37,373 nucleotides of DNA from Halioglobus sp. Its GTDB lineage: Bacteria > Pseudomonadota > Gammaproteobacteria > Pseudomonadales > Halieaceae. Where the stretch lies: assembly GCA_020443325.1 (NCBI GenBank), contig JAGRIK010000128.1, positions 1 to 37,373 of the forward strand, given 5' to 3'. The position numbers and the translations under genes were made by a program. Below, one piece after another: positions 1 to 37,373 of the stretch (position 1 is its first letter; each line of letters starts with the position of its first letter). The notes beneath the pieces were generated by a model, which did no database searches, was not told where the DNA came from, and saw only the letters and a program-made list of their open reading frames with translations.

Positions 1-98
1 GAGATGCCCAGCACCGTGTACCCGCCGCCGTCGAACGACCCGCGGGCGGAGGTGAAGTCGCAGGCCTGGGTGGTGCAGCCGGGGGTCATCGCGGCCGG
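1..98 (-). CDS. bcp: BCP-type peroxiredoxin, internal fragment (foreign to the contig)
   Basis: Read from about base 98 down to 1 on the minus strand, the frame gives PAAMTPGCTTQAC followed by DF and, near the window edge, YTVLGIS. This is the active-site region of bacterioferritin-comigratory-protein peroxiredoxins: the TPGC Cys is the peroxidatic cysteine and the Cys five residues later is the resolving cysteine of the alpha2 type. The wording PAAMTPGCTTQACDF is typical of actinobacterial BCPs (family knowledge, not a search). Almost every third codon position is G or C, unlike the rest of the window. Homology stops exactly where L,D-transpeptidase homology begins on the other strand (99-105), with no start or stop codon between. 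I infer a chimeric read or assembly join rather than a real gene neighbour. The identity of the fragment is fairly certain; its origin is less so. Confidence 0.8.
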
Positions 99-104
99 CA
101 GCGG

Positions 105-542
105 GGCTTTCCCTACATACTCCGCCAGCTGCCCGGGCCCAACAATTCCCTGGGGCGACTGAAGGTCATGTTCCCCAACGAGCACATGGTTTACCTGCAC
201 GACACGCCCAACCGGGACCTGTTCAGCCGCAGCGAGCGCACATTCAGTTCGGGTTGCATAAGGGTGGAAGAGATCATGGAACTTGCTGAGTTATTGCTGG
301 ATGACCCGGCCTGGGACCAGGCGGCAATCGCCAGTGTCATCGACGAGAAGAAAACCCGACGCGTCTCGCTGCGTCAATCCGTACCCATATACCTGGTGTA
401 CTGGACAGTCGAGGTACAGGACGACGGATCTGTCGATTTCAAAAGCGACCCCTACCAGCGCGATGAGCCACTGCTCAGGGCGCTGGAACAGCCCCTCAGG
501 CCCGATCCGGCGCGTATCGGGCGACACCAACCCACACCCTGA
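105..542 (+). CDS. L,D-transpeptidase (YkuD domain), 3' part only
   Basis: The plus frame from about base 105 to the stop at 540-542 reads GFPYILRQLPGPNNSLGR, then MFPNEHMVYLHDTP, then SSGCIRVEE. This is the YkuD catalytic core: the His of YLHDTP and the Cys of SSGCIR are the conserved catalytic residues. These periplasmic enzymes make 3-3 peptidoglycan cross-links or attach lipoproteins to peptidoglycan. The tail with IYLVYWTVEVQDDG is the usual C-terminal strand of the long YcbB-like type. The N-terminal half is missing because the preceding bases belong to an unrelated peroxiredoxin on the other strand. ATG 168 is internal to the domain and is not a real start. It converges on the minus-strand DUF6515 gene with a 21-base gap. 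Confidence 0.85.
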   Translation, partial: GFPYILRQLPGPNNSLGRLKVMFPNEHMVYLHDTPNRDLFSRSERTFSSGCIRVEEIMELAELLLDDPAWDQAAIASVIDEKKTRRVSLRQSVPIYLVYWTVEVQDDGSVDFKSDPYQRDEPLLRALEQPLRPDPARIGRHQPTP

Positions 543-563
543 CGACCCGGGTGTGCTGGCACA

Positions 564-1205
564 TCACCTTACCGTATAGCCACGCCCTTCGAGACACGCT
601 GCAATCGCTCGCTGGTAGTCGCTGGACCTGGCGGCGTCCGGCTCGCCTGCAACCGGATCAAAACCCGACTTTTCCACCGCCCAGAGGTAGCACTCGTAGC
701 GATCCCGGCCCTGTTGTTCAGTGCTCTGTTCCTTGTTGGGATAGACATAAATCTCTGCAGTCGAGGCCGCCCCGGTGGCCGCAATCGCGGCTTCTGCACC
801 CGGCGGCTTCTCAACAACCACGTAGCCAGTTCGCTCCTCATTCCAGGCATAGAACGTGTAGTTGGCAAAGAAGAACTGTCCCGCACCAATACTGAAACTC
901 ACATACCCCGGCGCCAGAACACTCACCTGCGCACCAATAGGTGCCCGCACCACAACATACGCACCCGCAGGCCCCGGGGCATAGAAACTACCGTTATGAT
1001 AACGGTAGTCCTGCCGCCCGACCTTGATTGTCCGGGATCCAGGCGGTAAAGCCCTGACGTGGTCACCAATCGCTGGATAATGCCCGGGCGCCCTGGGGGG
1101 GCCGGCGGCGTCCGCCGGGAACGCGAACAGCGCGAGCATAAGAACAAACCCCAGTGCTACCAGCGTCGCAGCGGTATCGCCACTGCAAACAGGTTTAATT
1201 TTCAT
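564..1205 (-). CDS. DUF6515-family secreted protein
   Basis: A 213-residue product from ATG 1205. It has an N-terminal hydrophobic signal segment (LVALGFVLMLALFAFPADA, cleavage likely after ADA) and then a compact domain with the repeated pattern YRYHNGSFYAP, YVVVRAPIGAQVSVL and FFFANYTFYAW. This matches the DUF6515 family, which is exported and of unknown function. The C-terminal part (YVYPNKEQSTEQQGRDRYEC, then WAVEKSGFDP) is a small module often fused to glycine-zipper or DUF6515 proteins. I preferred this start over the longer frame from 1337 because the extra residues are low-complexity Arg/His and overlap the upstream gene. It overlaps the preceding small secreted-protein gene by 11 bases, suggesting co-translation at the end of the baeSR-containing cluster. 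Confidence 0.75.
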   Translation of the reverse strand: MKIKPVCSGDTAATLVALGFVLMLALFAFPADAAGPPRAPGHYPAIGDHVRALPPGSRTIKVGRQDYRYHNGSFYAPGPAGAYVVVRAPIGAQVSVLAPGYVSFSIGAGQFFFANYTFYAWNEERTGYVVVEKPPGAEAAIAATGAASTAEIYVYPNKEQSTEQQGRDRYECYLWAVEKSGFDPVAGEPDAARSSDYQRAIAACLEGRGYTVR

Positions 1206-1479
1206 GCTCGCCACCCGGGCGGCCTCCCTCGGGCGCACAAACCAACTCCTCCTCACCCTTTGGTGAGGCGATGCATGAGCCGGTGACCTCGCCTCGCGGG
1301 CTGGTAAAGGTACACGCTGCACCTTCCGTTTGGTCAACGCACACCTCCAGCGCTTCTGGCGGCGGTCCGCGCCGTTCGCCCGACTGCTGCGCAGGCTGGG
1401 CGTTGGCGACAGTGTATGAAAGGTAACTCACGATAATGAATACTCTCGTGATACCGCGGATAAGTTGTCTGGTGTTCAT
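1195..1479 (-). CDS. small secreted protein with conserved cysteines
   Basis: A 94-residue product. ATG 1479 is preceded by a strong Shine-Dalgarno AAGGAG 5 bases upstream, which decides the start over the longer in-frame option at 1644 lying inside baeR. The first ~27 residues form a signal peptide ending near TVANA. The mature part has the order GPPPEALEVC, EGAACTF, GEVTGSC and LVCAPEG, giving four spaced Cys residues in a Pro/Gly-rich chain. I recognise this PPPEA-C-G-x-C-G-x-C pattern as recurring in uncharacterised proteobacterial proteins but know no function. It follows baeR by 112 bases on the same strand and overlaps the DUF6515 gene. It could be a target of, or an accessory to, the two-component system; that is inference. 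Confidence 0.7.
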   Translation of the reverse strand: MNTRQLIRGITRVFIIVSYLSYTVANAQPAQQSGERRGPPPEALEVCVDQTEGAACTFTSPRGEVTGSCIASPKGEEELVCAPEGGRPGGEHEN

Positions 1480-1591
1480 CGCAATCTCCTTGTTTGTAAG
1501 TGGAACAGTTGCATTCTGGACACTAAGCAAGGAGTGGGTGCGTAGGAAATGTGAAGAATTGTTAGCGTTGGTCAGCGTGGGGAAACGTTCA

Positions 1592-2281
1592 CTATTCGAA
1601 TTTGTAGCCGACGCCGTAGATGGAGTGGACCTGTCCAACTTCATCGCCTGATTGTGACAGCTTCCTGCGCAGATTCTTCACATGGGTATCGATTGTTCGA
1701 TCGCTGACAACGCGATCATCGGTATAGGCGATATCCATCAATTGATCGCGCGAGAAAACACGCCCCGGTTGCGACACCATGCCATGCAGCAGCTTGAACT
1801 CGACTGGCGTCAACTCAATGCGTTGCCCCTGCACACTGCATTCGTACTTTTGTGGATCAAGCGTGACACCGCGGTAGCTCAGCCCGGTCTCCGCTGTGGC
1901 CACTGTCTGCTGTTGCCGCAAGCGTCGCTGGATCGTGCGCACGCGAGCGACGACTTCACGCGGACTGAAGGGCTTACAAACATAGTCGTCGGCGCCGAGT
2001 TCCAGCCCGATAAGGCGGTCGATCTCATCGACTTTGGCGGTTAGCATCATAATCGGTAAAGTTGAGAACTGGCGCACTTCCCTGCAGATCGTCAGGCCAT
2101 CCTTTCCGGGAAGCATCAGGTCGAGGATAACGAAACCCGGTTCACGCTCACGGATCATCTCCACGGCGTGCACGCCATCGTTCAACACGGTCACACGAAA
2201 CCCTTCTCGCTCCAAGTAATCCAACAGCAACTGGGCGATCTTGGGTTCATCCTCCACCACCAGAATATCCTGAAAATTCAC
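1592..2281 (-). CDS. baeR: BaeR-type OmpR-family response regulator
   Basis: 229 residues. The receiver domain (about 1-120) has the acidic pocket VEDEPK, phospho-acceptor Asp54 in VILDLMLPGKDG, and Lys103 in YVCKPFSPREVVAR. The winged-helix effector (about 135-229) has LTPVEFKLL, GRVFSRDQLMD and DRTIDTHVKNLRRKL. LTICREVRQFS and DEIDRLIGLELGADDYVCKPFSPREVVAR follow E. coli BaeR closely, so I use that name for the subfamily and not to claim the same regulon. BaeR activates envelope-stress and efflux genes. The start codon overlaps the stop of the kinase gene by 4 bases (ATGA), so kinase and regulator are translationally coupled. No mdt-type efflux genes follow here; the downstream genes are small secreted proteins. 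Confidence 0.92.
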   Translation of the reverse strand: MNFQDILVVEDEPKIAQLLLDYLEREGFRVTVLNDGVHAVEMIREREPGFVILDLMLPGKDGLTICREVRQFSTLPIMMLTAKVDEIDRLIGLELGADDYVCKPFSPREVVARVRTIQRRLRQQQTVATAETGLSYRGVTLDPQKYECSVQGQRIELTPVEFKLLHGMVSQPGRVFSRDQLMDIAYTDDRVVSDRTIDTHVKNLRRKLSQSGDEVGQVHSIYGVGYKFE

Positions 2282-3744
2282 TCGCCATCTCTCCCTGCCA
2301 GTGGCAATTCGATACGAATACCCAGGCCGCCCAGTGCAGAAGGTGCTGCCACGATACTACCGCCATGTGCGGTAGCGATATTTCTGCAGATAGCGAGACC
2401 CAGGCCCGCTCCACCGGTGCGGCGGCTGCGAGACGCCTCCCCGCGAAACAGCGGATCAAATAGCGCCTCGCAATCGCTATCCCTGACGGTGGGGGGAGTG
2501 TCGTCGATCGAGACGACAGCCATCGTCGCCGTGCGTGACAGGCCGACGTTTATCTTCCCTGGGGCATCGGTATATGCCAACGAGTTTTCGAGCAAATTGA
2601 GTAGCAATTGCTCTATACGGTTGATATCTGCGGTCACCGCCATCCCAGACCTGGAAGCGTCGACTTCCGGCAGCTGGAGAGACAGGTCTATGCCCTGTGC
2701 TGCAGCTCGATCGCGCATCCGGTCGATTGCTTGTTGCAGGCAGTCCGCGATATTGACGGTGGCAAACTGGTACCGTAATCCGCCGACATCGGATATCGAC
2801 AACTGGTACAGATCATCGATCAGGTGACTCAGGCGCTGCACTTCCTGGTCCAGAGAATCCAGCTGTCTCGCGTTAAATTCCCTCACCCCATCCTTCAACG
2901 CCTCTATCTCGCCGGCAAGCACTGTCAGTGGCGTACGCAACTCATGGGAGATGTCTGCCAACAGGCGCTTGCGCGATGACTGGTTCGCTTCCAGCGTGGA
3001 ACCGAGCCGGTCCAGATCCTTGGTCAATTGGCCCAGTTCGTCTCCCCTGCTCTCGTTCATCCTGTGAGCGTAGTCGCCGCTGGACAGTCTGGCCACACTG
3101 TCGATCATACGCCGGATCGGCGCCAACAAACCGCGGGCGAGCACCAGGGAGACAGCGATGGCAAGAACCAGGCTTGATACGCCAAGCAGCCAACTCGTTC
3201 GCAGCTGCTGCCTGGAAAATTCCGTTTCCAGGGGCGATGTAATCTGGCGGCGCGGGGCACTGCGCAACTCCCCGACAGCCTGGCCATCGACCATTATGGG
3301 CACGCGAATCGTCTTCGTATCGCCAGTGCCAACGCGCTCGCCCACCACCAGGCTACCCGTCACATCATAGAGTGCTGTCGGGGGAGCACCCGGACCCTGT
3401 GGCCGTGGCCCTCGTGCGGGTGGCGGGGGAGCCTCGCCAACGCGATCAGCAGGGGGCGGACCGCCAAAGGGTTCGCGCGGCGTAGAACGATAGACCAGCC
3501 CCGCAAAGCGTTGCTCAGTCACACTGCTCCAGCTATTGCCCGCCGCCTCATACGCGGCTGCCAGATCGTTCTGAACCTGCTCAAGGCGTGTCTGCTCAAG
3601 CGCATTAACATAATCCAGAAAACCCTGCTCAAAACTCCAGCGCGCCAGGCCCAGCGTCGCAATTAACACCAGTAATGTCAGGCCAACAAATGCTGCAATC
3701 AACTTCTGGGCGATAGAAAGTGTCAAATCCTTACTCCGGAGCAC
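2278..3744 (-). CDS. baeS: BaeS-type sensor histidine kinase
   Basis: 488 residues in an inner-membrane kinase layout: TM1 (about 11-33), a periplasmic sensor of ~150 residues rich in Pro (PPPPARGPRPQGPG), TM2 (about 184-204), HAMP, DHp with phospho-acceptor His in ISHELRTPLTVLAGEIEAL, and a catalytic ATPase domain with the N-box LLLNLLENSLAYT and G2-box GGAGLGLAICRN. LIDDLYQLSISDVGGLRY is typical of BaeS. One oddity is the G1 box, which reads DDTPPTV where BaeS normally has DSAPGV, so the flexible Gly is lost. The interval begins at GTG 3744; an in-frame TTG at 3726 has GGAG seven bases upstream and may be the true start. It lies 44 bases after the EF-hand gene, probably in the same transcript. 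Confidence 0.9.
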   Translation of the reverse strand: MLRSKDLTLSIAQKLIAAFVGLTLLVLIATLGLARWSFEQGFLDYVNALEQTRLEQVQNDLAAAYEAAGNSWSSVTEQRFAGLVYRSTPREPFGGPPPADRVGEAPPPPARGPRPQGPGAPPTALYDVTGSLVVGERVGTGDTKTIRVPIMVDGQAVGELRSAPRRQITSPLETEFSRQQLRTSWLLGVSSLVLAIAVSLVLARGLLAPIRRMIDSVARLSSGDYAHRMNESRGDELGQLTKDLDRLGSTLEANQSSRKRLLADISHELRTPLTVLAGEIEALKDGVREFNARQLDSLDQEVQRLSHLIDDLYQLSISDVGGLRYQFATVNIADCLQQAIDRMRDRAAAQGIDLSLQLPEVDASRSGMAVTADINRIEQLLLNLLENSLAYTDAPGKINVGLSRTATMAVVSIDDTPPTVRDSDCEALFDPLFRGEASRSRRTGGAGLGLAICRNIATAHGGSIVAAPSALGGLGIRIELPLAGRDGE

Positions 3745-3788
3745 CGCTCATTCATTCGGTTATACCTCGGCGGCGCATGGCGTCGCGA

Positions 3789-4331
3789 TTAGAGACTGCT
3801 GGAAAACAACAACGATGCCGGGGCTGCCGGTGTGAGTTCAAAAATGTCTCTGCGGCGATCATAGGAGCGAGTGGCGGCAATTTCCAGACTCTGCTCGGTA
3901 ACACCCTTGCCGTACAAGCCTATTTCAATACGCAGTGGGCTGGCGATATCGTTCAACGAAAACCGGCCCATAATCGTCAGTTGCGAAATCGACTCTTCGC
4001 TCGTGTCGTGCTGCGCAACGGGAGAAAGCAGGACTTCCCGCAGGGCCAGCGTTCCTTCGGCGTCGCTCAGGATTACATTCTCCCTGATGGCTGAAACAAT
4101 AGCGGCGCGATGGTTGTTGAACTCTATCATTGAAACCTTGCCATCGTTGTCGTCATCAATCCCCTGGAACGCCGAAGCGGGAAGTGACAGCACCATGAAG
4201 ACGCCGTCATTCACAATATTCAGAGTCCCGTGCTGCGCCGCCATCAGGTGGGCATAGGCCAATGACACCGGCATCAGGTTCAGGGTGACCAGAACCAGGG
4301 ATACAGGCAAGTATCGATGTAAAAAGCGCAT
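3789..4331 (-). CDS. secreted EF-hand protein
   Basis: 180 residues from ATG 4331. TAAGGAGT sits 8 bases upstream of this ATG and overlaps the GTG at 4340, which rules out the longer start. A signal peptide (FLHRYLPVSLVLVTLNLMPV to AYA) is followed by HLMAAQHGTLNIVNDGVFMVLSLPASAF and a single canonical EF-hand loop, DDDNDGKVSMIEF, at about residues 58-70. The rest is predicted beta-rich and has no recognised enzyme motif. It probably binds Ca2+ in the periplasm. It sits between the YHYH lipoprotein gene and baeS, all on the same strand with short gaps, so a role in feeding a calcium- or metal-related signal to BaeS is conceivable; that is inference from position only. Confidence 0.75.
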   Translation of the reverse strand: MRFLHRYLPVSLVLVTLNLMPVSLAYAHLMAAQHGTLNIVNDGVFMVLSLPASAFQGIDDDNDGKVSMIEFNNHRAAIVSAIRENVILSDAEGTLALREVLLSPVAQHDTSEESISQLTIMGRFSLNDIASPLRIEIGLYGKGVTEQSLEIAATRSYDRRRDIFELTPAAPASLLFSSSL

Positions 4332-4390
4332 ACCATTCACTCCTTATGATTCCATCACGATTTGTACGTAGGTTGTGTTTCAACTGGCGT

Positions 4391-5359
4391 CTAAAGCAGG
4401 CCTTTGACGCAGCGCTGAAAGTAGGGGTAGGTGTCGGTGGCGTAGTAATGATAGATGCCCTCGGGAAACTCCGGTGTTACGCCAAAGCGGCCGTTACACT
4501 CGTCCAGATCACCCGAGCCCTCAACGTATTCATAATCCTGGGCAAACGTACCCAGTGGAAACGTAGCCGTCGACGGCCTGCTATCGCTCACCTCGGCGAC
4601 ATACCGATAGCTGCCAGTCATGGCCCTTATCCCGGAGCTGGCATCGTCCGCGATACTGTAGCCATATCGGGCGTAGATGGGAAACCCATCTGCGGCCCAG
4701 CCGATGAGCGTCATCGTGGAGCTGTCCCCGCCCCGTTTGGCAACAAAACCCTCGGGCATCCCGTGATAGTGGTAGGCGCCACCAGGTTGGACGTGCGCGT
4801 TGTTCGCATCAGTTCCAAAGTCAAAGGAACTTTGACCCAGCGCTTCGATATTCCAGCTGCCTACGCTGCCACCCAGGCTGCAGACCAGTCCGGAATCGTC
4901 ACAGCTGCCACCAGTACCGGCATCGATCTTGATGCCATTGAGTACGTAACCTATTGCGCCGCGCGGACCGCCCAGCGGTGTAGCTAACGTGCTCTCAACC
5001 GGTTCAAGGGTGTAGCTGGCCGACACAATCTGTTCGGCGATCGTGTTGGGATTGCCCGGATTGGGGAATGTTCCCACCTCGTGATCGGGAATTCCGTTGG
5101 CCGCGAGCTCACGCGTGGTGCCCGTGCAGGTCCACTCGGACTCACTGGTATAGGTAAGCGAGGCCTGGCTGTTATAGGTCGTATCACTGTAATCACAGAA
5201 TATACCATCGGTTGTACCTGATGCCCCGGTGGTACCCGTCGATTGATCGCTGCTGCTCGCTGCATCGGAAGAGAACGACGCGTCCGAGCCAGAGCCACCG
5301 CCGCAAGCGGCCAGCAGGGCTATCGCCATTACAATAATGCTAAGGGTCAAAATGTGCAT
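4391..5359 (-). CDS. YHYH-domain lipoprotein
   Basis: 322 residues from ATG 5359, chosen because GGAGA lies 6 bases upstream; the in-frame GTG at 5365 would abut that site. A lipobox LLAACG gives an acylated Cys, followed by a Ser/Gly/Thr-rich linker of ~35 residues. The globular part carries the diagnostic YHYH motif (AYHYHGMPEGF, about residue 195), then GWAADGFPIYARYGY and the C-terminal GIYHYYATDTYPYFQRC. The YHYH family is exported and of unknown biochemical function; the clustered His suggests metal binding. Six or more Cys suggest disulfides. It is first in the co-directional block with the EF-hand gene and baeSR and is divergent from the sulfatase gene across ~216 bases. Confidence 0.85.
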   Translation of the reverse strand: MHILTLSIIVMAIALLAACGGGSGSDASFSSDAASSSDQSTGTTGASGTTDGIFCDYSDTTYNSQASLTYTSESEWTCTGTTRELAANGIPDHEVGTFPNPGNPNTIAEQIVSASYTLEPVESTLATPLGGPRGAIGYVLNGIKIDAGTGGSCDDSGLVCSLGGSVGSWNIEALGQSSFDFGTDANNAHVQPGGAYHYHGMPEGFVAKRGGDSSTMTLIGWAADGFPIYARYGYSIADDASSGIRAMTGSYRYVAEVSDSRPSTATFPLGTFAQDYEYVEGSGDLDECNGRFGVTPEFPEGIYHYYATDTYPYFQRCVKGLL

Positions 5360-5545
5360 GATCACTCTCCAAGCGAGTCTGGTAGTCTTATCGCCATTAA
5401 ACAGGGAGAATGTGCAGAAACTATGGAGCCAGTGTGGTGTAAAGTGGAATAATTCCAGAGATCACCGATTGTTGACCGGCCGCAGAAGGAAGATTGCAAT
5501 AACGATATCCAGCGGCGAGCCCGGTAGTCTTCAGTTTGATCATCA

Positions 5546-5558
5546 GTCGCAGTGCGAC
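5546..5558. promoter_or_regulatory. perfect 13-bp palindrome upstream of the sulfatase gene
   Basis: GTCGCA-G-TGCGAC is an exact dyad located 17 bases upstream of the sulfatase ATG, within the 216-base divergent region between the YHYH and sulfatase genes. It could be an operator for the sulfatase gene. No confident -35/-10 pair was seen in this intergenic stretch, so the role is only suggested by position. Confidence 0.3.
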
Positions 5559-5575
5559 AGAATGCGGAGAATATT

Positions 5576-7216
5576 ATGACTCGATTCGTGAATCCCGGGC
5601 TGCACATCGTGGCTTTACTGATCCTGCTTGGCGCCACCGTTACCAGCGCCGATGAACAGCGCCCGAATGTCATCGTCATCGTGGCTGACGACCTCGGCTG
5701 GAATGACGTCGGGTTTCACGGCGGTGACATCGATACGCCCTCTCTGGATCGCCTCGCGGCAGAGGGTATGGAACTCAATCGCTTCTATACCACACCGATC
5801 TGTACGCCGACCCGCGCGGCCCTGATGACCGGTCGCGACCCCATCCGTCTCGGCGTCGCCTACGGTGTGATATTCCCCTGGGATACCAACGGGATTCACC
5901 CCGATGAACACTTCCTGCCCGAGACCTTCCTGGCCGCGGGGTACCAGACCGCGATGGTTGGCAAGTGGCACCTGGGCCACGCCCAGATGACGTATCACCC
6001 CAACAACAGGGGCTTCGAACATTTCTACGGCCACCTGCATACCGAGGTCGGCTTCTACCCGCCCTTCGCAAATCAGGGCGGCAAGGACTTCCAACGCAAC
6101 GGCGTTTCCATCGACGACCAGGGCTACGAATCGTTCCTGCTGGCCGATGAGGTGTCGCGCTTTATCCGCCAGCGCGACAAGCAAAAGCCGTTCTTTATCT
6201 ATATGCCCTTCATCGCACCCCACACCCCACTGGATGCACCACAGGAGCTTCAGGAAAAGTACAAGGATATCAATACCGATCTCGCGCCCGCCCGTGCCAA
6301 ACAGACCGATGATACGCGGCGCATGTCCAAACTCCTGATGCAGGACAGCGCCAGGCCCATGTACGCGGCGGTAGTCGACGGGATGGATCAGGCCATCGGC
6401 AAGGTACTCGACACCCTGGACAAGGAGGCGCTGACCGACAACACCATCGTGCTGTTCTTCAGCGATAACGGCGGCGCAGCCTATTCTGTCGGTGGCGCCG
6501 ACAATGCGCCGTTGCGCGGCGGCAAGGGTGAGACATTCGAGGGCGGCATTCGCGTGGTGTCGATTATGCGCTGGCCAGGACACATCCCGGCGGGTGAGAA
6601 AATGACAGAAATCATGACGGCGATGGATGTGTTCCCAACGCTGGCGGAGGCAGCAGGCATCCCACCCCAGAATAAACGCCGGTTCGACGGTATCAGCATG
6701 TGGCCGGCGATTGCCAGTGGCACCGCAATGCCGCGCGACGAGCTGGTGTATTTCGCGTCGGAGACACCGATCTACGGCCATTTCAATCTCACGGCCTTTA
6801 ACGACGAGTGGAAGCTGGTGCAGGAGATCGAGCAGGATCAGCTGGAGACTACCGTGACAAACTATTTATTCAGGATTCAGGATGACCCGTTTGAGTACAA
6901 CAACCTCGCCCAGGCCTATCCGGATGTGGTGCAAAAACTCGCCGGGATGATTCACGAGTGGCGTTCGCTCTACCCCATCAATGGCACACGCAGCCAACTG
7001 GTGCCCCCGCCTGGCTGGCGCGCACCGAAGGACTGGGCGACCTATCCCATTCCGCTGGCAGACCTGCAGGATGAACCGGCGCCGGGCATGCCACCGGACA
7101 AGCAGATTGAGAGGATACTGGACTTTCAACACGGCGACAGGGGTCGGCTAACCTATGACTGTACGCCGAAGTGGTGGCTCGGCGGCCTGTGCCTCACGGA
7201 GAACGATACTCCCTGA
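5576..7216 (+). CDS. type I sulfatase (arylsulfatase B-like), exported
   Basis: 546 residues from ATG 5576, with GGAG 8 bases upstream. A signal peptide (HIVALLILLGATVTSA) precedes the alkaline-phosphatase-superfamily fold. VADDLGWND (Asp38/39) supplies metal ligands. CTPTR (Cys76-Arg80) is the C-x-P-x-R motif whose Cys is converted to formylglycine, and GKWHLGH, PHTPL and FFSDNGG are the other active-site blocks. The overall wording (RFYTTPICTPTRAALMTGR, then MVGKWHLGH) is close to N-acetylgalactosamine-4-sulfatase/ARSB types, so a sulfated polysaccharide or glycosaminoglycan-like substrate is likely but not provable here. No formylglycine-generating enzyme, anSME or other polysaccharide-utilisation gene is adjacent. 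It converges on the ion-channel gene. Confidence 0.9.
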   Translation: MTRFVNPGLHIVALLILLGATVTSADEQRPNVIVIVADDLGWNDVGFHGGDIDTPSLDRLAAEGMELNRFYTTPICTPTRAALMTGRDPIRLGVAYGVIFPWDTNGIHPDEHFLPETFLAAGYQTAMVGKWHLGHAQMTYHPNNRGFEHFYGHLHTEVGFYPPFANQGGKDFQRNGVSIDDQGYESFLLADEVSRFIRQRDKQKPFFIYMPFIAPHTPLDAPQELQEKYKDINTDLAPARAKQTDDTRRMSKLLMQDSARPMYAAVVDGMDQAIGKVLDTLDKEALTDNTIVLFFSDNGGAAYSVGGADNAPLRGGKGETFEGGIRVVSIMRWPGHIPAGEKMTEIMTAMDVFPTLAEAAGIPPQNKRRFDGISMWPAIASGTAMPRDELVYFASETPIYGHFNLTAFNDEWKLVQEIEQDQLETTVTNYLFRIQDDPFEYNNLAQAYPDVVQKLAGMIHEWRSLYPINGTRSQLVPPPGWRAPKDWATYPIPLADLQDEPAPGMPPDKQIERILDFQHGDRGRLTYDCTPKWWLGGLCLTENDTP

Positions 7217-7269
7217 TTCGGGCGAGCACAGCCGCAGTTCGAATATCAGACGAGCGCTACAACATGAGC

Positions 7270-7290
7270 AGCCCGCCAGTGAAGCGGGCT
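7270..7290. terminator. stem-loop between convergent sulfatase and ion-channel genes
   Basis: AGCCCGC (7270-7276), a 7-base loop, then GCGGGCT (7284-7290) form a perfect 7-bp GC-rich stem between two convergent genes, overlapping the channel gene's stop. No T-run follows on either strand, so this would be a weak or bidirectional terminator at best. Confidence 0.4.
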
Positions 7291-8353
7291 AGCCCTGTAT
7301 ATAGATGTATCCTCCTACGAGACCGGTAATCAACACATAGCTCGCCGGGAATAACACACGGCACAGCCTGTCCACGCGATCCCCCTGCACCTGGCGGCTG
7401 CTGTTGTCGAGTGCAGCGACCCGCAGGTTTATCACAATACTGGCGCACATCATCAGGAAGCTGATAATCATGAATGACATCAGCACGGTGATGTACGAGA
7501 TCTTCGGCAGGCTTTCACTGGACATGATCTGGTACGCAACCACCGTCAGGATACCGATAAAGGATATATCCATGCGATCCCCCAGCGAGGAGCGCTCCAT
7601 CCAGAATACCGACCACGACATCATTACAAATACCATCACGGGGAGCGCGACAAGCCTCAACGTGTACCAGTAGTTGCGCTCGATATCGACCTGCACTTTA
7701 AACGCCTTCACATGAACGTCGCTACCGTCGAGATAAACGGGCATGTATTCCACCACAGATGTCGATAGTTGGGGCTCGCGCCACTGCGGCACCTTAACCT
7801 CGTGGTGATCGTCTTTCCAGATGCCCGTGTTGCGGTCATCAGCGCGCAAGCTGACCTGGTCCTTGTTAAGCCCCAACACTTCAAAAATCGCGACCAGTTG
7901 CTGTCGATCAAACGGATAGCGCGCCAGCTTCAGGTACGACTTTGCAATAGCGTCTATTTCTTCCGTGTAATAGACGTCACCGTCCGGTGTAATTCGCAAC
8001 ATCACACCCTCGCGGTCAAACCGGCCCGCTTCATTGGCCAGGATAATCTGCGGCCACCACCCACTGAACACTTCGTTGAACTGGAAACTTCCCTGGTAAT
8101 AGAGCTCATCGTAGCCCGTTTCCGCCGGATCAAACGCCAGTCTCGAATCTTTCCAGTGCATGCTCAACACACCTTCAAAATCGAAGGTCTCGTCCTCCTC
8201 GTAAATGGCGTTGATGTTGCTGAGAAGAAAACCGATATCGACGACGATTGGGCCCTCGCCCAGCGGGGGGCCCGCGACGTTGGTACTCGCCTGCGCGCCA
8301 AACCCGAGCGAACAGAAAATTGCCATGAGTAGAAACCGGATGTAACGCGGCAT
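7289..8353 (-). CDS. prokaryotic pentameric ligand-gated ion channel subunit
   Basis: 354 residues from ATG 8353, chosen because it starts a clean signal peptide (FLLMAIFCSLGFGAQA); the in-frame ATG at 8440 adds a polar, improbable leader. The N-terminal ~200 residues are the beta-sandwich ligand-binding domain, including YPFDRQQLVAIFE, the bacterial equivalent of the Cys-loop region without the two cysteines, as in GLIC and ELIC. Four membrane helices follow: M1 (WYTLRLVALPVMVFVMMSW), M2 (ISFIGILTVVAYQIMSSESLP, lining the pore), M3 (YITVLMSFMIISFLMMCA) and M4 (VLFPASYVLITGLVGGYIY). ILTVVAY and SLPK/SYIT around the M2-M3 loop match ELIC-like channels. It would form a homopentameric inner-membrane channel. 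The ligand is unknown. It is divergent from the beta-propeller lipoprotein gene. Confidence 0.9.
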   Translation of the reverse strand: MPRYIRFLLMAIFCSLGFGAQASTNVAGPPLGEGPIVVDIGFLLSNINAIYEEDETFDFEGVLSMHWKDSRLAFDPAETGYDELYYQGSFQFNEVFSGWWPQIILANEAGRFDREGVMLRITPDGDVYYTEEIDAIAKSYLKLARYPFDRQQLVAIFEVLGLNKDQVSLRADDRNTGIWKDDHHEVKVPQWREPQLSTSVVEYMPVYLDGSDVHVKAFKVQVDIERNYWYTLRLVALPVMVFVMMSWSVFWMERSSLGDRMDISFIGILTVVAYQIMSSESLPKISYITVLMSFMIISFLMMCASIVINLRVAALDNSSRQVQGDRVDRLCRVLFPASYVLITGLVGGYIYIQG

Positions 8354-8533
8354 AAGCAGTGATGTCCCTGTTGTGTTTCTTCGCGGCACTTCAGTCTTCA
8401 CCTGGTAGTTCCAGCCGCGCAAAAGCGAATAGCACGCCATACGCTCGTGAAGTAGCTGCTGTCCGGTGCTGATTATTGGTCTTTCTACACCGGGATGCTA
8501 TCGTTATGGTTTCACAATAAGCAGAAAATAACC

Positions 8534-10198
8534 ATGCGCACCGTTGTACTCCTCACCCTTTTGCTGCCTTTCCTGGCCGCCTGCAGCGACACCGGCAATC
8601 AGGAATATAGTGCGAGCGCAGCGCCGTCGCTGGCGTTTCTCTCCTATCCGGTTACGCCCCAACCAAGGGGAGGACTCTGCAGCGACACCGTCGATGTGAA
8701 TGCGCCCATCATTGTAAATGGTTTCGGATTTAATGATTCCAATACCCGCAACCAGCCCTCGCTGATCGACTCAAGTAATGTCGACACCCTGACGCTGAAT
8801 TTTCACTACGCACAGGCGTCCGTGACTGAAAAGCGAGGGGCACCTGCGGTGACCGCACAGGTTATATTCCTGACGAGTGGCAACCAGTTGCTCGCCATCA
8901 ACAGGCTATCGGGTTGTCGCTACTGGCGTTTTACCACGCCGGGTAGCGGCGTGAATTTCCGCTCCGCCTCCATACTGTTTGTGGCCGGCGATGACGTATC
9001 GCCCGCGGTGCTCTACGTCGCGGATTTCAACGGTATTGTCTACGCCGTGAATGCGGCGAACGGCGAGCCCATCTGGCAGAAGTTTGTGGGCACCATCCCC
9101 TATCTCCACTTTGTAACCGGGGGCATGCAGCACCATGCCGGCAAGCTTTTTGTTCCCGTCTCCAGCAAGGAAGTGCTCGCCACGGCGCTCCTGCCGGGCG
9201 CGTGTTGCATAAGCCACGGCATGCTGGTTGCGCTGGAGGCGCGCACCGGGGAGGTTTTATGGCAGTTCCACACGACGAAGGATGCAAGCGAGGTCGTGTT
9301 AGCGGGTGAGCGAATTGGGCCCAATGGTGCACCGGTATGGGCGACGCCCACCCTGGATGTCAGGCGCAATGCAATTTATATCGGCACCGGACAGAACTAC
9401 ACTGAACCGGCGACAAACACATCCGACGCCATCATCTCGCTCGATATGGACAGCGGTGCAGTGAACTGGATATTCCAGGCGAGAGAGAATGACACATGGA
9501 ACGGGAACTGCGGGATTATAAACTCCCTGCGTTGCTCCAATCCTCCGGGCCATGACTTCGATTTCGGCGCCGCCCCGATACTGCTCGATGACGGTGACAC
9601 CCTGATCGCCGGGGACAAGGGTGGCGTGGTGTACTCAATCCAGGCCGATACCGGCACCCTCAACTGGTCCAACAAAGTGAGTAAAGGTTCTGCGCTGGGC
9701 GGCATCCACTGGGGTATGGCGGTAGACGAGCAGCGCGTGTATGCCGCGGCGACAGACTTCAGTATCGACAAGGCATCGGGCGGCCTGGCGGACCTGATCC
9801 CGGGTGCCAGGCCCGGCATCTATGCCCTCGACCTCGAGAGCGGGGCCATCGACTGGGAGATTCATCCCACGCGCACGTTTGAGGGATTGACGACATCCGA
9901 GTTGTATTCCGCCGCGCTTGCCATCAGCAATGACCTGCTGTTTGCCGGTTCACTGGATGGCACAGTCAGGGCATTTTCTACGCGCGACGGCACTGAAAAA
10001 TGGTCTATCGACACCGCTGTTGCCTTTACTGATATCAACGGCGAACCTGGCAATGGCGGCACCATCGATTCCGTCGGGGTCGTGATTGCCGGGGATGGCC
10101 TGCTGGTTAACTCAGGTTACAGCACGTTTCAGGGCGTCGATGGCCGCTATCAGGCCGGACCCGGCAACGCGCTGTTCGTCCTGCGGTTGCCGCAGTGA
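8534..10198 (+). CDS. PQQ-type beta-propeller lipoprotein, polyvinyl-alcohol-dehydrogenase-like
   Basis: 554 residues from ATG 8534, the codon that begins a lipoprotein signal (LLTLLLPFLAAC). No good Shine-Dalgarno is visible. The body has repeated propeller blades with the Trp-docking pattern (SGCRYWRF, NGEPIWQKF, TGEVLWQFH, SGAVNWIFQ, TGTLNWSNK, SGAIDWEIH, DGTEKWSID). GACCISHGMLVALEARTG contains vicinal cysteines (about residue 223), and GPNGAPVWATPTLD with YIGTGQNYTEPATNTSDAI resembles PVA dehydrogenase and related quinoproteins. PQQ binding is plausible but not proven, because non-catalytic propellers such as BamB share the blade motif. No CxxCH heme-c site is present, unlike classical PVADH, so any electrons would need a separate acceptor. 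Confidence 0.8.
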   Translation: MRTVVLLTLLLPFLAACSDTGNQEYSASAAPSLAFLSYPVTPQPRGGLCSDTVDVNAPIIVNGFGFNDSNTRNQPSLIDSSNVDTLTLNFHYAQASVTEKRGAPAVTAQVIFLTSGNQLLAINRLSGCRYWRFTTPGSGVNFRSASILFVAGDDVSPAVLYVADFNGIVYAVNAANGEPIWQKFVGTIPYLHFVTGGMQHHAGKLFVPVSSKEVLATALLPGACCISHGMLVALEARTGEVLWQFHTTKDASEVVLAGERIGPNGAPVWATPTLDVRRNAIYIGTGQNYTEPATNTSDAIISLDMDSGAVNWIFQARENDTWNGNCGIINSLRCSNPPGHDFDFGAAPILLDDGDTLIAGDKGGVVYSIQADTGTLNWSNKVSKGSALGGIHWGMAVDEQRVYAAATDFSIDKASGGLADLIPGARPGIYALDLESGAIDWEIHPTRTFEGLTTSELYSAALAISNDLLFAGSLDGTVRAFSTRDGTEKWSIDTAVAFTDINGEPGNGGTIDSVGVVIAGDGLLVNSGYSTFQGVDGRYQAGPGNALFVLRLPQ

Positions 10199-10283
10199 GA
10201 CGCTAGCTGCGTGTGTTGAAAATCCTTGATCTGATAGCTCGGCTTGTTTTCGTAGGGCTGTCGGGGGGTTGGTCGTGGGCGAC

Positions 10284-10358
10284 GGGCTCGCACCCCAGTA
10301 GGCGTTTCAGTCGCTCCACGTGATTCGCTTGGTGAAACGCCTACTGGGGTACGAGCCC
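10284..10358 (+). repeat. foldback 1: 26-nt arms, 23-nt conserved loop
   Basis: The left arm 10284-10309 begins GGGCTCGCACCCCAG and ends GGCGTTTCA. The right arm 10333-10358 is its reverse complement with one mismatch (25 of 26). The loop 10310-10332 begins GTCGCTCCACGT and ends ATTCGCTTGG. The same loop, with one transition, occurs inverted in foldback 2, while the arms of the two elements are unrelated. A CGTAGGGCTGTCGG motif lies 26-33 bases outside the left arm. This is not a terminator because no T-run follows. Confidence 0.9.
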
Positions 10359-10455
10359 TGCATCCCAATGCTACGGCACGATGTGTGATGAACGTTAGAT
10401 TGTCCGGTGCATGAATGGAGCGTTTTTTTTGATCTAGTCGAATGGTGTGTACTGA

Positions 10456-10532
10456 GGTTGCGGATAGAAAATGTGTTTCTCACCAAGCGAATTACGTGGA
10501 GCGACTGAGAAACACATTTTCTATCCGTAACC
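10456..10532 (-). repeat. foldback 2: 27-nt arms, same loop in inverse orientation
   Basis: The left arm 10456-10482 begins GGTTGCGGATAGAAAA and ends TTTCTCA. The right arm 10506-10532 is its reverse complement with one mismatch (26 of 27). The loop 10483-10505 starts CCAAGCGAATTACG and ends GAGCGAC; its complement equals the loop of foldback 1 except for one G/A difference. Outside the right arm is CGCCCTACA, the complement of TGTAGGGCG, so both copies present a GTAGGGC motif on their outer ends and face each other. Confidence 0.9.
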
Positions 10533-10699
10533 GCCCTACAAAGCCAGTTCCCAGAAAGCGGAAATCCCTCAGTTTTCATCCCGGTCAGTTTTCCCCCGGT
10601 CTTGCACTCGCTTGAGACTTCTTCAACACGCTGCCTGTACGGCACAGATATCGACGTGATCCGAAAGGCGTTGGCTCTTTCCTGTTATGTCGATCGTGA

Positions 10700-11410
10700 C
10701 TAGTGCTGGTGGTGCAAAGGCTGCGACTGTCCAGCGTCATCGTTGTGTCCGCTGTGCCCGCTGTGCGAGGCAGTGATGTAGAGTGTCCATACGCCTGAGC
10801 CGATAAGCAGCAGCGCAATCACAACTTTCAATCCACGGCGCCGCAGTAACGCCTGCAATCGCGCCGCGCCCAGGCTGGTCGAGAGCATTGCGGGCAGTGT
10901 GCCCAGGCCAAACAGCAGCATCATCAGTGCCGAGGTTGCAGCACTCTGCGCCGTGGCCGCCCAGGCGAGACTGCTGTAAATCAGGCCGCAGGGCATCAGG
11001 CCCCAGCATAGCCCCAGCGCAAAGCCCTGCGGCCACCGCCGCAGTGGCAGCCAGTTGGAGGAGAGACGCTGAACCGGTTGCCACAGCTTTGCGCCGCCGC
11101 GTTCCAGTAGTGCCATGCCGCGCCACCAGTTGGCGATGTAGAGCCCCATGCCTATCAACAGCACACCTGCGAGATAGCGCAGAGCGATCGTCCAGGCGGC
11201 GATATCGACGCTCGCCGCTGCGAGACCGAGCAAAGCGCCCAGTGTGGTATAGCTCGCTATCCGGCCCGAGTGATAGGCAAGGGTGATCGCGGGCGAGCGC
11301 GCTCCCCCGAGGTTGAGCGCTGCGGCGATGCCGCCGCACATACCGAGGCAATGGCCTGCGCCGGACAGTCCCAGCAGAAATGCGGTACTGGCCTGTGTCG
11401 CGTCAATCAT
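10700..11410 (-). CDS. TauE/SafE-like (DsbD-type) membrane protein of the cbb3 cluster
   Basis: 236 residues with about six membrane helices. The first helix carries GLSGAGHCLGMCGGIAAAL, and a later one CWGLMPCGLIYSSLA. These paired Cys-containing helices are the signature of the COG2836 sulfite-exporter-like family, which is related to the DsbD/CcdA transmembrane domain. Members next to ccoS are thought to assist cbb3 oxidase maturation, possibly in copper or thiol handling; sulfite export is not implied by the name. The C-terminus is His-rich (HSGHSGHNDD and HHQH), suggesting metal binding. Its start overlaps the end of ccoS by 8 bases, so it is the last gene of the ccoGHIS operon. Confidence 0.85.
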   Translation of the reverse strand: MIDATQASTAFLLGLSGAGHCLGMCGGIAAALNLGGARSPAITLAYHSGRIASYTTLGALLGLAAASVDIAAWTIALRYLAGVLLIGMGLYIANWWRGMALLERGGAKLWQPVQRLSSNWLPLRRWPQGFALGLCWGLMPCGLIYSSLAWAATAQSAATSALMMLLFGLGTLPAMLSTSLGAARLQALLRRRGLKVVIALLLIGSGVWTLYITASHSGHSGHNDDAGQSQPLHHQH

Positions 11411-11600
11411 CGCTGTTGGGAATCGCTGGTTTGTCCCGGGTGTCCGGGTCGGGCTTTGCAGGTTCTTCGTCAGCCAGAATTCGCCAGGCTTCCTTGTCCA
11501 GGTCCTCGTACTGGCCGCTGCTGATCGCCCACAGCAGGAGTTTGATCGCGATCACGCAGAACAACAGTGCGATGGGTATCAACAGGTAGAGGCTTTCCAT
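11403..11600 (-). CDS. ccoS: cbb3-type oxidase assembly protein CcoS
   Basis: 65 residues from ATG 11600 (AAAGGAC upstream), a short single-span protein: MESLYLLIPIALLFCVIAI, then KLLLWAISSGQYEDLDKEAW. The W-A-x-x-SGQYEDL-D sequence following one helix is the CcoS family signature. CcoS is needed for cofactor insertion (heme and copper) into the cbb3 oxidase. It overlaps the end of ccoI by 22 bases and the TauE/SafE-like gene by 8, consistent with coupled translation. A longer in-frame start at 11768 lies inside ccoI and is rejected. Confidence 0.92.
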   Translation of the reverse strand: MESLYLLIPIALLFCVIAIKLLLWAISSGQYEDLDKEAWRILADEEPAKPDPDTRDKPAIPNSDD

Positions 11601-14032
11601 GGTGTCCTTTGGTTCAGTCGCATCGAATTGCCCACCACCAGCAACGAGCTCAGGGACATGCCGATGGCGGCGGCCCACGGGGGCACAAAACCGAGTGCGG
11701 CCAGCGGGATGGCACAGAGATTGTACCCCAATGCCCAGGCGAGGTTCTGCCTTACTACCCTGCGGCACTGTCGCGCTTTGCGCAGGGTTTCAACAATCTT
11801 TTCGAGATTGCCGTCGACGATCACGAAGTCGGCCTGGCTGCGCGCGAGGTCGGTCGCACCACTGACAGCGAACGAGGCATCGGCGACCCCCAGTACGGGA
11901 GCATCATTGAGTCCGTCTCCCACCATGGCGACCACTGCGCCGTCTCGCTGCAGTTGTTGCACATAGGCCATCTTCTGCTGTGGCGACTGGTTGCGATTGA
12001 CTGTCTCGATCCCGAGGTTGCGGGCGAGCAGGGGGCCCTGCATGGAGCTGTCACCGGTAAGTAACTCAATTTGCAGGCCCATGCCGCGCGCGGCGTCTAC
12101 GACACCTCTGGACTCCTGTCGTTCGCTGTCGTTGAGACCAATCCAGGCGAGTGGCGCGCCTTCCTGGCACAGACCAATCCAGTAGAGAGTTGCGTCCGGA
12201 GCCTCCGGAAAATCCGGTACAAGGTCCTGGCAGAACTGCCGGCTACCCATGCGGTAACGCTTGGTATCAAATAGTCCCTCAAGCCCGGCGCCAACATGGT
12301 AGGAGACCTGCTCAAAACCGCTGGCCTGTGCGATGGTACTGAAAGCCCGTGCCACAGGGTGTGTCGAGTAGCGCTGCAATGCAGCGGCAGTGGCAAGAAC
12401 AGTGGCGCGATCCATGTCGCCCAGGGGGCGCACCTGGGAGATTGTCAGGTCACCTTCCGTCAGGGTCCCGGTTTTGTCGAACAACAGGTGTGTACACCCC
12501 GACAGCGACTCCAGTGCATTCTCAGTGCGGACAATGACACCGCGAGCCCGCAGGGCGCTGGCGGCATTGGTGAGGGCTGCGGGCGTGGCCAGGGCCAGCG
12601 CACAGGGGCAGCTGATCACCAGAACCGAGAGTGCGATCCAGAAGGCCTGCTCGGGCGCAATCTGCCACCATGCCAGGGCAGTCGCTGTAGTCACCAGCAG
12701 TATGCCCGCAATAAACCAGGAGGCGATACGATCTGCCAGTATCGTCAATCGCGGCTTGCTGACCTGCGCCATTTCCACGGAGCGCTGCAACGCGGCAAGC
12801 CGGCTGTCCTTGTAGTCGACCAGCACCAGTGCTTGCAGTGCGGCATCGACGTTAACCGTGCCGGCGTAGATGGTATCCCCGGGCGCCACGCCACGCGGCA
12901 GGTGTTCGCCATTGAAGGTGTCCTCCTTAACGGCGCTGCTACCCTCCAGAACTTTCGCGTCGACTGGAACAGACTCCCCGGCCTTGACCAGGATAGTGTC
13001 CTGCGGCTGTAACTGCATACGGGCAACCGTGACCCATTGGTCGTTGCGGCGCACCGTCGCAGCGCTGGGCAAACTGCTCTGTGCATCTGCCCAGGTAAAC
13101 AGTTGACGCTGCTGGGAGCGCCGCTCCAGAAAGCGGGCCAGCAGCAGCAAAAAAGTAAACATGACGACGGAGTCGAAGTACACCTGTCCGGTGCCGCTCA
13201 TGGTAGCCCACGCACTGGCGGCAAACGCCAGGCCAATCGCCAGGGATACGGGCAGGTCCATAACCAGTGCGCCCCGCCTGAGGTGGCGCCATGCAGAGCT
13301 GAAAAAGGGGCGCGCTGAATAGAACACAACAAAGGCCGCAACCGGGAGGCTCACCCAGCGCAGCAGCGCCTGGTACTGCAATTCGATACCTTGTATTTCG
13401 CCGGCATGCAGAGCAATCGCAAACATGCCTACTTGCATCATGCCCAGCCCCGCGACCGCCAGCCGACGCAAATCAGAGCGATATTGTTCCTGGGCTTGTT
13501 GTCGCGCTGTGTTGGTGTGGTAGGGGCGTGGCCGGTAGCCGAGCTTGTCGATGTGGGCGAAGATCTGGCTCATCTGTTGCTGAGCCGGATCAAACCGGAT
13601 ATCGAGCCGGGTCTGTTGCAGGTTCACCAGTGCTCGGGATACGCCGGGCAAGCTTGCCAGTGAGTGCTCGATCAGCCAGGTGCAGGCTGCACAACTCACA
13701 CCGCCGAGGAGCAGGCTGGCGTCGACCGTGCCGTCACTTTGGGTGACGGAGAAGGTGGCTGCCAGTACCGGATCATCGTAAACCCGGTACTGTTCGATAT
13801 CCGACGGATCAGGGGAGGGCGGACGCTCGTTGTAGTTTGTACGCTGGCGGTAGAAGCTCTCGAGGCCACTGCCGGCTATCAGGCTGGCTACAGCGCAACA
13901 GCCCGGGCAGCACATAGCGCGCGGTTCACCGTCGATGACCACACTGAGGTCCAGGTCGGGCGCGACGTATTCGCCGCAGTGGAAACACGTGGTGGAAGCT
14001 TCGAGAGTGCGGGCCTCAGCCGGGGGCGGCAT
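11579..14032 (-). CDS. ccoI: copper-transporting P1B-type ATPase CcoI (cbb3 assembly)
   Basis: About 817 residues from ATG 14032. The N-terminus has a Cys cluster (CFHC at 16-19 and CCPGCC at 41-46), then an HMA domain with GVSCAACTWLIEHS. Eight membrane helices carry the ion-path CPC in ISCPCALALATP (about 475) and the phosphorylation motif DKTGTLTEG (about 521); VGDGLNDAPVL is the hinge. CcoI is the CopA2/FixI-type exporter that supplies copper for the CuB site of cbb3 oxidase and is not a detoxification pump. The start is uncertain: ATG 14062 and 14197 are in frame, but the longer leader lies inside ccoH and is low-complexity. It overlaps ccoH by 17 bases and ccoS by 22. Confidence 0.93.
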   Translation of the reverse strand: MPPPAEARTLEASTTCFHCGEYVAPDLDLSVVIDGEPRAMCCPGCCAVASLIAGSGLESFYRQRTNYNERPPSPDPSDIEQYRVYDDPVLAATFSVTQSDGTVDASLLLGGVSCAACTWLIEHSLASLPGVSRALVNLQQTRLDIRFDPAQQQMSQIFAHIDKLGYRPRPYHTNTARQQAQEQYRSDLRRLAVAGLGMMQVGMFAIALHAGEIQGIELQYQALLRWVSLPVAAFVVFYSARPFFSSAWRHLRRGALVMDLPVSLAIGLAFAASAWATMSGTGQVYFDSVVMFTFLLLLARFLERRSQQRQLFTWADAQSSLPSAATVRRNDQWVTVARMQLQPQDTILVKAGESVPVDAKVLEGSSAVKEDTFNGEHLPRGVAPGDTIYAGTVNVDAALQALVLVDYKDSRLAALQRSVEMAQVSKPRLTILADRIASWFIAGILLVTTATALAWWQIAPEQAFWIALSVLVISCPCALALATPAALTNAASALRARGVIVRTENALESLSGCTHLLFDKTGTLTEGDLTISQVRPLGDMDRATVLATAAALQRYSTHPVARAFSTIAQASGFEQVSYHVGAGLEGLFDTKRYRMGSRQFCQDLVPDFPEAPDATLYWIGLCQEGAPLAWIGLNDSERQESRGVVDAARGMGLQIELLTGDSSMQGPLLARNLGIETVNRNQSPQQKMAYVQQLQRDGAVVAMVGDGLNDAPVLGVADASFAVSGATDLARSQADFVIVDGNLEKIVETLRKARQCRRVVRQNLAWALGYNLCAIPLAALGFVPPWAAAIGMSLSSLLVVGNSMRLNQRTPWKASTC

Positions 14033-14513
14033 TGTCGATGTCGGCAGCTTGTATTTCGCCATCCAGGCGCCAGTCATCGCGCTGTAGACCCTGCAGTGTC
14101 CAGTGCCAGTGCAGCGAGACCTGGCGCTCCAGAGACCCGCGGTAAGACCCTGGTGCGATCTGCACCAGAGGCACCGTAAAGTCACGGTCCGCCTCAAGCG
14201 GGTGGGACAGCAGCAAATTCAGGGCAGAATCCCCGACCGGCCCTGACAGCTCAGCGGTGACGATATTGCCGTTAAAGCGCAATTGCACTGACAAGCCCAT
14301 TTCCTGCGCGCGCTGTTTCTTTGCCAGTTGCTGGTTGATGGCCAGACCGTCCTTGTAGTAGTCGTCGACGACAAGGTCATCGGCGTGGTCATGTGCGATA
14401 TAGGCTGTCAGCAATCCCGCCACCACCACTGCCGCGGGTAAGGCCATCAGGAACCAGGGCCAGAACTGTCGATACCAGGGCTTCGTATCCCGGCCGGGAA
14501 TGGGCTTGTTCAT
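14016..14513 (-). CDS. ccoH: FixH/CcoH family protein
   Basis: 165 residues with one N-terminal membrane helix (FWPWFLMALPAAVVVAGLLTAYIA), followed by the family hallmark DDLVVDDYYKDGLAINQQL and a periplasmic beta-sandwich ending in WRLDGEI. FixH/CcoH associates with the cbb3 oxidase and is needed for its stable assembly. The ATG overlaps the ccoG stop by 4 bases (ATGA), and the 3' end overlaps ccoI, placing it in the ccoGHIS operon in standard order. Confidence 0.92.
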   Translation of the reverse strand: MNKPIPGRDTKPWYRQFWPWFLMALPAAVVVAGLLTAYIAHDHADDLVVDDYYKDGLAINQQLAKKQRAQEMGLSVQLRFNGNIVTAELSGPVGDSALNLLLSHPLEADRDFTVPLVQIAPGSYRGSLERQVSLHWHWTLQGLQRDDWRLDGEIQAADIDNAAPG

Positions 14514-15919
14514 AGCGGTTTCACAAAACGCGAGACGGTTTGGGTGCGCAGGCCCGGTGAATCCGTCGCCTCGACGGTAAATGTGATTTCACTGCTGGGG
14601 ACTGTCAGCAGCGTCGGTTCTGCGCGCACCCGCAAACTGATGGCGCGAACTTCACCGCCATCCAGCGTGTGCACAGCGTCGCCGATGAGGGTTGCGCCCT
14701 CAATACCTGAAATGGCTATTGTAAACTCGTGCATTTCACGATCCATGTTCACCAGTTGCAGTGTGTAGATATTGTCGATTGCACCGGTATCTGTGGTGAT
14801 AAACAACTGGTTGCGATCGCGGATGGCAGTCAGTTCCAGCGGCGTCCGGTTGAGCATTGTATAGGAGAATACACCAATCATGACGGCCAGCACCGTCGCG
14901 TAGCCAATGATGCGTGGACGCAGCCAGTGAGTTTTTTCACCCTGTAGCTCGCGTTCGCTGGTATAGCGAATGAGACCCCGGGGATAGCTCATCTTGTCCA
15001 TCACTGAGTTGCAGGCATCCACGCACAGCGCGCAGCCGATACACTCGTACTGCAAGCCGTGACGAATATCGATCCCCGTAGGGCAGACCTGTACACACAG
15101 CTCACAATTTATACAATCACCCAGGTTAAGTTCCTCGCGACTGGCATCGCGCTTGCGCGAGCCACGCGGTTCACCCCTGCCACTGTCGTAGGAGACGATC
15201 AGCGTGTCGTGATCGAACATCACAGACTGGAAACGCGCGTACGGGCACATATATTTGCATACTTGCTCCCGCATCCAGCCGGCATTGATATAGGTAGCCA
15301 GGGTAAAGAATAAAATCCAGTAGGGAGGCCAGGTGTCGAGATTCAGGCTCACCATGCTGCCCAGCAACTCCCTGATGGGGTAAAAATACCCGACGAACGT
15401 AAACCCCGTGACAAACGCAACAAATAACCAGGAGATATGCTTGGCTGACTTCCTGGCTATTTTACCGGCAGACCACGGCGCCTGGTCCAGTTTGACGCGC
15501 TGGTTACGGCTGCCTTCCGTTTTTTGTTCCAGCCACATGAATATACTGGTCCAGACCGTTTGCGGGCAGGTGTAGCCACACCATATGCGACCCGCAAACG
15601 TAGTGACGGCAAACAGTGCAAACGCTGCAATAATCAACAGAAACGCGAGCATCGGAAAATCCTGCGGCCAGAAGGTTAGCCCCAGAATGTCGAATTTGCG
15701 GGCGGGCAAGTCGAACAGCACCGCTTGACGCCCGTCCCAGTACAGCCAGGGCAGCAGCAGATAGCCCAGGAGCAACGGCCAGCCTGAAAACAGGCGGACG
15801 CGCTGGAAGAAGCCTTCGATTTTGCGGGTATAGATTTTCTCGCGGCGCTGATACAGGTCGATCTCGCCAACTTCTGCTGGCGCGATCTCTTGCAGATCAA
15901 TCCGGTTCGGCTCAGTCAT
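14510..15919 (-). CDS. ccoG: cytochrome c oxidase accessory protein CcoG (FixG), polyferredoxin
   Basis: 469 residues from ATG 15919, with AAAGGGAC upstream; this is preferred over the codon at 15955. After a cytoplasmic leader there are about five membrane helices, the CGYTCPQTVW motif of the NapH/FixG family, and two ferredoxin-type clusters (CINCELCVQVCPTGID and CIGCALCVDAC) with CMPYARFQ between. A C-terminal immunoglobulin-like periplasmic domain follows the last helix. CcoG is a copper (Cu2+) reductase supporting cbb3 assembly. It follows ccoP after 86 bases containing a stem-loop and overlaps ccoH by 4 bases. Confidence 0.95.
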   Translation of the reverse strand: MTEPNRIDLQEIAPAEVGEIDLYQRREKIYTRKIEGFFQRVRLFSGWPLLLGYLLLPWLYWDGRQAVLFDLPARKFDILGLTFWPQDFPMLAFLLIIAAFALFAVTTFAGRIWCGYTCPQTVWTSIFMWLEQKTEGSRNQRVKLDQAPWSAGKIARKSAKHISWLFVAFVTGFTFVGYFYPIRELLGSMVSLNLDTWPPYWILFFTLATYINAGWMREQVCKYMCPYARFQSVMFDHDTLIVSYDSGRGEPRGSRKRDASREELNLGDCINCELCVQVCPTGIDIRHGLQYECIGCALCVDACNSVMDKMSYPRGLIRYTSERELQGEKTHWLRPRIIGYATVLAVMIGVFSYTMLNRTPLELTAIRDRNQLFITTDTGAIDNIYTLQLVNMDREMHEFTIAISGIEGATLIGDAVHTLDGGEVRAISLRVRAEPTLLTVPSSEITFTVEATDSPGLRTQTVSRFVKPL

Positions 15920-15942
15920 GGTCCCTTTCACATTGCGGTGCG

Positions 15943-15974
15943 GCGCAGACCGCAACCTGGCTGCGGACCTGCGC
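15943..15974. other. intercistronic stem-loop between ccoP and ccoG
   Basis: GCGCAG-A-CCGCA (15943-15954), a 7-base loop, then TGCGG-AC-CTGCGC (15962-15974) form an 11-bp stem with a small internal loop. There is no T-run in the direction of transcription, so it looks more like an mRNA-stabilising or processing hairpin, or an attenuator, separating ccoNOQP from ccoGHIS than a full terminator. Confidence 0.45.
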
Positions 15975-16005
15975 GCTTATGGCGTGTTGGAAGCCTACCC
16001 CTGTG

Positions 16006-16884
16006 TCACTGGCTCAGGCCGTAAACATAGGCGGCGAGGATGTGAATTTTATCCTCACTGAGGGTGTCAGCGTGGGCAGGCATCACGCCATTACGTCCTG
16101 CCCGCACGCTATGGCTGATTTGTTCTGCACTGCCACCGTAGAGCCAGATGCCATTCTTCAAATTGGGCGCGCCCAGTGCGACATTGCCCTCTGCCCCTGC
16201 ACCGTGACAGGCGACACAATAGGTCTGGAACACCTGTTCACCGGCTTTCGCCTGTGTCGCGTCCGTTTCGCGTCCGTTGATTGAGAGGATGTAGGCCGTT
16301 ACGTCAGCTACGCCCTGTTCACCGATAACGCTTCCCCACGCCGGCATAGCACCTTGCCTGCCTGCGGTGATGCTGGCTTTGATCTGTGCGGGGTTGCCAC
16401 CGTATAACCAGTCGTCATCTGCCAGGTTGGGGAAGCCATAGCTGCCGCGCGCGTCGCCGCCGTGGCATTGCGCGCAGTTGTTGGAGAACATACGCATGCC
16501 CATCTTGCGCACGGCGGGATCGCTGGCGATTTCTTCAATGGGCAGCGCCAGGTAGCGGTCGCGCACAGCGCGATATTGGTCATCGGCGGCGGCCACCTCT
16601 TTGTCGTATTGCCCTATCTGTGTCCAGCCGATCAGCCCGGGGTAGTTGCCCATGCCGGGATAGATGATCAGGTAGCCAATACCCCAGACGATGGTCAGCA
16701 CAAACATATAGAACCACCAGGCGGGCAGGGGGTTGTCGTACTCCTCGATGCCGTCGGCTACGTGCCCCGTCGTGCGCTCGGTCTGTCGTTGTTCGCGCTT
16801 GCGATTTCCCAGCAAAATCCAGGTGATACCCACAATGGTGATGGTGGTGAGCACAATGATCCATAGGCTCCAGAAACTAGTCAT
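16006..16884 (-). CDS. ccoP: cbb3 oxidase diheme cytochrome c subunit CcoP
   Basis: 292 residues. Two N-terminal membrane helices flank DGIEEYDNPLPAWWFYMFVL, the strongly conserved CcoP/FixP signature. Two cytochrome c domains follow, with heme sites CAQCH and CVACH and downstream Met ligands in GAMPAWG and GVMPAHAD. CcoP receives electrons from soluble c cytochromes and passes them to CcoO. GGAGGAA lies 8 bases upstream of the ATG, inside the ccoQ coding end; the two genes overlap by 8 bases. Confidence 0.96.
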   Translation of the reverse strand: MTSFWSLWIIVLTTITIVGITWILLGNRKREQRQTERTTGHVADGIEEYDNPLPAWWFYMFVLTIVWGIGYLIIYPGMGNYPGLIGWTQIGQYDKEVAAADDQYRAVRDRYLALPIEEIASDPAVRKMGMRMFSNNCAQCHGGDARGSYGFPNLADDDWLYGGNPAQIKASITAGRQGAMPAWGSVIGEQGVADVTAYILSINGRETDATQAKAGEQVFQTYCVACHGAGAEGNVALGAPNLKNGIWLYGGSAEQISHSVRAGRNGVMPAHADTLSEDKIHILAAYVYGLSQ

Positions 16885-17056
16885 TCTTTTGTTCCTCCCG
16901 CAGCGTGCGCTGGTTTAACTCCTCATCTGCGAATGGCAGGTTAGCCGCGTCATCAAAGGACTTCTTACGATTTTTGCTGTACGCCCAAAAGCACAAACCG
17001 ATGAATGCAAACATCAGGAATGCGGTGCTCAGGCCTCTCAGGTCATTAATATCCAT
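16877..17056 (-). CDS. ccoQ: cbb3 oxidase small subunit CcoQ
   Basis: A 59-codon gene that I translated by hand: MDINDLRGLSTAFLMFAFIG, then LCFWAYSKNRKKSFDDAANL, then PFADEELNQR and a charged tail. One membrane helix followed by WAYSKNRKKSFDDAANLPF is the typical CcoQ pattern. It lies exactly where ccoQ is expected, 15 bases after ccoO and overlapping ccoP by 8. No strong Shine-Dalgarno was seen. CcoQ stabilises the CcoN/CcoO/CcoP complex. Confidence 0.92.
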   Translation of the reverse strand: MDINDLRGLSTAFLMFAFIGLCFWAYSKNRKKSFDDAANLPFADEELNQRTLREEQKND

Positions 17057-17071
17057 ACCAGGGTTTCCGCG

Positions 17072-17680
17072 CTAGCGTCTTGATTTGAGCAGCGTGCCAA
17101 GCTGCTGAAGATAGGCAACGAGCGCATCTATTTCAGTTTTGCCGGCGACTGCGGCAGATGCACCGGCGATGTCATCCTCTGTGTAGGGAACACCGACCTT
17201 GTGCAGGGCGGCCATCTTTTTGGGCGTCATCTCTGCGTCAATCTCACTGTCGAACAACCATTTGAATGCCGGCATATTGGACTCAGGTACCACATCGCGC
17301 GGGTTGTACATGTGAGCGCGATGCCAGTCGTCGCTGTAGCGGCCTCCCACCCGCGCCAGGTCGGGCCCGGTGCGTTTTGAGCCCCACAGGAAGGGATGGT
17401 CGTACACGAATTCACCGGCTACCGAATAATGCCCGTAGCGCTCGGTCTCCGCGCGCAGGGGGCGAATCATCTGCGAGTGACAGTTATTACAACCCTCGCG
17501 GATATAGATATCACGCCCTTCCAGCTCCAGTGCGGGCAGTGGCTTCAAGCCCGCGATCGGCTCGTGGGTTTCCTTGGCGAACATCAGTGGTACCAGTTCC
17601 ACGAGGGTGCCAAAGCTCAGCGCTACCAGCGTCAGGACAATCATCAGGCCGACGTTTTTTTCAATTGCTTCGTGCTTCAT
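17072..17680 (-). CDS. ccoO: cbb3 oxidase monoheme subunit CcoO
   Basis: 202 residues with an N-terminal membrane anchor ([21 protein letters not shown]), heme-binding [20 protein letters not shown] and [21 protein letters not shown], all invariant in CcoO/FixO. The axial Met is in [16 protein letters not shown] is placed 6 bases before the ATG, and ccoN ends 10 bases upstream. CcoO relays electrons from CcoP to the catalytic subunit CcoN. Confidence 0.96.
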
Positions 17681-17690
17681 GATCTGCTCC

Positions 17691-19130
17691 TTACGCCGCG
17701 TTCGCTGTCGCGGGCACAGCCAGGGGTTCGACCCCCCGCCGACTTGTCATATAAACGTTGTAGGCCATCACCAGCATACCGCTGAAGAAAATTGCGCCAC
17801 CCAGGAAGCGCACCACATAGCCGGGATAGCTGGCGGCCACTGATTCCACGAAGCTGTAGGTCAGGGTGCCATCCTGGTTATATGCCCGCCACATGAGGCC
17901 CTGCAGGATACCGTTCACCCACATCGAGACGATGTAGAGCACGGTGCCGATCGTGGCCATCCAAAAGTGGGTATTGATCAGCCCGATGCTGTACATGCGC
18001 TGTTTGGCGAACAGGATGGGTATCAGGTGGTAGATGGCCCCGATGGAAATCATTGCGACCCAGCCCAGGGCGCCGGAGTGCACGTGGCCGATGGTCCAGT
18101 CCGTGTAGTGCGACAGGGCATTGACGGTGCGAATCGACATCATGGGGCCTTCGAATGTCGACATGCCGTAGAAGGACAGGCTGACGACCAGGAACCGCAA
18201 AATCGGGTCCGAGCGCAGTTTGTCCCACGCGCCGGACAGCGTCATCATGCCGTTGATCATGCCGCCCCACGAGGGTGCTAACAGGATGATCGACATTACC
18301 ATGCCGAGACTTTGTGCCCAGTTGGGCAGGGCGGTGTAATGCAGGTGGTGTGGCCCGGCCCAGATATAGACGGCGACCAGCGCCCAGAAATGGACGATGC
18401 TCAGGCGATAGGAATACACCGGGCGATCGGCCTGCTTGGGCACGAAGTAGTACATCATCCCCAGGAACCCGGCCGTCAGGAAAAAGCCCACGGCATTGTG
18501 CCCATACCACCACTGGACCATCGCATCCACAGTGCCGGCATAGACAGAGTAGGATTTGGTCATGGCGACCGGGATTTCCATGCTGTTGATGATGTGCAGG
18601 ACTGCAACGGCGAGAATATAAGCTCCCAGGAACCAGTTCGCCACGTAGATATGCGGGGTTTTGCGTTTCACAATCGTCCCGAAGAAGACGACAGCGTAGG
18701 CTACCCAGACCACCGTGATCAGAATATCGATGGGCCATTCCAGCTCCGCGTATTCCTTGCTTGTCGTGATGCCCAGCGGCAGCGTGATGGCGGCCGAGAC
18801 AATCACCAGTTGCCAGCCCCAGAACGTAAAAGCAGCCAGTTTGTCCGACAGCAGTCGCGCCTGGCACGTGCGCTGGACAATGTAATAAGACGTCGCAAAC
18901 AGGGCGGAACCGCCGAAAGCGAAAATCACAGCGTTGGTGTGCAGCGGACGCAGGCGTCCGAAGTGCAGCCAGGGCAGGTCGAAGTTCAGGGCCGGCCACG
19001 CCAGTTGTGCGGCAATCAGTACACCCACCAGCATGCCGACGATACCCCAGACCACCGTCATAACGGCGAACTGGCGCACCACCTTGTAGTTGTAAGTGGG
19101 GTGTTCCAGTGCAGTATTGAGCTCGCTCAT
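17691..19130 (-). CDS. ccoN: cbb3 oxidase catalytic subunit CcoN
   Basis: 479 residues with about twelve membrane helices, close to the usual 475. [15 protein letters not shown] holds a low-spin heme b ligand, and [20 protein letters not shown] and YFVPKQ are the CuB/active-site region. [17 protein letters not shown] and [19 protein letters not shown] complete the family pattern. This is the oxygen-reducing subunit of the high-affinity terminal oxidase used at low oxygen. It heads the ccoNOQP operon, about 58 bases after the Yip1-family gene. I looked for a TTGAT-N4-ATCAA FNR box just upstream and did not find a good one. Confidence 0.97.
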
Positions 19131-19188
19131 GGTTCTATTCCAGTTAATAAATATGCAGGGTTGTAGCCGCTATACCCGTGGTGCGGAC

Positions 19189-19791
19189 TTAATCGGTAAA
19201 TGCCGGTGCTGCGCCGAAGTCCCAGAGGATGACGGAGCCGACCATCAAACAGATCAGGATGACCATCGCGATGGCCAGTACCGCACTGGAGAACAGGAAA
19301 CCGCGTTCTTCCGGGATATTCATCACGATGGGAATGCCCAGGTACATCAGGTAGACCGACCAGCTGACGGCAACCACGCCGATCAGCATATCCAGCCACA
19401 GGATGGGGTAGAAGCCGACCAGTCCGGCGAGGAACAGCGGGGTGGCGGTAAGCCCGATGATAACGATGCCCCTCGTTGTGCTGGACGCCGTGCCATAGGT
19501 TGCCGCCATCCAGTGGACAAAGTAGCCAATGACGGCGACACAGGCGAGCATGGTCATGTAGAAGAGGATACAAATCTGGCGCGCACTCTCATTGGTCAGC
19601 CGTATGGTTTCCCCGTGATCACCGACGGTCCAGCCAATTTCGGTGGTGCCGTAGTACCAGGCCACCGCGGGAAGAATGGCCAACACGCAAGGGTAGAGGA
19701 GCAGTGTACGCAGCGTACTCTCTTCCATCGCCGCGATGGTTCGCCAGTGTGTGCTGGGCCTGACCAGTAGGCCAAAGGTATGCTGAATCAT
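19189..19791 (-). CDS. Yip1-family (DUF1282-like) membrane protein
   Basis: 200 residues from ATG 19791, chosen because GGGAGAA lies about 11 bases upstream and the longer frame adds a polar leader. It opens with HTFGLLVRPSTHWRTIAAM, typical of bacterial Yip1/YohC proteins, and has five hydrophobic segments (LLLYPCVLAILPAVAWYYG; ICILFYMTMLACVAVIGYF; GIVIIGLTATPLFLAGLVGF; ILWLDMLIGVVAVSWSVYLM; AVLAIAMVILICLMVGSVIL). Function is unknown. It lies between fnr and ccoN on the same strand, which is not the common arrangement; it may be co-transcribed with either neighbour. Confidence 0.8.
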   Translation of the reverse strand: MIQHTFGLLVRPSTHWRTIAAMEESTLRTLLLYPCVLAILPAVAWYYGTTEIGWTVGDHGETIRLTNESARQICILFYMTMLACVAVIGYFVHWMAATYGTASSTTRGIVIIGLTATPLFLAGLVGFYPILWLDMLIGVVAVSWSVYLMYLGIPIVMNIPEERGFLFSSAVLAIAMVILICLMVGSVILWDFGAAPAFTD

Positions 19792-19903
19792 TAGGTACGG
19801 TTCTCCCGGATTTGAGTGATTGTCCGGCAACAATGCCGTTCTGCAGTATCGAGTGTCATCGGTCTTGGGTTGGGCTAAAGGCTTCCGCTGTTTGTAGCCA
19901 TAC

Positions 19904-20662
19904 TCATCCGGCAATATTGGCGATGGTTCGCACGCCCTGGACATCGAGTATTTCGATTTCCTTGTTGTCGACCCGGATCACTTCCATTTTTTGCATGCGG
20001 CTGAATACGCGGCTCACCGTTTCCACGGTCAGGCCAAGGTAGTTCCCTATATCGACACGGGACATCGGCAGCCTGAAGTGGGTGCCGCTGAGCTTACGTC
20101 GTGCGTTGCGATTGGAGATGCTGAGCAACAGCGCTGCAACTCGCTCATCAGCCGAGTTCTTGCTCAGCAGGGTGATCAATACCTGGTCTTCGGTAATCCT
20201 CTGGCTCATCAGCTGGAAAAAATGGTGTTGCAGGTTTGGCAACAGCGAACTCAGCTTGGAAAGCGAGGCGAACGGGATTTCGCATACCGCAGCAGTCTCC
20301 ATGGTTTTTGCGGAGGAGGCGTGGGTATTCTTGCTGATGCCATCCATCCCGAGTATTTCGCCCGGGAAATAAAACCCCGTAACCTGCTCGCGGCCATCAT
20401 CAGTTGTCTTGTAGGCCTTGAGCGAGCCGGAACGCACGGCATAGACCGATTGAAAGTTATCGCCCTCACGGTACAGGTGCTGTCCTTTCTGCAGCGGTTT
20501 GCTGCGTTGGATGATATCGTCCAACTGGTCGATATCCTCGCTTTCCAGTGTCAGTGGAAGGCAGATACTATTGAGGCGACAGTTGCTGCAATTAACCCGG
20601 TAATCGTGCTGGCAGGGTTTAAATTCTTCCTGTGCAGATGTTGATATATTGGCCGTCATCAT
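19904..20662 (-). CDS. fnr: FNR/ANR oxygen-sensing transcription regulator
   Basis: 251 residues from ATG 20662 (GGGAAAG upstream; ATG 20659 is equally possible). CSNCRLNSIC supplies Cys25, Cys28 and Cys34, and VCEIPF Cys127: the four ligands of the oxygen-labile [4Fe-4S] cluster with FNR spacing. A cyclic-nucleotide-type beta-roll (about 45-140) precedes a dimer helix and a Crp-type HTH whose recognition helix VETVSRVFSRM has the E--SR residues that read TTGAT. It is expected to activate cco and hemN genes under low oxygen. It lies between hemN and the Yip1/cco genes, all on the same strand. Confidence 0.95.
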   Translation of the reverse strand: MMTANISTSAQEEFKPCQHDYRVNCSNCRLNSICLPLTLESEDIDQLDDIIQRSKPLQKGQHLYREGDNFQSVYAVRSGSLKAYKTTDDGREQVTGFYFPGEILGMDGISKNTHASSAKTMETAAVCEIPFASLSKLSSLLPNLQHHFFQLMSQRITEDQVLITLLSKNSADERVAALLLSISNRNARRKLSGTHFRLPMSRVDIGNYLGLTVETVSRVFSRMQKMEVIRVDNKEIEILDVQGVRTIANIAG

Positions 20663-20728
20663 GACTTTCCCTGCTAAGAGTGGGGACAAGTATAGTGGAT
20701 TTTCAATGATGTCTAAACGGGGCATAGG

Positions 20729-22165
20729 TTAAATTGTTGCGGAAAAGAATTTCAGGGGGGTAACGGCAGCAGGGTTGCCCAGATAGGCGTCAAACAGCAT
20801 ACAGATATTGCGAAGAAAGGGCCTGCCCCGCTCATTGACCTGGATATCCTCGGCACCTACCTGCAGCAGGCCATCAGCTTCCATGCTGTGCATCATGTCG
20901 ATTTCCCTATGAAACCGGGCGTGAAAGTCGATGCCGAAACGGCGGTTGAACTCTGTGATATCCAGCCTGAGGTCACAAATCAGGTTCATGATGATATAGC
21001 GCCGCAGTTTGTCTTCCCGGCTGATCTTGCAACCGCGGTGTGCGGCGGGCTTGCCCCCGTCAATAAGTGCATAGTAACTGGCCAGGTCGCGGTCATTCTG
21101 GATGTAGAAATCGCCCAGCTGACTGATCGCGGAAACCCCCAGGCCCAGTAAATCCTCGGCCATATCGAGAGAATAGCCCTGGAAGTTGCGCTGCAGGCGT
21201 CCCTCCTGTTGGGCCACGGCGAGTTCGTCGTCGGGCAGCACATAGTGATCCATACCGATATGCCGGTATCCCGCTTCCTGCAGCCGCTTGCTGATAATGT
21301 ACTGCAGCAGCAATTTCTCCTGGGGATCCGGCAGAGTCAGGCGATCGATCGCACGCTGGCTGCTGAAGCGCCCGGGCATATGCGCATAGTTGTAGCAGGC
21401 GATACGGTCCGGTTTAAGGCCGATCACCTTGCGCAGGGTGTCCTCTATGGTGTGTCTGTCCTGGTGCGGCAAACCGTAGATCAGGTCAAAGCTGAGTGAG
21501 CGAAAGTCGTTGATGCGTATACTCTCGACCAGCGGCGCGACCTGCTGGTAGGGCTGAATGCGATTGATTGCTTTTTGCACCAGGGGGTCGAAATCCTGGA
21601 TACCGAGGCTGATGCGGTTGAATCCGAGGCCCTTAAGCAGGGCGATGGTATCGGAATCCGTGACTCGCGGGTCGACTTCTATGGAGTATTCCCGGTAGCC
21701 CCTGTCCAGCAGGCGAAAATGGCTGGCCAGCATGTGCATGAGTTCGGTGATTTCGGCGCTGTCGAGGTAGTTGGGAGTCCCGCCACCCCAGTGCATCTGG
21801 GTCACCGGCCGACTGCCGCCCACCAACTCGGCTTGCCGGGCTACCTCCTTTCCAAGCCGGCGCAGGTAGTCGCGGGCAGCGTGTTTCTCGCGAGTGACGA
21901 CCTTGTTACACCCGCAGTAGTAGCAGATGTCGTGGCAGAACGGGAGGTGGATATACAGGGACAGGGGGGCGGTTTTCTTGTCCTCGCTCTGTCGCAGCCA
22001 GTTGTAGTACTCATCCCGCGGAAAGTCCTCGCGAAATTGCGGAGCGGTCGGGTATGAGGTATAGCGGGGACCCTGGCAACTGTATTTGGTCGCGAGCGCG
22101 CAATCAGCCAGAAATTCAGGTGTCGCCGAATCCAGGTAGCTTGCATCCGGGGGTAATTGCGCCAT
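20729..22165 (-). CDS. hemN: oxygen-independent coproporphyrinogen III oxidase HemN
   Basis: 478 residues; E. coli HemN has 457. The radical-SAM motif is in PFCHDICYYCGCNKV (C-x3-C-x2-C-x-C), preceded by PRYTSYPTAPQF, and followed by MHWGGGTPNYL, YSIEVDPR, NRISLGIQDFD and SFDLIYGLPHQ. The C-terminal HemN domain contains GLGVSAISQLGDFY. It performs oxidative decarboxylation of coproporphyrinogen III without O2 and so provides heme during microaerobic growth, matching the cco block next to it. An FNR-type box lies 59-72 bases upstream. No Shine-Dalgarno precedes the ATG. Confidence 0.96.
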   Translation of the reverse strand: MAQLPPDASYLDSATPEFLADCALATKYSCQGPRYTSYPTAPQFREDFPRDEYYNWLRQSEDKKTAPLSLYIHLPFCHDICYYCGCNKVVTREKHAARDYLRRLGKEVARQAELVGGSRPVTQMHWGGGTPNYLDSAEITELMHMLASHFRLLDRGYREYSIEVDPRVTDSDTIALLKGLGFNRISLGIQDFDPLVQKAINRIQPYQQVAPLVESIRINDFRSLSFDLIYGLPHQDRHTIEDTLRKVIGLKPDRIACYNYAHMPGRFSSQRAIDRLTLPDPQEKLLLQYIISKRLQEAGYRHIGMDHYVLPDDELAVAQQEGRLQRNFQGYSLDMAEDLLGLGVSAISQLGDFYIQNDRDLASYYALIDGGKPAAHRGCKISREDKLRRYIIMNLICDLRLDITEFNRRFGIDFHARFHREIDMMHSMEADGLLQVGAEDIQVNERGRPFLRNICMLFDAYLGNPAAVTPLKFFSATI

Positions 22166-22223
22166 ATCAAATTCAATCTGTCGTATCTTGGGGCAACGAT
22201 AACAAGGAGCCGAAATGGTTTCG

Positions 22224-22237
22224 TTGATTCAGGTCAA
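22224..22237 (-). promoter_or_regulatory. FNR/ANR binding site upstream of hemN
   Basis: TTGAT-TCAG-GTCAA matches the TTGAT-N4-ATCAA FNR/ANR consensus at 9 of 10 specified positions. It lies 59-72 bases upstream of the hemN start codon, a suitable position for class II activation, with the fnr gene directly downstream of hemN. It is also about 104 bases upstream of the divergent oxygenase gene. Confidence 0.65.
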
Positions 22238-22340
22238 AGCTGCAGTTTGCCTCTTGCCCCGGGCTGGCTGGAGTTGTTAATCGCAGAGACCCGTTATAGA
22301 CTCCCCCGATCACGCCTTACATCGGGAGTGAAGCTCAATT

Positions 22341-23354
22341 ATGTCCAGCCTGATCCGGAAACTGAGGTTGTACTCCGACCACATTGTCAGCAGGGACAGG
22401 TACCTGTCGCGCCTGAATAGCAGGGTTCTATTCTTCAAGGGGAAGGCTCCTCAAGTCTCCAAACGAGTTATCGATGGGAGCCCGCCCACTCAGCCTGCAA
22501 ATGTTTTTCGCATTCCTGAAATAGCCGCGTCCGATTTTACCTTTGAATTCCTGAAACAATCGATGCAGGAGACTGGCTGTGTCATCGTTCGCAATTTCTT
22601 TGACGAGAAGGATGTCGCTGCGATGGCATCCTACGTCGATTATTCATTTAACGTTCAAGGCGAGGGCGTCCTGAACCGGTATTTGTTGAAAGAATGTGAT
22701 CTCGAGCCTGTCCTGAAGGAAACAAGCCAGAATATCAAGGAGAAGAGAAAGCTCAACCCCACGTATTCCAACTCCGTGAAAAACGGCGCAAAACTGGCGC
22801 GATTCATCGGCCACAGTGAGTCAATGCTGACTGTCAGGACGCCCAATATCGCTGAAAAATTGCTCGAATTATTCGAGCAGAAAGGGTTGAAAGCGTTGCT
22901 GAAAAACTACTTTGGCAGCGATCCCTGCGTATCAGTGAAAAAATGGAATCTTAGAAAATCCAGTCCTCCCCCCGCCCCGATTGATTTTCACCAGGATGGC
23001 GCCTTCATGGGTGATGAAATCGCCAGTTTGAATTGTTGGATACCGCTCTCTGACTGCGGCGCCAGTTGCGATGTTCACGGTATTGATATCGTCCCGATAC
23101 GATTGAAAAAATTGTTCGCGGGACGTTCCGGGGTTCTGGACTGGACGGTGGCAGCCAACGCCATTGTCGACGAATATTCCGAAAACGCGATTGTGACCCC
23201 AACGTTCAGGAAGGGTGACTTGATCTTCTTTGATCACCTTGTGCTTCACAGGACACAGTTTCTCCCCAACCCTGCACAAAACCGGTACGCGATCGAGACG
23301 TGGTTTTTTGACTCCGTCAACTTTCCCAAGAATCAAATCCCCCTAAAGTGGTGA
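22341..23354 (+). CDS. PhyH-like Fe(II)/2-oxoglutarate-dependent dioxygenase
   Basis: 337 residues. The double-stranded beta-helix facial triad is visible: PIDFHQDGAFMG (His and Asp, about residues 216-218), LVLHRTQFL (distal His, about 302), and Arg in NRYAIETWFF for 2-oxoglutarate binding. LNCWIPLSDCGASCDVHGIDIVP is the central strand region of phytanoyl-CoA dioxygenase-type enzymes. The substrate is unknown; the family hydroxylates small molecules, lipids or natural products. The codon mix is visibly more AT-rich than that of neighbours, with many Lys/Asn/Phe, a hint of separate acquisition. GGGAG lies 12 bases before the ATG, and a CCCGAT/ATCGGG hairpin (22305-22326) overlaps it, so the ribosome site might be partly masked. 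Confidence 0.8.
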   Translation: MSSLIRKLRLYSDHIVSRDRYLSRLNSRVLFFKGKAPQVSKRVIDGSPPTQPANVFRIPEIAASDFTFEFLKQSMQETGCVIVRNFFDEKDVAAMASYVDYSFNVQGEGVLNRYLLKECDLEPVLKETSQNIKEKRKLNPTYSNSVKNGAKLARFIGHSESMLTVRTPNIAEKLLELFEQKGLKALLKNYFGSDPCVSVKKWNLRKSSPPPAPIDFHQDGAFMGDEIASLNCWIPLSDCGASCDVHGIDIVPIRLKKLFAGRSGVLDWTVAANAIVDEYSENAIVTPTFRKGDLIFFDHLVLHRTQFLPNPAQNRYAIETWFFDSVNFPKNQIPLKW

Positions 23355-23421
23355 ATGCCATCCCAGCCCGGGCATATTCCACGGGTGCTTGAATCCGGGT
23401 TCTGCAGCACGCGGAGCGACA

Positions 23422-24597
23422 TCAACCCAGTGACGCTACGCTTTTCAGCACCAACCTTACCAACTCGGCCTGTCGCGACACACCGGTTTTGGCGAAAATG
23501 GATTTCAGTTGGGCCCTTGCGGTGTGCTGTGAAATTGTCTGGGCGCTGGAGACTTGTGCGAGGCTGAGGCCGCGGGCGAGCAGGGTGGCCAGGTTTGCCT
23601 CGGCGGGCGTCAAATCAAACAGCTCCCCGAGGATCTGGCCCGAGGTCGACTCCTGTAAGTCCGGGTCGCTGATGAAAACGGCGGCAGAGGGGCTCGACTG
23701 GCCCTCACTCCACTGCGAGGCCGGCACCGGCCGGATAACAAGCCCCAGGTCAGATCGCCCGGCCGAACGCGGCACCCGTAATGCCCGCACCAGCGACGTT
23801 TCTCCCTGTAGTTGCGCCCTGATGATGGTGGCCAGTGCCTGTTGCAATTCCTTGTTGATGTCCCTGCCTTCAATATGCAGGCGGCCCTCGCGCAGGCTGA
23901 GTCCTTCGCCCTGGTCAAGCAGTGCCTGGCCGACAGCGTTGGTGGTGAGCAAGCGGCCCCGTTCATCGAGGATGATAGTGGCGACCGACAGTTGATTGAC
24001 CGCGCCGGCATACAGGTCCCTCTCCGAGGTCATGCGATTGAGCTTGGCGTATATCTCTATAGACAATCGCAAGTGCGGGGTGAGCAGGTCGAGCAACGCG
24101 CGTTCCCGCGTTCTGAACCGCGCCTCGCTGGCGCGCCGCGAAAAACGCAGTCGGGCCAACATGCCTCCGGGCTCGACGGTATCCACGCCCAGGATCCTGA
24201 ACAGGTCAATGGGCTTGAGGTAGTAGAGGTAGTAATCGGAGTTCAACAACTCTTTGTCCGGCAGTATGTCCTCCAGCGCAATGACCTTGTCCGGCGGCAG
24301 GTTGACAAAAGGGTCCAGCGAGAAAAACTGTTCCCGGTACGCGCTGGCTTCCCAGTCGTTGGGATCCGCCAGGCTGGCGTCATTGATGTCGCGCGACGGA
24401 TCGGGGCGCACGCTGTTGAGTATTACGCCCTGGTCATCCGCAGTGGGGGGGCGCAACACCAGCGAGACCACCTGCGCGTCCAGCGCCTCGCGCAGTGCGG
24501 GCAGGGCGCTTTGCCAGGGTTGTTGTTCCAGGGCGCCGCGATAGATCAACTCGATGAGATGACTGAAGTCCCTGTCGATCCGGCTGGACGGCTTCAC
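23422..24597 (-). CDS. LuxR-family transcriptional regulator
   Basis: 391 residues. The C-terminal ~60 residues form a LuxR/GerE helix-turn-helix: LTPAEANLATLLARGLSLAQ, then ISQHTARAQLKSIFAKTGVS and RQAELVRLVL. A PAS-like segment (about 205-320) has LSVATIILDERGRLLTTNAVGQALL. The N-terminal ~150 residues (LIELIYRGALEQQPWQSALP) match the undefined sensor region common in marine proteobacterial LuxR solos. There is no receiver domain and no recognisable autoinducer domain. It starts 12 bases after the stop of the large DUF1631-GGDEF-EAL gene, so the two are probably one transcript and may share a regulatory output. Confidence 0.85.
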   Translation of the reverse strand: MKPSSRIDRDFSHLIELIYRGALEQQPWQSALPALREALDAQVVSLVLRPPTADDQGVILNSVRPDPSRDINDASLADPNDWEASAYREQFFSLDPFVNLPPDKVIALEDILPDKELLNSDYYLYYLKPIDLFRILGVDTVEPGGMLARLRFSRRASEARFRTRERALLDLLTPHLRLSIEIYAKLNRMTSERDLYAGAVNQLSVATIILDERGRLLTTNAVGQALLDQGEGLSLREGRLHIEGRDINKELQQALATIIRAQLQGETSLVRALRVPRSAGRSDLGLVIRPVPASQWSEGQSSPSAAVFISDPDLQESTSGQILGELFDLTPAEANLATLLARGLSLAQVSSAQTISQHTARAQLKSIFAKTGVSRQAELVRLVLKSVASLG

Positions 24598-24609
24598 TGG
24601 CAGGCCAGC

Positions 24610-27600
24610 TTATTTCTCGAGGTTCGACAGGTCGGCCGTGACATGGGCCAGTGGCTTGGGCCTGCCTATGCCCCAGCCCTGGAGATAATCGACGCCCAAC
24701 TCTTCGAGTTTGACAATGATTTCATCATTCTCGACAGATTCTGCGATGGTTTCCTGCCCGAGGAAATGTGCCAGGTCATTGATGGAGCGCGCCATCGCGT
24801 AGTCGTTGCGGTTGGTGTGAATGCCGGTGATGAAACTGCCGTCGATCTTCACATAGTCAACGGGCAACTCGCGCAGGTAGTTGTGACTGGCGGGCCCGGT
24901 ACCGAAATCATCGATCGAGAACTTACAGCCGATATTCCTGAAGGCGCGCACGAAATCCGATGCCTTGATCAGGTTTGATATGGTGCCGGTCTCGGTGATT
25001 TCGAAACACAGGCGGCTGGTGCCCACGCCGAACTCAGATATCTGCTCCAACAGGTACTCCATGAAGCTGTCGTCGGTGACACTGGCGCCGGACAGGTTGA
25101 TGGCCAGGTTGGGAACGACTTTCTGTTCGTCCATCAGCTGGCTGATCCAGGTAAACGCCTCGCGCACGACCCAGCGATCCACCAGCGTCATAAAGCCGTA
25201 GCGCTCGGCCGACTGGATAAACTCTTCGGGGGAAGCGACGGATCCGTCCTTGTTGAGCAGCCCCAGTAGCAACTCGTAATGCAGTGTGGAACTGCTGCGG
25301 TCGCTGATGGCTGTTTGCACAATGGGCTGTGCCCGCAGGATAAACCGTTCGGACGCCAGGGCGCTCTCGAGGTCCTGCCGGCTCTGGGTCTTTTGCAGTT
25401 TGTAGTCATTGATGCGGCTTTGCTCTTCCTCAAATGTGACAACCCGGTTGCGACCCTGTTGCTTGGCGTGTCGCATAGCCGATTGCGCGTCTTCGAGGAC
25501 TTCCTCGACGGAGGGGCTGTGTTCAAGAATGGCCGCCACGCCGATAGAGACAGTAAAGCTGACGTTCTCACCTTCGATATCCATTGAACTGGCTTCGATA
25601 TCGCTGCGTATTTTCTCCGCGATCTGCGCGGCCTGCTCCATGGTGCGATCAATCAGCAGGACTGCAAATTCATCCGCTTCCATTCTTGCCGAGGAGGCTT
25701 TTTTGCCGTGCAGCTGCGCCAGCAGCCTGGCAAACTCCAGCAGTACCTGGTCGCCGCTGATGCGGTCGTATACCTCGTTGACCAACTTGAACTGGTCGAT
25801 GTTCAGGTAGAGGATCGCGTGCTGGGAAATCTTCGACTGGCTGTGACGCAGGGCGCGTTGCATCTGGCCCATGAAGGCATTGCGATTGATGAGCTTCGTC
25901 AGCGTATCGTGATTCCTGGCGAAGCTGAGCGATTTTTGTACGTGCTCCAGCGCGTGATACATACTCTGGTCGACAACGGATAGGTCATCTGTCGGCGCCG
26001 GTGGCTGCGCGCCCCGACTCAATTGCCTGGCCAACTGTATTGCACTGAGATCCCCAACTTTTTGTCCTCTCTCATTAACGAAAATATACCTGTCACGCGT
26101 CGGGCTGATCCAGGCGAGCTGCATACGTTTTTTGTTGTTGTTTTTATCGCGATACGTCAGCCAGTTCCCGTTGTCCAGCTGTTCTACACGTTTGACCCAG
26201 CGGCGCAGGCGGGGCAGGTCGTCAATTTTTGCGCGCACCTCGGCGGGTTCCGGGCCGAGATTCATCTGCTCCGGATTAACGGGCGCGGATTCGATCCCGG
26301 TGTTCCCCGCCAGAATGTTGCGCAGCGTCTCCAGTACCTCCTCGTGCCCGACGTTGGTGGGTAGTGCACTGGAAATTTGCTGGTTGATCAGGTCGATAAA
26401 CGGTTCTGCCTCGAGACTGCGTTGTACCTGCATGTCATCGCCAACATCACTGTGCGTCTGTTCGTCCAGCCAGAGGCTCAATACATCCAGGGTTCGCACC
26501 TGTTCCGCCCAGGCAGCGCTGTCCGGTCCATCCCTGACGTGCGTCAGAACCAGCAGGTCACGCCACCCCTTGTTGATGAGATCCTGCAGCACTTTCGGCG
26601 CAGTGGGTGGCTGCACCCTCTCGCTGATAACTTTTGCTACCGCACGCCGCGCCTCCGCCAGTTTTTGTTGGCCCTCCTGCGTGCGCACGACCCGCTCTAC
26701 ATTGCGCGAGAGCGCGCGCTCCTGCTGGGCGGTCAGAACGTTGATTTTCTCCAGCGCCGTACTGAAAACGGAGTCGTCATTTTCATAATCTGTGAGGATG
26801 TCATCGACGATTTCCTTTATTCGGGCTTCCAGCGCTTTGTTGGGGAAGTTGGCGGAGGAGGCCAGGCGCGACAGTTTATTGACGACGTTCCGCGCGGTGT
26901 TGGTGTGGTCGACGAAAAACTGGGGATCCAGCAGCGCCAGCTTGGCCAGCGGAATCTGCAGATTACTCAGTGCCGGCCTCACCTCCGTCCCGACATCCAG
27001 CCTGGACTTGATCGTCCCGAACAGGTTGTCGACCATATCCAGTTGATTGAGGCTTTCCGCCGTCAGGCCGCTGCTGTTTTGCAGGCCGCCTATTTCGTCC
27101 TTGTTACTGGCCAGGTAGGCGCGTAGGGAATCACTTTGTTGCACGGCTTCCCGCGCCTCTGAGCTGCGCTGCAGCGCACTCAATGCCTTGGCTATGGACT
27201 GGGCGTCGGCCAGGCGACTCTGGTCCAGATCGGTGCTTGCGACCGTCGCGCCGTCCCAGGTGCCACTCATCGCGGTGCCTTTGGCCAGCACCCGGCCTTC
27301 CGCCAGACCCTCGGATTCGCGTTTGAAGTTGAGTGCGTCCACCACCGATCTGTAGAGATCGGCAGGGTTAACATTGCTGAATGCGCCGCCCAGTTGTTCC
27401 CCGAGCTGTCTCTCGGTCTCATTCAGCTCGGCGATGGCTGATGTCAGCGGTTTGATCGCGGCGCGCTGCGCGTTCCGTTGTGCTTCGGATAAATATTGCG
27501 GCTGTGGCTCAGCGAGCGGCTGCGGTTCTGTTGGGCCGGGGGCTTTGTGCGTGCGCGGTAAGGATTCCGGCCTGGTGTCCAGGGGCTGGTGCTTGAGCAG

Positions 27601-28728
27601 CGTGCCCTTTTTCTCTATCTCAGCTTCGATGTCGGGCAGTACCTGGTGTTCCGCGAGCATCGTATTCAATGGCTGATAGTAGTCAGCCATCTGCGGGATG
27701 AAGTGCTTGGAAAAGAAGTCGTAGATCACCGGCAGCACGCTGTGGGGGACGTCCTCGTCCAGCAGGGCGCGCTGGAACGCCCGGCAAATCTGTCGAATAT
27801 GGATCGGCGACCGGACTTCGTTGGGATCCAGGTCGACCAGTGTCGCCAGGCGCAGCGTCAGTGCTTCCAGCGCAATTTTATGCAGACTCTCGCCAAGCAA
27901 TACCATGCGGTCTATCGCGAGGAAGTCCTCATACTGTTGCTGGTCTATCAGGTCCAGTTCGTCAGCGCTGCCTATCTGGTAGCGCCAAAGGTGGTCTTCT
28001 GTGTGGTCTGGCGTGAAATCGCGAAAATAGTTTGCTACCTGCCGTGTCACGCGGTCGATCACGCTGTCCGATCTGCGACGCAGGAAACTGGCCGCCTCGA
28101 AGTGGAAGTTTTTCTCTCCCTCGCGCGGCCTGCTGCGCGAGGCGCACTCGTGCAGGTAGGTTGTCAGTTCAACGAAAAAGGGCGTCAGGGCTTTTTGTAG
28201 TTCGGACAGGCTTTGTTTTTCCACGTTGTCCAGCAGCACGGCGTACTCAGCGGTGGCCGCGATGGTCTTCGACGGCGCATCGCGCGTTGCGAATGTAGCG
28301 ATCGGGGGAGGTGGGGCCGAACTGGCAGGGGTCTTGATGGTGGCCTGGCCATTGGTGGCAGGAGAGGCGTCATCAGCAGAAGCATCGGACGCGGCCGATT
28401 CCGCGTCTGCAATCGCTTTCAGGTACAGCGTGGCGAGATCCGCATTGGATGCATCAAATTCCAGGGTGATACTGTCGTGGTAAAGCCTGGCGATTTTGAC
28501 TTTTGCATCCCCGGGGGGGTGTCGCACGACGTCAGTATCGCTGATGGACAATGTGACCACCGCGTCTACAGGCAGATTAAACAGGGCCTCAGAACCGGCG
28601 GCATCCAGAACCGTGTCAAGTTGCAGGCGACCGTCCAGCGAAGACGACAGCTGGCCGCACAGTTGCACCCGTTCATCCAGTGCAAGTGTAGCGGCGAGTT
28701 TTGCAGGTTGTTCCTGGTCGTTAGGCAT
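24610..28728 (-). CDS. DUF1631-GGDEF-EAL c-di-GMP signalling protein
   Basis: 1372 residues, no membrane segment seen. The N-terminal ~110 residues are beta-rich and could be PilZ-like. DUF1631 fills roughly 160-800, a mostly helical region with unknown function. A short segment near 860-925 has WLTYRDKNNNKKRMQLAWIS, followed by a GGDEF domain (about 938-1100) whose catalytic motif is degenerate (RMEADEFAVLL, Gly-Gly replaced by Glu-Ala) and with no RxxD inhibitory site. The EAL domain (about 1130-1365) keeps HYELLLGL, NLSG, FEITETG, DDFGTG, VKIDGSF and LQGWGIGRP, so phosphodiesterase activity is plausible. I expect c-di-GMP degradation, or GTP-tuned degradation through the inactive GGDEF. 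It precedes the LuxR gene by 12 bases. Confidence 0.9.
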   Translation of the reverse strand: MPNDQEQPAKLAATLALDERVQLCGQLSSSLDGRLQLDTVLDAAGSEALFNLPVDAVVTLSISDTDVVRHPPGDAKVKIARLYHDSITLEFDASNADLATLYLKAIADAESAASDASADDASPATNGQATIKTPASSAPPPPIATFATRDAPSKTIAATAEYAVLLDNVEKQSLSELQKALTPFFVELTTYLHECASRSRPREGEKNFHFEAASFLRRRSDSVIDRVTRQVANYFRDFTPDHTEDHLWRYQIGSADELDLIDQQQYEDFLAIDRMVLLGESLHKIALEALTLRLATLVDLDPNEVRSPIHIRQICRAFQRALLDEDVPHSVLPVIYDFFSKHFIPQMADYYQPLNTMLAEHQVLPDIEAEIEKKGTLLKHQPLDTRPESLPRTHKAPGPTEPQPLAEPQPQYLSEAQRNAQRAAIKPLTSAIAELNETERQLGEQLGGAFSNVNPADLYRSVVDALNFKRESEGLAEGRVLAKGTAMSGTWDGATVASTDLDQSRLADAQSIAKALSALQRSSEAREAVQQSDSLRAYLASNKDEIGGLQNSSGLTAESLNQLDMVDNLFGTIKSRLDVGTEVRPALSNLQIPLAKLALLDPQFFVDHTNTARNVVNKLSRLASSANFPNKALEARIKEIVDDILTDYENDDSVFSTALEKINVLTAQQERALSRNVERVVRTQEGQQKLAEARRAVAKVISERVQPPTAPKVLQDLINKGWRDLLVLTHVRDGPDSAAWAEQVRTLDVLSLWLDEQTHSDVGDDMQVQRSLEAEPFIDLINQQISSALPTNVGHEEVLETLRNILAGNTGIESAPVNPEQMNLGPEPAEVRAKIDDLPRLRRWVKRVEQLDNGNWLTYRDKNNNKKRMQLAWISPTRDRYIFVNERGQKVGDLSAIQLARQLSRGAQPPAPTDDLSVVDQSMYHALEHVQKSLSFARNHDTLTKLINRNAFMGQMQRALRHSQSKISQHAILYLNIDQFKLVNEVYDRISGDQVLLEFARLLAQLHGKKASSARMEADEFAVLLIDRTMEQAAQIAEKIRSDIEASSMDIEGENVSFTVSIGVAAILEHSPSVEEVLEDAQSAMRHAKQQGRNRVVTFEEEQSRINDYKLQKTQSRQDLESALASERFILRAQPIVQTAISDRSSSTLHYELLLGLLNKDGSVASPEEFIQSAERYGFMTLVDRWVVREAFTWISQLMDEQKVVPNLAINLSGASVTDDSFMEYLLEQISEFGVGTSRLCFEITETGTISNLIKASDFVRAFRNIGCKFSIDDFGTGPASHNYLRELPVDYVKIDGSFITGIHTNRNDYAMARSINDLAHFLGQETIAESVENDEIIVKLEELGVDYLQGWGIGRPKPLAHVTADLSNLEK

Positions 28729-28878
28729 TGGATCTCGAGTTCTGCACTGTGATGGCTTTTATCGTGAGATGGGCCGAAGTATACCTTGATCTGGTGGCGT
28801 CACAACAACCCCTGAATGGGTGGTCAGCCCGCATGGCCCCTGATGCAGCATGGAATTTCCGAGTGTCCAAGCCTGTAT

Positions 28879-29655
28879 CTACGAGCCGCTGTTGGCGGCG
28901 TCCAGGAAGGCGGGCTTTTCACCCCCGCCGTGGACGGCGAAACTGGTACCACTCACATAGGAGGCCAGCGGTGATGCCAGGAACAGGCAGGCATTGCCGA
29001 TATCAGCAGGTACGGCCATCCGCCCGAGAGGGATAGTGGCCCCCACGGCGGCAATGCCGTCCTTGTCGCCATAATGCAGATGCGCTTGCTCTGTTTCGGT
29101 CAGCCCGACGACCAGCGCGTTGACACGCACCCTGGGCGCCCATTCGACCGCCAGGGATGTTCCCAGGTTTACGAGGCCCGCCTTGGCGGCACCGTAGGCG
29201 GCGGTACCCGGAGAGGGGCGAATAGTGCTGACACTCGCGATATTGATGATGCAGCCGCCCTCATCCTGCTGTTGCATCACGCGGTTGGCCACCTGGCTGA
29301 AGTTCAGGGGCGCGATTAAATTGAGCCGAATAATGGCCTCGGAAAACCGTGGTGACGCAGTCGCGGCGTCGGCGAAGGGTGCGCCGCCCGCATTGTTCAC
29401 CAGTACGTCGAGTCGGCCGTACTGTTGCACGGCAAAGTCCACACAGGCCTCAACCTGCTCGTAGTCACGGACATCGCAGGTGGTAAACAGCGCCTCGCGC
29501 CCCATGCTCTGTGGCAGTGAGTCCGGTTGTGACCTGCCACAGATGACCACGTTGGCGCCGGCCGCCAGGAAACTCTCAGTAATTCCCCGTCCCACGCCCT
29601 TACCCCCGCCAGTGACGATTACGACCTTGCCGCTAAAGTCCAGCGTGTTGTCCAT
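28879..29655 (-). CDS. SDR-family NAD(P)-dependent oxidoreductase
   Basis: 258 residues with the classical short-chain dehydrogenase layout: the nucleotide motif TGGGKGVGRG (about 16-25), NNAGG (about 88-92), catalytic Ser in IASVSTIRPS and Tyr/Lys in AAYGAAKAG, and the C-terminal FLASPLASYVSGTSFAVHGG. AGGAG lies 6 bases before the ATG. The substrate cannot be assigned; many such SDRs act on 3-oxoacyl or hydroxysteroid-like compounds. It is divergent from the F420 operon across 219 bases, which might mean shared control. It is not an F420-dependent fold, so any link to F420 is positional only. Confidence 0.88.
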   Translation of the reverse strand: MDNTLDFSGKVVIVTGGGKGVGRGITESFLAAGANVVICGRSQPDSLPQSMGREALFTTCDVRDYEQVEACVDFAVQQYGRLDVLVNNAGGAPFADAATASPRFSEAIIRLNLIAPLNFSQVANRVMQQQDEGGCIINIASVSTIRPSPGTAAYGAAKAGLVNLGTSLAVEWAPRVRVNALVVGLTETEQAHLHYGDKDGIAAVGATIPLGRMAVPADIGNACLFLASPLASYVSGTSFAVHGGGEKPAFLDAANSGS

Positions 29656-29874
29656 ACGATTGCTCCTGCTATTGATTCGGGGTAGGCCTCGGGGGTCGCC
29701 GCGCTTGAGATCGGCCCGCGATTTACATAATATGCACCGGCTGCGCGTATCCTAACTGAATTCCCATTGACTGGAAATTTTCAGCGGGTGTTAAAACCCG
29801 GACACGTGCGCAATTCATAAGCGGTTGCAAATGCTGTACTGGCCGGCAGCTGCGCCTCACTGGGAATACAAGCT
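29656..29874. promoter_or_regulatory. divergent intergenic region between SDR and F420 operon
   Basis: 219 bases without a gene. On the plus strand TTGACT, 17 bases, then GTTAAA (starting at 29768) is a possible but weak sigma70-like pair for the F420 operon. On the minus strand TATTAT within GCATATTATGTAAATC could be a -10 for the SDR gene. No riboswitch-like structure or clear operator dyad was recognised. Confidence 0.3.
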
Positions 29875-30552
29875 ATGACTACTGAAAGTTTGCCCGTGCT
29901 CGCCATTCTGGGCGGCACCGGGGATTTGGGAACGGGTCTGGCCCGCCGCTGGGCACAGGCGGGATACCAGGTCATCATCGGCTCGCGCACACAGGAGAAG
30001 GCAGAGGCCGCTGTAGCGGACCTGCGCGAGGTCATGGCTGAGCGCGGCGTCGCTGAAATCAGTGTGCGTGCGATGGAAAACCTGGCTGCGGCAGAGGCTG
30101 CCGATATCGTTACACTCACCGTGCCCTTTAGTCATCAGGCAAGTACGCTGGAGCTGGTCAAACCGGCCCTCGCGGGCAAGATCCTGATCGACGTGACTGT
30201 GCCCCTGGTGCCGCCAAAGGTTGCGCGTGTGCAATTGCCCGCGCAGGGCAGCGCTGGCCAGATCGCCCAGGACCTGCTGGGGGAAGGCGTTGATGTGGTC
30301 TCGGCATTCCAGAATGTCGCCGCCGCGCACCTGCAGGAAGGTCACGGGTTGGAGTGTGACGTGCTGGTCTGCGGCAACAAGAAGGCGGCGCGTGACGAAG
30401 TAATCAAACTGGTGGAAGCGGCGGGTATGCGAGGGTTTCACGCCGGGATGATCAACAATGCTGCCGCAGCGGAAGCCCTGACCTCGGTGTTGATCACTAT
30501 TAACAAGCAGTACGGTTGCCACGCCGGTATCAAAATCAGCGGGTTGGACTAG
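29875..30552 (+). CDS. npdG: NADPH:F420 oxidoreductase
   Basis: 225 residues. The N-terminal Rossmann motif is LAILGGTGDLGTGLARRWA, followed by VIIGSRTQEKAE, whose Ser/Arg fit NADP phosphate binding. VTLTVPFSHQ, IDVTVPLVPP, VSAFQNVAA and the C-terminal INNAAAAEALTSVLITIN match the Fno/NpdG family, which moves hydride between NADPH and coenzyme F420. GGTGDLG at the start distinguishes it from ordinary NADP reductases of the ProC/KARI fold. It heads a five-gene F420 operon and ends 22 bases before cofE, so F420 can be both made and reduced from NADPH. In this direction the enzyme is expected to supply F420H2. Confidence 0.88.
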   Translation: MTTESLPVLAILGGTGDLGTGLARRWAQAGYQVIIGSRTQEKAEAAVADLREVMAERGVAEISVRAMENLAAAEAADIVTLTVPFSHQASTLELVKPALAGKILIDVTVPLVPPKVARVQLPAQGSAGQIAQDLLGEGVDVVSAFQNVAAAHLQEGHGLECDVLVCGNKKAARDEVIKLVEAAGMRGFHAGMINNAAAAEALTSVLITINKQYGCHAGIKISGLD

Positions 30553-30574
30553 GTAAACAGACCCCACGCTTAAG

Positions 30575-31342
30575 ATGACAACCCGGCTGGAACTGATTCC
30601 CCTCCTGCGCTTTCCGCTGGTAGAGCCCGGCGATGATCTCGTACAACTGATTTTCCACGCCCTCGGCGACAATGGCCTGTCGCTGGAGGCGGGCGATGTG
30701 TTGGTCATCGCGCAGAAAATCGTGTCCAAGGCCGAGAATCGTTATGTGCGGTTGGCGGACGTAAGCGTCAGCGAGGAAGCTGCGGCTCTGGCGACCAGGG
30801 CGGACAAGGATCCGCGCCAGGTACAGTTGATCCTGCAGGAGAGCAGGGAAGTGCTGCGTGTCCGGCCCGGTGTCATTATCGTGGAGCATCGCAACGGGTA
30901 TGTGCATGCCAATGCGGGAATCGACAAATCCAATATTGTCACCGATCCCGCCAATCCCCGGGTACTGTTGCTACCCGCAGACCCGGACGCCTCCGCCAGA
31001 GCGTTGCGCAGTGGGCTTGCCGAGTGCACCGGTATCGCGCCACAGGTGATTATCAACGACAGCATGGGTAGAGCCTGGCGCAATGGCACGGTGGGACTGG
31101 CCATTGGCACGGCGGGACTGGATCCGCTCTATAACCAGATTGGCAGCGTGGATATGTTCGGCAACGTGCTGGAGGTGACGGAACCTGCCGTGGCGGATGA
31201 ACTGGCCGCCGGCGCCTCCCTGGTGATGGGGCAGGCTGCCGAGGCCTGTCCGGTTGTCCTCGCCCGGGGCGCACGCCTGAAAGCCGCCGATGTGGGGTCG
31301 GGCGGTTTACTGCGCGATAGATCACTCGACCTGTTTCGCTGA
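30575..31342 (+). CDS. cofE: F420-0:gamma-glutamyl ligase
   Basis: 255 residues. The family blocks GDVLVIAQKIVSKAENR, VHANAGIDKSNI, INDSMGRAWRNGTVGLAIG, DMFGNVLEVTEPAVADELAA and LVMGQAAEACPV are all present. CofE adds gamma-linked glutamates to F420-0 with GTP and divalent metal. It is the stand-alone archaeal-length form and lacks the C-terminal nitroreductase-like domain that actinobacterial FbiB carries to reduce dehydro-F420-0. The stop overlaps the cofD start by one base (TGATG). Confidence 0.95.
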   Translation: MTTRLELIPLLRFPLVEPGDDLVQLIFHALGDNGLSLEAGDVLVIAQKIVSKAENRYVRLADVSVSEEAAALATRADKDPRQVQLILQESREVLRVRPGVIIVEHRNGYVHANAGIDKSNIVTDPANPRVLLLPADPDASARALRSGLAECTGIAPQVIINDSMGRAWRNGTVGLAIGTAGLDPLYNQIGSVDMFGNVLEVTEPAVADELAAGASLVMGQAAEACPVVLARGARLKAADVGSGGLLRDRSLDLFR

Positions 31343-32304
31343 TGGCTGCCGCTGAATCCCCTGTGCTCGCACTTTCCGGTGGTGTCGGTGGCGCGAAACT
31401 CGCGCTGGGCCTGGCCGATGAGTTGCCTCCCGGAAAGCTGCATGTTGTCGTCAATACCGGCGATGACTTCAGTCACCTCGGCCTGCATATCAGTCCGGAT
31501 ATCGACACACTCATCTACACGCTTTCGGGCAACGCGAATACGACGCAGGGCTGGGGCCTGGAAGGCGAGACCTGGAATGCGATGGATGCGCTGCAGCGCC
31601 TGGAGGGTGAAACATGGTTTCGCCTCGGGGACAGGGATCTGGCCACCCATTTATGGCGCACCGACCGGCTTGCGCAGGGGGACAGCCTGCCGCAGGTCAC
31701 AGAGAAGCTGGCCAGGCAGTTGGGCATTACCAGCCATATCCACCCAATGTGCACCGCGGCAGTGCGGACGACGGTGCACTGCGAGGGTCGCGACCTGCCT
31801 TTCCAGCACTATTTTGTGAAGGAACAGTGTGCGCCCGTCGTCACGGGGTTCAGTTTCGAGGGTATCGCTGATGCCCGACCCAACGAGCGCGTTGTGGCGC
31901 TGTTAGAGGGCACAGCAGTTGCCGCGATCGTCGTATGCCCTTCCAATCCGTTTGTCAGCATTGACCCGATCCTGCAGATCCCCGGTATGTGGCAGGCCCT
32001 GCGCGACAGCCGCGCGCCGGTGGTACTGGTATCGCCCATTGTGGCGGGGCTTGCGCTGAAAGGTCCCGCCGCCAAAATGATGGCCGAGCTGGCGGTGCCG
32101 GTCACGGCGCTTGGTGTTGCTCAGCACTATTGCGAGCACTATCCCGGCTTGCTCGACTATTTCGTGATCGATGAAAGTGACGCTACACTGGCGCCACAAA
32201 TCACCGCGTTGGGAGTGGAGGTCGCCGTGACCAATACCGTTATGAAGAGCAGGGAAGATAAACAGCGCCTGGCGCGCTTCACACTGTCGCTGGTCGGGGC
32301 CTGA
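31342..32304 (+). CDS. cofD: 2-phospho-L-lactate (or analogue) transferase
   Basis: 320 residues. It begins LALSGGVGGAKLALGLADEL, the nucleotide loop of CofD/FbiA, followed by VVVNTGDDFSHLGLHISPDID and TLIYTLSG, which contact Fo and the phospholactyl group. CPSNPFVSIDPILQIPGM is the second conserved block. The enzyme joins the activated C3 acid (lactyl-, enolpyruvyl- or glyceryl-2-diphospho-5'-guanosine) to the deazaflavin Fo, giving F420-0 or an analogue. Translation is coupled to cofE by TGATG, and cofC starts 5 bases after its stop. Confidence 0.95.
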   Translation: MAAAESPVLALSGGVGGAKLALGLADELPPGKLHVVVNTGDDFSHLGLHISPDIDTLIYTLSGNANTTQGWGLEGETWNAMDALQRLEGETWFRLGDRDLATHLWRTDRLAQGDSLPQVTEKLARQLGITSHIHPMCTAAVRTTVHCEGRDLPFQHYFVKEQCAPVVTGFSFEGIADARPNERVVALLEGTAVAAIVVCPSNPFVSIDPILQIPGMWQALRDSRAPVVLVSPIVAGLALKGPAAKMMAELAVPVTALGVAQHYCEHYPGLLDYFVIDESDATLAPQITALGVEVAVTNTVMKSREDKQRLARFTLSLVGA

Positions 32305-32309
32305 CAGCC

Positions 32310-33041
32310 ATGGCCCAGGCGCTGTTGCCGCTGAAGGATCTGGTGCAGGCCAAGACGCGCCTCAGTGGCCTGTTGCGTCCATCAGAGCGCCGTGCGCTGG
32401 CGCAGGCGATGGCCGAAGATGTGCTGGAGGTCCTGGCGGAGCACCCGGCGATTACGCAGATTACCCTGGTATCGGATGACCCCGGGGCCGAATTGCTGGC
32501 ACAGAAATACGGCGCTGCCTGCTGGTCTGAAAATTCCCTGGCGTGTCGTGGCCTCAACCCCCTGATGCAGTGTGCTTCCGAGCAATTGCTGAGCCGTAGC
32601 GAGGACCCATTGCTGGTGTTACATTGCGACCTGCCGCTGTTAACGGGAGATGATATCAGTGCGGTGCTGGCCTCCCAGCGAGCGCTGGATGGGCTTGTTA
32701 TTGCCTGCGACCGACAGGGCAGGGGGACGAACCTGCTGGCATTCGCGGCCGGCACCGTACCGCAATTCAGTTTTGGTGCAGATAGTTGTGCCAGGCATGA
32801 GGCGAGCGCCCGCAGCGCGGGTTTCCCTGTCGCGATACTGCAAAGAGAGGGCATTGCTGTCGATGTGGATGAACCGGCGGATTTACAATGTGTGATGAAT
32901 CGCCTTGCTATAAAGCCGCACAGCCACACTGCCGCGTTGCTTTTAAACACTGAGCTGGGCGCGCGCATTGCGCTTGCCCTGGCCACGTTGGCTGGCAGCG
33001 CGCATGCTGTTGACGATGTAAACAGAGGATGGCACAGCTAA
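32310..33041 (+). CDS. cofC: 2-phospho-L-lactate guanylyltransferase
   Basis: 243 residues, slightly long for the family. It opens MAQALLPLKDLVQAKTRLSG, the GTP-binding loop with the conserved Lys-x-Lys-x-Arg arrangement, then RRALAQAMAEDVLEVL, ITLVSDDPGAELLA, VLHCDLPLLTGDDI and DRQGRGTNLLAF, all typical of CofC/FbiD nucleotidyltransferases. It makes the GDP-activated C3 acid for CofD. Whether 2-phospholactate, PEP or 3-phosphoglycerate is used cannot be judged by eye. About 35 residues after VDVDEPADLQCVMNRL form an Ala/Leu-rich extension without a recognised motif. Its stop overlaps the favoured fbiC start by one base (TAATG). Confidence 0.9.
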   Translation: MAQALLPLKDLVQAKTRLSGLLRPSERRALAQAMAEDVLEVLAEHPAITQITLVSDDPGAELLAQKYGAACWSENSLACRGLNPLMQCASEQLLSRSEDPLLVLHCDLPLLTGDDISAVLASQRALDGLVIACDRQGRGTNLLAFAAGTVPQFSFGADSCARHEASARSAGFPVAILQREGIAVDVDEPADLQCVMNRLAIKPHSHTAALLLNTELGARIALALATLAGSAHAVDDVNRGWHS

Positions 33042-35587
33042 TGCCGGATTGGCAGACATTACAGGAGCACCTGCGCCAGGGCATCGCGCCCAGTGACGAG
33101 CAGGCGTTGTCGTTGGCAGACATTGACGATACAGCCGCGCTGGTGGATGTTGCGGCCGTGCTGCGCGACCGCGGTCATCACAACGTGATTACCTATTCGC
33201 GCAAAGTCTTTATTCCGCTCACACACCTGTGCCGGGATGTCTGTCACTACTGTACGTTTGCCCAAACGCCGAAAAAAATTGAACAGCCCTATATGCCCGT
33301 GGAGGATGTGCTGTCGCTCTGTCGCGAAGGGGCCAAAATGGGCTGCCAGGAGGCGCTGTTCACGCTCGGTGAAAAACCCGAGCTTCGCTATCGCGCAGCG
33401 CGACAGGCGCTCGATGACATGGGGTTTGCAACGACGCTGGATTACGTGAAGGAAGTGGCCCGCCGCGTGCTGTCGGAAACCGGACTGCTGCCGCACATTA
33501 ATGCCGGCTGTATGGATGCCGACGAGATAGCCGGTTTGCGCCAGGTGAGCGCCTCCATGGGCATCATGCTGGAATCCGCATCAGAGCGATTGTGCCAGAA
33601 GGGCATGCCGCATTACGGTTCGCCCGACAAGGAACCCGCCCGGCGCCTGCAGACGATGGAGCTGGCGGGCGAGGCCGCGGTGCCGTTTACATCGGGGGTG
33701 CTTATCGGTATCGGTGAAACCCGCCGCGAACGGATCGAATCCCTGCTCGCACTGCGCCGGGTGCATCAGCGTTACGGCCATCTGCAGGAAGTGATTATCC
33801 AGAATTTCCGCGCCAAGCCCGACACATTGATGGCGGCCGCACCAGAGCCTGATCTCAACGAGTTGCTGTGGACGATTGCAGTGGCACGGCTGGTATTCGG
33901 CCCCGCGATGAATATCCAGGCACCCCCCAATCTCAGCCCCGGTGTGTTGCCGCAGTTAGTCGCGGCCGGTATCAACGACTGGGGCGGTGTTTCGCCGCTT
34001 ACACCCGATTACGTGAATCCGGAGGCACCCTGGCCGCATCTTGAGCGCCTGGCCTCTGAAACCGCTGCCGCGGGCAAGTTCCTGGAGCAGCGGCTCACGG
34101 TATACCCGGCCTACGCCAGCGATGGCCAACGCTGGTTAGATAAGGACGTACAACCCGCGGTCTTGCGCCTTTCCGATGCCGCAGGTTTCGCACGGCGCGA
34201 CAACTGGGTGCCGGGCGAGGAGCACCCCGTTCCCGCCGTCGACGCACAACTGCTGGCATCGGTACCCGAGTCGGCCACGGTGTCTGCTGATGTGCGCGAT
34301 ATCGTCCGGCGGTGTCGCGAGACAGCGCAGCTTACCGAGGAGGATGTGACACGCCTGTTTGACTCGCGGGGAGCGGATTTCTCCTATGTGGTAGGGCAGG
34401 CCAACGCGTTGCGGCAAGCGGTTAATGGCGACACGGTAAGCTACGTTGTCAATCGCAATATCAACTATACCAACGTGTGCTATTTCAAATGCCAGTTCTG
34501 CGCGTTTTCCAAGGGCAAGCAGAGCGAAAATTTACGCGGGCGGCCTTACGACATCAGTGGCGAAGATATCGCGGCGCGCTGTATCGAGGCCTGGGAGCGC
34601 GGTGCCACCGAGGTGTGTATGCAGGGTGGGATACACCCCGATTACACGGGCCAGACTTATCTCGACATCGTACACACCGTGCGTACTGTCACGCCGCAGA
34701 TGCATATACACGCGTTTTCGCCGCTGGAGGTCTTGCAGGGAGCGACAACGCTGGGCATCAGCGTACCGGTATTCTTGCGCCAGTTGCGCGACGCCGGGCT
34801 GGATACCCTGCCGGGTACAGCGGCGGAAATCCTGCACGATGAAGTTCGTGCGAGCCTCTGCCCGGACAAACTCAATACCGCGCAATGGCTTGAGGTGATG
34901 GCGGCGGCACACGACGCGGGGCTGCGCACGACCGCAACAATCATGTACGGCCATATTGACAGAACGCGGCACTGGGCCAGTCACCTGCTGCAGATCAGGG
35001 CGCTGCAACAGCGCACGGGTGGGTTTACAGAGTTCGTGCCGTTGCCATTCGTACATATGGAAGCGCCGATGTATCTCAAGGGCAAGGCGCGGCGCGGCCC
35101 CAGCTTCCGCGAGGCGGTGTTGATGCACGCGGTGGCGCGCCTGGTGTTCCATGGCCTGATCGACAACATACAGGCCTCCTGGGTAAAAATGGGCAGGGAC
35201 GGTGTAGCCGCGTGCCTGAACGCCGGCGCCAATGACCTGGGCGGTTCACTGATGAATGAAAGCATTACGCGTGCGGCGGGTTCCGGCCACGGCCAGGAGT
35301 GGGCGCCGGCGCTGGTGGATGCGCAAATCCGCGCGGCAGGGCGTCGCCCGCGCATGCGCACAACCCTGTACGCCGACGCCAGCGATGAGCGACGGGAATC
35401 CGCATTTGCCGCGGCGCCGCTGGCCGAGGTGTACAGTGCTTCAGCCGGGAAACGCCAGCGCAACAAGCGTATCGCGGAAGCCGATTTCCTCGGAAATGCG
35501 CCACAGGCGCTGCCTCTGACCTGGGTGCAGCCGTCTCAGGACCCCACCGTGTACGAGAGCGTGGTGTTGATGGCCGCCTGTAACTGA
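33041..35587 (+). CDS. fbiC: Fo synthase, CofG-CofH fusion (FbiC type)
   Basis: 848 residues from ATG 33041, chosen for the TAATG coupling to cofC; ATG 33029 is in frame, but AGAGG abuts it directly. The N-terminal half has the CofG radical-SAM site HLCRDVCHYCTFAQTPKK and KMGCQEALFTLGEKPE. The C-terminal half has the CofH site NVCYFKCQFCAFSKGKQ and EVCMQGGIHPDYTGQTYLD. Both have C-x3-C-x2-C. Together they convert tyrosine and 5-amino-6-ribitylaminouracil into the deazaflavin Fo. Length and order agree with actinobacterial FbiC (about 856 residues), whereas archaea keep the halves separate. It ends 17 bases before ung. Confidence 0.97.
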   Translation: MPDWQTLQEHLRQGIAPSDEQALSLADIDDTAALVDVAAVLRDRGHHNVITYSRKVFIPLTHLCRDVCHYCTFAQTPKKIEQPYMPVEDVLSLCREGAKMGCQEALFTLGEKPELRYRAARQALDDMGFATTLDYVKEVARRVLSETGLLPHINAGCMDADEIAGLRQVSASMGIMLESASERLCQKGMPHYGSPDKEPARRLQTMELAGEAAVPFTSGVLIGIGETRRERIESLLALRRVHQRYGHLQEVIIQNFRAKPDTLMAAAPEPDLNELLWTIAVARLVFGPAMNIQAPPNLSPGVLPQLVAAGINDWGGVSPLTPDYVNPEAPWPHLERLASETAAAGKFLEQRLTVYPAYASDGQRWLDKDVQPAVLRLSDAAGFARRDNWVPGEEHPVPAVDAQLLASVPESATVSADVRDIVRRCRETAQLTEEDVTRLFDSRGADFSYVVGQANALRQAVNGDTVSYVVNRNINYTNVCYFKCQFCAFSKGKQSENLRGRPYDISGEDIAARCIEAWERGATEVCMQGGIHPDYTGQTYLDIVHTVRTVTPQMHIHAFSPLEVLQGATTLGISVPVFLRQLRDAGLDTLPGTAAEILHDEVRASLCPDKLNTAQWLEVMAAAHDAGLRTTATIMYGHIDRTRHWASHLLQIRALQQRTGGFTEFVPLPFVHMEAPMYLKGKARRGPSFREAVLMHAVARLVFHGLIDNIQASWVKMGRDGVAACLNAGANDLGGSLMNESITRAAGSGHGQEWAPALVDAQIRAAGRRPRMRTTLYADASDERRESAFAAAPLAEVYSASAGKRQRNKRIAEADFLGNAPQALPLTWVQPSQDPTVYESVVLMAACN

Positions 35588-35604
35588 TGCACTGATTACC
35601 GCTG

Positions 35605-36309
35605 ATGAGCGCGCGAAATACAGGCAGGGCCATTGATCTGGAGCCGAGTTGGCAAATTCCGCTGGCAGGGGAATTCGAAAAACCCTATATGCGGGAGTTG
35701 CGGGCTTTCCTGTTGGCAGAAAAGCAGGCCGGCAAGCAGATTTTTCCCCGGGGTAGCGAGTTCTTCAACGCCTTCAAGCACACGCCGCTGCACAAGGTCA
35801 AAGTGGTTATCCTGGGGCAGGACCCCTACCACGGTGAGGGACAGGCACACGGGCTGTGTTTCTCCGTCCAACCCGGAGTGCCCGTGCCGCCATCGCTGCA
35901 GAATATCTACAAGGAATTACACGCGGAGCTGGGATTTCAGGTCCCCGCCCATGGGAACCTCACCGCCTGGGCTGACCAGGGGGTGTTGCTGCTAAACAGT
36001 GTCCTCTCGGTGGAATGCGCGCGTGCCGCGTCACACCAGGGCAGGGGCTGGGAACACTTTACCGACCGGGTTATCGAGGTCATCAATCAACAGCGCGAGG
36101 GGGTAGTCTTCCTGCTTTGGGGCAGTTACGCCCAGCGCAAGGGCGCCATTATCGATGCCACCCGTCACTGCGTCCTGAAAGCACCGCACCCTTCGCCCTT
36201 GAGTGCGCACCGCGGATTCTTTGGTTGCGGGCACTTTGTCGCGGCCAACCGCTATTTGCAGGGCAGGGGAGAAGCGCCCATCGACTGGCGCCTGCCGGAA
36301 AAACCCTGA
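35605..36309 (+). CDS. ung: uracil-DNA glycosylase, family 1
   Basis: 234 residues, near the E. coli length of 229. The water-activating motif is [22 protein letters not shown] (Asp73), followed by LLNSVLSVE and the DNA-clamping [17 protein letters not shown] (His about 195). It removes uracil from DNA to start base-excision repair. It begins 17 bases after fbiC on the same strand without its own obvious promoter or strong Shine-Dalgarno, so it may be read through from the F420 operon. The two processes have no known functional link. Confidence 0.96.
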
Positions 36310-36322
36310 CTAACGGCCGCGT

Positions 36323-37255
36323 TCAGCCGGCCTCCACAGAGTAGGGTAAGTCCAGCAGTGTGAGCGCGGGACCATCGTCCGCTCCCAGCAGCAACCCGTT
36401 TCCCACACTCTCTGTTGTAGCAGATACCAACAGCAGCGTTTTATCCTGCGTGTTGGCGTAGTTTACAACGCTGCCGACATTCTGCCCGGACGCGGCGTCA
36501 AACAGCGCCGCGCCGACCGCACAGTCAGTCTGTCCCGGCAGTTCGGCCGCATAGGCGCGCCGCTTGGATTTCCCGAGGTAGTGCAGGCGCGCAACTACTT
36601 CCTGGCCGGTATAACAGCCCTTCTTGAAGCTGATGTGGCCGGTGAGATCATAGTTTAATACCTGTGGCACAAACTCCTCGACGACAGTGGCTTCAATGCG
36701 TGCAATCCCGCTGCCAATTTGCAGGGCCTGCCAGTCCGCTTCGGTGGCTGCTGTCATCAGTGCAGCCATATGCGTGAGATGCATCTCGCTGCTTGACTGT
36801 CGCAGGAAGCATTCGAATTGTTGCCCCTCTTCATCCAGCCGTACCAGCACAAAATCATCCGTGCAGTTTGCGCCGAAGCGCTCTCCCGGTATATCCATAA
36901 AAACTTCGATCAGCGCATCGGACGCCTCCGGACCCCAGACTGAAACGCTGATCCAATCCTCGCTGTTCGCATCAATTTCTGCTTTGGAAAAAATAATGTA
37001 TTTGCCAAATGCGGCAGCACTGGCGACGCGGATATCCCGGCGCATGCGCAGTGCGAAATGCTCCGGAGCCAGTTCGAAGAGCAGGAAGTCGCAAATCACC
37101 CTGCCCTTGGGTGTACAGAAAAGCCCGGGTGCCGCGTGGTGCGCATCGACCTTGCGCGTGTCACAGGTGGTTTGTCCCTGCAGAAACTTCAGTGTGTCCG
37201 GCCCGGCAATGTGGAGCAGGGCTTCCTGTTCGAGTGGAGCATAATAGCAATTCAA
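36323..37255 (-). CDS. ygfZ: folate-binding Fe-S cluster/tRNA-modification protein YgfZ
   Basis: 310 residues. KGCYTGQEVVARLHYLGKSK is the invariant YgfZ signature with its conserved Cys; LKFLQGQTTCDTRK and FCTPKGRVICDFLLF are the GcvT-like folate-fold blocks. YgfZ supports Fe-S enzymes such as MiaB in a folate-dependent manner. The best start is TTG 37255, with GAGG nine bases upstream; no ATG or GTG occurs in frame upstream before the window edge. It converges on ung with a 13-base gap and is divergent from the partial gene at 37326. Confidence 0.93.
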   Translation of the reverse strand: MNCYYAPLEQEALLHIAGPDTLKFLQGQTTCDTRKVDAHHAAPGLFCTPKGRVICDFLLFELAPEHFALRMRRDIRVASAAAFGKYIIFSKAEIDANSEDWISVSVWGPEASDALIEVFMDIPGERFGANCTDDFVLVRLDEEGQQFECFLRQSSSEMHLTHMAALMTAATEADWQALQIGSGIARIEATVVEEFVPQVLNYDLTGHISFKKGCYTGQEVVARLHYLGKSKRRAYAAELPGQTDCAVGAALFDAASGQNVGSVVNYANTQDKTLLLVSATTESVGNGLLLGADDGPALTLLDLPYSVEAG

Positions 37256-37325
37256 GCGCGGTAACCTCGTTGTTGGCGTATCCCAGTGATAGGCATTTGC
37301 TGCATTCTCCGTCCGGAGTGCGCAG

Positions 37326-37373
37326 ATGGCAACTTTAGACGATATACTGCACGGATTCGATGACTCCCCCGGA
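37326..37373 (+). CDS. start of an unidentified gene, cut by the window end
   Basis: ATG 37326 has GGAG seven bases upstream, and 16 codons stay open to the last base, reading MATLDDILHGFDDSPG. It is divergent from ygfZ across 70 bases. The stretch is too short to recognise a family. The good ribosome site and acidic N-terminus make a real gene more likely than chance. Confidence 0.5.
   Translation, partial: MATLDDILHGFDDSPG

Follow-up and report, generated by a model that had tools for sequence, protein, structure and literature searches.

A family of paired hairpins was found in genomes of the Halieaceae. The two hairpins of a pair lie head to head and carry the same 23-nt loop on different stems. 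The interpretation that a putative trans-acting factor recognizes the loop in the folded strand is given about even credence here. As a rule, dispersed hairpins in bacteria have a conserved stem and a variable loop. In this family the reverse is seen, with the loop kept and the stem variable, and the constraint on the loop can be measured at loci shared between genomes. Literature searches for this repeat or for hairpins with conserved loops listed no description of the hairpin family.

Hairpins and repeat element in the window

The window is a 37,373 nt stretch of Halioglobus sp. DNA (assembly GCA_020443325.1, contig JAGRIK010000128.1). The host assembly comprises 365 contigs and is 90% complete. 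The element is located in the gap between two convergent genes, a PQQ-domain gene (8,495 to 10,198, + strand) with relatives in Halioglobus and related Gammaproteobacteria, and a DsbD-like gene (10,700 to 11,410, - strand). Hairpin 1 (type A) has an outer arm at 10,284 to 10,309 and an inner arm at 10,333 to 10,358. This 26-nt stem is 96% complementary and encloses 23 nt. The loop (10,310 to 10,332) reads GTCGCTCCACGTGATTCGCTTGG on the + strand and CCAAGCGAATCACGTGGAGCGAC on the - strand, the latter being the putative folding and functional strand, on which the inner arm would be the 5' arm. The stem of hairpin 2 (type B; 10,448 to 10,482 and 10,506 to 10,540) is 35 nt, 89% complementary, and also encloses 23 nt. 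Its loop (10,483 to 10,505, + strand) reads CCAAGCGAATTACGTGGAGCGAC. The inner 27 bp (10,456 to 10,532) contain one G.T wobble on the + strand, between the inner arm (10,456 to 10,482, the 5' arm on the putative functional + strand) and the outer arm (10,506 to 10,532). The inner spacer (10,359 to 10,455) is less conserved than the loops and arms.

The two loops are inverted relative to each other, the copies at 10,307 to 10,335 and 10,480 to 10,508 (29 nt) being 97% alike. DNA folding gave z = -9.6 for hairpin 1 and -11.1 for hairpin 2, and 0 of 200 shuffles equalled them. These values confirmed a first-pass annotation of the window, which had described one inverted 23-nt loop on two unrelated stems. 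It had also placed a GTAGGGC motif on the outer side of both hairpins. The right-hand motif directly adjoins the stem; by eye, many host copies have it, whereas other genomes do not. On the left it lies 25 bases outside the stem, where most other host copies read otherwise (by eye). The motif seen across genomes sits on the inner side of each hairpin, as AGG at the base (by eye). No T run was found directly 3' of either stem on the + strand, where TGCATCCC follows hairpin 1 and GCCCTACAAAG follows hairpin 2, which argues against intrinsic terminators.

Both hairpins lie within a longer MITE-like repeat element of about 427 bp (10,207 to 10,633), the terminal repeats and outer flanks of which are conserved among host copies. 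The left terminal inverted repeat (10,207 to 10,223, + strand) reads CTGCGTGTGTTGAAAAT, with a family consensus of CAGCGTGTTGAAAAA, and is preceded by CTAG (10,203 to 10,206). The right repeat (10,619 to 10,633) reads CAGCGTGTTGAAGAA on the - strand. It is followed by CCTG, and this copy shows no clear CTAG target duplication. By eye, the conserved flanks of the host copies terminate in inverted repeats CAGCGTGTTGAAAAA with CTAG adjoining many of them. Target duplications, also judged by eye, consisted of CTAG flanking some host copies on both sides and of AAACTTTT in L138, and were weak or absent elsewhere.

Three other genes of the window were recorded. A homologue of pentameric ligand-gated ion channels (Neur_chan_LBD and membrane domains) is encoded at 7,289 to 8,440 (- strand) in this marine gammaproteobacterium. 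A 1372-aa DUF1631-GGDEF-EAL protein is encoded at 24,610 to 28,728 (- strand). An 852-aa protein (33,029 to 35,587, + strand) combines two radical SAM stretches with a C-terminal CofH domain, and is presumably a fused F420 (FO synthase) enzyme.

Copies and distribution

The further core copies anticipated by the first-pass annotation were present. The core pattern matched 106 times in the host genome (up to 2 mismatches) and its reversed-pattern control 0 times. The 288-bp region likewise had many host-genome matches, the longer ones at 82-96% identity (40 candidates scored). Many host copies are at contig ends, which indicates that the assembly breaks at the repeat. Most host copies belong to one amplified family, in which the stems are conserved as well. 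Thirty-nine copies of it were aligned, collected by whole-element BLAST without use of the core and with three chimeric rows excluded.

Nine of 140 genomes of the family carried the core. These were G000, G001 and G016, from the 18 genomes of the host genus, together with G030, G034, G054, G059, G479 and G528. A three-mismatch match in G044 was lost at two mismatches. In the class sample four of 369 genomes matched, one of them the host and the other three with single two-mismatch matches. IMG/VR held no exact match to the core pattern. No plasmid matched the element or a 35-nt core probe, and phages gave four partial matches, none covering 80%.

The outer shell of the element differed between carriers. 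Terminal inverted repeats, the mark of a MITE, were present in both the host copies and the G030 copies. The host shell end TAGCAGCGTGTTGAAAAA was found at 27 places in G000 and had no match in G016 or G001 (up to 1 mismatch). The G030 copies have a different shell, with the end GGTTCATCGYRGNTTTCCGGGG at 36 places (up to 3 mismatches). At this threshold the same type of end was found in G052 (four), G054 (one) and the non-carrier G032 (one), and in none of G479, G016 and G001; copies in G054 and G479 have looser forms of it (by eye). In three of the four G052 loci the contig stops 53 bases past the start of the end repeat, and hairpins at these contig-edge loci may be unassembled. By eye, the G030 shell end resembles an ISL3 end of G011, GGCTCTTCATCATTAACGGGGGA, which has an 8-bp target duplication. 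From their ends, we take the two shells to be ISL3-like and IS5-like. Two loci of G014 have host-type ends without the core. One of them, L257, is a short coreless element with the end TAGCGGCGTGTTGAAAAA (by eye), and the host shell type therefore occurs by itself. Two shell types, and a host end missing from G016 and G001, imply that the hairpin pair is not bound to one MITE type. ISL3 was rejected as the mover because short stretches of its transposase were found in only two carriers, G030 (two) and G016 (one), and none in G000, G001, G054, G479, G059, G528 or G034. These stretches were the only sign of an autonomous partner with matching ends, the host shell having been searched by its end motif.

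Hairpin anatomy

The fetched loci, a selection from the matches in each genome, contained 216 core matches, 198 of them with both 25-nt flanks. In 182 of these 198 cores at least 18 of the 25 arm positions are paired; of the remaining 16, six have long loops that the pattern misread. There were 122 different 25-nt arms in 141 distinct hairpins. The expectation that the flanks would be inverted repeats of differing sequence thus mostly held. The core has 1.7-2.0 bits of information at 20 of 23 positions, the variable ones being 12, 13 and 22. The stems often have CGG at the outer and AGG at the inner side (by eye). Among 64 loci the arrangement was '+-' in 25, '-+' in two, '+--' in two, '++' in one, single in 32 and none by the test in two. 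At least five of the 32 single loci (L143, L174, L181, L184, L216) contain another hairpin, the loop of which is long or diverged. Flanking genes read in toward the element in 146 cases and away in 67, by a simple codon-position score that gave no call at 57 of 139 loci, so the sites are mostly downstream of genes. By eye, the T run of a terminator immediately precedes several G030 copies.

Some single hairpins of G054 resemble middle deletions that joined the two outer arms. In hairpins of this type the arms were corrected near the loop in L163, L170 and L191 and not in L155 and L193 (by eye). Inversion between paired cores was rejected, as no outer-A/inner-B hairpin was noticed by eye.

Longer, insert-bearing loops (about 38 nt) alternate with the 23-nt loops, and further core variants exist. 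A second variant, GTCGCTCCCCGATACACGCTTGG, and close forms of it were seen in L249, L251 and L253 of G030, in both hairpins of L251. An extra tandem 38-nt-loop hairpin lies directly outside the 23-nt-loop one in L058 and L076 of G000, where G016 has one hairpin. A GCCGACA tandem array lies directly outside the element in L185 of G001, and the orthologous G016 locus is without it. Beside G054 hairpins TTTCGG arrays (L154) and tandem outer-arm units (L158, L161) were seen. L187 (G059), L217 (G528) and L034 (G000) each have an element next to one shared gene region located downstream of the str operon; by eye, this region includes a TM2-type gene. Also by eye, a further hairpin of L187 has different arms and a diverged core, GTCGCGGCCCGATATCCGCTTGG.

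Loop and arm changes at shared loci

Loci were matched between genomes by flank comparison. Those shared by G000 and G016 were L033/L176, L058/L178, L063/L180, L066/L177 and L076/L181. G016 and G001 shared L175/L182 and L179/L185, and G054 and G479 shared L188/L216. Orthologue counts exclude L188/L216 and L187/L217, the hairpins of which are not one to one, and core counts also exclude the first core of L076/L181 (23 vs 38 nt). The 11 orthologous 23-nt core pairs had 17 differences, eight at position 13, five at 22, three at 12 and one at 9, with 0 at the 19 other positions (209 sites). In 12 orthologous hairpin pairs 246 of 308 arm pair positions were the same, 44 were double changes that still paired and 18 were one-sided or broken. 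The spacers of five element pairs differed at 142 of 466 aligned sites, with a further 45 gap letters. L066/L177 has colinear flanks but an inverted loop, and its arms differ by 10 double changes. The constancy of the loop is partly ascertained, since most cores were found by the core pattern with 2-3 mismatches allowed, and it comes from few independent orthologous loci.

A comparison by flanking genes, free of the core pattern, covered two loci. At the rpoC-rpsL locus the element was intact in two of eight syntenic genomes and six were without the core (up to 6 mismatches); four further genomes were not syntenic or cut. At the rplQ locus two of 13 syntenic genomes had the element and 11 did not, with three further genomes not syntenic or cut. 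No decayed form of the element was seen in the syntenic genomes at either locus.

In the 39 host rows non-consensus letters made up 2.1-2.5% of the cores, 3.9-5.5% of the arms, 8.6% of the spacer and 15-17% outside, and 35 of the 37 variant core letters were at positions 12, 13 and 22. The description of free arms and a kept loop in the first-pass annotation therefore stands between genomes and at orthologous loci but not within the host genome, where the arms of the one amplified family are conserved too, an outcome that the annotation itself had named as refuting. Arms, loops and spacer are mutually unlinked in the host copies, which could result from recombination or assembly mosaics. Loop swapping among host copies was dropped as an explanation, as the long or short state is unlinked to the rest, as is everything else tested.

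Strand bias of stem mismatches

Isolated arm mismatches were scored on the strand with the loop CCAAGCGAATNNCGTGGAGCGAC. G.T was the most frequent (107), followed by A.G (27) and G.G (10); A.C (8), C.T (6), C.C (5), T.T (6) and A.A (2) were rare. G.T was alike in both locus orientations (49 and 58). These totals count related copies. With each combination of genome, position and bases counted once, a set still not fully independent, there were 51 G.T against 8 A.C (P = 9e-9). Stable G-containing mismatches on one strand point to selection for folding of the CCAAGCGAATNNCGTGGAGCGAC strand, which probably works folded. The mismatch signature would then tell which strand folds. The bias tracks the hairpin and not the locus strand, so that mutation bias from replication or read-through should cancel. 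It could partly be a mutational mark or damage of one hairpin strand. On the sense strand of incoming genes single hairpins had the two loop orientations in 23 and 18 cases, or 20 and 13 in a hand recount without the five loci that have a second hairpin. The lack of an orientation bias relative to incoming genes argues against an mRNA element and favors DNA.

Proposed mechanism and alternatives

The 23-nt loop may be the recognition site of a putative trans-acting factor on one folded strand, the one with the loop CCAAGCGAATNNCGTGGAGCGAC. The stems would merely present the loop, and their sequence would be free. The factor, a putative nuclease, recombinase or transposase, would act on single-stranded DNA, as happens with REP and attC hairpins. 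The window copy would be one of many dispersed in the host genome within a MITE shell with the ends CAGCGTGTTGAAAAA. Pairing may be upheld by replication template switching together with selection against destabilizing mismatches on the CCAAGCGAATNNCGTGGAGCGAC strand. Template switching between arms is known to homogenize them, to give multi-base compensatory changes and to invert the spacer (PMC8794818, PMC8604942). It would account for the paired arm changes, the corrected single hairpins and the flipped loop. The constant loop and the strand bias are not explained by it and suggest a factor that reads the loop of one folded strand. At the shared loci the effects of template switching, in the arms and the loop flip, can be told apart from those of selection on the loop and the wobble bias. 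The narrower proposal, that a protein recognizes the loop, with its roughly 20 fixed positions, on one strand of single-stranded DNA with any stem and that selection keeps such sites across genera, is tentative and held with less than even confidence. A protein of this type would represent a new kind of sequence-specific single-strand recognition. Neither the Y1/RAYT nor the ISL3 transposase tracks the element among carriers. The two different MITE shells look like ordinary repeat amplification and are counted against the factor model.

The main rival, considered rather unlikely, is that the copies are ordinary MITE remnants. IS-type transposases would have spread the shells with the hairpins as passengers, template switching would have matched the arms, and recent shared ancestry, gene conversion between copies and search bias would make the loops look constant. 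The host shell ends, the separate ISL3-like shell of G030 and the coreless G014 loci fit this, and template switching explains the arms and the loop flip. However, at old shared loci the cores hardly changed while the spacers changed at almost a third of sites, and gene conversion would need to stop at the loop because the arms differ between loci. The missing host end in G016 and G001 also argues against it, and neutral hairpins do not predict strand-biased mismatches. The first-pass annotation had offered an RNA hairpin with a factor bound to its loop and arms drifting together. A loop-bound factor fits best among its models, but the RNA form, a transcript hairpin with the loop bound by a protein or small RNA, is improbable. 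A transcript would agree with the tolerance of G.T wobbles on one strand, with stem changes that stay paired and with sites mostly downstream of genes. Against it are the unbiased orientation of single hairpins, the loop flipped at one locus, the G030 copies placed directly after a T run and the window itself, where 0 Rfam models matched at gathering scores.

A REP/REPIN system moved by a RAYT (Y1) transposase, to which the annotation had linked its GTAG motif, here with unusually long stems, is very improbable. Head-to-head pairs, intergenic sites, one functional strand and Y1 genes in four carriers (G000, G001, G054, G059) are in its favor. Some G030 hairpins account for most cases of GTAG at the 5' stem base, and the heads often end in A before the stem G. 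However, no Y1 match was found in the carriers G030, G016, G479 (71% complete), G528 (86% complete) and G034, and none of five carrier Y1 neighborhoods (L230, L234, L235, L239, L263) had a core hairpin. PF01797 was searched in 20 genomes and matched in 10, with no correlation to the core, and RAYT was rejected. Variable stems with kept loops are also the opposite of REP families. The other model of the first-pass annotation, in which insertion of a small core creates inverted copies of the DNA beside it, is extremely improbable. The wide variety of arms among genomes and loci would suit it, but copies of one family have common arms and a common inner spacer, both hairpin types, A and B, are seen again in G000, G016 and G001 (by eye), and the empty sites read without arm sequence (by eye), the element-free syntenic relatives at both loci being without core or remnant. 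Overall, the first-pass interpretation was partly supported, with the factor model as the preferred reading.

Comparison with known systems

The family has terminal inverted repeats and copy number in common with MITEs, but its hairpin pair is found with two unrelated shells and, in G016 and G001, lacks that of the host. In integron attC sites one strand acts as a folded hairpin and the stem sequence is largely free, with conserved bases in the stem and a variable loop. The present hairpins may be analogous in the single folded strand and the largely free stem, but here the loop is the conserved part. A conserved loop on a variable stem is also found in the rolling-circle origin stem-loops cut by HUH Rep proteins, whereas the present hairpins are many inverted pairs dispersed over the chromosome. 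REP and REPIN sequences (BIMEs) are short palindromic intergenic repeats in head-to-head arrangement with G.T pairs in the stems, located between convergent or co-directional genes (PMC3733652), and the family resembles them in its intergenic palindromes, its sites relative to such genes, head-to-head pairs and G.T stem pairs. GTAG REPs are given there a stem of 5-13 bp and a loop of 2-20 nt, whereas the stems here are about 25-30 bp and the loop is 23 nt. The family also differs from REPs in that the loop is conserved while the stems vary, GTAG is not consistent and several carriers are without a RAYT match. The repetitive hairpin elements of sponge mitochondria are dispersed singly or doubly with conserved stems and variable loops (PMC2800124). 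The Halieaceae hairpins are likewise dispersed as single and double forms, but with the loop and not the stem conserved.
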